Notes under the pieces: model-generated
Seen by the model: only the letters and a program-made list of their open reading frames with translations
Databases searched by the model: none
What the model was told of the DNA's origin: nothing
Made by a program: the position numbers and the translations under genes
Origin: Spiroplasma culicicola AES-1
GTDB taxonomy: Bacteria > Bacillota_I > Bacilli_A > Mycoplasmatales > Mycoplasmataceae
Assembly (NCBI RefSeq): GCF_000565175.1
Contig: NZ_CP006681.1
Location: forward strand, 124,001 to 188,000
Length of the DNA: 64,000 bases
Direction: 5' to 3'
Part shown: positions 1 through 64,000 of the stretch, in pieces
How the letters are laid out: each line of letters begins with the position of its first letter
How positions within the stretch are numbered: position 1 is the first letter of the stretch

Positions 1-261
1 ACTTCATTTACAGCAAAAGTTATTGATCCAGTTGGGTTACATGCAAGACCTGCATCAGTTTTAACAAAGGAAGCTTCAAAATTTGCTTCAGAAATTAAAA
101 TAATCTGTGGGGAAAAAGAAGGTAATCTAAAATCAATTATGAACGTAATGGCTTTAGCAGTTAAATCAGGGGCAGAAATTACTATTGAAGCAACTGGTGA
201 TGACGAAAAAGAAGCTATTGCAGCTATTGAGCAAGCAATGAAAGATAATTCAATTATCTAA
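1..261 (+). CDS. ptsH: PTS phosphocarrier protein HPr (5' end cut by window)
   Basis: HPr accepts phosphate from enzyme I on a histidine and passes it to the EIIA domains of sugar permeases, in the cytosol. The visible 86 codons carry the active-site motif GLHARPAS, with the phosphorylated His at codon 14 of the window, and the regulatory serine region NLKSIMNVM, where HPr kinase phosphorylates Ser in low-GC Gram-positives and mollicutes. Only the first one or two residues are missing, so the gene is essentially complete. A hairpin terminator follows directly, so it is the last or only gene of its transcript. Its partner enzyme I lies 5.7 kb downstream, separated by ABC transporter genes. Confidence 0.96.
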   Translation, partial: TSFTAKVIDPVGLHARPASVLTKEASKFASEIKIICGEKEGNLKSIMNVMALAVKSGAEITIEATGDDEKEAIAAIEQAMKDNSII

Positions 262-286
262 TTTAAAATTTTATTTAAAAGTATTG

Positions 287-316
287 AAAAACACCATTTT
301 AATGGTGTTTTTTTAT
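287..316 (+). terminator. Rho-independent terminator of ptsH
   Basis: The sequence AACACCATT-TTAATGGTGTT forms a hairpin and is followed by a run of seven T. It lies 26 nt after the ptsH stop. Confidence 0.85.
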
Positions 317-386
317 TTTTTAAACTTATAGTGTTTATATAAAGTTATCTTGAAACATAGTATAATAATTATTAAGGAGGAATAAA

Positions 387-1127
387 ATGATAGAGATAAA
401 AAATGTCTCAAGGAAACTGGGTAACTTTGGTTTACAAAATGTTAGTTTTAAAATCAAAAAGGGTTCAGTTGTTGCCTTTGTTGGTGACAATGGAGCTGGA
501 AAAACTACAACAATCAAAGCATTATTTGGTGAATTGAAGATTGATAGCGGTCAGATTTTAATTGATGGTAAAAATATCTTTGAAAATAACAACTTAAAAA
601 AAGTTGCTTTTTTTCCAGATTCAAATAACGTACCAATGAATATTAAAGTCCATGACTATATGCATTACATTTGTGCTGCCAATGGTATTACAAGTGATAT
701 TGCAAACAAAAAAATTGATAGTGTTTATAAATTATTAGAATTAAGACCTTACAAAAACAAAAAAATCAAAGAACTTTCATCGGGTTGAAAGAAAAAGGCT
801 ATTATGGCAAGTGTTCTTATTAGAACACCAGAATATATTGTATTTGACGAACCAACAGCAAATGTGGACGTTGAATCTAAATTATATTTTATGAATATTT
901 TAAAATTATTAGTAAGACAGGGAATTACTGTTTTAATTACAAGTCATATTATTGAAGAACTTCAAGAAGTGGCAAACTATTTAGTATTAATTAAAAAGGG
1001 TGAAATTGTTTATGAAAATGATTTTGACAACCAAAAAGAGCAAATAATGGATGTATACAAACAGCATATGAAAAGTCCAATTAAGGATTTAAGAATTTTG
1101 CAAGAATTGTATCGTGGAGAAATTTAA
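387..1127 (+). CDS. ABC transporter ATP-binding protein, copy 1
   Basis: A 246-residue ATPase that should energise the permease encoded immediately downstream, on the inner face of the membrane. Visible motifs are Walker A GDNGAGKTT near residue 33, Walker B IVFDEPTA near 155, and the H-loop in ITSH near 190. The signature loop is LSSGW instead of LSGGQ, and its W is a UGA codon at 785-787. AAGGAGGAA stands just before the ATG. The protein is about 70% identical by eye to the second ATPase at 3065, so the two ATPase/permease pairs look like a tandem duplication. The family resembles ABC-2/CcmA-type exporters. The substrate cannot be told from sequence. Confidence 0.9.
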
Positions 1128-1128
1128 G

Positions 1129-3045
1129 ATGAAATTAAAATTAGACAAAAGGAAAGCAAATGTTGAAAAACAAGCGTCTGCTAACTTTACAATTATTTTT
1201 AATATCAACTTAAAAATGGCTCTTAAAAACGCGGGTATTTTAGTTACTAAATTAGTTTATATTTTTGCAATGATTATGATTTTAACTTTTGAGGTATCTT
1301 CAGCAATTAAACCTCAAGATGTAGATTCATTAGCAACTTTTAAATTGATATTTTATATATTTTCAACCATTTTAACAGTATTTTATACTATGGTTATTAC
1401 TATATATTTACTTAAAAAACAGTGATCTGATGGAATTCATTCGATTGAATCAAGAGCTGGATTTAAACCATGAAAATCTTATTTAATTCGTGCTCTTGTA
1501 CAATTTACTGTAATGTCAATTTCAAATGCAATTATTTTATTTTATTGCATTGTATTGCAATTTATATCTGCTGCAAACACAGAAATTTATTTTGCATATG
1601 TGTATTCACAAATGTTTTTCTTAGTATTTTTATCAGTTGTAGTAACTTTAATGTTATTAGTAATATTTGCAGTATGTAATACACTAGTAGGAACAATGTT
1701 ATCAACAGTATTAATGTTCTTTATGGCATTTTCACCATTATTTGCATCAATTAAATCTCTACTTTCTGGAGATTCATCAATTGATTATGGATTAAAAATG
1801 AATGCTATAGATGCTTTTACACGTTCAACATTAAGTGATGGTAATGTAAAAGTTAATTCATTGTATAAGGATCAATTAAACAATGATCAATCAATATACT
1901 TAACACAATTTAAAGATAATTTAGAGGGTCTAAGTGAAACATTAAGTGAAGAAATAGATATTAAATATCTTGGTTTATCACAAATACCATTGGAAGCTCG
2001 TACAATGGTTGAATATTATGATTTAAATAATGGGGATATAAATGCACAATGAGTGGTATGAAAAGATATGACTTATAAACTTTTAAGCACTGGACAATAT
2101 GGTTATGAAAATTATGTTGAGGGAGACAATCTTCCAAAAGAAAAGTTCATATTAAATAAATTGCCAATTGCAGATATTTTAGAAGATTTATTAGTTGCTG
2201 TAATTGAAAATTCCACTCAATTCAAAAACGAAAATGATGGTATTGTACCAGCCCTATTTATAGAATCATATAGTTGAAACTATACTCCAGAGGTAATTCA
2301 AATTGATAACTTTATTAGTCAATTGAAAAAAGTAAAACCAGAGTATAGTAATTTTTTAACAAATATTAATAAAATTTATAACAAAATGTCTGTTGTTTTA
2401 AATGCAGATTCAACTCAAATATTTTCAAATACACAAAGAACACATTCAAGTGACACTCCAATTGCGCATGAACTTTATACAAGTGATATTTCATATAGCC
2501 AAAATGATATACAAAGTAGAAATATTTGTGATGAAATAGGTATAGAATGTAATCAAGAAATTCTTGATAGAAATGAAGCTGTTGCAGAAACTTACAACAG
2601 TTTTCCTGAACTTTCAATTATTAATTATTTAATTATTAATTTATGATTTGATTCATTTGCACTTGATAGTGAAATTGATACATTGTATCAATATTACAAT
2701 AATTCACAAGCTGCAAAAGATTTAACAACAGATGTATTTAAACACTTTGGTGTAATGTCTACAGGAATATTTGCAAATCCATTAATTAATGATTCATTTA
2801 ATTCATCAAGTTTTGCACCTATTAAACAAGGAAATACAACATCTGTAAAAAATATATTAGATTATGAAAAATATACACCAGATAATTTAGAGGCCTATGC
2901 CTTACAAGAACCTTACATTATTAAAGAAAAACTAAAATATACAAATGCATTCATTATTCCATTAGCATACTTTGTGTATCTATTAGTATGTTCACCATTA
3001 GCTTATATAGGATATTGATTCTATGAAAGAAAAACAAAAATTTAA
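1129..3045 (+). CDS. ABC transporter permease with large extracellular domain, copy 1
   Basis: A 638-residue membrane protein, membrane partner of the preceding ATPase. Hydrophobic segments lie near residues 36-55, 72-94, 115-145 and 163-205. A soluble stretch of about 400 residues follows, then one last membrane segment near 605-630. This is the pattern of ABC-2-like exporters with a big outside loop. Several UGA codons are read as Trp. The ATG is 1 nt after the ATPase stop and has GGAG about 10 nt upstream. A GTG at 1114 in the same frame is a less likely start, because it would lie inside the ATPase gene and lacks its own ribosome site. Copy 2 at 3813 has the same plan but much lower sequence similarity than the ATPases have. 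Confidence 0.8.
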
Positions 3046-3064
3046 AGGAAAGGAACTATTTTAA

Positions 3065-3823
3065 ATGATTGAAGTTAAAAAAATTACAAGAGATCTTGGT
3101 GGTTTCTTCTTAAATCAAGTAAGTTTTACAATTAAAAAGGGTTCAGTTGTTGCTTTTGTTGGCGATAATGGAGCAGGTAAAACTACAACAATTAAAGCTT
3201 TATTTGGTGAATTGCGATTAGATAGTGGACAAATTTTAATGAATGGAAAAGATATTTTAGATGATCAAAATTTACAAAGAATTGCATTCTTTCCTGATTC
3301 AAATAACGTACCAATGAACATGAAATTAAAAGATTATGTTTCATATATTTGTGCAGTGAATGGAATGTCAAAAAAACAAGCTCAAGATAGAGCTGAAGCT
3401 GTATATACAATGTTAGGGTTAGAACCTTACGTTAATAAGAAATTAAAAAGTTTATCAGCTGGATGAAAGAAAAGAGCAATTATGGCAAGTGTTTTAGTTA
3501 GAGCACCTGAATTTATTGTTTTTGATGAACCAACAGCAAACGTTGATGTTGAAGCAAAATTATCATTTATGAACATTTTGCATGAACTATCAAATATTGG
3601 AGTAACTATTTTAATTACAAGTCATATTCTTGAAGAACTTCAAGAAGTGGCAAACTATTTAGTACTAATTAAAAATGGTGAAATAGTATATGAAAATGAC
3701 TTTGACAATAAAACACAAAAAATATCAGACATTTATAAAACAATTAATGCTCAAAAAACAGATAACATTAGTTTATTAAATGACGTTTATTTAAATGCTG
3801 GAGGTGTTGAAAATGGAAAATAA
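3065..3823 (+). CDS. ABC transporter ATP-binding protein, copy 2
   Basis: A 252-residue paralogue of the ATPase at 387. It carries Walker A GDNGAGKTT, Walker B IVFDEPTANVDV, the H-loop in ITSH, and a signature loop of LSAGW with W encoded by UGA at 3463-3465. The whole segment from Walker A to FFPDSNNVPMN is almost unchanged between the copies. AAAGGAAAGGA precedes the start. The 3' end overlaps the next permease by 11 nt, which suggests translational coupling. The ATPases are far better conserved between the two pairs than the permeases, so the transporters may share an ATPase-driven mechanism but differ in substrate. Confidence 0.9.
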
Positions 3824-5828
3824 TCAAAATCCAATTCAAACAAGCACTGTAAAGCTTAATTTACAAAAACCTGTTAAAGTCAAAAAACAAAAAGAACCTC
3901 GTCAAAAGGGTGAAAAATTTATCAAGCCAATTAAATTTGAAGGTATTTGATTATTATTATGAGTTAATGTTAAAAAAGCATTTACTACAAAAACAATCAT
4001 AGCAATGGGAATTGTTTTCTTAATTATTTCGTTTATCTTTACATCAATATCATTGCCAATGATAGCTTCAGGAGATGAAGTTGGAAAAATTATTTCATGA
4101 ATTGGATATATTTTAACAATGTTCTTCTATATAATTTTTCTATCACTACTAGCAATAATATTGGTTAAAACTCCAATTCTAGAAGGAATTACCCAAATTG
4201 AAATTAGAGCAGGAGTTGCTATTTGAAAATCATATTTAATAAGATTTGCAACATACTTATTAATTGCATTTGCATATTGTTTAGTAAATATGATTATTGT
4301 ATTTAGTTACCTGCCTTTAGCTCAAAACTTAAAATATCTAAGAATGGCCTTTATAATAAGTCCCCCAATTTTCTTATTTATCTTTGCAATAATTTGATAT
4401 CCATTAATTACATTTATTGCATTAATTTGTTCACAAGCAATGGGAATATTTACAAATATTTTTGTTGGAGCAGTAGTTGCAGTTGTACCTATTATTAATG
4501 CTGTTATTCCAGTATTTATGGGAGATTTTGGTGAAAAAAATAAAGATATTCAAGTTAAGACCGTCCAATTACAATTGGCAAATGATTTTTATCAATCAAC
4601 AATTAATGATGAAAATGTAAAAGGTATTTATGAAGAAGATATTTTAAGTCAAATAAATAAAAATATTGATCAGATAAATAAACAACATAATACAACAACG
4701 GAAGATAATATATGTGTTATTAGAACTTTAGATTTAAATTCACTTATTACTTATGATCAAACTTCAGAAGGCAATCCCTCTGGATGTTCTTCAGCGTCAA
4801 ATTATTTAGAATATCTTGAAAGAGCATTCTATTTAGGTGAATTTAATACAAATACTACAACTAATACTGAAATTACAAATGTATTTGATAATCTTTATAT
4901 TTCACAAATTTTATCAGCAATGTTTGATTTAGTTGATGAAAAACTATATGAAGTACCTGTTGGTCATCCTGGATTTAACGAAGCGGGAATATATTATGCA
5001 AGTAGTTCACAAAGTTGATATGATAATTCAAGATCTACAAACTATATAGATATTTCAGTGTTAGTAAAATGATTAGCAAAACAATTACCTGAATATAAAA
5101 ATCTTTTAACAACTATTGAAAAACAATATAATAAATACAAAGAAATTATGTGAGATTACAATTCTATTAATGATAATTATTATTTATATTCAGGAAAATC
5201 ATATTCATATATGAAAATAGCACAAAATGATTTTTATAAAGGTGTACTTGAATTGAATAATGATGCAATTAGTGTTTATAAAAGACATCCAGAATTGGCA
5301 ATCATTAACAATTTAATTATTCAAAATTGAATGAATGTTTATGCACTAAATTCAAGTCTTCAACAGTCAGCTTGAAATGAAGATAATTATGGTGGTAGTT
5401 GAAATACAACATCATTAACAAATGAAGAAATGTTTGAAAAAATGCAAAAACGTACTACTTCACAAATTATTTCTAAATATGCTAATCCAACTCATCATAT
5501 TTCTTCAATGTGAAATGGATTATTTGGTAAAAATGTTATGTTAGATTTACTTGTAAGTGATTCTAGTATGGAAATGATTCCTAGGGGTGTTACCAAAGGA
5601 GTTTCAAATTTAGAAGAGTTTGCTCAATATTCAACATGAGATTATGTCAAAAGTGCCAAAGCAAGTGAAATTGATCCAGATAGAAAAATGGTACCAATGT
5701 TTGAAAAAGTAACTTTAAAAGTTAACTTTGGATATAATGTTTCATTGATAGTATTTATTTATGTTCTATCTTCATTAGGAGTAAATGCTTTAGTTTACTT
5801 AACATATAAAAAACAAGCTAGAATTTAA
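3813..5828 (+). CDS. ABC transporter permease with large extracellular domain, copy 2
   Basis: A 671-residue membrane protein. The N-terminus is about 50 residues, basic and cytosolic (many K, PVKVKKQKEPRQK). It is followed by membrane segments near 64-85, 95-115, 142-165, 180-200 and 205-235, a soluble region of about 400 residues, and a final membrane segment near 645-665. It is the last gene of the four-gene ABC cluster and is followed by a terminator. The start overlaps the ATPase gene. The second copy of the pair has diverged strongly in the soluble domain, which is rich in Tyr and Asn. The substrate is unknown; export of a lipid, peptide or drug is possible. Confidence 0.78.
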
Positions 5829-5833
5829 TATTT

Positions 5834-5865
5834 AAAAAAATCTCATTAGAGATTTTTTTGTTTTT
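5834..5865 (+). terminator. Terminator of the ABC cluster
   Basis: The hairpin AAATCTC-ATTA-GAGATTT is followed by a T-rich run. It starts 5 nt after the permease stop. Confidence 0.85.
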
Positions 5866-5908
5866 AAACCCATAGATTAGAAATGCTTATAATGAACTAA
5901 ATTTTGTG

Positions 5909-5914
5909 TATAAT
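5909..5914 (+). promoter_or_regulatory. Probable -10 box of ptsI
   Basis: A perfect TATAAT lies 36 nt before the ptsI ATG and is preceded by TGTG. The -35 region (near 5886) is a poor match. AGGAGG at 5935-5940 is the ribosome site. Confidence 0.5.
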
Positions 5915-5949
5915 AATAGTTGATTAACAATTTAGGAGGAATACACAAA

Positions 5950-7668
5950 ATGTCAATGAAATTAAAAGGAATTGGGGCAAGTAACGGGATTGCTGTTGCT
6001 AAAGTTTATGTTTTAGACGAACAACCAATCGTTATACCTCAAGAAAATACAACAGATGTTGAAAAAGAATTAGCAAATGTTAGCGCTTCAATTGAAAAAG
6101 CAAAAACAGATTTAGTAAATCTACAAAAAATTGCACTTGAAAAATTGGGTGAAGAAAAAGCAGCTATTTTTGAAGCACATGCTTCAATCTTAGAAGACCC
6201 AGCAATGAGCGAAGAATTTACTGCTTTAATTAAGGAACAAAATTACAATGGAGCAAAAGCAATTGATGAAGTTGCAACCAAATATATTGAAATGTTTGGT
6301 GCAATGGATGATGATTACTTTAGAGAAAGAGCAGCTGATGTTAAAGATGTAACAGAAAGATTAATGCGTTACGTTTTGGGATTACCAGTTGCAGATTTAG
6401 CAACAATTAATGAAGAAGTTATTATTGTTGCAGAAGATTTAACACCATCTCAAACTGCACAGTTAAATCCATTATTTGTAAAAGGATTTGCATGTAATAT
6501 TGGGGGAAGAACTAGTCATGCTGCTATTATGGCAAGAAGTTTAGAGATTCCTGCAGTTTTGGGATTAAAAACTATTGTTCATAGTGTTAAAGAAAATGAT
6601 ATTTTAGCAATGGATGGATTAACTGGAGAAGTTGAAATTAATCCAGCAAACAAAGACGAATGAACTAAAAAAGCTGAGAAATTTAAACAAGAACAAGCTG
6701 AATTAGAAAAATTTAAAACTTTACCAACAGTTACAAAAGATGGATTTGATAAATTTATTTTAGAAGGAAATATTGGTAGTCCAAAAGATGTAGCTGCTGT
6801 TTTAGAAAATGGGGGAGAAGGAGTTGGATTATTTAGATCTGAATTCTTATACATGGACAATGATCATTTCCCTACAGAAGATGAGCAATTTGAAGCTTAC
6901 AAAAAAGTTGTAAGTGACATGAATGGCAAAGTAACAATTATTAGAACACTTGATATTGGGGGAGACAAAAAATTATCATATTTTGAATTCCCAGAAGAAA
7001 TGAATCCATTCTTAGGATATCGTGCAATTAGATTTACATTAGACAGAAAAGATATTTTTAGAGACCAAATTAGAGCTTTACTAAGAGCTAGTGCATTTGG
7101 ACCAATTGGAATTATGTTCCCAATGATTGCAACAGTTGATGAATTTAAAGCAGCAAAACAATTTACACTTGATTGTAAAGTTGAATTAGAAAAAGAAGGT
7201 GTTAAAGTTGGTGCAGATCTAGAAATCGGAATGATGGTAGAAATTCCTGCAGCAGCAGTAAATGCTGAAAACTTTGCAAAACATGCTGATTTCTTCAGTG
7301 TTGGAACAAACGACTTAATTCAATATTCAATGGCTGCTGACAGAATGAGTGAACATGTGACATATTTATACCAACCATATAATCCTTCAATTTTAAGATT
7401 ATTAAAATTAACAATTGATGGAGCACACAAACATGGTAAATGAGCTGGAATGTGTGGAGAAATGGCTGGAGAACCTGAAGCAGTTCCATTATTAATGGGT
7501 TTAGGACTTGATGCTTATTCAATGTCTGCAACAAGTATTCCTCAAGCAAGAAGCATTATGTCAAAATTGACTTTAGAAGAAACTCAAACATTAGCTGCTA
7601 AAGCTCTTGAATGTGAAACTTCTGATGAAGTATTGGCATTAGTAAATGACTTAATGAAAAATAAATAA
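5950..7668 (+). CDS. ptsI: PTS enzyme I (phosphoenolpyruvate-protein phosphotransferase)
   Basis: Enzyme I takes phosphate from phosphoenolpyruvate and hands it to HPr, the first step of PTS sugar uptake. The gene gives 572 residues, the usual length. The active-site histidine is His190 in [13 protein letters not shown]. The PEP-binding TIM barrel follows, with [56 protein letters not shown] and CGEMAG all in order. Two Trp positions are UGA (6661 and 7441). AGGAGGAA precedes the ATG at 5950. The gene is a single transcription unit with its own promoter-like box and terminator; ptsH and crr are in separate units nearby. Confidence 0.97.
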
Positions 7669-7674
7669 TAAGTA

Positions 7675-7700
7675 AAAAAATCCCTTATGGGATTTTTTAT
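7675..7700. terminator. Bidirectional terminator between ptsI and the minus-strand gene
   Basis: AAAAAATCCC-TTAT-GGGATTTTTT is fully symmetric, so it can end ptsI on the plus strand and the converging gene that stops at 7711 on the minus strand. Confidence 0.8.
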
Positions 7701-7710
7701 ATTTTCTGAA

Positions 7711-8445
7711 TTAATTTATAATAAAATCAATTTCAAGAGTTTTGTATCCTTCACTGATAAAAACAATTTTTGTTTTACCAGTATTTTTTGCATTAATTTC
7801 AAATTCAATATTACTAATATTTTGAATTTGAGTAATTGAAACTATATTATTGTTTTTGCAAAAAGCAGTAATATTAATATTTTTATCATCGCTGAATTTG
7901 ATGTTTGTAGTTTGACCTTTTTTAAGTAGATTTGAAGTTAAAACATAAGTAAATTCTTTTTCATTTATATCAACTTTAATTCCATTTGAAATTAAAATAT
8001 TTGTTAAATTATTAATTTGATTCTGTAACAATTGTTGATTTAATTGGGCTTCTTGTTTTTGAATTTTGATTTCTTGTTCAAGAAATTTGTTTCGTGCACT
8101 TTGTTGTTTATAAAGTAACTCACATTCTTTAGTTAGTCTTGGCATTTTTTTATCCTCATTTACAGTGATAAAACTGTTATAGGATGATACATATTTATTA
8201 AATTCTTTGACTATATGATCTTCCATTGCCATTATATCATTGTCATTTGTAGATTTCCAAGACCAATTTGTCTTATCAAAAATAAGATTGTATTTTTCTT
8301 CCATAAAATTTATGAAGGTAAAGTTATCATTATCAATGTCAAATGTATCTTTAAAAAGTCATTCTTGAATAAGTAGATCATCATTTTTAATGAAAGTTAA
8401 ATTTATTTGATTGTTAGAAGTAAAATTGTTGGTTTTATTTTTCAT
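7711..8445 (-). CDS. Hypothetical coiled-coil protein with C-terminal Ig-like domain
   Basis: A 244-residue protein of unknown function. The start at 8445 has AAGGAGAAAT upstream. The first 130 residues are polar and helical, with the signature FNKYVSSYNSFITVNEDKK then MPRLTKECELLYKQQ. A Gln/Lys-rich coiled coil spans about 115-150. The last 85 residues look like a bacterial Ig-like (Big_2-type) strand pattern (GQTTNIKFSD, FEINAKNTGKTKIVF). No signal peptide or membrane segment is visible. Two minus-strand genes near 62 kb share the first two blocks, so this is a dispersed family in this genome. One UGA Trp lies in the stretch QEWLFKDTF, upstream of an internal ATG at 8304. Confidence 0.75.
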
Positions 8446-8656
8446 ATTATTTCTCCTTATGAATAATGAATGAAAGAATTTTTTCTTTCAATATAGTAAT
8501 CGTCATAAAAATTGAGAAATTTACATATTTTTGTATGTTTTTTTAAGAAATATTAAAGATAAAATCACTGATTTACATTTATTAATTTTTATAAGCTAAA
8601 ATGTACTATTATAATAAAGATAATTATTATAGAATAATTATGGAAGGAGATCACTC

Positions 8657-9133
8657 ATGGGATTATTTACAAAAAATAAAAGCGTAGAAGTATTTGCACC
8701 AGTTGATGGAGAAATTATTGATTTATCTACTGTGCAAGATGATGTATTTGCAGAAAAAATGTTAGGTGAAGGTTTAGCATTTGTTCCAGCAAATGGTGAA
8801 TTCGTTGCTCCAATTGATGGGAAACTAGTTACAGTATTTCCATCAGGACATGCATATGGAATTGCAACTAAAAGCGGTGTTGAAATTTTATTACACATTG
8901 GTTTAGATACAGTTTCATTAGATGGTGAAGGGTTTGACGTTAAAGTTAAACAAGATCAAACAGTTTCAGTGGGAGATTTATTAGTAAATGTTGATATTGA
9001 AAATGTTTCTAAAAAAGTACCTTCAATGCAAACTCCATTAATTTTTACAACTGATTCAATGAACGGAAGAACAATTGAAATTGTAAAATCAGGAACTGTT
9101 GCAAAGGGAGACTTAATTGCTATAGTTAAATAA
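8657..9133 (+). CDS. crr: PTS glucose-type EIIA component
   Basis: A free-standing EIIA(Glc) of 158 residues. It accepts phosphate from HPr and passes it to EIIB domains of glucose-family permeases in the membrane. Both catalytic histidines are visible: His65 in SGHAYGIAT and His80 in ILLHIGLDTV, the latter being the phosphorylated one. The N-terminus has the usual FAPVDGEIIDL. GGAAGGAGAT stands before the ATG. The gene sits alone between a divergent hypothetical gene and a strong terminator. With ptsH and ptsI it supplies all soluble PTS proteins within 9 kb; no membrane permease (EIIC) is present in the window. Confidence 0.95.
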   Translation: MGLFTKNKSVEVFAPVDGEIIDLSTVQDDVFAEKMLGEGLAFVPANGEFVAPIDGKLVTVFPSGHAYGIATKSGVEILLHIGLDTVSLDGEGFDVKVKQDQTVSVGDLLVNVDIENVSKKVPSMQTPLIFTTDSMNGRTIEIVKSGTVAKGDLIAIVK

Positions 9134-9134
9134 A

Positions 9135-9172
9135 AATAAAAATGTTTATAAAATAAGCATTTTTATTTTTTT
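9135..9172 (+). terminator. Terminator of crr
   Basis: A perfect 10-bp stem, AATAAAAATG paired with CATTTTTATT, is followed by eight T. Confidence 0.88.
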
Positions 9173-9202
9173 TATTAGTAAAATAATAAATAAGGTGAAA
9201 TT

Positions 9203-10270
9203 ATGGAAACAAATAATGACAAAACATTAGAAAAAGAATTTGCAAAAAACGAGAAGAAAGTTGCAAAGGCAATGGCCAAAAAAGAAAAAAAATTAGAAAG
9301 AGAAATTAGACATAACGAAAGAAAAGTTAAGTTTTATAAGTGACATAATAAAAATTATAAGCTAGAAGATAATCAATTTAGATATAACTTAGTTAATTGA
9401 AAAACTGATGGAATGATTTTTTTAAGTTGTGCGTTTTTTATTCCAGTTTTATTTTCTTTAATTGGATTTTTCTTTTTTGATCTAAAAACAAATAATTATA
9501 CTCAAGCTACAGTTGAACTTGCAAAATTAATTAGTGCAGCTGTTGGTCTATTTTTATTGGGCCAACGTCACTCAAGAATATTGTGAAGTGGGGGATTTGC
9601 TTGATATTTCCTATATGTATTAGCTCCCCAATTTATTGTTTTAATTCTTGCATTTATTCCATTTGAAAATAGTGATATTTTTAATATGTTGGCAATGCTA
9701 ATTAGTGGTGCAGCTGTTTTAATAATTATTCTTAAATTTGATAGAGTTATAACTAAAAGAATGAAAGAAACATTTAAAAATCATTTAGGTACTTTGATTG
9801 TTACAAGTCTTATTGCTTTTGTTGCGATGTTTTTAATTTCTACAATGTTCTTTTCAAGTTTAATTGAAAATACATGATTAAATCTAGCGCAAGCAGAAAA
9901 TCAAAATAGTTTAACTGGCCCATTAAATGATGCAAATACATCAACAACTGTAAAAATAATCTATGTTATCATATTATTTGCATATGCTGTTGTTGTGGCA
10001 CCTTTATTAGAAGAAATTGTAATTCGCCAATCATGATTTGTAAATATTGGAAATAAATGAGCTGGATTAATCTTTAGTTCATTATTCTTTGGGTTTATGC
10101 ATTATGGAACAACTGGAGATTATGAACATTTCTTAAGTTATACTTCTGCTGGATTTTGTTTAGGAGCTGTATTTATATTCTCAAAAGCAAATGTAACATA
10201 TTCATGAATGGTACACTTGTTAAATAACTTAACTGCATTTATTCTAATGATAATAGGTGCTTTTGCATAG
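9203..10270 (+). CDS. CPBP-family intramembrane metalloprotease
   Basis: A 355-residue membrane protein of the CPBP (CAAX protease and bacteriocin-processing, Abi) family. A highly charged cytosolic N-terminus of about 70 residues, rich in Lys and Glu, leads into about eight hydrophobic segments. The three catalytic motifs are present in the C-terminal half: EEIVIR at 270-275, FGFMH with His300, and HLLNN at 338-342. The ribosome site is AAGGTGAAA. The pseudouridine synthase gene begins 15 nt after its stop, so the two are probably cotranscribed. In bacteria the family is linked to peptide maturation or immunity to self-made peptides; the target here is unknown. Confidence 0.85.
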
Positions 10271-10285
10271 AAAGAAAACAAACTA

Positions 10286-11179
10286 ATGACAATCTTAAAA
10301 GTAAATAAAAATGATGAAAATCAAACGGTTTTTAATTTTATTAAGAAAAATTTTAAAACTACAAATTTATCAATTATCTATAAGTGATTTCGAACAAACA
10401 AAATTAAAATTAATGATAAAAGAATTAAGGATCAAAAAATTATTTTAAAATTTGGAGATGAAATAAAAGTTTATGATAGTGCAAGTGCTGTTAAAAGACA
10501 AAATAATCACATTGTTGATTACAGTTTATTAAAAGTTGTTTATGAAGATGACAATATTTTAATAGCAGATAAACCAAGTGGTTTAGAAATTCACTCACCA
10601 ATTAATGAAAATCTTGATGAAATGGTAAGAAGTTATTTAATTGAGAAAAAAGAATATAATATTGAAAATGAAAATTCATTTGTAATTAGTCATGTTCACA
10701 GAATTGATAAATTAACTCGTGGTTTGGTTATTTATGCTAAAAATAAAATGAGTTTAGATATATTATTAACTTCAATTCAAGAAAAAGATGAAATCTCAAA
10801 GTTTTATCTTGCAAAATTAGTAAATAATGATTTGCCTGAAGGTTTAGTAAATGGGTGAATTCGTTATGATAGTGAAAAACAAGTTGCTGTATTTAGAGAA
10901 ATTCAAAAGAATAGTTATAAAGAATCCAACCAGATTAATCAAATAGTTGATGAACAAAATAATATTTATTCAATTCAATTATTATCTGGAAGAAAACACC
11001 AAATTAGATCAATTTGTTCTTTTTATAAAGCACCAATTGTTGGAGATTTTCGATATGGAGCTCCAAGAAATGGATCAAAACAAATTGAATTAATTGCCTA
11101 TAAACTAATTTTTAATAATCTACAAGGTCAATTAAGTTATCTAAATAATCAAGAATTTATATCAAACTATAAATTTTAA
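10286..11179 (+). CDS. RluA-family 23S rRNA pseudouridine synthase
   Basis: A 297-residue enzyme that isomerises uridine to pseudouridine in rRNA. An S4-like N-terminal RNA-binding part (about 1-75, with KIKINDKRI and FGDEIKVYD) is followed by the catalytic domain. The catalytic aspartate is Asp141 in HRIDKLTRG, and ADKPSGLEIHS and SGRKHQIR flank it in the family order. The layout matches RluC/RluD rather than RsuA. The weak start (ATG at 10286, no good Shine-Dalgarno) fits coupling to the protease gene just upstream. Which uridine is modified cannot be told from sequence. Confidence 0.88.
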
Positions 11180-11218
11180 AATGATAAAATTAAAAATATA
11201 TTGCAAAGGGGGAAAAAT

Positions 11219-13102
11219 ATGTTATCTACAAAACAGGGTATTTTAAATACAATTGTGGGAACTGTAATCTCTCTTTTTAATGCTTTAGTGCAATTCTTAA
11301 CAATGTACTGAGTTTTGAATAAATTTGGAACAGAGTTTAACGGGTTTATTAAACTTGTTGGTTCATTTTCTATTTTAATTGCAACAGCTGATGGAGCATT
11401 AGGGGTGGCTACAACAATTTTGTTGGTTCGTCCTTTTGTTCAAAATGATTGAATTACTGCAAATGAAATTTATTCAACAGCTAAAAAGGGTTATCGCAAA
11501 TCTGCATTAATCGGTTTATTATTAGTATCATTAATTGGTTTTGCTTATCCTTTATATGCAGGGGTTTCATCTAATGGAAGCATTTTTGATATTAATAGTT
11601 GAAAAGAAATTGGAATTGCAACTCCTGATGGCCAATTAGTTGGCTACTTTTCATTAGTGGCAATTACATTAATTTTTGGGGTAAAAAACTTCGTAACAGC
11701 ATATTGATTTAGTGTATATGAAAATGTAATTGCAGCAGATAATAAAAATTCAGTTCGAAGAATTGCTATTTTGTTTACAGATGTTTTTGTTTATTCAATA
11801 ATGTTTTATTTGTTAAATATTGATTCAATTAATCCAATTTTTCCATTTTTATCAATGCTTTTATATGGACCAATTAAAGGAATAATGATTTATTTTTATG
11901 CCAAAAAAAATTATATTTGATTGAAATATTATCGAGATTTTAATAGTTTTAAATTAAATACTACTAAGAAAAAGATTACTTTTTCTTCATTAGGGACATC
12001 AATTCTTTTAAATACAGATGTTTTAATTGTTTCAATTGTTTTAGGACTTAGTGTTTCATCTACTCTATCTCTTTACTTAGTAATTGCAGTTAATACTAGA
12101 TTGATAATGACAAATTTTATTACTTCATTTAGAGAATTTTTTGTTACATTGGTTGCAAAACGAGGAAGGATTCATTGAGAAAGTTATGCTAAATATGAAT
12201 TATATACATATTTAGTAGCAGCATTTACATTTATCAATATGGCAATATTAAGTCCATATTTTGTAAGTGCTTTATATGGAGATATTGCATCAGTTGAAGG
12301 GCAAGCAAATCAAAATGCAAAGGAATTTATGTTCTTTAATCCTAGTTTTTCAATTTTATATGCTGCAACTACTGCACTTGTAATTTTATGTGAAGCTCAA
12401 ATAACTTTAATTCATGCAAAAGGAAGATATGGAGAAGTATCAAAATTCCAAAATTATCTTGGATTTATTTATATTGTTCTTGGGTTTGGAGTAACATTCA
12501 TTTGCAAAACTTTTGCAATTGGGGGTTCAGATATGAGCTTGGTTAATGGAATTATCTCAATGTATGTTTTAAAAGTGGCATTTTTAGTTCTAAGATATGC
12601 TTACTTATGATTCTATGTTTATCGCTATGCAACATATAATTCATCATTTAAACATGTTTTAAATAATTTAATGATCTTATTAATACCTTCAATTTTAATG
12701 ACATTAGTTAATATTTTCTTAATTAAAAATCAAATGCCAGTTGAAGAAAGTGCTATTGCTCCTGCACCTATAGCACCACTTATTGCTTTATTCTTTGGAA
12801 ATATTGCTGCTAGTGGATTAGTCTTGATTATATTTTCATATATATTCTCTCCAAAAATGATGAATGGTATTGTGACAAAATTACCAGTTATTAATAAAAT
12901 TGTAAGTAAAAAATCAGAAGAAGCGAGAAAAAAACGTTTTGAAGAGTTTGGTATCAATGTTGAAGAAATAGTTGATAATGGTGCACAATTAAGTGAAGCA
13001 CTTTATGGAATCACAACTCAAGATGACAATACAATTGGAGAAACCGAAATTAATGTTCCAAAATCAAATGAAAAAATTTATACAATTAAAGGTGGCAAAT
13101 AA
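11219..13102 (+). CDS. Large multipass membrane protein, possible MOP-superfamily flippase
   Basis: A 627-residue protein with about 12-14 hydrophobic segments across its length and a charged C-terminal tail after residue 560. The N-terminus (LSTKQGILNTIVGTVISLFNALVQFL, where the second block leads into MYWVLNKFGTEFNGFIKL) recalls polysaccharide/lipid flippases (Wzx, MurJ, MATE superfamily). That similarity is a plan-level impression, not a motif match. AAGGGGGAAA is the ribosome site. Five internal UGA codons read as Trp. The next gene encodes another large membrane protein, and both may serve the cell surface, for example capsular glycan export. The call is uncertain. Confidence 0.55.
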
Positions 13103-13129
13103 CCACTTTTTTTATTTATTTGATTAATT

Positions 13130-13153
13130 AAACCAATTAGTATGGTTTTTTTA
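13130..13153 (+). terminator. Possible terminator
   Basis: AAACCA-ATTAGTA-TGGTTTTTTT. A second weak hairpin overlaps the stop codon just upstream (GTGG, a loop, CCAC, then T-run at 13093-13112). Confidence 0.6.
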
Positions 13154-13180
13154 AGTGATATAATCATTTTGGTGAAATAA

Positions 13181-14791
13181 ATGACAATAATATCTTTAGG
13201 AGTACCAATAGCATTGGCAATTGTTGTACTTTTTATGTTTTATACATCTGGAACAATCATATTTGAGTTCTTGAGATTTAAAGTTAAAAACCAGTTTGCT
13301 TCAATTGCTGCTGGATTTTTTGCATATTTTACTTATATTTCAATTTTAACTTTACCATTACAATTGATTTCAGTTTTACCTTATATTTTCTTTGTCTATT
13401 ATTTATGAGCATTAACAATTGTTTACTTGCTATTTTGCTTTATCTTTTTAAAATATTGATTATCAACAAATTTTTTATCACTTAATTTAATAATCTTTTT
13501 TATAATTGTTAGTTTAATTGGAGTTTTAAATTATTTTGGATATACCTATATTAATGATGGAAGTTTTGCTAGACATAAAAATACCTTATCAATTCTTTAT
13601 TGACTAAAAGATAATCCAGTATCATTTTTTAATAGTTCCACACTATTTAATTTTTTAGACTTTAAACCATTTCAAGGATGATATACATTCCAAATCTCAA
13701 CATTAATTTTGGCAGGAGCTGAATCATATCAATATCAAGATGTACTTGTACCTTTTACATTTATATTAGATTCATTTTTAACAGCTTCTATTTTCATCAC
13801 AATGTTTGAATCATTGAAAAAAACTACTTCTAAAGTTAATACATATTTATTGTTATCAATTTCATTTATTATATTTGGATTAATGAAAACAGCTTTATTT
13901 ACAACTACTTATACTTTTTGATCTGGAGAAACAATTTTTATTTATTTAGTATTTTATACAATTGTTTTAATGTTAAAATATACAACACAAGATTATCGTG
14001 AAAGACATAATCCAATATTTATAGGAACGGTTTTAGGGGGATACATTTCATTTTCATGAGAAAGTTCTTATCAAGTATTATTCTTAATTTATTGTTTAAT
14101 CTTTGTTCTACAAAGAAGATATTCAACAAACTTTACTAAAGATATTTTAAAATTATCAATTTTTGCATTAACTGATGTTGTCTTTTATAATATTGTTTCA
14201 AATTATTATTTACAATCAATTTTATTTGGAGGATTATTACTATTCTTAATAATTGTGGCTTCATTAATGACAAGAAGATATTCAACAGTTATTGCTTTTG
14301 AAGTATTTACAGATTCAAGAATTAAGTTAGTGACTTTTCTTTTACCATTAGCATTTATGTTAATTTCAATTGCTTTAACTTTAGGTTCTAACCAAGCATT
14401 TATTAGTACAGCAGATACATATTTAAATTTCTTATATGTATGAACAACTATATTTAAAAATGAAGAGATTAGATTTTGATTAACAACAATATCTGCTTTA
14501 ACAATTTTGGCGATTTCAGTTGTATGAATTTTTATTAGAAAGATTTTTACAACAACAGCTTTAACTGGAATTGTTGATTTAATTTTAATTTCATATTTAA
14601 CTTTCTATAATCCAATTGTAGTTAAATTTATTACTTTAATATATCCTACAATGTTAGAATCAAATGGAATGATTATGATTATTCAAGGAAGTATTTTATT
14701 AAATGTACTTGCATATTGGGGAATTAATAAGTTTGATGCAAAAACTGAACCACAAGTAAAAGTCATTAAAAAATATAATTGATTAGTTTAA
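13181..14791 (+). CDS. Hypothetical multipass membrane protein
   Basis: A 536-residue, almost wholly hydrophobic protein with around 14 membrane segments separated by short loops. I recognise no family motif. The distribution of segments is like integral membrane glycosyltransferases of the GT-C fold or O-antigen-polymerase-like proteins, but the acidic motif that would support a GT-C call was not found. GGTGAAATA precedes the ATG. The gene lies 78 nt after the previous membrane protein and 15 nt before ligA. Confidence 0.6.
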
Positions 14792-14806
14792 AAATGGGGG
14801 TAACAA

Positions 14807-16802
<1,996 letters not shown>

Positions 16803-16813
<11 letters not shown>

Positions 16814-17093
16814 TAAAGAATTTATTTTAGAATTAGCAGAAGATGTAATGTTAGAATTAACAGATGAAGAAGCAGAAGAAATCACAAGTTTTGAAAATGA
16901 TATTTTAGAGAAATTTGAAAAAGTCTTTGCGATCAATACAGATAATGTGAGAGAGAGTCATTATCCTTTTGATTATAATAATACTTATTTACGTGAAGAT
17001 GATGAGATCAGAACAATTGATAGAGAAATGTTATTGAAAAATGCCCCAAAACATGAAGAAGGTTATGTAGTGATTGAGAAGGTGGTCAAATAA
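16803..17093 (+). CDS. gatC: Asp/Glu-tRNA amidotransferase subunit C
   Basis: GatC is the small subunit that holds GatA and GatB together in the enzyme converting Glu-tRNA(Gln) to Gln-tRNA(Gln). The 96 residues begin with a helical LAEDVMLELTDEEAEEI and include the extended stretch with DNVRESHYPFD that wraps GatA. The protein is acidic overall, as usual. It starts inside the ligA 3' end and its stop shares one base with the gatA start, so gatC, gatA and gatB form an overlapping operon. Confidence 0.92.
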
Positions 17094-18547
17094 TGGATAT
17101 AAAAAATTTAAGCATTATTGAATTACATGAAAAGTTAAAAAACAAAGAGTTTAGTGTAAGTGAATTGGTAAATCAAACATATAAAAATCTTCAAGCAGAA
17201 ATGGATTCAAATTTTTTAGTTTCATTAGTTGAACCTGAAAAAGATTTAGATAAAAAATTTGATGAAAGCAATTTTTTATCTGGAATTCCTTTTGTAACTA
17301 AAGATAATATTTCTGTTAAAAATACATTAACAACAGCTGGTTCAAAAATTTTATCAAATTATATTGCACCATTTGATGCAACAGTTTCACAAAAATTAAA
17401 AGAAGCTAATTCAATAGTTTTGGGTAAAGCAACTTTAGATGAATTGGGAATGGGTGGAACTGGTCTATTTGGTTTTAATGGAGAAGTTAGAAATCCAAAA
17501 GATCATTCTAGAATTGTTGGGGGAAGTTCAAGCGGGAGTGCTTATGCTGTTGCAACTGGACTTGTACCTTTTGCAACTGGAACAGATACTGGAGATTCAA
17601 TTCGTAAACCTGCATCATTTAATGGAATAGTTGGATACAAACCAACTTATGGAAGCATTTCAAGATATGGAGTAATTCCTTATGCTCCAAGTTTAGATCA
17701 TGTTGGTTTCTTTACAAGAAATGTAACTGATGCTGCAATTCTAGCTGATGCTACATTTAAATATGATAAAAAAGATTTTACTTCAATTGATAATACAAAT
17801 GAATACTTTAAAAATTTAAATAATCCAAATCAAAAAATTAAATTTGGTTTCATTAAACAAGTTGAAGAACATATGAGTGGAAAATTACATGATGACTATC
17901 AAACAATTTGTGACAAGATTCGTGAAGATGGTCATGAATTAATTAATCTTGATTTTAATAAACAACTTTTAGATGCAATTCCTGCAATTTATATGATGAT
18001 TTCATTTGCAGAAGGAGTGTCTACTCATGCAAACTTAGATGGAATTAACTTTGGATTACGTGCACCAGGAAAAGATTATGCAGATATTATGAAAAAAAGC
18101 CGTGCACAAGGATTTGGAAAAACAGTTAAGAGAAGATTTGTAATTGGAAGTTATCAATTAAAATCTTCTAATCAAGAAAAACTTTTAGCAAAATCAAAAA
18201 AAGTTAGAAGATTAATTATTGAAGAATTAGCAAGAATGTATGAACAAGTAGACATTTTAATTTTGCCCCCAGCTTTAGAAGTTGCTCCATTAGTTGAGCA
18301 AGTTATGGGAACAGATATTGAAGAGCGAAAAGATAATGGAAGTGTTTTTTTAGAAGATGTTTTAATTTTGGCAAATATGAATGGAATGCCTTCAATTACA
18401 ATTCCTTTTGTTAATTATGATAATTTACCAATTGGAATTAACTTAAATGCAAAACCAAAAAATGATTTATTATTACTACAAGCATCAAAATATATGGAAG
18501 ACTTAATTAAAAAAGTTGTAGTTAAGGGTGGTGATTTTAATGAATAA
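17093..18547 (+). CDS. gatA: Asp/Glu-tRNA amidotransferase subunit A (amidase)
   Basis: GatA releases ammonia from glutamine for the tRNA-bound glutamate. The amidase triad is visible as Lys70 (FVTKDNIS), Ser145 in GGSSSGSA at 143-150, and Ser169 in TGTDTGDSIRKPAS. The spacing between the three equals that known for S. aureus GatA. In the last motif the usual second Gly (DTGGS) is Asp, a conservative-looking oddity near the active serine. Length is 484 residues, normal. The ATG overlaps the gatC stop (TAATG), and the 3' end overlaps gatB by 8 nt. Confidence 0.95.
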   Translation: MDIKNLSIIELHEKLKNKEFSVSELVNQTYKNLQAEMDSNFLVSLVEPEKDLDKKFDESNFLSGIPFVTKDNISVKNTLTTAGSKILSNYIAPFDATVSQKLKEANSIVLGKATLDELGMGGTGLFGFNGEVRNPKDHSRIVGGSSSGSAYAVATGLVPFATGTDTGDSIRKPASFNGIVGYKPTYGSISRYGVIPYAPSLDHVGFFTRNVTDAAILADATFKYDKKDFTSIDNTNEYFKNLNNPNQKIKFGFIKQVEEHMSGKLHDDYQTICDKIREDGHELINLDFNKQLLDAIPAIYMMISFAEGVSTHANLDGINFGLRAPGKDYADIMKKSRAQGFGKTVKRRFVIGSYQLKSSNQEKLLAKSKKVRRLIIEELARMYEQVDILILPPALEVAPLVEQVMGTDIEERKDNGSVFLEDVLILANMNGMPSITIPFVNYDNLPIGINLNAKPKNDLLLLQASKYMEDLIKKVVVKGGDFNE

Positions 18548-19982
18548 TTTTGAAGTAATTATAGGAATTGAAAATCATGTTGAACTAAAAACAAAATCAA
18601 AAATGTTTTCTCCAGCTCCAGTTAGTTATGGAGAAGAGCACAATACTCAAATTTGTGAAGTTGATTTAGGATATCCTGGGGCTTTACCTTCAGTTAATCA
18701 AGAGGGAGTAAGATTGGCAATCCTTGCATGTAATGGATTAAATATGCAGATTGACGAACTACTACGCTTTGATCGAAAAAATTATTTTTATCCAGATTTA
18801 GTTAAAGGATTTCAAATTACACAACAATATCACCCAATTGGGAAAAATGGATTTATTATTGTTAAAGATGAAAATGGCAATGATAAAAAAATTGATATTG
18901 AAAGATTACATATTGAAGAAGATACTGCAAAACAAATTCATAAAGGTGACACTACTTATATTGATTACAACAGAAGTGGAATTGGGTTAGTTGAAATTGT
19001 TTCAAGACCAGTTATTAGAAGTGCAAAAGAAGCAGTTGATTATGTAAATAATCTAAGAGAAATTTTATTATTCTTAGGAATTAGTGATGTCAAAATGAAT
19101 GAAGGATCACTGAGATGTGATGTCAATATTTCATTGAGACCATATGGTTATCCTGAATTTGGTCCAAAAGTGGAAATTAAAAATTTAAATTCATTAAACA
19201 ATGTTAAGAAATCAATTGAATTTGAAATTCAAAGACAAAGTAAATTAATTTTATCAGGACAAGAAGTTCAACAAGAAACAAGAAGATTTGATGAAAACAT
19301 TCAAGAAACAGTCTTGATGAGAACAAAAAGTGATGCTGTTGATTATAGATATTTTAGAGAACCAAATATTAATCCAATCAAATTAGACAGTGCATGAATT
19401 AAAGCAACAATTGATGCATCTCCAGAATTGGCAAGTGTAAAAAGAAATCGTTATTTAAATGATTATACTTTCAATGAAGAAGAAACAAATTATATTCTTG
19501 CAAGTTTAGAATTAACAAATTTCTTTGAAGAAACTGTAAAACTAAATGTTGAACCAAAAAAAGTTTTAAATTATTTATTAACAGATATAAAAGCTTTAAT
19601 GAATAAAGACAACATTTCAATTGATCAATCTCAATTGACTCCAAATGATTTAAAAACAATAGTTGATCTTTTAGACAAAGGTGAAATTTCTTCAAAACAT
19701 GTCAAAACTTTATTACCAATTGCATTTAGTTCAAATCAAAGTGTTGAACAAATCATTGAAGGACATAATTTAAAATTAATTAATGATGAACAAACAATTA
19801 AAAATTATCTTACTCCAATTGTAGAAACTAATAGAAATTTAATTGTTGAGCAATATGAATCAAGACCAGAAAGAGTTGAAAAAACTATTATGGGACAATT
19901 GATGAAAGAAACTGGGGGAAATGTTAACCCAGAAAAAGCAAATTTAATTATTAATGAAATGATTCAATCAGTTATTAAATAA
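18540..19982 (+). CDS. gatB: Asp/Glu-tRNA amidotransferase subunit B
   Basis: GatB binds the misacylated tRNA and phosphorylates the Glu side chain before amidation. The family N-terminus is present (IGIENHVELKTKSKMFS; most relatives have E for the N), with DLGYPGALPSVN and the catalytic-core stretch DYNRSGIGLVEIVSRP. The C-terminal helical YqeY-like tail (about 330-480) has the usual ending with GGNVNPEKANLII. Length is 480 residues. The presence of gatCAB implies that Gln-tRNA is made indirectly and that no separate GlnRS is needed, the rule in mollicutes. The gene ends in a symmetric terminator shared with ktrA. Confidence 0.95.
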
Positions 19983-20012
19983 AAAGAGAACCAATCAGGT
20001 TCTCTTTTTATT
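19981..20012. terminator. Bidirectional terminator between gatB and ktrA
   Basis: AAAAAGAGAACC-AATCA-GGTTCTCTTTTT is a 12-bp perfect stem with A-run and T-run flanks. It overlaps the stop codons of both converging genes. Confidence 0.9.
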
Positions 20013-20700
20013 CTTCTTCAATTTCTCCACGAATTTTGATTACTAAATCATTGATCATTGTATTTTTGGCAAACACAATTAAGATATCTTCTTCTTTTAA
20101 AGTTGTATATTCATCGGGAATAACAACTTTTCCATTACGTTTAATTTGAACAATATTGAAATCTTTATTAGTACTTAAACCATTTTCACTAATAGTTTTA
20201 TCAATTACATTTTCATCTAAAACTTGAATGCTTGTAAAACTATATTCTCCGTCAGTTGATTGCACATCTCCTTCAATATCAAATAATGATTTTGTAGCAA
20301 CCAATTTTCCTGTCATAACGTCAGGAATAATTACTTTATCTTCTTCAATTCCTAATGCTAATAGAATTCTTTTATGATGTTTGTCTCTTGCATTTACGGT
20401 AATATTTTCAACACCTAAGTCAATTAAGTTTAGAACTGTTAAAATACTTGCTTCCATACTTGAACCAAAACATACAATTACACAGTCAAATTGTGAAATT
20501 CCATTTCTTTCTAAAGCATTTTTATTAGTTGTATCCAAAACAATAGCTTCAACTGATTCAAATTCTGATACATAAAGATTTAATTTTTCTTCATTAATAT
20601 CAAAGATTTTAATATGTTGTTTTTTTTCGTCTAATGTTTGTGCTACTGAAAGACCAAAATGATTGGCACCAATAATCGCAAAGCTTTTCTTTTTAGCCAT
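20008..20700 (-). CDS. ktrA: Potassium uptake regulatory subunit KtrA (RCK protein)
   Basis: KtrA forms the cytosolic nucleotide-gated ring under the KtrB potassium channel. The 230 residues show an RCK_N Rossmann domain (about 5-130: IIGANHFGLSVAQTL, then the strand-end acid in KIFDINEE, then VCFGSS) and an RCK_C domain (about 145-225: TSIQVLDE, LKEEDILIVF). The nucleotide loop reads GANHFG rather than the usual GxGRFG, so the middle Gly is replaced by Asn-His while the first and last Gly are kept. The gene is divergent from ktrB, with a symmetric promoter region between them. Confidence 0.9.
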   Translation of the reverse strand: MAKKKSFAIIGANHFGLSVAQTLDEKKQHIKIFDINEEKLNLYVSEFESVEAIVLDTTNKNALERNGISQFDCVIVCFGSSMEASILTVLNLIDLGVENITVNARDKHHKRILLALGIEEDKVIIPDVMTGKLVATKSLFDIEGDVQSTDGEYSFTSIQVLDENVIDKTISENGLSTNKDFNIVQIKRNGKVVIPDEYTTLKEEDILIVFAKNTMINDLVIKIRGEIEEE

Positions 20701-20730
20701 AATTTAATATGCCTCAACTTTCTTACTCAT

Positions 20731-20768
20731 ATAATTATACAACTCTTTTTGAATTGTTGTATAATTAT
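20731..20768. promoter_or_regulatory. Divergent ktrA/ktrB promoter within a perfect inverted repeat
   Basis: ATAATTATACAAC at 20731-20743 is repeated as its exact reverse complement at 20756-20768, with a 12-nt spacer. Each arm carries a TATAAT on its own outward strand: 20760-20765 for ktrB, and 20734-20739 read on the minus strand for ktrA. Outside, AAGGGG at 20789 serves ktrB. Confidence 0.6.
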
Positions 20769-20802
20769 AAATAGGTTTTCAAATCACAAGGGGATGATTT
20801 GT

Positions 20803-22452
20803 ATGGATAATTTAAAAAATGAACCCAATAATGAGGTTCAAGATAAGAAAAGAATAAAAAAGAGAAAAAGAAAACTAGTTAAAGTTAAGAGATCAAAGTC
20901 TTTGGATAATACAGAAAAGACTTTTTTTGCAAAACTTAAATCATGGTGACCTTTATCAAAAATCAGTGGAAAAATCATTATTGGTTATTTATCTGCAATT
21001 ATAATTGGGGGATTTTTATTAAGTATTCCTGGAATTATGATTAATAAAGAACACGAATGAAACTTTATTACTGGTATTTTTACAGCGTCAAGTGCGATTT
21101 CAGATACTGGAATTAACATGGTTTATACATATTCAGATTACAGTATTTTGGGTCAGTTTTTAATTTTGGCAATGATTAAAATTGGGGGAATTGGTTTACT
21201 TACTTTTAAAATTGTTTTATTGGTAATGTTTAATAAAAAAGTTTCACTAGATGATCAAAGTGTGGCCAAAACTGAAAGAGGTAGTGGAACACTTGCAAAT
21301 ACAGTTGAAATGATTCGCGACGCTTTTATTTTCCTAACAGTTGTTGAAATATTGGGCTCATTTGCACTATTTTTTGGATTTTATTTTACACCTCCTGGAG
21401 AAACAATAGAAGCAGGAACATTTGTGAGTCCTTATCAAAGTTTTTCAAAATCATTGTGATATGGAATTTTTCATTCAATTAGTGCTGTAAATAATGCAGG
21501 ATTTGACATTATTGGTCAGCAATCACTAATGCCGTATAATCAAGAAGGAGTACAAGCATATCATTTACAATGAATTTTTATGATTCAATGAATTATTGGG
21601 GGATTGGGATATCCTACTTATCACGATATTAAAAGAAAAATTAAAGCGAAAAAAGAAGGAAAGCAAGTTAGATTTTCATTATTTACAAAATTAAACTTTG
21701 TAGTCTATTTAACTTTATTTTTAATTGGTCCTTTATTGGTATTTTGTTCTGAATATTTCACTCAAGAACATAGTCGCATTATGGAATATGTTGATGAAAA
21801 TAATAATAGTACAGAAAGGCATTGAAAACCTTGATATGTATGATCGATGGATATTATTTTTAATGTAACTTCGTGTAGAAATGCAGGATTTTCAACAGTA
21901 GATGTGAACGACTTTACTGCTGGGTCTAAATTTATTATGTCAATTTGAATGTTTATTGGTTCTGCGCCTTCATCAACAGCTGGGGGAATTCGAACAACTA
22001 CATTTGCAATTTGTATTATTGGGATTGTTTCAATTATGAAAAACAAGCATTCTGTTGAAGCATTTAAGAAAAAAATTCCTGATGAAACAGTAAAACGCAG
22101 TTTTGCAGTTGTTTTCTTATCAATGCTAATTATTATGACAAGTATTTTTATAGTTTATTTAGATTCAAATGTAATGTTAACTCAAACAACTGATGGTAAT
22201 GAAGGTTTACCTCAAGATAGTGAAAATACAATTATTAGATTAATTCTTTATGTATGTAGTGCCTTTGGAACGGTAGGATTCCAACCATTTAAACCAGATC
22301 AAATTATTCAAATGGGAGTTTTAAGCAAAATTGCTTTAATCTTGACTATGTTTATAGGTCAACTTGGTATTTCAAATACATTATTGGCCTTTGTAAAACC
22401 AAAAAATAAACAGAACTTTGGTTATTTAGAAGAAGAAGTCACAATTGGATAG
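20803..22452 (+). CDS. ktrB: Potassium channel subunit KtrB (TrkH family)
   Basis: KtrB is the membrane pore for K+ uptake, gated by KtrA. The 549 residues start with a very basic cytosolic tail (about 1-50, many KRK) followed by four M1-P-M2 repeats. The four pore-loop glycines can be placed at SSAISDTGIN, SAVNNAGFD, SCRNAGFST and CSAFGTVGF. The family stretch GSAPSSTAGGIRTTTF, part of the gating loop of the third repeat, is present. Internal UGA codons read as Trp. The basic tail is longer than in Bacillus KtrB. The gene has its own terminator. Confidence 0.93.
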
Positions 22453-22499
22453 TTAAAAAAGTTTTATAATCCTTATAAGTGTAGATAAAATCAACCTTT

Positions 22500-22531
22500 T
22501 AAAATGCTGTCATTCTTGACAGCATTTTTTA
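22500..22531 (+). terminator. Terminator of ktrB
   Basis: AAAATGCTGTCA-TTCT-TGACAGCATTTTTT is a 12-bp perfect stem. Confidence 0.92.
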
Positions 22532-22573
22532 AAGGAGTAATATCTTTGTGTAATAGAAAAAGAGGCATTTTAT

Positions 22574-25345
22574 ATGTTGGAAAATAATACAACAGAATTA
22601 CCACTCTCCCGTAGGGAAGAAGTGCAAAATTCTAATTGACATAACTTATCAAATGATAAAATTGTTAAACTTTTAGATACAAATACTCAAACAGGACTCA
22701 GTGAGCAAGAAGCTCAAAAGCGATTGGAAATATACGGGTTAAATAATTTACCCAAATCTAAGAAACCAAATTGATTCTTAATCTTTTTAAAATCATTCTT
22801 AGATCCACTAAGCATCATGATGTCAATTGCAGGGATTTTATCTTTAACAATTTCATTGATTTCAAATGAGTTAACATCTCCAGATATTGCTGGATTGGTC
22901 ATAATTGTTACAATTATTTTGACAAACTCTATTATTTCAACGGTTCAAGAAATAAAATCTTTAAGACAAAGTGAATCGATTAATGAGCAAAGAAATTTTG
23001 CTTGAGTTTTAAGAGACAGTATCAAAAAAGAAATAGACACACAATATTTAGTACCTGGTGACATTATTTTTTCAAAATCAGGTGATTTTGTTGCTGCTGA
23101 TTGTCGAATTTTTAGTAATCAATTGTTAAAAATTGATGAGTCAGCTTTAACTGGAGAAAACGAAGCAATTAATAAGATATCTGAAAAAATTAAAGAAAAA
23201 GATTTGGTTTTAGGAGATCAAAAAAATATTGCTTTCATGTCTACACTAGTTATTGAAGGAAAAATGACAGGAATTGTCATTAAAACAGGAAAAGATTCAG
23301 AAATTGGAAAGATTGCAACTAACATTACAGATCACAAAGCTGAAAGAACTCCTTTAGAATCTAAGGTTATTAGATTAACAACAATTATAGGATTTATTTC
23401 AATTGCTTTAGGAGTTTTAATGTTTTTAGCAACTTTATTAATTCGAGATAACTTGAATCCCGAACTTCAAAGTTATAATAAATTAATGTTAATTGCAGTT
23501 TCATCTGCAATTAGTGTTATTCCCGAATCATTAACAATCATTGTCAAAATTTGTTTATTAGTTGCTAGTCGCAAAATGGCTAGAAAAAATGTATTAATTA
23601 AAAATCCTAAATCAATTGAAACTTTAGGAAATGTAAACATTATTTGTTCAGATAAAACTGGAACACTAACACAAAACCAAATGACAGTCGATGGTGTCAT
23701 TGTAAATATGACAACAATTGAAAAAGACAAGTGAAATCCCCAAGAATCACAACATTTATTAAATTGTATGGTATTGTGTAATGATGCATATATCGAAAAT
23801 GAAGAAAAAGTAGGAAGTGCAACAGAAATTGCACTTGTAAAACTTTTAATAGATCACAAAATTGATTATTTAAAAGAAAGAAAAGTAAATCGCAGAATTG
23901 ATGAAATTCCATTTAGTTCATCAAGAAAAATGATGTCAACAGTTAATACAATTGGGAGACAAAAATATTTATATACTAAAGGAGCTGTTGATTATTTAAT
24001 TCAGAATTGTCAATCAAAACTTGTAAATAATAAAGTAACTCGAATTGAAGAAGAAGATTTCAATATTTTAAGAGAACAATTACAAACTTATGCTGCAAAA
24101 GGTATGCGTATGATTGGTTTTGCATATAAAGAGATGCACAATGAACAACATGCAAAAGAAGATAATTTAATCTTTTTAGGAGCAGCTGCAATTATTGATC
24201 CTCCAAGAGAAGAAGTTGCTAAGTCAATTCAAGAAGCTAATGCTGCTGGAATTCGTGTAATTATGATTACTGGAGATCACAAAATTACTGCATTAGAAAT
24301 TGCAAGAAGATTAACAATTGCCAATGAGCATTATAATGATGTTATAACTGGTGCAGAAATTGAAAATATGGATAAAGAGGAATTAACTAAGAAACTTGAA
24401 ACAACTAATGTTTTTGCAAGAGTTAATCCAGAACATAAAGCATTAATTGTTGAATTATTACAATCACAAAAAAATATTGTTGCTATGACTGGAGATGGAG
24501 TTAATGATTCACCAAGTTTAGTAAAAGCAGATGTTGGAATTGCAATGGGAATTACTGGAACAGATGTTTCCAAAGAAGTAAGTGATGTTGTTTTAGCAGA
24601 TGATAATTTCAAGAGTATTATTGCTGGAGTTAATTCAGGAAGAAACGTTTATGAAAAAATTAAGTATTCAATTTCATTCTTAGTTGCTGCAAATATAAGT
24701 CAAGTATTGACATTGTTATTAATTATGGCAATTTATAATACACTTGCTTTAAATTCAGTAAATATATTATTTCATATCTTTGTTGTTGAAACAATTGTGG
24801 CGATTCCAATTGGGATGCAAAAAGAAAGAAAAGGGGTTATGAAAAATCAACCTCCAAAAAATAAGAATGAATCGCTTTTAAAAGGAATTTTTATTCAAAT
24901 CATAATTACAACAACTTTAAACAGTTTAATTGCATTATTTAATTATCAAATTGCAATTTGATGACTTGGAGATAGTTATGCAGCACAAGAATATGGTAAA
25001 ACTGGAGTTTATATTGCAATTATGTTTGGACCAATTATTTATTCATTCATATATAATAATTTCTTTTTAGCAATTAATTTTAAAACAGATCACAAAACTG
25101 ATCGTTATCGTCCAAACAAATGATTAATTATTTTTGTTTTAATAGCAGTAAGTTTAACAATAATGACAATGTTACCATTTGAATTTATTAATGAATTCTT
25201 TGATTTTAAAACAGTGGGATTAAATTTAGGACTATTAATGATATTTATATTAAATACAATATTAATTACTCCATTAATTTGAATGTTTTATTGTTTAACA
25301 GGTAAATGCATTTTAAAGTATAAAGAAAGAAAAACTAAAATATAA
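22574..25345 (+). CDS. P-type (type II-like) cation-transporting ATPase
   Basis: A 923-residue membrane pump. Visible motifs in order are the actuator TGE in SALTGENEA, the phosphorylated Asp360 in DKTGTLTQNQM, the nucleotide-domain FTKGA-like YTKGAVDYL, TGDHKITALEIA, and the hinge GDGVNDSPSLVKADVGIAMG. The plan matches calcium-type (P2A) pumps such as PacL. The transport sites differ: M4 reads PESL followed by a Lys in IIVKIC, and M5-M6 lack the SERCA acids (NISQV for NVGEV, FVVET for NLVTD). So the ion is not certain. The only in-frame start is ATG 22574, with AGAGG 9 nt upstream. Confidence 0.9.
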
Positions 25346-25354
25346 AACATATTT

Positions 25355-25382
25355 AAAACACTTTTAATAAAGTGTTTTTTTC
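25355..25382 (+). terminator. Terminator of the P-type ATPase
   Basis: AAAACACTTT-TAAT-AAAGTGTTTTTTT. This marks the left edge of the accessory island. Confidence 0.88.
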
Positions 25383-25494
25383 ATTAAATTTATTTAATAA
25401 TAGGAGTAAAATTAAATTAAATATGAAAGAAAGCAAACTAATAATAAAAGTAATATAAATCTAATCGTAATGGAACACTGAAAAGGACTAAATT

Positions 25495-26955
25495 ATGGCT
25501 AGAAAAATTCAACCTTATCAACTAATTACTTATCCTAAAAAAATTACATATGCTAATCCCAAAAATAATAAAAATAATTTTTGGGATTTGTTATTCAAAA
25601 TAATTGCAATAGAAGTAGTTTCAATCTTAGTTGGTACATTAACAGCTGGAGTTGGAGGAGCAGCAGTTCAAACATGAGGCTTTTCACAACTAGGAATCGC
25701 ATCTACACAATTAGTGATTAGAGCTACTGTAGATTTTACTATACATCAAATGTTTGATTCATCAATGGGAATTAAATCCAGTAAAAATACACTTTTGAAT
25801 CTATTTTTTAGTTTTTCAAATATTGGTTCTCTTGGTAGAGCTAGAAAAACAGATAAAATAATAAAAATTTTAAATGAACATCAATTATTAAATAAAATTG
25901 GAATTAAATATACAGTTAATAATTTATTTGAAATTAAAAAGGCACTTCAATATAAAAAAATTATATTAAGTAATAATAAAAAAATAACATTTTCTAAAAA
26001 AATAACAGATTTAGAAATATTACAAACAATTATGGCAATTTCATCTAAAGAAATGAAAAGTTCTTTAAAAAGAATGTCACAAAAAGAGTTACAAGCACTT
26101 ATTGAAATGGAAAAATTATTATATAAAGTAAGTCCTGATTTATTTGCAGACCTTAAAAATTTAAATACCACAAAATATAATAATAATTTTAAACAAGCTT
26201 TTAATTTAAATATAGATGAATTTTTGAATTTAAAAGATAAAGATGCAATTGAAATATTATTAAAATTAAATAAAAATTCCAAAATATCAAAAGAAATAAT
26301 AATGATAAATAGATTAAGAATACAAAAACAACTTCAAGAAACTTTAATTGCAAGTTTCAAAGATATTGGGAAAGTAACCCAAAATACATTGAATATGTTA
26401 AACCCACAAAAATATTTAGAAATTGCAATTGATAAATTATTAGCTCCAATTTATAAATCTATGGATAAAATAATAAAAAATTCTAGAAATAATTTAATTC
26501 GATTAAATAAAAATATTAGACGAACGATCAAAAAATATAATATATACGCATGCAATCCAAATTCTTCCTTTATTGGTTTTATATTTAAACCAATATCGTT
26601 TTTAGGAGATGGATATATTGAATTATGAAAGGAAATTTCTTATAAAAGTACAACAGATAAAGATATAAAAAAATATTCAAAATTAGTATTTTGAACAAAT
26701 ATTAAACAAGTTGAAGAATTCTCATATTCAAAAAATCAAGATTATTACTTTAATATAAAATGAAAAAATAAAAAAAATATAAATAAAATAGAAGCTGAAA
26801 ACTTAAATAATATTTATGAAGATAGCATAAATAGTTTAAAACATATTAAAAATATAAAAGAACTTTTAAATAGGCAAAGTATAAGAGTAAAAAATATAAA
26901 TCCATCAAAAATTGTAAATAAAATTTCTGATTCTTTAAATGTAAAGTTTAAATAA
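25495..26955 (+). CDS. Island gene X: hypothetical protein with N-terminal hydrophobic segment
   Basis: A 486-residue protein I do not recognise. Residues about 29-65 are hydrophobic and Gly/Ala-rich (IIAIEVVSILVGTLTAGVGG), with a possible amphipathic continuation to about 115. Most of the rest is Lys/Asn/Ile-rich and helical, with charged repeats such as MSQKELQALIEMEKLL. The C-terminal 100 residues have several Trp (mostly UGA) and a mixed fold. There is no signal peptide; the N-terminus is short and polar before the hydrophobic stretch. It is the first gene of the accessory island, 31 nt before gene Y. The A-rich codon use is stronger than in the flanking housekeeping genes. A membrane-active or virion-internal role is only a guess. 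Confidence 0.65.
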
Positions 26956-26986
26956 TTAGAAATTTATAATAAGGAGAAATGAAAGT

Positions 26987-28216
26987 ATGAAAGAATTAAA
27001 TAAAAAAATTTTAAATGAATTTAATGAAAATTATAAAGATATAAAACTTGATTTTAATAGTAAAAAAGAAAATGATATTAGAAATGGTATTTATGAAATT
27101 ATTTATGGAAAAGAAAAAATTAATTCTTCAAAAGAAAAAGAAGAAACTTTAAATGAATATATAACTAATTTATTTGATTTATCAAATATACAATGAGTTT
27201 TAAAAGATAAAAATGGTGAAATAAATATTGAGCTACAAAACTTATTACAAACTTATTTAAGCAAAACTGATTTTTTATCAAAATTTTGAATTACAAAATT
27301 CAAAGCGGGAATGCAAGGGAAATATGGTTTATTAATAGTTGAAATAAAAGACAAAAATTCTTATTCAAGGCCTGAATTAATTCCAGTAAAAGTAATATTT
27401 GAAAATAGTTTTGATAATCAAGTTTTTGAATCTTTGTTATCTTTTGAAGAAACAACATATTCTAATAAAGAATTAATTTATTTCTTACAACGACATTATT
27501 TAATAAAAAATAATAAAGTTCAAGTAACTTCTAAATTAATAGATTATAAAACTAATTCTTTAATAAAAAGTGATAAAATATCAAACTTAATCAAACAAAA
27601 TTTAGATTTAAAAAAGAAAAACTTAGAATTTGATTTTATTCCTTTATCAATATTAAAAAATGATATAACTGGTAAACCAAGATGTGAAAAAGTAAAAAGC
27701 AAATTAGAAATGTTAGATAAATTTGATGAAGTAATAGCTATACTTCCTCATTGAGAAAAGGGTTCAATTATATTTAATGGTAATTCTGTTGAACCTCAAA
27801 ATAAACCTCAACAGTTATATGAATTTATGAAAGGAATATTACTTGATGGGATGATTCAAATGAAACCAATTGAAATTGAGGGTATCCCATCCAATTTAAA
27901 TGAAAATATTATTAATTGAAATCCAACTTCAATATTGAAAGTAGTTAGAAAAACAAGAAATGATATTTATGAAGAAATTAAATTAGATCTTGGTTTTCCA
28001 GTTGATGAAATTACAGAACCGAATAAAAATGATTATAATTCAATATTTTTAAATAATCCAAATATTAAAAGAGAACTAAGATTAATAAAATTATTTCTTA
28101 TAGACATGGCATATAAATTTTTAAGTATTTTACAAAAATCTAATATTCAAGAAACATTCCCTGATATTGATTTAAAACAAATAGAGATTAATGTTAATTT
28201 AGGCATAAACGAATAA
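26987..28216 (+). CDS. Island gene Y: hypothetical protein, portal-like plan
   Basis: A 409-residue protein. AAGGAGAAAT precedes the ATG, and it lies 22 nt before gene A1. No membrane segment or signal peptide is present. The order of features recalls siphophage portal (Gp6-type) proteins. A stretch near 105-120 (WITKFKAGMQGKYGLLIVEI) resembles the portal core. The next block ends in IPLSILKND near 225, followed by a helix (KLEMLDKFDEVI). A C-terminal helical part with RKTRNDIYEEIKLDLGFPVD near 320 and RLIKLFLIDMAYKFL near 360 ends in an IEINVNLG strand. This is fold-order similarity only; no signature was matched. If real, Y would be the only head-type gene in the island. Confidence 0.65.
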
Positions 28217-28237
28217 TTTTTAATAAAGGAGAATTAT

Positions 28238-30304
28238 ATGAGTAATCAAATAAAAAATGTTTCTGATATTTCAGATGAAGAATTTATTGAAAGTTTTACA
28301 GCAAAACAAAAGTATAGAAAAAAAGAAAATATAAATGATTTATTATATTTAAGTAAACAAGTTGTGCAAGTTTTTATCTATCCATTAACAACACTAAATG
28401 GCAAAAAGTTAATTGAGGGTTTAAGAATTGGAGAAAATAAAATAAATTTAATGGCAACAACTATTGATAAAGTTATTTCAATAAAAGCATATCTTTCAGA
28501 TATTCAAGATTATGATTTGGTAGAATCATTAGATCCTTTAAATCCACTTGAACAATTAATGAGAGTAACTGATACAATTAATTTTTTTACCGATGAAATT
28601 AAAGAGTTAGATTATGAGTGTTTGTATCTTTTGACAAAAGAAAAAATAACTGAGAATAATTTAAATGACTTAAAACAATATATTGGCAAAATTATTACAC
28701 CAAGTATTGATGAAACTGGTATGGAAATGAGTTTTAGTTCTTTAGAAGAGTTTTCAAGTAGTTTTAAAACTTCTCCAATTAGAGTTGTATTAAGTGAACC
28801 AATTAAAAGTAAAATTAAAGAAATACATATTACAAGTCCAAAAGGAACATTAATAGGAAATATTAAACCAGTTGATGAAAATGGTAGATTTCCAGAATTA
28901 TTAGCTAAAAAAGGAACAGAAATTTTTCCTAAATTATGTTTTCCATTTCAAATTGCTCCAGTAGTAAGCATTGTTGATTATTGAAGTAGTGACCAAATAA
29001 TTCCTTTAAATGATATATTTGAATTTTTAGATTCTAAGAATATCAAGCATGATGAAGAATTTAGTTTAGCAGACTTTCTAGTTCTTGGAGAAGAAGGTGA
29101 TTATCCAACAATTCATTTTAATCATGCAAGTAAAATTGAAATCCGATCTACAGGTAGAGAAGCTAATATTGGACGTTGAGTAAGTTATCAAGCGGGTGGT
29201 TGTTATGTAACTGATGCGTATGATGAGAGAGATTATATTGGTACTGAAGAGTTTAATTTAGAAAATGGAATTAAATCGATTCAAATTAACTGTGCATTTC
29301 AAGGTCAAGGACCAATTCATAATCTTCATAGCAAAATTGGACCAAGTGGTAGAAATATAAAAGACATGTCTTGTGATATAACTGAAGGTAGTGTTTCTAA
29401 AAAGACAACTGCTTTTGAGACACTTTTAAAGATGCTAACTGAAACTTTTTGAAAAGATTATGAATTTAAAGGTGCAACAGAAAGTAAAAAAAATAATAAT
29501 GGAGAATGAGAACTAAAAATAAAAGATGAAAAAATTTATGAATTACTTGAAAAATATGCAGGTCAAGATAGATATGCAGTAACTACAAATTTATGATTGA
29601 GTTGAAAAAAAATAAATATTGATAAAGTAAATGCAAATTTAAAAATAGTTAAACGTATTGAAAATACGATTACAATGTTATCTGGATATATAAAATCAAA
29701 TTTTTCAATTAATAAAGGTGATAATGATGATTATAAAATACTGTTACCCTTCTATTTTGAATTGCAAAACAAAATTGATAATCCAATTGGGATGATAAAT
29801 TATACAGATATAAAGGTAAAGTTAAAATCTAATTACTTTGAATTTACTGAAACTGGCATTAAATTAAAAGATAATTGTATTTCCAGAAACCTAGTCCATA
29901 AACTCGAATATAATCATTATGCATTTCCTGAAATGACAAACATGATTGAAACTGCAAGCATACCTTCTAGTATGCCACTTGATCAACAAACTGCTAATGG
30001 TGAATATTCAAAATATCAGGTTAAGTGTTTCTCTAATCAAGAATTAGATATTGAAAAGCTAAAAAATCATTATGGTAGTGGAAATATAAATTTTAATCCT
30101 TTATCTAGCAACAAAATAGTAAATAATGGAGAATTTGAGTTTGAGGTACCAGTTACAATTGAAGAAATAAAGTTATCTTCATTTTATGGATACGGACTGT
30201 GAAGAATTAATTTAATTGATGAAAATAATAATAGTTATAAATTGGGTTTAAAGTTATTTGATAAAAATGACTCAACAATTTCATATATAAATTTGATATT
30301 ATAA
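28238..30304 (+). CDS. Island protein A1: large two-part protein with variable middle
   Basis: A 688-residue protein of unknown function; AAAGGAGAA precedes the ATG. Residues 1-165 are mainly helical and acidic (DISDEEFIESFTAKQKYRKK). About 165-285 is mixed. About 287-385 is Gly- and His-containing and differs completely from the same region of A2 (CYVTDAYDERDY, QGQGPIHNLHSKIGPSGRN). From TTAFETLLKMLTETFWKDYEF to the end the two proteins are again closely similar, with a strand-rich C-terminus (YFEFTETG to SSFYGYGLWRINLIDENNNS). No signal peptide or membrane segment. A phage-structural or adhesive role is possible because fibre-like B genes are interleaved with the A genes, but this is inference. 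Confidence 0.7.
28265..28741 (+). repeat. 477-bp identical direct repeat, copy 1 (in A1)
   Basis: By eye this stretch is identical base for base to 32349-32825 in A2 (offset 4084). After it the two copies drift to about 85-90% identity for about 350 bp, then diverge fully in the variable middle. Confidence 0.85.
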
Positions 30305-30330
30305 ACTTGTAAATGAAAGGATATGCCAAT

Positions 30331-30693
30331 ATGAAAAGGTTTATAAATATTATGTCTGCTTTTACTGTAACAGTTACTACAAGTTCAGCTACAGCAATGG
30401 TAGTATCATGTAAAGGAGATTATATGGTTAAGTTATATCATTTGCATAGTGTTCAAGGAAAATGAGAAGTTACCCCTGAACATCCAAATAATTTAATTAT
30501 TGAAGTTGATAAACGTGATATTAAGAAATATACATTGGAAGAAGGAATTTATGAAAATACAAGAATTGCATTTTATATGAAAGATGGAAGTATTAATAAC
30601 ACCAATGATAAGTGATGATCAGGTCCAGCAATACAATATGAATATTATTTTACTAAAGAATTAGGATTTGGTCCAGATGTAGAACAAGAATAG
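30331..30693 (+). CDS. Island lipoprotein L1
   Basis: A 120-residue predicted surface lipoprotein. The signal peptide MKRFINIMSAFTVTVTT is followed by a mollicute-type lipobox ending VVSC, with Cys27 as the lipid anchor, then the fixed KGDYMVKLY. Residues about 36-55 are variable between the four copies. The C-terminal half is fixed: IIEVDKRDIKKYTL, FYMKDGSINN, WWSGP, and FTKELGFGPDVEQE at the end. The gene starts 26 nt after A1. The stop codon lies inside a terminator hairpin. I do not recognise the family. Copies L2-L4 form a tandem array further on. Confidence 0.85.
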
Positions 30694-31689
30694 CGATAGC
30701 TATTCTTTTTATTTATAATTTTAACTTTATTTTTTAATGTCAATTACAATAAAGTTGAGCATATATTTTAATAATTAATAGTTGTATTTTAATCATTCTT
30801 TATTAAGACATTTAAATTTAAGGAGTGAAAAAATGACTAATTTTAAACTATGAACTATAACAAGTTTTGAAGAATATGTTAATGAATGACCATCATTGGC
30901 AAATGAATTTAATAATTTAACAACTTATCAACAAAAATTGGGATATACATCTCCAGAAGATTTTTTCATTAAAAATGCTTTTGCAGCCCAAGAATTGGCA
31001 AATCAAAGAGTTGGCAATATTTTGGAAAGAATATTTTCAACATCAGATTTGCATGCTAATGTTCAAGAACAATTAAAAAAATTTACATATAAAGCAATTG
31101 ATCATTTAAGAATGAATGATTGTGTAATTTATCAAAATACAAAAACAATTCAAACAAATTATAATAATGGTAGAAGCGATAGTATTGAAAATGATTTAAA
31201 TGTATCTTTAGAAAAAATAATTGGTGATAGTGCATGAAGAAGTTGAATTGGTGCTAACATTGAATCATTATATTTAAGATATTTAAAAGAAAATGATTTA
31301 CCATATCTTTTAGATCCAGAACAATTTTATAATAAAAAACAAATTGATGATTTTTTTGAAACTATTGATTGAAAAATTTATGAAGAGCATACTTATACAA
31401 CTGTTCACATTAGAGATTTGCAAAAACAAATTAATAGAAAACAAGAAGTGACAGATCAAGTATTATTACAACAAAAAACAGATGATGAGGGAAATCCAAT
31501 TGATGAAATTGAAGAAGTGGGATATTTTGATGAGATTTTATTTCAATCTTTTAGACCAGACTCAACAATCATTGATACAGATAGAGGCAGAAAACGAGCA
31601 GTTATAAATTTAAATGATACTATTGGAGAATTAATAAATGCTAGTGTTTATCAAAGTTCAAGTGAATCAGATCAAAAAAATGCAATTGG
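30502..31689 (+). repeat. 1.19-kb near-identical direct repeat, copy 1
   Basis: It covers the second half of L1, the terminator, the intergenic promoter region and the first 285 codons of B1. It matches 35609-36796 at a constant offset of 5107 bp. I count about five mismatches, including GTC/GTG before the B promoter, GTA/GTT near the L stop, and GTA/ATA in the B codon that gives Val or Ile. Confidence 0.88.
30686..30712 (+). terminator. Terminator overlapping the L1 stop
   Basis: AAGAATAGC-GATA-GCTATTCTT then TTTAT. The TAG stop sits in the left arm. Near-identical hairpins follow L3 and L4; that of L2 has decayed. Confidence 0.85.
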
Positions 31690-32332
31690 TAGAATCTGAG
31701 GGTGAGGGATCGAAAATTATTTAAAACATTCGGAAGAAACTTTTAATGAAAAATTTAAACAATTAGAAGATAAGATTTTAGATATTAATAAAAATAAATG
31801 AATTATTGGTGAATATAAATGAGTTAAAGTAGGCACTCCTATAGTGAAAGGCTGAATAAAAATCAATTTAACTACAGGTTATACATTAATAGCTGGTACA
31901 TCACAATCTACATCGACTGGTTCTATAAAAAGTCATACACATACTTCAAACGCTCATAATCATTATATTAATGGCTCAGGAAATTATGTACCAGTTCTTA
32001 TGGGTGGGGCAAAATGATATAAAAGAAATGCCGATAATGGTGCTGGAGACAATAAGGCAATTGTTTCTGATACAAATAATCCCAATATAGCTAACATTGC
32101 ATTAACAGATTCTGCATCTTCTAAAATTAATTCTACGGGTGGATCATCTAATTTAGCTGCAGGGCAATATGCTGAACTTTGAGAATATGTGGGAATTGAT
32201 GCAAAAGGAGAAACCTTAAATACTAATTTAAATGCAAAACTGAGTTATTGACAAAAAAATGATATTTTAGATAAAGAATATAAAGATAATGATGAATGTG
32301 CCCCTTTGAAGGGAGAAAAATATGATGAATAA
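30833..32332 (+). CDS. Island protein B1: fibre-like protein with collar-type tip
   Basis: A 499-residue protein with AAGGAGTGAAAAA before its ATG. Residues 1-285 are shared almost unchanged with B2 (helical, with KKFTYKAIDHLRMNDCVIY, then DRGRKRAVINLNDTIGELI). A short coiled coil (about 300-325, EEKF-type heptads) leads into WIIGEYKWVKVGTP. The tip then has GWIKINLTTGYTLIAG, a His cluster SHTHTSNAHNH, and a Gly/Asn-rich end with GGSSNLAAGQYAELWEYVG. The HxH cluster after a coiled coil is the plan of phage tail-fibre collar/tip domains, where His binds metal. About 40 extra residues follow the tip in B1 only. The 3' end overlaps A2 by 11 nt. Confidence 0.75.
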
Positions 32333-34412
32333 TGAAAAATTTAAAAATGATATTTCAGATGAAGAATTTATTGAAAGTTTTACAGCAAAACAAAAGTATA
32401 GAAAAAAAGAAAATATAAATGATTTATTATATTTAAGTAAACAAGTTGTGCAAGTTTTTATCTATCCATTAACAACACTAAATGGCAAAAAGTTAATTGA
32501 GGGTTTAAGAATTGGAGAAAATAAAATAAATTTAATGGCAACAACTATTGATAAAGTTATTTCAATAAAAGCATATCTTTCAGATATTCAAGATTATGAT
32601 TTGGTAGAATCATTAGATCCTTTAAATCCACTTGAACAATTAATGAGAGTAACTGATACAATTAATTTTTTTACCGATGAAATTAAAGAGTTAGATTATG
32701 AGTGTTTGTATCTTTTGACAAAAGAAAAAATAACTGAGAATAATTTAAATGACTTAAAACAATATATTGGCAAAATTATTACACCAAGTATTGATGAAAC
32801 TGGTATGGAAATGAGTTTTAGTTCAATTGAAGAATTTTCAAATAGTTTTAAAACTTCTCCAATTAGAGTAGTATTAAGTGAACCTATTAAAAGTAAAATT
32901 AAAGAAATACATATCACAAGTCCAAAAGGAACATTAATAGGAAATATTAAACCTGTTGATGAAAATGGTAGATTTCCAGAATTATTAGCTAAAGCAGGAA
33001 CTGAAATTTTTCCTAAATTGTGTTTTCCATTTCAGACTTCACCAGTTTTAAGTATTGTAGATTATTGAAGTAGTGATCAAATAATTCCATTGAATGATAT
33101 TTTTGAATTTTTAGATTCTAAAAATATTAAATATAATGAAGAATTTAGTTTAGCTGATTTTCTAGTTCTTGGAGAAGAAGGAAATTATCCTGCAATTAAA
33201 TATGATCATGTTGAAAAAATAAGTTTTAAATTACATATGAAAGCATACAAAACAAGGGGTAGTAGTGGTAATGGTCCTTCAGGAATTGTAGATGATATAT
33301 TCAATATGGAATTTAGCAATGCAAATAAATTTGGTGAAGGAAATTTGACAAAGATATTTACTAAACCAAATGCAAAGGATAACTACTTTGATGCAGATAT
33401 TGCAAATGAATTTGATACAGAATTTGCAATTCAATCAGGAGTATTTAAAGGGAAAATTCAATATAAATATTCTATATCTGATTTAAATGTTATTCCTACA
33501 GGGATTTCAAAATCCACAACTGCTTTTGAAACACTTTTAAAAATGCTAACTGAAACTTTTTGAAAGGATTATGAATTTGAAGGAGCGACTCAGGAAAAAC
33601 AAAAAGATGGACAAATAATTGAGGAAATTAAAGATTGAGATATTTTTAAATTAAGTCAAAAATATGCTGGTCAAGATAGATATTCAGTAACTACAAATTT
33701 ATGGTTAAGTTGAAAAAAAATAAATATTGATGCAGTGAATGCTAATTTAAGTATGGTTAAAAGGATTGAAAATACTATTACAATGTTATCTGGATATATT
33801 AAATCTAATTTTTCTATTAATAAAGGAGACAATGATGACTATAAAATATTGTTACCATTCTATTTTGAACAACAAAACAAAATTGATAATCCAATTGGTC
33901 ATGTAAAATATGAAGATATAAAAGTAAAATTAAAATCTAATTATTTTGAATTTGGTGAAGATAATATTAAAATCAAAGATAATTGCATTTCAAGAAATTT
34001 AGTTCATAAGCTTGAATATAATCATTATGCTTTTCCTGAAATGACTAATATGATTGAAACAGCAAGTATACCTTCAAGTATGCCTCTGGATCAACAATCA
34101 GCAAATGGTGAATATTCAAAGTATCAAGTAAAATGTTTTTCAAATCAATTAGTAGATATTGAAAAATTAAAAAATCATTACGGTAATGGAAATATAAATT
34201 TTAATCCTCTATTTAGTAATAAAATAGTAAATAATGGAGAGTTTGAGTTTGATGCACCAATTACAATTGAAGAAATAAAGTTATCTTCATTTTATGGATA
34301 CGGATTGTGAAGAATAAATTTAATTGATGAAAATAATAATAGATATAAATTAGATTTAAAGTTATTTGAAAAAAATGACTCAACTATTTCATTTATAAAT
34401 TTGATATTATAA
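32322..34412 (+). CDS. Island protein A2: paralogue of A1 with a different middle
   Basis: A 696-residue protein. Residues about 10-285 and from about 398 to the end are nearly identical to A1. Between them the sequence is unrelated and about 10 residues longer (GSSGNGPSGIVDDIFNM, NEFDTEFAIQSGVFKG). The first nine residues also differ from A1. Two adjacent ATG codons (32322 and 32325) fit the ribosome site GGGAG at 32309; the first is chosen. It overlaps the B1 stop, so B1 and A2 are probably translated from one mRNA. One Trp is TGG here where A1 has TGA (codon in NLWLSW), so the copies are drifting. Confidence 0.72.
32349..32825 (+). repeat. 477-bp identical direct repeat, copy 2 (in A2)
   Basis: This is the partner of 28265-28741. 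Its borders are inside coding sequence and match no gene border, as expected for gene conversion or unequal crossing over. Confidence 0.85.
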
Positions 34413-34438
34413 ATTTGTAAATGAAAGGATGAGTCAAT

Positions 34439-34810
34439 ATGAAAAGGTTTATAAATATGATGACTGCTTTTACTGTTACAGTTACTACAGTTTCAACTGC
34501 AACAATGGTAGTTTCATGTAAAGGAGATTATATGGTTAAGTTATATAAACTGTTTCCTGGAAATAATAATAGTTGAGTTCCTTCTAGTCATGATAATTTT
34601 TTGATCATTGAAGTTGATAAACGTGATATAAAGAAATATACATTGCATGGTTCTGAAACAGCAACCCCTTATGTTACAAGGATTACCTTTTATATGAAGG
34701 ATGGAACTATTAACAATACTAATAATAAATGATGGTCAGGTCCTAAATCAGAATATGAAAAATACTTTATTAAAGAATTAAGGTTTGGTCCTGATGTAGA
34801 ACAAGAATAG
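34439..34810 (+). CDS. Island lipoprotein L2
   Basis: A 123-residue lipoprotein of the L family. The signal peptide MKRFINMMTAFTVTVTTVST and lipobox VVSC are identical to L3. The variable block reads KLFPGNNNSWVPSSHDN. A second variable spot follows KKYTL (HGSETATPYVTR). The C-terminus has WWSGPKSEYEKYF and FGPDVEQE. It follows A2 by 26 nt with the same spacing sequence as A1-L1. The stop-codon hairpin found after the other copies is mutated here, so transcription may run on into L3. Confidence 0.83.
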
Positions 34811-34935
34811 GAATAACTAATCTTTTTTATCTAGTAACAATCTTAATATATAGGAATTTTCGATATTTTCTTGTACTTTAAACAATGATTTAACAATTTG
34901 ATATTATAAATTTGTAAATGAAAGGATGAGTCAAT

Positions 34936-35307
34936 ATGAAAAGGTTTATAAATATGATGACTGCTTTTACTGTTACAGTTACTACAGTTTCAACTGCAAC
35001 AATGGTAGTTTCATGTAAAGGAGATTATATGGTAACACTACATTTTTTGACGCCTTCTGGACCTAACAATTCATGAATTCCAGCTGAAGGAGATAAAAGT
35101 ATTATTATTGAAATTGATAAACGTGATATTAAAAAATATACATTATGAGGAGATAATGCATATCCAGATTTAACAGAAATTGATTTTTATATGAAAGATG
35201 GAACAGTTAATAGCACTTCCAAACGTAATTGGTCAGGTCCTAAATCGGAATATGAAAAATATTTTACTAAAGAATTAGGATTTGGTCCAGATATTGAACA
35301 AGAATAG
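34936..35307 (+). CDS. Island lipoprotein L3
   Basis: A 123-residue L-family lipoprotein with the same signal peptide and lipobox as L2. The variable block is HFLTPSGPNNSWIPAEGDKS. After KKYTL it has WGDNAYPDLTEI, also unlike the other copies. The ending FTKELGFGPDIEQE is fixed. The Trp in RNWSGP is TGG, while L1 and L4 use TGA there. Its own terminator overlaps the stop. It is probably a separate transcription unit driven by the AT-rich leader that is repeated before each copy. Confidence 0.83.
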
Positions 35308-35325
35308 CAAATGCTATTCTTTTTT
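35299..35325 (+). terminator. Terminator overlapping the L3 stop
   Basis: AAGAATAGC-AAAT-GCTATTCTTTTTT is a 9-bp perfect stem containing the TAG stop. Confidence 0.85.
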
Positions 35326-35431
35326 GTCCAGTAACAATCAAATATATAGGAAGTTTCAATATTTTCTTGTATTATAAACAATGATTTAACAATTTGATAT
35401 TATAAATTTATAAACGAAAGGATATGCCAAT

Positions 35432-35800
35432 ATGAAAAGATTTTTAAATATGATGACTGCATTTACTGTTACAGTTACTACAGTTTCAACCGTAACAATG
35501 GTAGTTTCATGTAAAGGAGATTATATGGTTAAGTTATACATGTTACATCAAGCAGGCCCTGGTGGATCTTGAATTCCATCAGGAGATGAAGGTGGTCCAT
35601 TAATAATCGAAGTTGATAAACGTGATATTAAGAAATATACATTGGAAGAAGGAATTTATGAAAATACAAGAATTGCATTTTATATGAAAGATGGAAGTAT
35701 TAATAACACCAATGATAAGTGATGATCAGGTCCAGCAATACAATATGAATATTATTTTACTAAAGAATTAGGATTTGGTCCAGATGTTGAACAAGAATAG
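35432..35800 (+). CDS. Island lipoprotein L4
   Basis: A 122-residue L-family lipoprotein. The signal peptide is like L2/L3 with small changes (RFLNMMTAF, STVTMVVSC). The variable block is MLHQAGPGGSWIPSGDEGG. From VDKRDIKKYTLEEG onward it is identical to L1, not to its tandem neighbours. The gene is therefore a mosaic: L2/L3-like in the first part and L1-like in the second, with the switch at about 35609, where the 1.19-kb repeat begins. The same terminator hairpin as L1 overlaps the stop (35793-35819). Confidence 0.84.
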
Positions 35801-36796
35801 CGATAGCTATTCTTTTTATTTATAATTTTAACTTTATTTTTTAATGTGAATTACAATAAAGTTGAGCATATATTTTAATAATTAATAGTTGTATTTTAAT
35901 CATTCTTTATTAAGACATTTAAATTTAAGGAGTGAAAAAATGACTAATTTTAAACTATGAACTATAACAAGTTTTGAAGAATATGTTAATGAATGACCAT
36001 CATTGGCAAATGAATTTAATAATTTAACAACTTATCAACAAAAATTGGGATATACATCTCCAGAAGATTTTTTCATTAAAAATGCTTTTGCAGCCCAAGA
36101 ATTGGCAAATCAAAGAGTTGGCAATATTTTGGAAAGAATATTTTCAACATCAGATTTGCATGCTAATGTTCAAGAACAATTAAAAAAATTTACATATAAA
36201 GCAATTGATCATTTAAGAATGAATGATTGTGTAATTTATCAAAATACAAAAACAATTCAAACAAATTATAATAATGGTAGAAGCGATAGTATTGAAAATG
36301 ATTTAAATGTATCTTTAGAAAAAATAATTGGTGATAGTGCATGAAGAAGTTGAATTGGTGCTAACATTGAATCATTATATTTAAGATATTTAAAAGAAAA
36401 TGATTTACCATATCTTTTAGATCCAGAACAATTTTATAATAAAAAACAAATTGATGATTTTTTTGAAACTATTGATTGAAAAATTTATGAAGAGCATACT
36501 TATACAACTGTTCACATTAGAGATTTGCAAAAACAAATTAATAGAAAACAAGAAGTGACAGATCAAATATTATTACAACAAAAAACAGATGATGAGGGAA
36601 ACCCAATTGATGAAATTGAAGAAGTGGGATATTTTGATGAGATTTTATTTCAATCTTTTAGACCAGACTCAACAATCATTGATACAGATAGAGGCAGAAA
36701 ACGAGCAGTTATAAATTTAAATGATACTATTGGAGAATTAATAAATGCTAGTGTTTATCAAAGTTCAAGCGAATCAGATCAAAAAAATGCAATTGG
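35609..36796 (+). repeat. 1.19-kb near-identical direct repeat, copy 2
   Basis: This is the partner of 30502-31689. It spans the second half of L4, its terminator, the promoter region and the first 285 codons of B2. The right border falls where the B coiled coil begins, exactly where the B tips start to differ. Confidence 0.88.
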
Positions 36797-37256
36797 AAGA
36801 ATATGAGCATGAGGGATTGAAAATACTTTAAAATTAGCAAATAAAAAGTATGATGAAGATATAAAAGAACTAAAAAAGAGAATAAAAGAAATTGATGATA
36901 ATAAATGAATTATTGGTGAAAGAAAATGGGTTAAAATTGGAACTCCTTTATTATCTGGATGAAAAAAAGTAGAATTACCTAGTGGATTTACACTTGTATC
37001 AGGTATAAGTGAAGGTCTTACTACTGGTGAAAATAAGGAACATTCCCACTCTGGTGAAGCGCTTCTTTCTAATAAAGCTTCAGGTGGTCAGGGAGGAGTA
37101 CCTTGATCATCAAGCTTTCCAAGTTCTTTAAATATTTATGGGGCTTTTTTAGGAGTTCCAAAATTAGCTTTAGATATTAAAACTGAGGGTGGTAAAAATA
37201 ACTTATCTGCAGGAATGTTCTCTGATTTGTGAGAGTACATTGGTAGTAAAGAATAA
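35940..37256 (+). CDS. Island protein B2: fibre-like protein, alternative tip
   Basis: A 438-residue paralogue of B1. Residues 1-285 differ from B1 at one residue that I can see (Ile for Val in VTDQILLQQ). The coiled coil (YDEDIKELKKRIKEI) and WIIGERKWVKIGTP keep the plan of B1. The tip is different: GWKKVELPSGFTLVSG, the His cluster KEHSHSG, GGQGGVPWSSSFPSS, then GGKNNLSAGMFSDLWEYIG. It ends five residues later, without the tail found in B1. The shared frame LxxGxTLxxG, HxH, GGxxNLxAGxxxxLWEYxG shows that both tips belong to one fold family. It is the last island gene, and a tRNA promoter follows. Confidence 0.75.
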
Positions 37257-37309
37257 ATAAGATTGAATTAAAATTGTAGTGTAAAAATAAAAAAATTTAT
37301 AAAAAAATC

Positions 37310-37339
37310 TTGCTTTTCTATTTAGTTATATGCTATTAT
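37310..37339 (+). promoter_or_regulatory. Promoter of the Asn-Glu-Val-Thr tRNA group
   Basis: TTGCTT at 37310-37315 and TATTAT at 37334-37339 are 18 nt apart. The -10 box ends 22 nt before tRNA-Asn. Confidence 0.65.
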
Positions 37340-37361
37340 GAATAAGTAGATTTTTCTATAT

Positions 37362-37437
37362 GGCTTTTTAGCTCAGTTGGTAGAGCAACCGGCTGTTAAC
37401 CGGTTGGTCGCAGGTTCGAGTCCTGCAAAAGCCGCCA
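37362..37437 (+). tRNA. tRNA-Asn (GTT)
   Basis: A 76-nt cloverleaf with encoded CCA. The anticodon loop is CTGTTAA. Confidence 0.96.
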
Positions 37438-37445
37438 TTTTATAT

Positions 37446-37521
37446 GGCCTGTTGGTGAAGCGGTGAACACACACGGTTTTCATCCGTGCATACACGGGTT
37501 CGATCCCCGTACAGGCTACCA
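37446..37521 (+). tRNA. tRNA-Glu (TTC)
   Basis: 76 nt, CCA encoded. The anticodon loop is TTTTCAT. With gatCAB it may also supply Gln-tRNA precursors if the Gln tRNA is charged by the same GluRS. Confidence 0.95.
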
Positions 37522-37538
37522 TATTTTATTTTTTTGTT

Positions 37539-37614
37539 GGAGTGCTAGCTCAGTTGGGAGAGCTCCTGCCTTACAAGCAGGCGGTCGGCGGTTCGAGCCC
37601 GTCGCACTCCACCA
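37539..37614 (+). tRNA. tRNA-Val (TAC)
   Basis: 76 nt, CCA encoded. Acceptor GGAGTGC pairs with GCACTCC; the anticodon is TAC. Confidence 0.96.
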
Positions 37615-37624
37615 TTTTTTTAAC

Positions 37625-37700
37625 GCTGATGTGGCTCAATTGGCAGAGCAACTGACTTGTAATCAGTAGGTTGTAGGTTCAAGTCCTATCATCAGCACCA
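37625..37700 (+). tRNA. tRNA-Thr (TGT)
   Basis: 76 nt, CCA encoded. The anticodon loop is CTTGTAA. Confidence 0.96.
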
Positions 37701-37711
37701 GAATTGAATTT

Positions 37712-37743
37712 GGCAACAATCTCTTTATTGGGATTGTTTTTTT
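37712..37743 (+). terminator. Terminator of the four-tRNA group
   Basis: AACAATC, a loop, GATTGTT, then seven T. Confidence 0.85.
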
Positions 37744-37773
37744 ATGTAATAATATAAATAGGGGATATAAAAT

Positions 37774-38154
37774 ATGAGAACTTCAAGTTATGCTTTAGCA
37801 ATCACTGGTACGGTTTTTGGCTTAGTTATTCAAATTCTAAGTGCTTTTTTATATGTTCCTATTGCCAAAGAACTGGGTATTTATGATGAAAGAGGATTTG
37901 GGTTTGCTTTAACTTTATTCTATATTCTTTGTAATATTATTTGATTAATATTTTTTGCAGCTTTTTCATTAAATAAAAAGAAAATTTCAAAAAGATTTGT
38001 AGGAGGTATTATTGGGATTGCATACTCAATTCTAGTAATACTTGCATCATGAGTCTTTGTTACTTGAATCTTTTGAATTTTGAATTTCATTTGTGCAGTA
38101 ATAATAATTGTTGCTTCAAGTTTCTTTATTAAAGATAATAGAGAAAATTTATAA
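37774..38154 (+). CDS. Small hypothetical membrane protein
   Basis: 126 residues with four hydrophobic segments (about 7-30, 43-65, 75-93 and 95-117). The short loops between them are basic (LNKKKISKR), which places them inside the cell. Mollicute genomes have many such small four-helix proteins; I recognise no family. AGGGGATATAAA precedes the ATG. It sits alone between two tRNA groups. Confidence 0.7.
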
Positions 38155-38195
38155 TACTTTAGTAAAAATGTGATATTATATTTTTGTCAAATTTT

Positions 38196-38271
<76 letters not shown>

Positions 38272-38276
38272 CGCAT

Positions 38277-38361
38277 CCGGAATTGGCGGAATTGGCAGAC
38301 GCACCAGACTTAGGATCTGGCGTAGTAATACGTGGGGGTTCAAGTCCCTTATTCCGGACCA
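38277..38361 (+). tRNA. tRNA-Leu (TAG)
   Basis: 85 nt with a long variable arm and encoded CCA. Acceptor CCGGAAT/ATTCCGG; the anticodon loop is CTTAGGA. Confidence 0.94.
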
Positions 38362-38373
38362 TTAATTAGAAAA

Positions 38374-38403
38374 TAAAAATCCCAAATTTTTGGGATTTTT
38401 TTA
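38374..38403 (+). terminator. Terminator of the Lys-Leu tRNA pair
   Basis: AAAAATCCCA-AATTT-TTGGGATTTTTTT. Confidence 0.88.
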
Positions 38404-38459
38404 TTGTCTTTATTTTTGTTATATGATATATACTATATAATTAAAAGAGGTGATATATC

Positions 38460-39308
38460 ATGAATCAAAAAGAAACAAAAAAGATTATGTTATTTTCAGA
38501 TTTAGATGGAACAGCATTACAATCTGATCACACATTTAACCAGGTGACAATCGATATGGTAAAAGATGTTTATGATAAAGGACATTACTTTATACCAATT
38601 ACGGCAAGAAGTACAAAAGATGCTATCTTTCAACAAGCTGTTAATTTAAATATTGATAAACACCAAGGAATTGCAATTGCCAACAATGGAACTCATATAT
38701 ATGATTTTAAAACACAAACATATATTAGAGAAGCCTATATTGACAATACAATGTTAGAAAATATTTTTAAAACCACTTATGGTAAAATTGGAAAGTACAA
38801 AGTTCACTACTTTTCAAATGACATTACTTATGTTTATGGTGATGGTGAAAACTCAAGATATTGAAGCGATATTATGAATATTGATTACAAAGTAATTTCT
38901 TCTTTTGAAGAAATAGAAACACCAGTTAATCATTTGACAATCATTTTAGCAGATAATGCAACAGATGAACAAAGAACTGAGTTTTTAGAAGAATTTGCTT
39001 TTGTAAAAACACAGTTAGATATTACACAATATACAAATCGTGTCTTTGAATTATGTACAAAAGGAATCAATAAAGGTGAAGCAGTTCAATACACTTTAAA
39101 ACATCTTGGATTAGATGAATCAAATAGTGACGTTTATTGTTTCGGTGACAGTGTCAATGACATACCAATGTTTAAAATGACACAATACCCTGTTGCAATG
39201 AATAATGCAATGGAAGAATTAAAACAATTAGCAAAATTCCATACATCTTCAAATAATGAACATGGAGTTGCCAACTTTATTAATCAAAATATCTTAAGAG
39301 AGGAATAA
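38460..39308 (+). CDS. HAD-superfamily (Cof-type) sugar phosphatase, copy 1
   Basis: 282 residues. The nucleophile motif is DLDGT at 14-18, motif II is ITARST, and the C-terminal acidic motif is FGDSVNDIPMF. These define the Cof/IIB HAD hydrolases, cytosolic phosphatases that act on sugar phosphates or FMN-like compounds. AAAGAGGTGAT precedes the start. It forms an operon with trxA (4 nt downstream) and a second Cof-type gene. One UGA Trp is present. The two HAD proteins here are only distantly alike. Confidence 0.9.
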
Positions 39309-39312
39309 CATT

Positions 39313-39615
39313 ATGGCAAAAATTTTAAATACAGTTGATGAATTCAACACACAAATTTCACAAGGAACAACTTTAGTAGACTTTTATGCTGACTGATGTG
39401 GTCCATGTAAAATGCTAGCACCAATTTTTGAACAAGTTTCAACAGAAAATACAAATACAGCATTTGTAAAAGTAAATACTGATGAATTAGGTGAAATTGC
39501 AAATAAATACGAAGTGAGATCAATCCCAACAATTATCAAATTTGAAAATGGGCAAGAAGTTGCAAGACACGTTGGAATGATGGGAAAAGATCAACTAGTT
39601 GATTTTTCAAAATAA
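39313..39615 (+). CDS. trxA: Thioredoxin
   Basis: A 100-residue classic thioredoxin that keeps cytosolic disulfides reduced. The active site WCGPC lies near residue 28, its Trp encoded by UGA. The cis-proline is in RSIPTIIKF and the usual NTDELGEIANKY is present. It lies between two HAD phosphatase genes with 4-nt gaps, so all three are likely one mRNA. Confidence 0.97.
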
Positions 39616-39619
39616 TTAA

Positions 39620-40444
39620 ATGATTAAATTAATTGCATTAGACATTGATGGTACATTATTGGGAAGCCGTAAAAAGGTTACAAAACAAAATATTCAAGCA
39701 ATTAAAGCAGCAAGAGAACAAGACATTAAAATCTGTATTGCAACAGGTAGAAGTGCTTCTCGAGTTGAGCCAATTGCTAGAGAAATTGGTATTATTGATA
39801 ACAATGAATACATTATTTGCTTAAATGGTGGGGGAATTTATCAATACGATAAAGATAAAAAACTTCAAAAAATTAAAGAAACATTATTTTCTATTGATGA
39901 TGTCAAATATATTTATGATAACGCTGTTGAAAATAAGATTAACTGTTTTTCATACAATGAAGATCCAAAATCAACATATGTTATTAAAAATAGAGGTGCT
40001 TTTATTTGATTTATGAAAAAAATATCAGGTAGAAAAGCATTTGTTTATGATAATCAAAAAACAGATCAAAAAGCGTACAAAGTTATTGCTTATGGTAAGA
40101 AAAAAAATATCTTAGCAGCAAAACCAAAATTTGCTGCTAAGAATTATGAAATGTTTTCTTGAAGTTATGTATCAAATAAAACAATGAATATTGAAATCAG
40201 TCCAGTTGGTGTTGATAAATTATATGCTTTACAAGAAGTTTCAAAAATTTATAATATCAAACAAGAAGAAGTAATGTACTTTGGTGATGGAGATAATGAT
40301 AAAAGAGCAATTGAATGAGCAGGAGTTGGTGTTGCTATGAAAAATGCAGCAAGTCATATTAAAGAAGCTGCTTCTCATACGACAGGACATCATAAAAAAT
40401 CTGGTGTTGCTCAAAAGATTAATGAAATTATTTTAAATAAGTAA
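39620..40444 (+). CDS. HAD-superfamily (Cof-type) sugar phosphatase, copy 2
   Basis: 274 residues with DIDGTLLGS (nucleophile Asp8, acid/base Asp10), ATGRS, LNGGGIY and the C-terminal GDGDNDKRAIEWAG. It is a closer match to the Cof family consensus than copy 1. It starts 4 nt after trxA and is the last gene before a strong terminator. The substrate is not predictable. Confidence 0.9.
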
Positions 40445-40475
40445 AAGCAGTTCTTATTAGAGAACTGCTTTTTTA
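40444..40475 (+). terminator. Terminator of the HAD-trxA-HAD operon
   Basis: AAAGCAGTTCT-TATT-AGAGAACTGCTTTTTT. It begins at the last base of the stop codon. Confidence 0.9.
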
Positions 40476-41033
40476 TGTTTGAAAGGATTACTATGACTAT
40501 TGTGCAATTACATTTGGTGATCAATTCAAACATAAATATTTATCCTTTTAAGAAATCTTAAAGCACACTGAAATATAACATTATTCGTGTGGCTTGTATG
40601 TACGTAGCTATTTTTAAAATCCTATATAATACAAATTTGATTTTTTAGCATTCGTTGTTATTCACAAAATAATTTTGTGAATTAAACATTGTGGGGTTAG
40701 GACATAAATCCTTTGTTTAAATTTTCAACGTGGACCACCCATTAAATAGTATTATTTGTATTCAAGACTGCAAATAATTATTTAAATCACTTACTTTGGG
40801 GAATAATTGATTAATATTTTTAACTATTGTTATATTAAAAATACTTTCTTTGAGATCAAACTTAGTCTTGACATGGGTTTGATAAAAGGCAAAAAGTTTT
40901 AAAAACGTATTTATTACCTTTCATTGCAATTATAAAACATTGAAGATAGTTGAAGGCAATAGTAAAATGCAAAAAATTTATTTTTTTATATTTTTGGAAT
41001 GAAAAAATATTATTCATACTCTTTAAAAATAGA
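40476..41033 (+). other. Gene-free, possibly structured region before the pot operon
   Basis: About 560 bases without a long gene on either strand. It holds a 22-codon reading frame at 40493-40561 with GAAAGGA before its ATG. A hairpin AAGCACAC/GTGTGGCTT (one bulge) lies at 40560-40596. TATAAT occurs at 40625-40630, and TTCACAAAAT-A-ATTTTGTGAA at 40671-40691. A GC-richer patch (40690-40740, with GTGGGGTTAGGACA and CGTGGACCACCC) stands out from the surroundings. I could not match it to RNase P, tmRNA, SRP RNA or a known riboswitch. Confidence 0.45.
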
Positions 41034-41039
41034 TATAAT
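41034..41039 (+). promoter_or_regulatory. -10 box of the pot leader
   Basis: TATAAT in GATATAATAATA lies 43 nt before the leader-peptide ATG. The -35 region is not convincing. Confidence 0.5.
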
Positions 41040-41081
41040 AATAATTAGCAATAAATTATTTGGCAAGGAGGTAATAATTAT

Positions 41082-41207
41082 ATGGAATTAATCAATTTTA
41101 TTAATATTTCACAATATCTCATTAGTGAATGATTAGACGTAATTATTACACGAACTGAATGATTTGAAAAGATACTTGAGACTGAGTGACTCTCCCTGAA
41201 TGCGTAA
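41082..41207 (+). CDS. Putative leader peptide upstream of potA (41 residues)
   Basis: A short frame with one of the strongest ribosome sites in the window, AAGGAGG at 41065-41071, 10 nt before the ATG. The peptide starts MELINFINISQYL and ends WLSLNA. It has three Trp, all UGA. No signal peptide. Two in-frame stops (TAATAA) end it, 58 nt before potA. Its 3' end forms one arm of alternative RNA pairings (next entry). This fits a regulatory upstream frame rather than a working protein, but a small amphipathic membrane peptide cannot be excluded. Confidence 0.6.
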
Positions 41208-41223
41208 TAATTTTAGATTACGC
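41138..41223 (+). promoter_or_regulatory. Alternative RNA pairings over the pot leader stop codon
   Basis: Three complementary segments are visible. Segment 1 is AATTATTAC at 41141-41149 inside the leader frame. Segment 2 is GCGTAATAATT at 41202-41212, containing the stop. Segment 3 is ATTACGC at 41217-41223. Segment 2 can pair with 1 (9 bp) or with 3 (7 bp, 8-nt loop), not both. There is no T-run directly after segment 3. Confidence 0.5.
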
Positions 41224-41265
41224 GGCATATTTGAATATTTAATTTTTTAGAGGAGAAATACACTT

Positions 41266-42324
41266 ATGAAAAATAATAAAAACATACTTGAGATTCGTAA
41301 TTTAACAAAAACTTACGATGGTAAAGTTGTTTTAAAAGGTGTAAGTTTTAATGTTCATGAAGGTGAATTTATCACACTTCTTGGACCTTCTGGTTGTGGA
41401 AAAACCACAACATTAAATATTGTTGGTGGACGTGAAAAACAAGATATCGGAGATTTATTATTCGAAGGAAAAGATCTAACACCAATCCCAAGTAATAAAC
41501 GTCAAATTAATACTATTTTCCAAAATTATGCACTATTTCCTCATTATGATGTTTATGATAACATTGCTTATGGATTAAGAATTAAAAAAATGAAAGAAGA
41601 CTTAATTGAAAAAGAAGTAATGAGATACATTAAGAAGTTTTCACTTGAAGGGCATGAAACAAAAAGAGTTCATGAACTTAGTGGGGGTCAAAAACAACGT
41701 GTAGCAATTGCACGAGCACTTGTTTTAAAACCAAGAATACTTTTATTAGATGAACCAATGTCTGCATTAGACGTGCAATTGAGAAAAAGAATGCAAGATG
41801 AATTAAAAGATCTACAAGAAGAAATTGGTATTACATTTATTTTGGTAACTCACGATCAAGAAGAAGCTTTAACTTTAAGTGATCGTATTGTTGTTATGAA
41901 TGAAGGATTAATCCAACAAATTGGAACTCCAGAAGAAATTTATAATGAACCTGAAAATAGATGAGTTGCTCAATTTATTGGAGTTTCAAACATCATTAAT
42001 GATGGAGAAATGATTAAAGATTTACGCTTAAAATTTGATGGAAAAGAATTTGACTGTACAGATAAAGGATTTGGAGAAAACCAAACTAACATTGATATTG
42101 TTATTAGACCAGAAGATATTAAAATTGGTGAACCTGGAAAAGGATATTTTGATGGAATTGTTGAAAATATTATTTTCAAAGGAGTTCACTATGAAATCAC
42201 AATTAAATGTGAAAATAGAACTTACATAGCTCATACAACTGAATTTCATGATTTTGACAAAAATGTTTCAATTAAATGAGCTGCAAATGATCTTCATGTA
42301 ATGTGAAAGGAAATCGATGAATAA
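41266..42324 (+). CDS. potA: Spermidine/putrescine ABC transporter ATPase
   Basis: 352 residues. PotA powers polyamine import by PotB/PotC. Visible motifs are Walker A GPSGCGKTT near 46, the Q-loop in TIFQNYALFPH, signature LSGGQKQRVAIARAL, Walker B LLLDEPMSALD and H-loop VTHDQEEAL. A C-terminal TOBE-like regulatory domain follows (IVIRPEDIKIGEPGKG). GAGGAGAAA precedes the ATG. The gene overlaps potB by 8 nt. The transporter type is set by the operon (two permeases plus a PotD-like domain) and by PotA-like length; a different cationic substrate remains possible. Confidence 0.9.
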
Positions 42325-43324
42325 TAATATTGAAAATAACGAAGTTGTTGAAATTAAAGATAACTTTGATATTGAAAATGAATTAGAAGCGATTGAAGAC
42401 ATTGAATCAATTGGAAGTGAAGAAGAGTTTGTATATAAAACAGCAAGTTTTAAAGAAAAAATTGGAAATTTTAAAATTGTCAAATCATTAAAAGGCAAAA
42501 TTTGACCTGTTTTGTTACCATTTATGGTAACAATGGGTTTTTTAGTAATTCTTCCGTTAGTAGGAATTATTCTTTTTGCAATTATTAATCCAACAGGAAA
42601 TAGTATTAAGTTTGAATTAAATCTAGAAAACTTTGTACGTTTCTTTACATCATCAAGCATTATGATAGTATTGGGATTATCACTATTATATGCAGTTATT
42701 GCAAGTATTATAGCTGTTACTATGGCATATCCAATTGCCTTAGTAATGTCTCAATTAAAAAGTAAATTAATGGCTAAAAATGTTTGAGTCTTATTAACTT
42801 TACCAATCTGAATAAGTATGATCTTAAAAATTTTAGGGTTAAGAAGCTTATTTGAATTATTAGGTGGCAGTGCATTGGGAACACCATTTGCAGTAATCGT
42901 GGGAATGGTTTACATGTTTTTACCATTTGCAATTTCACCAATTTATAATGCTTTAGATAATCAAGATCCTTCATATTATCAAGCTGCTTTAGATTTAAAA
43001 GCAAGTAAATCAAAAGCATTTTGACATATTACATTTAGACAGTCATTACCAGGAGTATTTGCTGGATTTACACTTGTTTTAGTACAAGCGGCAACTTCTT
43101 TATTGATTGTAAGATATATGGGAGATGGAAAAATTAACTTGATTACAACCATTATTGAAAATTACTTTTTCAAAGGAACAGACTTTGGTTTTGGAGCAAC
43201 AGTTGCTGTTGTTTTAGCATTGTTATTATTCTTAATTATGGGAATTACAAAACTATTGTCAAATAAATTCGAAGTAAGGGGGTCAAGAAAATGAAAAAAT
43301 TCTTCAAATCCAGCTATTTCGTAA
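42317..43324 (+). CDS. potB: Spermidine/putrescine ABC transporter permease PotB
   Basis: 335 residues. An acidic cytosolic N-terminus of about 60 residues (many E/D) precedes six membrane segments. The ATPase-coupling EAA-like loop is around ALDLKASKSKAFWHITFRQSLPG. The acidic extension is not usual in PotB and may be specific to mollicutes. The gene overlaps potA by 8 nt and the next gene by 34 nt; the overlap with potC is in a different frame. The last 10 codons follow a UGA Trp, so the protein extends past 43294. Confidence 0.88.
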
Positions 43325-46300
43325 TTATCATGCTCTTTATTTATGTGCCCATTGCTGTTATGATTTTCTTTTCATTTAACAAGGGTTCAAATTTAAGCGA
43401 ATGACAAGGATTTAGTTTAAAATGATATGAATATTTTTTAGGTTATTCACCATTTATTAAATCAATTATTGTATCTCTATTTGTTGCTATGGTTTCAACT
43501 ATAATTTCTCTTGTAATTGGAGTAATGGCAGTTGTGGGATTGGCAAAATGCAAAAAAAGAGTAGCCAATAATTGAGTTAGAGTAGCCAATATTCCATTGG
43601 TAAATGCTGATGTGATTACAGCTGTAGGATTAATGTTATTATTTATTTTCTCAGGAATGAGATTTGGAATTGTTTCATTAATTGCAGCTCACGTTTCATT
43701 TAACGTGCCATATGTAATTGTGACAGTTCTACCATTTATGATGAGAATTGATAAAAACTTATTAGAAGCATCAAATGATTTAGGATCAACACCAACAAAA
43801 ACTTTCTTTAAAGTTATTTTACCAATTTTGACTCCTTGTATTATTACAGCTGCTGCAATTTGTTTTGCAATGAGTTTTGATGATTTTATTATTTCTTATT
43901 TTACTGGTGGAGATCAAACTAACGTTTCAACTTTTATTTATACTGCAAAAAGAATGCAACCTTACATTAATGCATTTGGAACATTATTAGTAGCAGTTAT
44001 TGTGTTTGTTATTTTAGTTTGAAATATAGCTCAAATTACAATTCAAAGAGTTGCTTTAAATAAAGAATTAATTAAAAAAGGTGATTACAAAATCAAACAA
44101 AGAAATGCATTACAAAATCGTATTGATTATTTACAATCATGTATTGATAATGAAGTCAAGATTAGAAAAAGTCGCAATCTTTTAAAATGGTTTAAATATT
44201 GGAGTTTACAACTTCAAATTAAACGCTTAAATAATAAGAACAATAATGCAAAAATTTCAAAATTAGAATGAAAAAAAGCATTACTAACTGATGAAATTAA
44301 AGCAGAAAAAAGAGTGTCAACAATTCATGTTAAATTAGTTGAAAAAAGAACACAAATTGAACAAAAAATAGCAAAAACAACAAATGATAAAAAAATTAAG
44401 AAATTAAATATTGTTATTTCTAAACTAGATAAAAAAATTGATAAATATCAATCAGAATTAGATTGAATGGCACAAAGAGATGAAATTGCCAAAGATAGAG
44501 CACAAGATGTTCAAGCTCAAATTGATGAATTAAGAATTCAATTTGAAGCACTTGACAAAAGTGATATTAAAAACAAAACTTGATATACTAAAAAAATTGC
44601 AAAATTAATCATTAAACGTGATGGATTTATCGAAGGTAAAAATAATTTAAAGTTAAGATTAACAATTGAAAAATTAGCAGAAATTAAAGCAAAAAATGAA
44701 CGAATTGCTAATGAAAAATATTTACAATTAAAAGAACAAGAAGTTAAAGTTATGAAAAAAGTGTCAATTGTTGAAGCAGTTGATAAAAAAATAACTATTT
44801 TAGGACTAAATAAAGATCAAAATTTAAACTTTGATCAAGAATTAAGCATTTTAACAGAACAAAAACAAGAAAATTTAATAGCTGTTAAAACTAAATTACT
44901 AGCAACAATTGAAGCTAAAAAAGCAAAATTAGATGAAATCTTTGGCGATATTAAAAGAAAACAAGCTAAATATTTTCCTGATGTATTAGCAGAAGATTAT
45001 GTTCCTTCAAGAAATAGATGATTAAAAAGAAACTGAAAACAAGTTTCTATGGGAACACTTTTATTAGCATCTTTCTCATTAATTACTACAGCCTATGTAT
45101 TAAATAATATTTATGATTTAGTAATTGGAAATTGAGGAAGTTACATTAATCCAGATGTATTAAGTGGATTTGAAAAAGAATATGGTGTTAAAATTAACTA
45201 CCAGCAATATGATTCAAATGAAAGTTTATATAATAAAAACTATACATTTAATTATGACATAATGGTGCCAAGTGAATATATGGTTCAAAAAATGGCAGAA
45301 GAAAACTTATTACAAGAAATTATGTGAGAATGTGTAACTTCAATTGAATTGAATTCAGAAGATACTTCAAGAGAAGATAAAACTTGTAGTCTAGATTTAG
45401 GACAAGAACAAAACGATGAAGTAAAGAATGATGAATCAGAAGATGTTCCTACAAATAAAATGAATGAATCTCTTCAAAAATCAATGGAAGGAATTGAAAT
45501 TAAAACTGGTTCAGATATTAAAAATGCATTAGATTACTCAATTCCTTATTTTTGAGGAGATGTAAGAATTGTATTTAATGTGGCAACTGGAAATAAAGAA
45601 ATGCTTCAATGATTAAAAGATGAAGAAATTCTTGAACAAGATGGAAATACAAATGATGGTAGTGAAGCTTGAGGATATACTGTCAATGAAGAAAAACTTT
45701 CATGAGATATTTTATGACAAGCTTCACAAAGAGGATATAATTTAGCATTAAATGAAGATCCAAAAAATGTTTTTATGTACGCTTTTGAAAAATTATATGG
45801 AACAGTTCAACCAGAAAATACTGCTCAAATTACTGAAGCTGCTAAAGAAATTAAAACTCTTTTAAGTCCTAAAAATGTAGGAATCTATGGAGATCAATTA
45901 ATTGATAAAGTTGCAACTGGAAATTATGATATTGCTGTTATGTATAACGGAGATGCAATTTGAGCATTATCAGAAGAATATACACCAGAAGATGAAGAAG
46001 ACGAAGAATTAATAAGAGCAAAAAGAAATGAATGAACTTTAAATGGTGTAATTGGTGTACCAGGAAAAGAACTTGAAAATTCTTCGAATAAGACAGAATC
46101 TACAAATATTTGAAGTGATAATCTTGTTATTAATAAAACTAATCGTAATTTAAAATTAACTTATCAATTTATTAACTATATTTATACACATGATAATCAG
46201 ATTCTTCAAGTTGATGAAACTGGAATGTCTTCAAGTAGAGACAGTGTAATTAATGAAATTTTAGATTCAATTGATACTGAAGAACCATATTTTGGGTCAA

Positions 46301-46416
46301 ATTTAATAACTAGTTGATATAAACCAACAGAAAATGGTCAGTCATTTGAATTTAATGAAGCTTTAGACAACTATCTAGTTGATGAATTTAACAAAATTAT
46401 TTCTACAAAAAATTAA
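43291..46416 (+). CDS. potCD: Fused permease PotC and substrate-binding protein PotD
   Basis: 1041 residues in one chain. Residues 1-265 are a PotC permease with six membrane segments and the coupling loop near EASNDLGSTPTKTFFKVILP. Residues about 270-575 are a long, Lys/Glu-rich coiled coil. A single membrane segment follows (about 592-610, MGTLLLASFSLITTAYVL), then a PotD-like solute-binding domain (about 620-1041) with YDIMVPSEYMV and GDQLIDKVATGNYDIAVMY. The domain carries an acidic insert near 690-740. The fusion tethers the receptor to its own permease and replaces a free lipoprotein; this arrangement is known in mollicutes. A clear terminator follows. Confidence 0.88.
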
Positions 46417-46419
46417 TTT

Positions 46420-46447
46420 AAAAAATGGTTTAACCCATTTTTTAAAT
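46420..46447 (+). terminator. Terminator of the pot operon
   Basis: AAAAATGG, a 7-nt loop, CCATTTTT. Confidence 0.85.
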
Positions 46448-46508
46448 TAGTAATTAAGTTATTTTTAAGCAACAATATTACAAAATTTGATATAATCAAT
46501 TTTGTAAT

Positions 46509-46583
46509 GGTACCATAGCCAAGAGGCTAAGGCATGGGACTGCAACTCCCTGATCGTCGGTTCGACTCCGACTGGTACCTCCA
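46509..46583 (+). tRNA. tRNA-Cys (GCA)
   Basis: 75 nt, CCA encoded. The anticodon loop is CTGCAAC. TATAAT at 46491-46496, 12 nt upstream, is its likely -10 box. Confidence 0.95.
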
Positions 46584-46592
46584 TAAAGAAAC

Positions 46593-46619
46593 AAAAAACC
46601 TTTTTAAAGGTTTTTTTAT
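46593..46619 (+). terminator. Terminator of tRNA-Cys
   Basis: AAAAAACCTT-TTT-AAAGGTTTTTTT. Confidence 0.85.
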
Positions 46620-46662
46620 TTTTTGATAGAATTAGATTATGGATAAAATGGAGGATGAAAAA

Positions 46663-46830
46663 ATGGTATGTAGTACATGTGGTGCACCAGCTACTTGTTC
46701 AGTTACAACTGGACAGAATAGACAAAAGTTTATTGGTTTTAACAACTCAGTTAAAGTTGACAATTTAACAAGATTCTTTTGTAATGAACACGTTGGTGAA
46801 AATTTAACAAAAAGATCTAATGTTAGATAA
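46663..46830 (+). CDS. Small zinc-ribbon-like protein
   Basis: 55 residues with CSTCGAP near the start and FFCNEHV near the end. Two Cys plus a Cys/His pair can bind one zinc. The start at 46663 is chosen because GGAGG lies 8 nt before it. An in-frame ATG at 46639 would give 63 residues but has no ribosome site. The function is unknown. It is 20 nt from the next small gene and may be cotranscribed with it. Confidence 0.7.
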   Translation: MVCSTCGAPATCSVTTGQNRQKFIGFNNSVKVDNLTRFFCNEHVGENLTKRSNVR

Positions 46831-46850
46831 TAAGTGGGGAATTTATTTAT

Positions 46851-47195
46851 ATGGAAAAAGAATTTAGATCATTTGAAGAAATAAATGGTTCAAATGTAAA
46901 TGAAAAAAGAGAAAATGAGATTGTAAAAAAATATAAAGGACTTTTAATTGCAAATTTAGTATTAAACTTTGTTCCAATTTTATTGTTTATTATACTTGGA
47001 ATTTTAATACCCTATATTGCACTATATTTAGTGCCAATGTTAGTTATAATTGTGCCAATTATTATTATTTCTGGTTTACTTATAAAAGATCCAAAGAATA
47101 AAAATTTGGTTATTGCATTATACTTTTTATTAACTTTTTACAATTGAATTTCACTTATTTTAATTACCATTTATGGTTATAAATTAGATTTTTAG
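46851..47195 (+). CDS. Small hypothetical membrane protein
   Basis: 114 residues. A charged N-terminus of about 28 residues is followed by three hydrophobic segments (about 30-55, 57-78 and 84-110), the last ending YGYKLDF. There is one UGA Trp near the end, so the protein reaches 47195. No family was recognised. AGTGGGGAA precedes the ATG at 14-nt spacing, weaker than usual. Confidence 0.68.
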
Positions 47196-47206
47196 AGCTA
47201 TGAATT

Positions 47207-47238
47207 AAGACAAACAATTATAAGTATTGTTTGTTTTT
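47207..47238 (+). terminator. Terminator after the small membrane protein
   Basis: ACAAACAAT-TATAAGT-ATTGTTTGT then five T. The following 180 bases up to tRNA-Arg are AT-rich and hold TATAAT boxes at 47329 and 47393; the latter is the likely -10 of the tRNA group. Confidence 0.85.
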
Positions 47239-47416
47239 ATTTTCAAATTAAACAATAAATAAAGCCTTTTAATTGTGTATATTTTTTAAAAATTAATTGA
47301 AAAATATACACAATCGTATTTAATTTGTTATAATAAATATTGTTGAATTTTAGATAATTCAGCACAAAATGAAAATTTGTATTATAATATTTTTGGTTGT
47401 TTTTATTACACATTAT

Positions 47417-47493
47417 GCGCCCTTAGATCAATTGGATAGATCGTTTGACTACGGATCAAAAGGTTAGGGGTTCGAGTCCCTTAGGGCGTGCCA
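47417..47493 (+). tRNA. tRNA-Arg (ACG)
   Basis: 77 nt, CCA encoded. The anticodon loop is CTACGGA. First of a ten-tRNA group. Confidence 0.95.
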
Positions 47494-47544
47494 TTATTAG
47501 AAACAATCAATGAATATTATTAAGCAATGATATTCATTAGAATC

Positions 47545-47621
47545 CGGGAAGTGGCTCAGCTTGGTAGAGCATTCGGTTTGGGACCGAAGGGTCGCAGGTT
47601 CGAATCCTGTCTTCCCGACCA
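47545..47621 (+). tRNA. tRNA-Pro (TGG)
   Basis: 77 nt, CCA encoded. Acceptor CGGGAAG/CTTCCCG; the anticodon loop is TTTGGGA. Confidence 0.95.
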
Positions 47622-47648
47622 TTTAATTTAATATTATTTTTTATATAT

Positions 47649-47724
47649 GGGCCCGTAGCTCAGCTGGGAGAGCACCTGCCTTGCACGCAGGGGGTCGACG
47701 GTTCGATCCCGTTCGGGTCCACCA
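47649..47724 (+). tRNA. tRNA-Ala (TGC)
   Basis: 76 nt, CCA encoded. The anticodon loop is CTTGCAC. The acceptor has the Ala identity pair G3-U70 (GGGCCCG/CGGGTCC). Confidence 0.96.
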
Positions 47725-47731
47725 TATATAT

Positions 47732-47808
47732 GGCGGGGTAGCTCAGTTGGTTAGAGCGCTCGGCTCATACCCGGGAGGTCAAGAGTTCAAGTCTCTTCCC
47801 CGCTACCA
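47732..47808 (+). tRNA. tRNA-Met elongator (CAT)
   Basis: 77 nt, CCA encoded. The anticodon loop is CTCATAC. It resembles Bacillus elongator tRNA-Met (GGCGG start, CTACCA end). Assignment among the three CAT tRNAs is by such similarity. Confidence 0.88.
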
Positions 47809-47824
47809 TATATTTATATTTTAT

Positions 47825-47901
47825 GGACCTTTAGCTCAGTTGGTTAGAGCATCCGGCTCATAACCGGATGGTCATTGGTTCGAGTCCAATAAGGTCCACC
47901 A
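47825..47901 (+). tRNA. tRNA-Ile2 (CAT, lysidine type)
   Basis: 77 nt, CCA encoded. The body matches the Bacillus tRNA that is converted by TilS to read AUA (GGACCTTTAGCTCAG start). Loop CTCATAA. Confidence 0.88.
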
Positions 47902-47962
47902 TAATTTGACTCCAAAAATGAATGCGCGAATTATGAGGGACATAATTTCAAAATTGAATTAC

Positions 47963-48055
47963 GGAAGATTACCCAAGTCTGGCTGAAGGGGTCGGTCTTG
48001 AAAACCGAGAGTCGGGGAAACCCGAGCGGGGGTTCGAATCCCTCATCTTCCGCCA
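47963..48055 (+). tRNA. tRNA-Ser (TGA)
   Basis: 93 nt with a long variable arm and encoded CCA. The anticodon loop is CTTGAAA. Confidence 0.95.
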
Positions 48056-48062
48056 TTTATAT

Positions 48063-48138
<76 letters not shown>

Positions 48139-48142
48139 TTTT

Positions 48143-48219
48143 GGCCCCATAGCGAAGTTGGTTATCGCGCCTCCCTGTCACGGAGGAGACCACGGGTTCG
48201 AGTCCCGTTGGGGTCGCCA
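48143..48219 (+). tRNA. tRNA-Asp (GTC)
   Basis: 77 nt, CCA encoded. The anticodon loop is CTGTCAC. Confidence 0.95.
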
Positions 48220-48227
48220 TTATTATT

Positions 48228-48303
48228 GGTTTTGTAGCTCAGTTGGTAGAGCAGTTGACTGAAGCTCAACGTGTCGGCGGTTCAATTCCGTCCAAAACCA
48301 CCA
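48228..48303 (+). tRNA. tRNA-Phe (GAA)
   Basis: 76 nt, CCA encoded. The anticodon loop is CTGAAGC. Last of the group. Confidence 0.95.
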
Positions 48304-48318
48304 TCCAAAGAAACTGTT

Positions 48319-48344
48319 AAATCTCTTTTATAAGAGATTTTTTT
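48319..48344 (+). terminator. Terminator of the tRNA group
   Basis: AAATCTCTT-TTAT-AAGAGATTTTTTT. Confidence 0.88.
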
Positions 48345-48425
48345 ATTTTATAAAATGATTTTTATAGGGGTTGTATAAAATTTTAAATTCTATACAATTG
48401 AAATTAAAGAAAGTGAGATGTAAAA

Positions 48426-49127
48426 ATGCTTAGAAAAATCAATAGTAAGTTAATTCTAAAAACTGCGTTTATTATTGCCTTGATAATGCATTTTTCATAT
48501 TCACTAATTCAATCAACAGGAATTGTAGATACACATGAATCATTTTTAATTTTTGATAGATCAAGAGTTACTATGAATATTATTTTTGCTTTTGCATTAT
48601 TAATTGCTATTATTACTGAATTTTCAAAATTCTTAAATATTGTTGAAAAAAATTCAATACATAAAGATTCATTAAAATGAATTATTCAAAGAGATAATTT
48701 AGTTTTATTTGCTAAATTAACTTTAATGACTGTGCCATTTGTAATAGCACAATTACTACGTTTCTTTTTAAAACATAGTTTAGATACAACTTCAGCATTT
48801 GATATTTTTGTTTTAACATGGGCATCATTTGCATTAGCATTGGCTATAATATCAATTTTAATGTATGCTGTTTATAAATTTATTTTTTCAAAATCATGAA
48901 TTCAAACTCAAGATAAAGAAGTTGATTACTTAATTTGATCACTATATTTTGATGTAATGTTTTTAGATATTGAAAACTTTGATATAAATAATCAAGTAAT
49001 TAAATTCGAAAATGAAATCGAACATTTTTTAGTGACAACAAATATTGAAAATGCAATCCAAACACAAATTATTTTTTCAGACATTTTAACTGATCAAAAA
49101 AAGGCGACAACTCCACCGCTTGTTTAA
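48426..49127 (+). CDS. Hypothetical membrane protein
   Basis: 233 residues with about four membrane segments (about 10-28, 52-72, 95-112 and 130-155). An acidic cytosolic tail of about 65 residues follows (DVMFLDIENFDINNQ) and ends in TTPPLV. No family was recognised. GAAAGTGAGATG precedes the ATG. The gene stands alone after the tRNA group. The 171 bases after it are extremely AT-rich and hold the promoter region of the next lipoprotein operon. Confidence 0.7.
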
Positions 49128-49298
49128 TTTATTAAAATAAAATACTTTTAAATAACAAATAATTACCTAACAATAAAAAAATAATATAAAAATTAAAATA
49201 ATGTTTTTGTAATAAACATTTATAGATAACAATTATTTTTATAATTATTTTTTTCTATACAAAAATTAAATTTAATAAATTAAACAGGAGAAAAAAAC

Positions 49299-51629
49299 AT
49301 GAAAAAATTAATAACACTATTGGGAGCTCTAGCAGTTACTGCTAGTGCTTCATCAACTGTAATTGCTTGTGGAAACCCAGGTGATACAGGAGGTAACGGA
49401 GGAGGAAATGAAAATCTTCCTGATAAAAAATTTGAATTAGAAAAAACAAGTATTGATATTGATACAGTTAATCCAGGATACATTAATATTACAAATTATG
49501 ATGTATTAAATTCAAATTCAATGCCTTCGGAATTTGAAATCAGTGATCCTGAAGCACTTCAAGTTACTGTTTCATCAATTGATAAAGCATTAATAATTGC
49601 TCCATTAACAAATGAAACAATTAATGGTATTAAAGTTACTGTAAAATCTAAAATACATTCAGTTACACTTACAGTAAATGTAAAAAAAGCAGATAAGCAA
49701 GATCAAATGAAATTATCTGAAAAAGAAATAATAATGAATACTTCAAAAGAAGCAAGAATTAAAATTACCAATTTTGATTATTTAGTGCCAGAAGCAAAAC
49801 CAAATAATGAATTTGAATTTAGTGAGTCTAATTACGCAACAGCAGAATATGATGATTCAAACCATGATATTGTAATTAAATCATTATCTAAGGAGATTAG
49901 TGATTTAAAACTTACAATTAAAACTAACAATAAAAAAGATGTAACAATCTCAATTAATATCAAAGCTGAGGTAATAGATTTATCTCAAGGAGAATATATT
50001 AAAAACATTATTGCTGGAAATATGGATGAATATGGAAATATCGATTCATCAATAGCTGTTGGTGATAAAGGATTTCAAATTACAGAAAAATCAGTTTTAA
50101 CAAGCTTTAATGTTATGAATGGTGTCAATATTTCTGCAGATGATGTTGTTATTGAATCTGAAGAAGGAAGTGGAGATAATGGAATTGGTGCAACTTATTA
50201 TATTTCAAGTAATGGTAATTCAGAGAATATTATTGGTGAAATAGAATTAACTTTAAACCAAGGAATTGATCCAAATGAATACTTTAGAAATAAGAATCTA
50301 GGAGAAATAAGATTATTTGAAGGTGCATTTAATAAATTAAATGAAGTTTTAAATTCAAAAGATGTAATAAGTTTAGGAGCAATGGTTTTTGAAGTTGTTG
50401 GAGATAGAAATAAACAATTAGAATATGTTAAAGCAAATTTTGTTAAAAATATGGGTGCAGCTGGACAAGCAATTATGAAAAATGCAGTTACAACTGCAAC
50501 AACATTCCAAATTACAAATATGCCAGATTTAGGTGGAATTTTTGTAAAAGATCAAAATATAGAGTTCACATTTAAATTTGTAAAAGAAGATAGAATCACC
50601 TTTTATGAAGGATTACCAGAAAATAAAATGATAAATATTGAACCTGGTTCAAGTTATGAGACAGATAGAACTCCAGAGGGTCAAATTGCTTTAAAAACAT
50701 ATGTATATAATAGTTTAAATTCTAATTTCAAAGAAAAAATTACTTTAGATCATTTCTTAAGATTTAGTAAGGTTTTGTATGATCAACAATGAGTAAAATC
50801 AATAGATTGATTGGGATTTCCAACTTTCTATGAAGGAACATATACTAAAATAGATATTTTACCTGGTTCACCATTACTTTATGGTCATGATGGAGCAGCA
50901 TATATTGGATATATCAATAATCCTGGAGGTCTTGCAGGAGCTTCTGGTGGAGGAAATCTAGAGAAATATGAAGAATCAGGTTCTTTAGATATAAAATATA
51001 CAGCAGGAATGGGAGCATTTACAACAACAGGTTCAATGTCTGGTAATTTTTACCAAGGACATCCTGTAATAAATGTTTATGATTATGAAACTTCAGTAGG
51101 AACAATTAATCCAATTGATGATATTGAAATGTATGTTGGAGATTCTAAAACAATAGATATTTCAGGAACAAACTTAGAGTATAAAGATATTGAAGTTATT
51201 TCAAATACTAATTTTGTAACAGCTCAAATTGAAGACAAAAAATTAAAACTTACTTCTAATGAAGTGGGAAATGGTAATGTAACGCTAGCTGTAAAAGATA
51301 AAAGTAATAATAAAATAGATTTAAAAATAAACGTAATAGCAAAACCAATAATAAATACAGAATTAAATAATTTTACATTGACCAAAACAGAAGCAACAAA
51401 AACAATTTCATTCGAAATTGAGAATTTAAGAGATAGTGATAAAATAACTGTTGAATCTTCTAATACAAAAAGTAGTACAGTTAGTGAAATAACAAAAAAT
51501 GATATTATGCAATATCAATTTGATGTAGTTTATGTCAATGCACCATTTTTAAATTCTAACTCAACTATTTCAATTAAAGTCAATGGAACAGAAATAAAAT
51601 CATTTGTAGTAACAAGTTCAAATAAATAA
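49299..51629 (+). CDS. Large surface lipoprotein with Ig-like repeats
   Basis: 776 residues. A signal peptide (KKLITLLGALAVTASASSTV) ends in the lipobox VIAC, with the anchoring Cys at 24. A Gly/Asn linker follows (GDTGGNGGGNEN). About four Ig-like strand blocks are visible: two near 45-130 and 135-215, and two near 600-680 and 685-775, the third marked by VGDSKTIDISG. A unique central part spans about 220-590. UGA codons at 50790 and 50808 are Trp, so the chain runs on. CAGGAGAAA precedes the ATG. The gene is 5 nt before the giant permease, so they are probably one operon: a lipoprotein and the exporter that may release or place it. Confidence 0.82.
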
Positions 51630-51634
51630 AATAA

Positions 51635-54600
51635 ATGAATAATCAAAAGCCTTTTTTCAAAAATTCTTTTAAGAATTTAATTAAAAACAAAATTCAGTTA
51701 ATTACAATCATTATTTTGGTTTTTTTAACGTCTTTTGTTTTTACTCTTTCGTACTCTTCAATGAGTCGAATTGAAAATTCTTATAATGACTTTATTTCAG
51801 AACAATATAGTAACCAACATGACTTTGTAATTGATCTATCAAATACTTCATATAAAAACAATTATAATGAAGATAAATTTAAAACAATAACAGATGTTGA
51901 TGTAAGAGATAACTTAGTGATGAGTTATCTTCAAGATAAATTAAAAGATAGCGAATATGAATTTAATATTGATAGAGTTGAGTCAAGATTATCAACTTTA
52001 TCAAGTGAAAAAACATTAAAAGTTTTTGCATTGAACCCTGATCAAAAAGTTGATAAATTTGCTGTGAGTAAGGGAATGCAAATTGATTTGTGAAAGAAAT
52101 ATACACAAGCTACAAATAACTACACAGTTAGATGAGCCTATGTAAATGAACAGTTTGCTAAACAAAACAATATTCAAATTAATGATATTATTAGAATTCA
52201 AGATGATGAATATGGTTCAACTGTTTTAGTAAAAGATAGTGAAAAAAAATCAGTTGATATGTCAATTTATGATGGAATTGATATCAACTTATGAATAGAT
52301 AGAACAGAATATAGTAATCAAAATTGATTTCAAGTTGTTGGTTATGGTTCAACTGCAGATTTTTCAACTCCAATTGTGGATGCAACAAAACCTTTACCAG
52401 ATACTAAAAATGAAGGTTTAGTTTATGTAAATCCAATTTCATTTGGTTTACAAAATGTGTATTATAATTCTATTTATCCAGATAATGAATTTGACTTTAA
52501 CAATACTGATTCAAGAAGAATTTGATATACAGATAGTGAATTAAAAACTAATGAAGTTTTAAAAGTCACTTCTGCCTCTGATAAAGAAATTAACTTTGTT
52601 GGAAAATTTATAAATAATACTAATATTAATGAAAAAATTGAAGTTTTAAATAAATATTTAACTAGTTTAGATAATCAAGGACACGGTATAAATTTATATA
52701 CTAGTTACGAAAATAAAGTAAATAAAAATTTACCAATTGTAACTGGCCTTGGAGATAGTAACTATAATTATGCAAATAGAACAACAATGCTTCATTTAAC
52801 AATTGTAATGTACAAAACATTTAGTTTTGCTGTAATGGGAGTTACTTTATCAATTGCAATTGTAATGTTGATTACAATGTTGAATAACCAAATTAAAAAA
52901 ACTTTTGGACAATCAGGAGTATTAATGTCTCTTGGTTATAAAAAATCTTCATTAATTTGGTCAAATAGTTTATATCCATTATTCATATCAGTTACTGGAG
53001 GACTAATTGGATACATTGTTGGAATGTCTAGTCAAGATTTAATAATTAATATTTTTAACAATTACTTTGCAATTAATATGCAACCATTTAGTCTTTCGTG
53101 ACAATCACTTTTAGTGACACTGTTGGGAATATTTACTCTTTTAGAAACGATTACATTAATTACATATTTTTACACATTTTCAAAATTTACACCTTTAGAA
53201 ATGATAAATTTTGAAAGTAGAAGTGCAACAAATAAATTTAAATTAGGACTAAAAAAAATCTTAACTACAAGAAAAAAATTTGATTCAAGATTTAAGGGTG
53301 CAATTTTATCAAACTCAATTGCTAAATTAATGGCTGTATTTTCAGTTATGTTTGTCTCTTCTACATTAATTTCAATTGGAACAATCATGCCCCAAGTTTT
53401 AAGTGATAATAAAGTTAAAACTTATGAACAAAATAGTTTTGATAATATTATTGAATATCAATCACCAATATATAATAGTCCAACTAGTTTTTATAAAACT
53501 TATAATCCAAGTACTAGCTTGAAAGATTTTGATATTGATAATAGTGAAAACATTTTAGATATGTATATTCAAAACAATATCAATCAAAAAGTATATAATC
53601 CTTCAACTGATGTTGGAGCATTAAACGATATGACTTATAAAACAATTGATCTAGATTATTTAAAAAATCTTGATTTAACTATTGAATTACCAAGTGGTAC
53701 TTCTTTAGAACAAAAAAATACTTTTTATAAAACAGTTATATTAAATTTATGAAGTGATTTAAAAAATTTCTCAATTGACAAATATTGAAATAAAGAAGAT
53801 TTAAAAGAAATATTATTTAGTGATACTAAATCAAAAGAACACATTAATGATTTAGAAAAACTTAGACAATTTTATATTAAATATCGCTATACTTTAGGAT
53901 TAGAAAAAGATCAACGAAGAGATGGTTATTTTACAAGAACTAAAACAAGTATTGTTCAAACTGAGGGCCCTGAAGAAGATGGAGGTCCATTAATATCAAA
54001 TGAAGAATTTAAAGAAGGTACAGGTCTTAGACTAACAAAAGTAGATTTAAAAGAAGACGGTAGCATCTTAAATGATCAAACTTTTGATAGAAGTTTGTAT
54101 GAATTTGTAAATACAGATGAATGAACAACAAGAAGACTTGATACTATAACACCAATTTATAATTGAATTATTGCTTTTTTCTATAACAATATTCAACAAG
54201 CTTTTTTACAAGGAATTTATAGTGAATTGCCTTCAATGATTAGAGATATTGTAAAAGAAGAATATGGAAAAGAAAATGGTAACTACAATATTACATTTGG
54301 AGTTGTTCCATATGATAATTCTCAAGAAGATATTGGTATTTATTTAAATGGATATGTAGGAAACGAAAGTATTAAAATTTATGGAATTAAAGAAGATAAC
54401 AAAACTTTTAACTTATTTGATGAAAAACATCAGGTTTTAGAAGAAAAATTATTTAAGACAAAAAACTCAATTATTATTAATCAATCTTTTGCTAAAAGAT
54501 TAAATTTAAAAGTTGGAGATAAGATTTCTATTAATCATATTATTGAGGCTTTAAATTATCAACAAGAAGAAGTTTCTTTAGATTCATGAGATACATCAAA

Positions 54601-55720
54601 AATTGATGCAACAAATACTCAGGGAAATACTAATTCATCAAATATTTATTCACACACAATGTTTGATTCAACACAAAGTGGATGAACAAATAGTTTAATT
54701 GGTGATCAAGATAGTGGTTTAGTTTATAAATCAAATGTTGATTTAACTTCAGAAAGTATGGTTGGTCCAACAAGTATGGTTGAAAATGTGGCTACTGGTA
54801 ATGTTGCAATTGCAAATTACAGTTCATTATTTGAATACCAAGTTGTAGGAATAGCAGATCAATATGGAAATAATCAAGCATGAATTAATAATGATTTAGC
54901 AAAAACCATTTCAAAATATGAACAAACTGAAACAAAATTATTTGAAGTGTTTATGAAAGAATGATCAAATCCAGCCAATGCTGGTGAAAATGTGACAAAA
55001 TTGAAACAATTTATTAATAGCGTTGATTCAAATAACGCATTTGAAGAATTCAAAAAGTTTACTCAAATCGAGGGCAATGAAATTTATTGAACTTTATTTG
55101 AAAATGAATATCCTTTATTTAACTATAAAACTTCTTTAGATAATTCACTAACAGATGTAACAAAGGGTTCTGCAACAACTCAAAGTTATGGTGATTATTC
55201 AATGTTTGGATTAAATGGAGGAAAAGCTGGAAATAATACATATACTGGAAACTCAGTCGCTTCAATTAGTAATTTAGTAAAAATTGATGAAGCTATTAAA
55301 GTAATGAATAGAATTAATGAAACAATTGATGCATTGATTTACTTTGTAATTGCTGTTGCCATTGTTTTAAGTATTATCATTATTTTATTAACAATTAATT
55401 TAGTAATATTTGAAAATTCAAAAATAATTGCAGTTATGAAAATTCTTGGTTACAAACCAAGCTACATTTCTAAACTATTTATTGGAATTTATGTTCCAGT
55501 TGCAATCTTTAGTTCATTTGTAGGATTTGGCTTCTCGTGATTAATTGTTTTATTAACAATAAAATCAATGACAGCAACAATTGTATTGCCTTTAATTTTC
55601 CAAGTTTGATATATTATCCCAGGAATATTGGGAACATGATTAATCTATGCAATTAGTACAGCAATTAGCTGAGGTTCATTAAAACGTGTAAGTATGTTGT
55701 TGGCTGTTCAAGGAGGATAG
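51635..55720 (+). CDS. Giant FtsX-like ABC transporter permease
   Basis: 1361 residues. Membrane segments lie near 20-40, then three near 390-420, 440-465 and 495-520 (MYKTFSFAVMGVTLSIAIVML, SLYPLFISVTGGLIG), one near 565, and three at the C-terminus (about 1225-1255, 1280-1300 and 1310-1345). Two very large soluble regions separate them. The layout is that of MacB/FtsX-family permeases (lipoprotein or peptide exporters) in the expanded mollicute form. No ATPase gene is in this operon, so one from elsewhere must be used. Many internal UGA Trp codons. The lipoprotein genes on both sides suggest a role in surface lipoprotein handling. Confidence 0.82.
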
Positions 55721-55724
55721 AAAT

Positions 55725-56765
55725 ATGAATAATTTAATGAAAAAATATTTAACAATATTTTCAACAATTGCTATAACATCTACAAGTGCATCAGCTGTTG
55801 TTTCTTGTACAAATAATGATACTGAAGATATTTATAGACCAGCTCCAATTATGCCAATTGCTAAAACTGGTTTTGAAAATGTTAATATTGAAGTCATTGA
55901 TATGGAAAAAATAAATTATACTAATGAACTATTAACCGAGATTAATCAGCAATTAGAACTTGCAGGATATGATTTAAATAATATTGATTATCAAGTTTAT
56001 AAAAATGAATCACAAATTAGTATTAAAGATGATTTATATAGAAATGGAAATTATCAATTTATAATTACTAATAAAAATAATGAAAATGATTCAATTACAG
56101 CAAGTATTTCAATTACAAATTCATTGCATTTAATGGATAATTTTAAAATTACTTCAATTGGTTCAATTTATGATCAACGTCCAAAATCTATTATGATGGC
56201 TTTAATGTTTTATAATTTAGATATGGTAAATGAATTGACAAATGTTGCTGTGCAATTGACAAATTCTTCAAATTATCAATATACAAACACAGGGGCCACA
56301 TTATCAATAAATAATGAAGTACCAACAAGTAGGCCTACTCAATTTTATGGACAACTTGAATTAAAATACAATGTTGTTCCATTTGATAAGGACTCTGTTA
56401 ATACTGAATGGCCTGTTACAATTGCTCAAATGGTTAAACTAGCTGTTAATAAAGATACTTTAGTAACAAATTTTGGAAGAGTTAATGGTAAAGACCCATA
56501 TACTATTTTGATGTTATTTATTATGGAAAATTTAGCAAATCCTATGTATTGGGGATTATTCATTAATGATTTAGACTTAGATAATTTTACTGCTCAATTA
56601 ATTGATGAACAAACTAGTACATATGAAATGAAATTTTATTCAAAATCTTATAATGATCAAGAATTACCTGAAAACCCAGATGATCAAAATGGAGAATATG
56701 ATAAATTTGCTCATTATTTGAATGATGAACAAGGTATAATTTTAACATTTAGATATTTTGAATAA
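55725..56765 (+). CDS. Surface lipoprotein
   Basis: 346 residues. A signal peptide (MKKYLTIFSTIAITSTSAS after a four-residue start) ends in the lipobox AVVSC with Cys29. The mature part is polar, Asn-rich and without repeats. No UGA occurs in the frame and Trp is TGG (EWPVT, YWGLF), unlike most neighbours, although the sample is tiny. AAGGAGGATAG, at the end of the permease gene, is the ribosome site, so it is cotranslated with the permease. The function is unknown. Confidence 0.82.
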   Translation: MNNLMKKYLTIFSTIAITSTSASAVVSCTNNDTEDIYRPAPIMPIAKTGFENVNIEVIDMEKINYTNELLTEINQQLELAGYDLNNIDYQVYKNESQISIKDDLYRNGNYQFIITNKNNENDSITASISITNSLHLMDNFKITSIGSIYDQRPKSIMMALMFYNLDMVNELTNVAVQLTNSSNYQYTNTGATLSINNEVPTSRPTQFYGQLELKYNVVPFDKDSVNTEWPVTIAQMVKLAVNKDTLVTNFGRVNGKDPYTILMLFIMENLANPMYWGLFINDLDLDNFTAQLIDEQTSTYEMKFYSKSYNDQELPENPDDQNGEYDKFAHYLNDEQGIILTFRYFE

Positions 56766-56889
56766 AGCGATTATCAAAGTGATGATTTTAATAAAAATAT
56801 TAAAATTTCAAATATAATATTTTAGATAATAGTTATTAATTATTAACCTAATAATTCTTTAATATTTTGAAATATTTGCAAAAAAATCG

Positions 56890-56918
56890 TTGCAAAACAA
56901 TATTTATTAGAATATAAT
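56890..56918 (+). promoter_or_regulatory. Promoter of tRNA-Ile
   Basis: TTGCAA at 56890-56895 and TATAAT at 56913-56918 have a 17-nt spacer, the best consensus promoter in the window. The tRNA begins 12 nt after the -10 box. Confidence 0.75.
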
Positions 56919-56930
56919 AAATATTGTTTT

Positions 56931-57007
<77 letters not shown>

Positions 57008-57020
57008 TTAAAGAATTTAC

Positions 57021-57051
57021 AGGCACTTTCATTTATGGAAGTGTCTTTTCT
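57021..57051 (+). terminator. Terminator of tRNA-Ile
   Basis: GGCACTT, a loop, AAGTGTC (one G-U pair), then TTTTCT. Confidence 0.65.
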
Positions 57052-57081
57052 ATATTTTAAGTAAAAAATGGAGGTGTAAAC

Positions 57082-58818
57082 ATGGATATAACAGAAAAAT
57101 TTGTGGATCATGAATTTGATACTAATAATGTAACAAAAAATGGTAAAACTAAACGTCGTTTTTTTGCAACCGGACAATGATATAAAATTGCTTTAACATT
57201 GATTTTGTGATCTGTTTTACAAGAAATTGTTATGGCTTCAACAGATTTAATTGATAATATCTTTGTAAACTCTTTAAGAGATGTACATATTGGTGGTTAT
57301 CAAGATTTTATAAATTACATTGATAATAGTGGTTGATCTAAAATTAGTAATGATTTACTTATTGAAATGGGATTGGCAAATTTCATTGGAGAAGGAATTT
57401 ATTATTCTGCTGGACAAATAGCTGTTAATGGTGTTTCTGCAAGTAACCAATTATTTATCATAATGTTTGCAATGGTAACTGGTTTTTGTTATGGTGCTGG
57501 AATATTTGGGGCTCAATACTTTGGAGCAAATGAATTTCAAAAATTAAAACAAATAAATGCTTTAAAGATGTACTTAGTATTTGGAATTACTATGGTTTTT
57601 GCTTTATTTGCACTTCCTGGAATAACTCATCACTTAATTGGTTTTACGACACATCCCAACTATGATATGGTAGTTGATCCTTTAACAGAAACAACTGCTA
57701 CAGATAAAGATAAAGTTTGAGAAATGTATAAATCAATTCAAAATGAAATGGCCAAATTAGCAACTCAAGAAGGAACAAATTATTATCGTATAGTTTCATT
57801 GAGTTATCCATTATTGACAATTAACCAAGTGGCTATTACAGCTTTAAGAGAAACAAGAAGACCATTTTACTCATTTTTTATGTCTGCAATTAGTTTAGTT
57901 GCTAATTTAACTTGTAATATCTTCTTAACTGCACCAACTTTCTTGGGTGATTTTCAAGGATTTGGAATTGAAGGAGCTGCTTTTGGGACAGTTGCTTCAA
58001 GAATTTTGCAGACTTTCTTTGTAATTGGTTTATTATCAATTAAAAGATTTGAATTTATTCCAAGTATTAGACACTTTAAAATTCAAAATGATATTTTAAG
58101 AAGATCACTTTCAAAAAGTTTACCAATTTTAATGAGTGAAACATTATTTGCCTTTGGAATGGTAATGCAAGTTAAATTAAGAGCACAATATTCAGTTGAT
58201 TCTCTCTCTGCAAATGCAATGTATGAAACAATGCTAATGGCATTTTTCTCACCCATGTATCATGGACTTAATGCAGGAATTTCAACGTTAGTAGGAAATG
58301 AATTAGGGGCTGAAAAATTTGATCGAGCAAAATACAATGCTAAACATTTAATGAGATTAAGCTTTATAATTGGAATTGTATTTATGACAATTTTTTCTGG
58401 ATTATCATTTGTTATTCCAAAATTAATTTTTCCACATACAACAGCTGAAGGATTACACATTGGAGAATGAATGATTTTCATGTATACAATGGTTTATCCA
58501 ATTATTATGATTAATAACTGTGTTTATTCAATTTTAAGAGCTGGAGGTAATGTCTTTAGTGCATTTTCAATGGACTCTGGATATAACTGAGTTGTTCAAA
58601 TTCCAATTTTAGCTTTATTAGTGTTGGCAAATTCTAATCAAGGTGGATTTATTAACATTAGTATTATTCATATCCATTTAATTTATTGTGCATTTGAAGT
58701 TTTAAAAATAATTCCTGCAATTATTTACTATAAACGTGAAAAATGAGTTACAAGTATAATTAGTGAAAAAATTGAGACTAAAAAAGTGAAACAAAAAAGA
58801 GAAAATACTTCAAAATAA
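57082..58818 (+). CDS. MATE-family efflux transporter
   Basis: 578 residues with about 12 membrane segments in two halves. The N-terminal half has MASTDLIDNIFVNSL and the C-terminal half YETMLMAFFSPMYHGLNAGISTLVGNELGA split by short loops; both are typical MATE motifs (a small-residue-rich TM1/TM7 and the VGNxLGA signature). A loop of about 70 polar residues between about 195 and 235 is longer than usual. GGAGGTGTAAAC precedes the ATG. MATE pumps export cationic drugs or metabolites using Na+ or H+. The 3' end overlaps a strong terminator. Confidence 0.87.
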
Positions 58819-58838
58819 AAGTATTTTCTCTTTTTTTC
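58795..58838 (+). terminator. Strong terminator overlapping the MATE stop
   Basis: AGAGAAAATACTT, a loop holding the TAA stop, AAGTATTTTCTCT, then TTTTTTT. Confidence 0.9.
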
Positions 58839-58897
58839 TAAACTTTTAAGTTGATTTAAGGTTATAATATGAAAGATTAAGAAAGAGGTGATAATCT

Positions 58898-58987
58898 ATG
58901 AGTATTCCTTCCGTCATCGGTTGAAAATTAAATAAAGTTGAAATAATTAACGAGAGTGCCATGGTTATTGCCATTTCTATTTGTTAA
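58898..58987 (+). CDS. Putative leader peptide upstream of mgtA (29 residues)
   Basis: A short frame beginning MSIPSVIGWKLNKVEI and ending AISIC, with AAGAAAGAGGTGAT before its ATG and TATAAT at 58863-58868 upstream. One Trp is UGA. It ends 33 nt before the mgtA start. Its second half holds one arm of an RNA hairpin that competes for the anti-Shine-Dalgarno segment (next entry). By analogy with the mgtL leader of Salmonella mgtA it is likely regulatory; the sequences are unrelated. Confidence 0.6.
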
Positions 58988-59018
58988 TTTAATCATGATC
59001 GCTCTCATAGAAGGAGAG
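58952..59018 (+). promoter_or_regulatory. Candidate RNA switch controlling mgtA translation
   Basis: CTCTC at 59002-59006 can pair with GAGAG at 58952-58956 inside the leader frame; that stem extends to seven pairs, GAGAGTG/CGCTCTC, plus CATG/CATG beyond a small internal loop. It can instead pair with GAGAG at 59014-59018, which is the mgtA Shine-Dalgarno. The two pairings exclude each other. Confidence 0.5.
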
Positions 59019-59020
59019 AC

Positions 59021-61723
59021 ATGAAAAGAACTAAAACTAATTTTAAAGATAATAAATCAAATCAAATTAAAAATAATGTTTCACAGTTTTCTACTTATTC
59101 ACAAAAAGATGTATTAAAGAAATTTAGTATTAACTCTTTTGGTTTAAATCAAAAACAAGTTGGTGAATTTAGAGAAAAATATGGATCAAATAAATTAAAT
59201 GTTAAAAAATTTAATTTTCCTTTAGCATTTTTAAAATCATTTTTTAGTCCTTTCAATCTAATCTTAATAATTATTGATTCTTTTAGCTTTTATACTTACT
59301 TTAGTGCAGAAGACCAAACTGTTTTTGATTTGGTAGGAGCATTAATAGTTTTAACAATGATTCTTTTAAGTGGATTTATTACTTTTTTTCAAGAAATAAA
59401 ATCACATATTGTAATTAAAAGAATGGCTTTTGATAATAAAAAAACTTGTAAAGTAATAAGAGATACAGAATTTTTAATCGATAATATTGATAATGCAAAT
59501 TCTGTAAAACTTATTAAAATTGCACAAACACTTGATACAGAAGAAATTGTACCTGGAGATTTAATTTACTTATCAAATGGAGATTTAATTCCAGCAGATT
59601 TAAAAGTTCTGTGATCAAATAATTTATATGTAAATCAATCTGCTTTAACAGGAGAAGCTTTTCCTGTGCAAAAACAAGCAAATAATGGAAATAAAGAATA
59701 TTTAGAATTTGAAAATATTTGTTACACTGGGACTAATGTCGTATCTGGTTCTGCTGTTGCTGTTGTTGTGGCAACTGCAAAACATACATACTTTTCAACA
59801 ATTAATGATAAAGTTACAACAAAAAGACCAAAATCATCATTTGATCAAGGTATTAAAAAAATTACATTATTATTAATTTCATTTATGTTAGCAGTTACAC
59901 CACTTGTATTTTTAGTATTTGGAATTCGCCCAGTGGGTGAAGATAAATGAGCAACAGCTGCAATGTTTTCAATTTCTATTGCAGTTGGTTTAACTCCAGA
60001 AATGTTGCCAATTATTGTGACAGCAAATTTATCAAGAGGTTATACAAAAATTAAGCAAAATGATGTTTTAATTAAAAACCTTGGTGCTGTGCAAAATATG
60101 GGAGCGATTGATATTTTATGTACTGACAAAACAGGAACAATCACAAGTGGAGAAATTAAACTTGATGATGTTTTTGATTTAACAAATTCTAAAAATCAAT
60201 TTTTAAAAGAAATATTATATCTAAATAGTTATTTTCAAACTGGATTTACCAATCCAATTGATAATGCAGTTTTATTATCAAATAAAATTCAAAAGCCCCA
60301 AGTTGATACATATATTAAAGAATGAGAAGTTCCTTTTGATTTTAATCGCAAGATTTTATCTGTAATTTTGTCAAAAGCAGATCAAAAAGAGATTTTTACT
60401 AAGGGAGCAGTTGATGAAGTCTTAAATATATGTAATCGAGTTTATATTAATGGTGAAATTAAACCTTTAGATGAACAATTTATACAAAAAATAAAACTAA
60501 AAGCTGAAGAAATGAATAAAGATGGACATAGAGTAATTGCAATTGCGCACAATACTCTTGAAGATGAAGATATTGAAGAGGACTTAATTTTTTATGGGTT
60601 TGCAACATTCTTTGATGAACCCAAATCTACATCAAAACAAATTATAAAAACTCTATTAAATAGAGGTATTTCAACTAAAATTTTAACTGGAGATAGTGAA
60701 GTGATCACAAGAGCAATTTGTAAAAAAGTTGATTTTAAAATCACAAAACTATACACTGGAAAAGAAATAGAAGCAATGAATGAAACACAATTAACAAGAG
60801 CTGTTGAAAATGCAAATGTTTTTGTGAAGTTAAGTCCATTGCATAAATCTTTAATTATTAAAAAACTAAAAGAATTGGGTCATGTTGTTGGCTTTATGGG
60901 AGATGGAATTAATGATGCTCCTGTTCTAAGAGAATCAGATGTAGCAATCTCATTTAGTGATGCTTCAAACATTGCCCAAGATGCAGCAGATATTATTTTA
61001 ATGAATGATTCATTAATGGTCTTAGAAACAGCAGTTCATGAAGGAAGAGTTAGTTTGGCCAATATCTTAAAATATATTAAAGTTACAATTGCATCTAACT
61101 TTGGTAACGTTTTAAGCGTATTAGTGGCATTATTTATTACTCTTGTAGAACCAATGCAACCAATTCATCTATTGTTACAAAATTTACTATATGATATTGT
61201 GATGTTTGCCTTTATCTTTGATAAAGTTGATGCTAAATTTACACAATCACCAAGACCTTTAAAAACAAAAAATATTATTTGGTTTACTATTATTAATGGA
61301 CCTATAAGTTCTATTTTTGATATTGCAACCTTCTTAGTATTGTTATTTGCATTTAGAAGTCAAGTGGGTGTACCCCCAGGAATTACAGTTGATCCTGAAT
61401 TAATTCCAGAACATGCCAAAGAAATGTTTAATGCTTCATGATTTGTTGTGGGATTAATGACTCAAACTGCTGTTATGCAAATGTATCGTACTGAAAAAAT
61501 ACCATTTATTCAGTCAAATGCTTCATGACAAGTAATTTGTTCAACAATTTTTGTTTGTGCAATGGCTATCGTTATTCCTTATTCACCAATTAATCATTAT
61601 GTGGGTATGGAAACTCCACCATTAGCATTTTTACCAATTGCTTTAAGCTTTGTAATTGCATACATTGCTTTAGCACAACTTGTTAAAATGGGCTACATTC
61701 GCAGATTTAAAGAATGATTATAA
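59021..61723 (+). CDS. mgtA: Magnesium-transporting P-type ATPase
   Basis: 900 residues. The MgtA/MgtB M4 motif VGLTPEMLPIIVTANLSRG is intact. The actuator SALTGEAFPV, phosphorylated Asp369 in DKTGTITSG, FTKGAVDEV, LTGDSEVITRAICK and MGDGINDAPVLRESDVAISF follow in order. This pump imports Mg2+ down or against its gradient at ATP cost when the ion is scarce. AGAAGGAGAG is the ribosome site. The gene has its own promoter-like box, leader peptide and terminator. The N-terminal 50 residues are basic and Asn/Lys-rich. Several UGA Trp codons. Confidence 0.93.
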
Positions 61724-61736
61724 AATTAATGGTTAA

Positions 61737-61770
61737 AATGATGATTAGTTTCACTAATCATCATTTTTTT
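61737..61770 (+). terminator. Terminator of mgtA
   Basis: AAATGATGATTAGT-TTC-ACTAATCATCATTTTTTT is a 14-bp perfect stem. Confidence 0.92.
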
Positions 61771-61775
61771 ATGTA

Positions 61776-61806
61776 TAAAAAAATCGCATTTATTAATGCG
61801 ATCAAA
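61776..61806 (-). terminator. Terminator of the minus-strand gene pair
   Basis: Read on the minus strand: ATCGCATT-AATA-AATGCGAT followed by TTTTTTT. Confidence 0.82.
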
Positions 61807-61822
61807 ATATTAAAATTTACAT

Positions 61823-61984
61823 TTATTTAATATTATCTTTTTGTTGAATAATTTTAGATTTCATTTTTTTAGCCAATAATTCTTCAACTCTAAGTTTTAA
61901 TTTTTCAATTTCTTTACCATTTTCTTCAGAAATTTTTAATTGCTCATAACAAAGTTTTGCACAATTACTTGTAGATCGTGACAT
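61823..61984 (-). CDS. Small coiled-coil protein of the RLTxxCE family
   Basis: 53 residues. AAAGGAGAATT precedes the ATG. It starts MSRSTSNCAKLCYEQLK and continues as a Lys/Glu coiled coil (EIEKLKLRVEELLAKK). The first block aligns with MPRLTKECELLYKQQ of the gene at 7711 and with IPKLTRKCEKYYAKQ of the next gene. It looks like a truncated or minimal family member. It lies 110 nt downstream of its longer paralogue. The function is unknown. Confidence 0.65.
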   Translation of the reverse strand: MSRSTSNCAKLCYEQLKISEENGKEIEKLKLRVEELLAKKMKSKIIQQKDNIK

Positions 61985-62094
61985 AATTCTCCTTTACTAA
62001 TATTGTAAATTTTTGTAAGAAGTATTATTTTGATATAAGTTCAAAATTTATTTTACTTCTAAGGGCATTATAACAATTGAATGAAAAATATCTA

Positions 62095-62517
62095 TTAATT
62101 ATTCTCTAATTCTTTAATTTTTAATTTCAAAATATTAATTTCTTGAGTTTGAGCTTCATTAATTTGTATTTGTTTTGCATAATATTTTTCACATTTTCTG
62201 GTAAGTTTTGGTATAAATTTTTCCTTATTTATAATAATAAAATTATTATAAGCAGATACAAATTTATTAAATTCTTGAATCTCAGTTAGATTCATTTTCA
62301 TTAATTGTTCACTTTTAATAAGTCATTTTTTATTTATTTCATCATAAACTACTTTAAACTTTTTCTCCATAAATTTTATAAATAATTGTGAATCATGATT
62401 AACATTATAATTTTCTTTAACTAATCATTCTAAAATATATTTATTTGCAATACTTTCAAAAGTTACAAAAATAATTTTACTTTCAAGAATTTCTAAGTGA
62501 TTATTATTTTTAAACAT
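62095..62517 (-). CDS. Hypothetical protein, paralogue of the gene at 7711
   Basis: 140 residues. From FIKFMEKKFKVVYDE through EFNKFVSAYNNFIIINKEKFIPKLTRKCEKYY it aligns with the 8-kb protein (NFMEEKYNLIFDK, EFNKYVSSYNSFITVNEDKK). It then ends in a short coiled coil (INILKLKIKELE) and lacks the Ig-like domain. The start at 62517 includes one UGA Trp in ILEWLVKENY; an internal ATG at 62301 would miss the conserved N-terminal block. AAAGGAGTTGAAAT is the ribosome site. A terminator-like hairpin sits in its 5' leader. Confidence 0.72.
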
Positions 62518-62538
62518 TATTTCAACTCCTTTTTAGTT

Positions 62539-62568
62539 TAAAAAATAGAGATATTATTTATCTCTATT
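62539..62568 (-). terminator. Terminator-like hairpin in the leader of the minus-strand gene
   Basis: Read on the minus strand: AATAGAGAT-AAATAAT-ATCTCTATT then TTTTT, about 20 nt before the ATG. No gene on this strand lies upstream that it could terminate, so it may be an attenuator. Confidence 0.55.
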
Positions 62569-62695
62569 ATCTTTATCGTCAAAAAAAATAGATTTTTGCC
62601 ATTTTTTTAAATTTTTATATAATCCTAATCTTAATTGGTTTTTTGATTTTCAAATATTTAATGTAAAATTATCTAAGTATAAGAGGTGTAACAAA

Positions 62696-64000
62696 ATGGA
62701 ATTTTCACATAAAAAAATAGAAAAGAAATGACAAAAATTTTGAGAAGAAAATCATACTTTTAAAACAACAGACATTCATGATAAAAAAGCCTATATTTTA
62801 GATATGTTTCCTTATCCAAGTGGTGCTGGATTACATGTTGGCCATCCCAAAGGATATACTGCAACTGATGTTTTTGCAAGAATGAGAAGAATGCAACAAT
62901 ATGATGTCTTACACCCAATTGGTTGAGATGCTTTTGGGCTTCCTGCAGAACAATATGCTTTAAAAACAGGAAATGATCCAAGAGAATTTACTGCTAAAAA
63001 TATTGTCACATTTAGAAATCAGTTAAAAACATTGGGATTTAGTTATGATTACAACAAGGAAGTTAATACAAGTGATCCAAATTACTACAAAATTACACAA
63101 TGAATTTTTCAACAACTTTACAAAAAGGGATTGGCAGAAATAAGAGAAGCCAATGTTAATTGATGTGAAGGTTTAGGAACAGTACTTGCAAATGAAGAAG
63201 TAATTTCTGAAAATGGTAAAATGGTTTCTGAAGTTGGTGGTTTTGAAGTTATCAAAAAACCAATGAAACAATGAGTATTAAAAATTACTAAGTATGCTGA
63301 TCGTTTACTTGAAGGATTAGAAACACTTGATTGACCTCATTCAGTGAAAGAATTACAAAAAAACTGAATTGGAAAATCAACAGGTCTAACAATTGATTTT
63401 AAAGTAGAAGATTCAAATGAAAATATTTCAGTTTTTACAACAAGAGCAGATACTATTTTTGGAGTATCTTATATTGTACTTGCACCTGAAAATGACTTAG
63501 TATTAAAAATTGCTAATAAAAATAATTTAGTTGAAGTGCAAAATTATGTTACACTTGCAAAAACTAAAACTGATGTTGAAAGACAAGATGATTCCAAAGA
63601 AAAAACGGGAGTCTTTACAGGAACTTATGCAATCAATCCATTTACAAATGAAAGTGTCCCAGTTTGAGTGGCAGATTATGTTTTAAATGATTATGCAACT
63701 GGAGCTGTAATGGCAGTACCAGCTCATGATGAAAGAGATTGAAAATTTGCAACTAAATATGATTTACCAATTAAATTTGTAATTGAAACGAAGGATGAAT
63801 CAAAAGCATTTATTGGAGAAGGAAAACATATTAACTCTGATTTTTTAGATGGTTTAGATCGTATTGAAGCCTTAGAACTAATGACCAAAAAAGCTCAAGA
63901 AATGAATGTGGGACAAGTTAAAGTTAACTATAAATTAAGAGATTGATTATTTTCAAGACAAAGATTTTATGGTGAACCTTTCCCAGTATTATTTTTAGAA
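62696..64000 (+). CDS. leuS: Leucyl-tRNA synthetase (3' end cut by window)
   Basis: The first 435 residues of LeuRS, the enzyme that charges Leu tRNAs. The class I HIGH motif is HVGH at 47-50 in [15 protein letters not shown]. Also visible are [12 protein letters not shown], the zinc/anticodon-side block [15 protein letters not shown], and the editing-domain motifs [12 protein letters not shown] and [16 protein letters not shown]. All match bacterial LeuRS. AAGAGGTGTAAC precedes the ATG. The KMSKS motif and C-terminus lie beyond the window. Confidence 0.96.

Follow-up and report, generated by a model that had tools for sequence, protein, structure and literature searches.

Gene content and modular build of the island

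In the window, i.e. the whole 64,000-nucleotide stretch of Spiroplasma culicicola DNA analysed here, ten genes in the order X-Y-A1-L1-B1-A2-L2-L3-L4-B2 occupy positions 25495–37256 of the + strand, on which all features described below lie. All ten are intact and open in genetic code 4, confirming the gene set and order given in an earlier note made from the sequence; a reading with table 11 was rejected because TGA codons break the genes in it. The two housekeeping borders had also been placed correctly: on the left, a P-type ATPase gene stops at 25345 and is followed by a terminator-like hairpin, and on the right a tRNA Asn-Glu-Val-Thr array starts at 37362. The island was missing from this site in 19 of the 19 congeners examined, and the same ten genes are thus not fixed among relatives. 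None of the ten proteins matched Pfam or NCBIfam at or above the cut-off, PHROGs gave nothing convincing (sub-threshold noise), and no ordinary enzyme or adhesin was found in these family searches.

X (25495–26955, 486 aa) and Y (26987–28216, 409 aa) are open far beyond chance, the longest open runs being 486 and 409 codons, compared with maxima of 114 and 118 after mononucleotide shuffling of the two genes. X has a single strong hydrophobic segment (residues 32–50) and is a candidate ejection or membrane-channel protein. Its basic C-terminal tail was considered as a phage mark and dropped, the charge giving no clear separation of groups.

A1 (28238–30304, 688 aa) is a tail-type protein with a constant frame (residues 1–300 and 400–688) around a hypervariable block at about 300–385, and the A identity profile falls to 8–15% within this block compared with 33–83% elsewhere. 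The second A gene, A2 (32322–34412), is about 81–83% identical to A1 with a different variable block. The two genes show zero nucleotide differences across codons 21–160 and mostly silent differences across codons 400–700, whereas codons 300–400 give a dN of 0.90 and a dS of 0.84. Outside the variable block, w is 0.14–0.18 at a dS of 0.4–0.5; this purifying signal could predate capture, having accumulated in phages. B1 (30833–32332), which overlaps A2 by 11 nt, is a fibre-type protein with a constant frame (about residues 1–290) and a variable tip with an HxH motif, and B2 (35940–37256) combines a nearly identical frame with a different tip and stops right after it. Between B1 and B2, the first 280 codons hold 3 nucleotide differences, and the tip dN is 0.84. 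The description of A, L and B as recurring families with a fixed frame and a variable block thus proved to be real, the frames being shared and the variable blocks sharply bounded. The fibre plan proposed for B is supported by its build and by the recurrence of the tip domain in a protein of another genus, which matched the B1 tip at 36%.

The L genes encode small lipoproteins. L1 (30331–30693) has the lipobox VVSC and the Cys invariant in the L alignment. Cassette 2 has three L genes, L2 (34439–34810), L3 (34936–35307) and L4 (35432–35800). Terminator-like hairpins take in the L1 stop codon (30686–30707; −11 kcal/mol, z −5.1) and lie at the stop codons of L3 (35300–35321) and L4 (35793–35814), and the genes may therefore be transcribed as the units A-L, B-A-L-L, L and B. 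A direct repeat joins the cassettes, with copy 1 (30290–31840) covering the A1 3′ end, L1 and the B1 frame and copy 2 (35391–36947) covering L4 and the B2 frame at 93.6% identity. The second halves of L4 and L1 are nearly identical, and this stretch falls in the conversion or duplication tract that also covers the B frame. A and B lack a strong hydrophobic segment and, by eye, a signal peptide; export signals, looked for on the variable proteins as marks of variable surface lipoproteins or adhesins, were predicted only for L.

Relation to a prophage family of Spiroplasma-type Mollicutes

Prophages of one family, resident in Spiroplasma-type Mollicutes, carry homologues of all five families (X, Y, A, L and B); their gene order runs from the putative capsid through X, B, two membrane proteins, Y, A and L to the terminase. 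Complete prophages with the same families and a terminase are present in G006 (locus L023), G017, G018, G092, G142, G024 and other genomes, and the family also occurs in S. ixodetis, S. poulsonii and S. phoeniceum. It is common in the order and reaches dozens of copies in genomes of the S. ixodetis type. The terminase was identified by PHROG_2 (3e-5), PF04466 (3.6e-4) and Walker-type and nuclease-type motifs; the capsid assignment is putative, made from place and size. PDB sequence searches with profiles of A, Y, the terminase and the capsid and with B1 gave nothing useful.

X is homologous to the phage protein encoded directly after the putative capsid gene, at 39% to phage X of G017 and G006 (E to 1e-108; family profile E 6e-132), and is about 45–90 aa shorter than its phage counterparts. 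Y is homologous to the phage portal candidate, at 44% to that of G006 (E 6e-115; profile E 1e-111). A1 matched phage A of G017 at 62%, and L1 matched phage L of G006 at 38%. L is thus a phage-borne lipoprotein, having a lipobox and an invariant Cys and being encoded beside A in the prophages. L lies directly 3′ of A at every full-length A locus (12 of 12) counted beyond the citri, ixodetis and f9 groups; in those groups, no same-strand lipoprotein follows A.

Gene position and homology both support the portal role suggested earlier for Y. In a fold search against viral models with a Y family member, two portal proteins also ranked first, though these matches are a hint only, the query model being of low confidence. 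Because the mean pLDDT of the AlphaFold models was 38 for A1 and 32 for the Y homologue, the fold search against the PDB was meaningless, and its top matches, lipid-binding barrels obtained via a chance sheet, were set aside.

The island keeps the A-L order of the prophages and, like them, has a terminator at the stop codon of L, phage L genes also ending in hairpins of the L1 kind. It differs from them in lacking the RuvC-like, p117, scaffold-like, capsid, two membrane-protein and terminase genes, in having B moved behind A-L and the cassettes duplicated, and in having a shorter X and shorter B tails. Judged from these comparisons, the island almost certainly originated from this prophage family. 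Phage descent in partial or domesticated form with exchangeable exposed parts, as the earlier note had suggested, is borne out by the homology of the five families to terminase-bearing prophages. The parent prophage is tailed and was probably short-tailed.

Loss of head and packaging genes in three islands

The terminase of the prophage family was found nowhere in the S. culicicola genome with two profiles that detect it in relatives, and neither the congeneric putative capsid nor a broader capsid profile gave a match in it. The lack of terminase and capsid noticed in the island is thus upheld and extends to the whole genome for this prophage family. With the terminase and capsid genes of this family absent genome-wide, two further readings were rejected, namely that the island and a second chromosomal locus together form a split prophage, as in G014, and that the island is a gene transfer agent.

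Among the 21 genomes whose A gene is full-length, 18 have this terminase. The three terminase-less genomes belong to three genera (G000, the genome studied here; G032, Mesoplasma lactucae; and G128), and in the A tree their islands are nested within separate phage clades. The mixed-type capsid profile missed other capsid types (G024 and G180); the loci of G128 and M. lactucae were therefore checked with the right capsid types, and no capsid was found around them. Each of the three islands retains X, A and B together with a gene in the Y slot and an L-type gene for an anchored protein, and in all three the head, packaging and replication genes are absent from the locus. The islands of M. lactucae (L030) and G128 (L175) thus resemble that of S. 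culicicola in the kinds of genes kept and lost, but belong to other phage clades and lie at other chromosomal sites. The M. lactucae island has two B-A-L sets and keeps the two membrane proteins, its Y being assigned by position only. The G128 island has the order X-Y-A-anchored protein-B, and its L-slot protein is membrane-anchored with no recognisable homology to L.

Early decay of an ordinary prophage, by which the head and packaging genes were deleted while the rest is still unbroken, would fit the abundance of partial prophages in the order, the higher AT content of X and Y compared with the phage versions and the shortening of X, Y and the B tails. However, all ten frames are intact here, whereas other remnants of the prophage family are broken (G005, G026 and the second copy in G014); retention of this gene set and loss of the other set each occurred three times over; and the A/B/L cassettes are duplicated in two of the three terminase-less islands (G000 and, again, G032). 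We consider early decay rather unlikely, and the island was probably retained by selection. The intact X and Y have branches about twice the length of the nearest phage branches, and these lengths could instead reflect an unsampled phage lineage.

The island could also be a helper-dependent satellite, or a store of tail genes for incoming phages that supply capsid and terminase. Suitable phages are present in relatives, and long, near-identical frames beside divergent tips would suit recombination with them. Yet no integrase or replication gene was recognised among the ten genes, no packaging signal was recognised, the stretch that three congeneric phages have behind L (a packaging-signal candidate) had no match in the window, no att-like repeat exceeded 13 bp, and the own genome contains no helper of the prophage family. 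This explanation is very improbable.

A possible headless apparatus with lipoprotein immunity

Considering these results, we propose that a phage infection apparatus has been kept for interference or killing, with L as self-immunity, and give this explanation as a whole a probability of about 0.45. The prophage would have lost its replication (RuvC-like), scaffold, capsid and DNA-packaging genes and kept the infection apparatus, comprising the portal-like Y, the membrane-active ejection-type X, the tail protein A, the fibre B and the lipoprotein L. X, Y, A and B may assemble as headless tail-type complexes, which would be released as particles (no release gene was recognised), attach to related wall-less cells via A and B and breach the membrane through X. 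L on the producer surface would block matching A and B tips, conferring self-immunity, and may also exclude related phages. Duplication and gene conversion would keep the assembly frames alike while the tips and L genes diversify. The killing or interference step with immunity by L is a tentative part of this scenario.

L1 is a candidate immunity or superinfection-exclusion protein, and L (perhaps with excess A, B or Y) may only block the adsorption or assembly of related phages, with no killing particle. Vir of the Mycoplasma phage MAV1 is likewise a mollicute surface lipoprotein encoded by a phage, and it has been shown to make its host resistant to superinfection (PMC7466169); L differs from it in its several copies, its tie to A and its putative function, and the likeness is one of protein kind. 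Consistent with exclusion, L adjoins A in both prophages and islands and has been amplified here to four copies. In G011 it persists by itself, as an orphan that is intact and followed by a terminator of its own, searches for A, B, terminase and capsid having been negative there. Related prophages are also common in the order. Exclusion as the only function is nevertheless unlikely, as it leaves unexplained the retention of X, Y, A and B as long, intact genes in three genera and the diversification of the A and B tips.

In the proposed interference or killing apparatus, the island would resemble R- and F-type tailocins in being phage-derived and headless, with exchangeable receptor-binding tips and intact genes. 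No sheath, tube, tape-measure or baseplate family was found in the ten proteins. Known tailocins derive from long-tailed phages, and a portal is not expected there; the island, in contrast, keeps a portal-like gene and has candidate immunity lipoproteins. That Mollicutes at least three times made a headless killing or delivery complex from a short-tailed phage, with a portal, interchangeable A/B tips and immunity lipoproteins, is doubtful. The prophage family is abundant, yet relatives of A were found neither in the phage records nor in the viral contigs searched. Known headless phage weapons come from long-tailed phages of walled bacteria, and for wall-less insect symbionts we are aware of nothing comparable with which rival cells could be attacked. 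If the proposal is true, the island would represent a tailocin class from short-tailed phages in wall-less bacteria, the headless-weapon idea would extend to a probably short-tailed phage and to wall-less insect symbionts, and the island would offer a small test system for the pairing of tips with lipoproteins.

Island content and the parent phage family

On the plus strand of strain AES-1, ten intact genes (window 25495–37256; X, Y, A1, L1, B1, A2, L2, L3, L4 and B2) lie between a P-type ATPase gene ending at 25345 and the tRNA Asn-Glu-Val-Thr array starting at 37362. The GC content of their frames was 20–31%, with normal codon-position bias, and searches of Pfam, PHROGs and NCBIfam with the island proteins yielded no convincing match. 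Whole-genome searches of the single contig (1,175,131 bases; code 4, TGA = Trp) located exactly two A genes, two B genes and four full-length L genes, all within the island, and detected neither terminase nor capsid of the phage family described below; the membrane protein KPEF was likewise not found in this genome. Elsewhere in the window (387–5828), two tandem pairs each combine an ABC-type ATPase with a large permease-like protein whose family was not recognised.

Among 248 genomes of the order, 34 carried A. Carriers known by name are S. ixodetis, S. poulsonii, S. phoeniceum, a Danaus symbiont and Mesoplasma lactucae. In genomes G006, G017, G018, G092, G142 and others it lies within a prophage whose genes keep a fixed order: RuvC-like, p117, small acidic protein, putative capsid, X, B, two membrane proteins (unrecognised in some prophages), Y, A, L and terminase. 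The prophage of genome G024 has a different order and an additional methylase. The conserved 280–350 aa protein before X is a putative capsid, judged from place and size only. The terminase identity is secure, with matches to PHROG_2 at 3e-5 (one member) and PF04466 at 3.6e-4 (another member) and with Walker-type and nuclease-type motifs. INPHARED and IMG/VR searched with A gave no match. Prophage regions have been reported for carrier-type genomes, with the phage family of A undescribed there (PMC9742256, PMC13375240), and S. poulsonii particles contained phage-like contigs of ~19 kb (PMC12453411). S. ixodetis-type genomes (L027 and L034 in G040; L028 and L035 in G053; L060–L076) hold dozens of prophage copies each, several with inserted transposases and broken genes. 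In congeneric phages (stretches L021, L022 and L023), a conserved sequence ending AAAAAAAGATTTGGTTGACTCCTATTTAAAAG, a candidate packaging or attachment site, follows the L terminator; it does not occur in the window.

Protein roles and cassette anatomy

Y may be a portal protein, considering its place, homology and fold search, in which two portal proteins headed the viral matches (E 1.7e-4 and 2.2e-4; model pLDDT 32, low TM-scores). Ejection proteins can be encoded beside the capsid gene. For X, an ejection-type protein is inferred from its single strong hydrophobic segment and from the place of its gene beside the putative capsid gene in phages. Neither A nor B showed a strong hydrophobic segment or an export signal; the lack of both fits assembly in the cell and does not fit a classical adhesin.

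A1 and A2 show no nucleotide difference in codons 21–160, moderate and mostly silent divergence in codons 160–300 (dS 0.42, w 0.14) and 400–700 (dS 0.53, w 0.18), and dN equal to dS (~0.9) in codons 300–400. Similarly, B1 and B2 differ at 3 of 840 nt, followed by a tip with dN and dS of ~0.85. A 1.55-kb direct repeat (30290–31840 vs 35391–36947; 93.6% identity) begins at the end of A1, crosses L1 and reaches into the B frame; it includes the practically identical second halves of L1 and L4. The pattern suggests that an older duplication was followed, more recently, by conversion or a partial second duplication, which made the frames alike again and left the blocks distinct. Across eight island and phage sequences, identity was 8–15% in the A block (~301–375) against 33–83% in its flanks and fell to 8–16% in the B tip; both parts are thus hypervariable in phages too. 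In G017 phage B (L021:3862–5691), a repeat domain built of IIKVDNSGQETII-type units replaces the tip, the window tips being HxH. A 540-aa protein of G026 (L181:5130–6749, minus strand) has the B tip in common (36% over 157 aa); its backbone is not matched by the B profile, which makes it a fibre tip on another body.

L carries a signal peptide and a lipobox, and a terminator-like hairpin takes in the stop codon at the 3′ end of L1, L3 and L4 each; phage L genes have hairpins of the same kind. B1 and A2 overlap by 11 nt. When the citri, ixodetis and f9 groups are set aside, all 12 full-length A loci have L 9–82 bp behind A, and L directly follows A even where the L sequences lack recognisable likeness. 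An orphan intact L with its own terminator stands beside tuf in genome G011 (L206:9175–9528; G011:C1:205174–205527, minus strand), where none of the searches for A, B, terminase or capsid gave a hit. Considering the A–L neighbourhood, this orphan and the precedent of MAV1 Vir, a phage lipoprotein giving resistance to superinfection (PMC7466169), L may in our reading be an immunity or exclusion protein.

Chromosomal site and retention

The island was absent from the gap between Trk/ATPase and the tRNA array in 19 of 19 congeners, which had other genes or almost nothing there (519 bp in G018, 263 bp in G011). The region upstream of the tRNA-Asn array (window 25345–37362) varies in gene content among members of the genus (L119–L137). 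Probable retention by selection is supported by the ten intact frames with normal codon-position bias, by X and Y being intact despite long branches (X, 1.04 vs 0.37–0.44; Y, 0.82 vs 0.41), and by the broken state of remnants elsewhere (G005, G026 and the second copy in G014). However, the A1/A2 divergence may be older than capture and the long branches may belong to an unsampled phage, both of which weigh against certainty.

Recurrence in three genera and proposed working

Terminase occurred in 18 of the 21 genomes with full-length or near full-length A; the other three were AES-1, M. lactucae (G032) and G128. The M. lactucae island (L030/L194; G032:C1:432000–446700), located between housekeeping genes, comprises B-A-L, a zinc-type protein, X, two membrane proteins, a Y-slot protein (assigned from position, being out of the Y profile's reach), B, a coiled coil, A and L. 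Compared with the complete G024 prophage, it is without RuvC-like, methylase, p117, scaffold, capsid and terminase. This terminase-less island holds two B-A-L sets, and its edge bears a duplicated membrane-protein pair (278 and 291 aa). The G128 island (L175:8802–16450; G128:C1:1225801–1233449), flanked by crr- and ptsI-like PTS genes, reads X-Y-A-membrane-anchored protein-B; a lipoprotein resembling an EndA-type nuclease precedes it (L175 7380–8297). In the A tree, the AES-1 copies cluster with phages of the same genus, those of M. lactucae with G024, and G128 with ixodetis and f9 phages, this last fork being weakly supported and some branches long. Since the three terminase-less islands occupy different places in the tree, their head and packaging genes would most simply have been lost independently. 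All three retained similar parts and lost the same ones, and cassettes were multiplied in two of the three.

We propose the following scenario. A and B would form the tips of a weapon-type complex, X would be the part that breaches the membrane, and the L genes, as spare copies, would provide the immunity side, so that the whole island resembles a weapon-and-immunity locus. Against a wall-less target, a wall-cutting enzyme is unneeded. The island would work like a tailocin, yet the parts defining the R- and F-types were not found in it, nor were those defining a gene transfer agent or a complete prophage. We file it as a new form of domesticated, phage-derived machinery with a putative particle, the main new point being the parallel retention and loss in three genomes.
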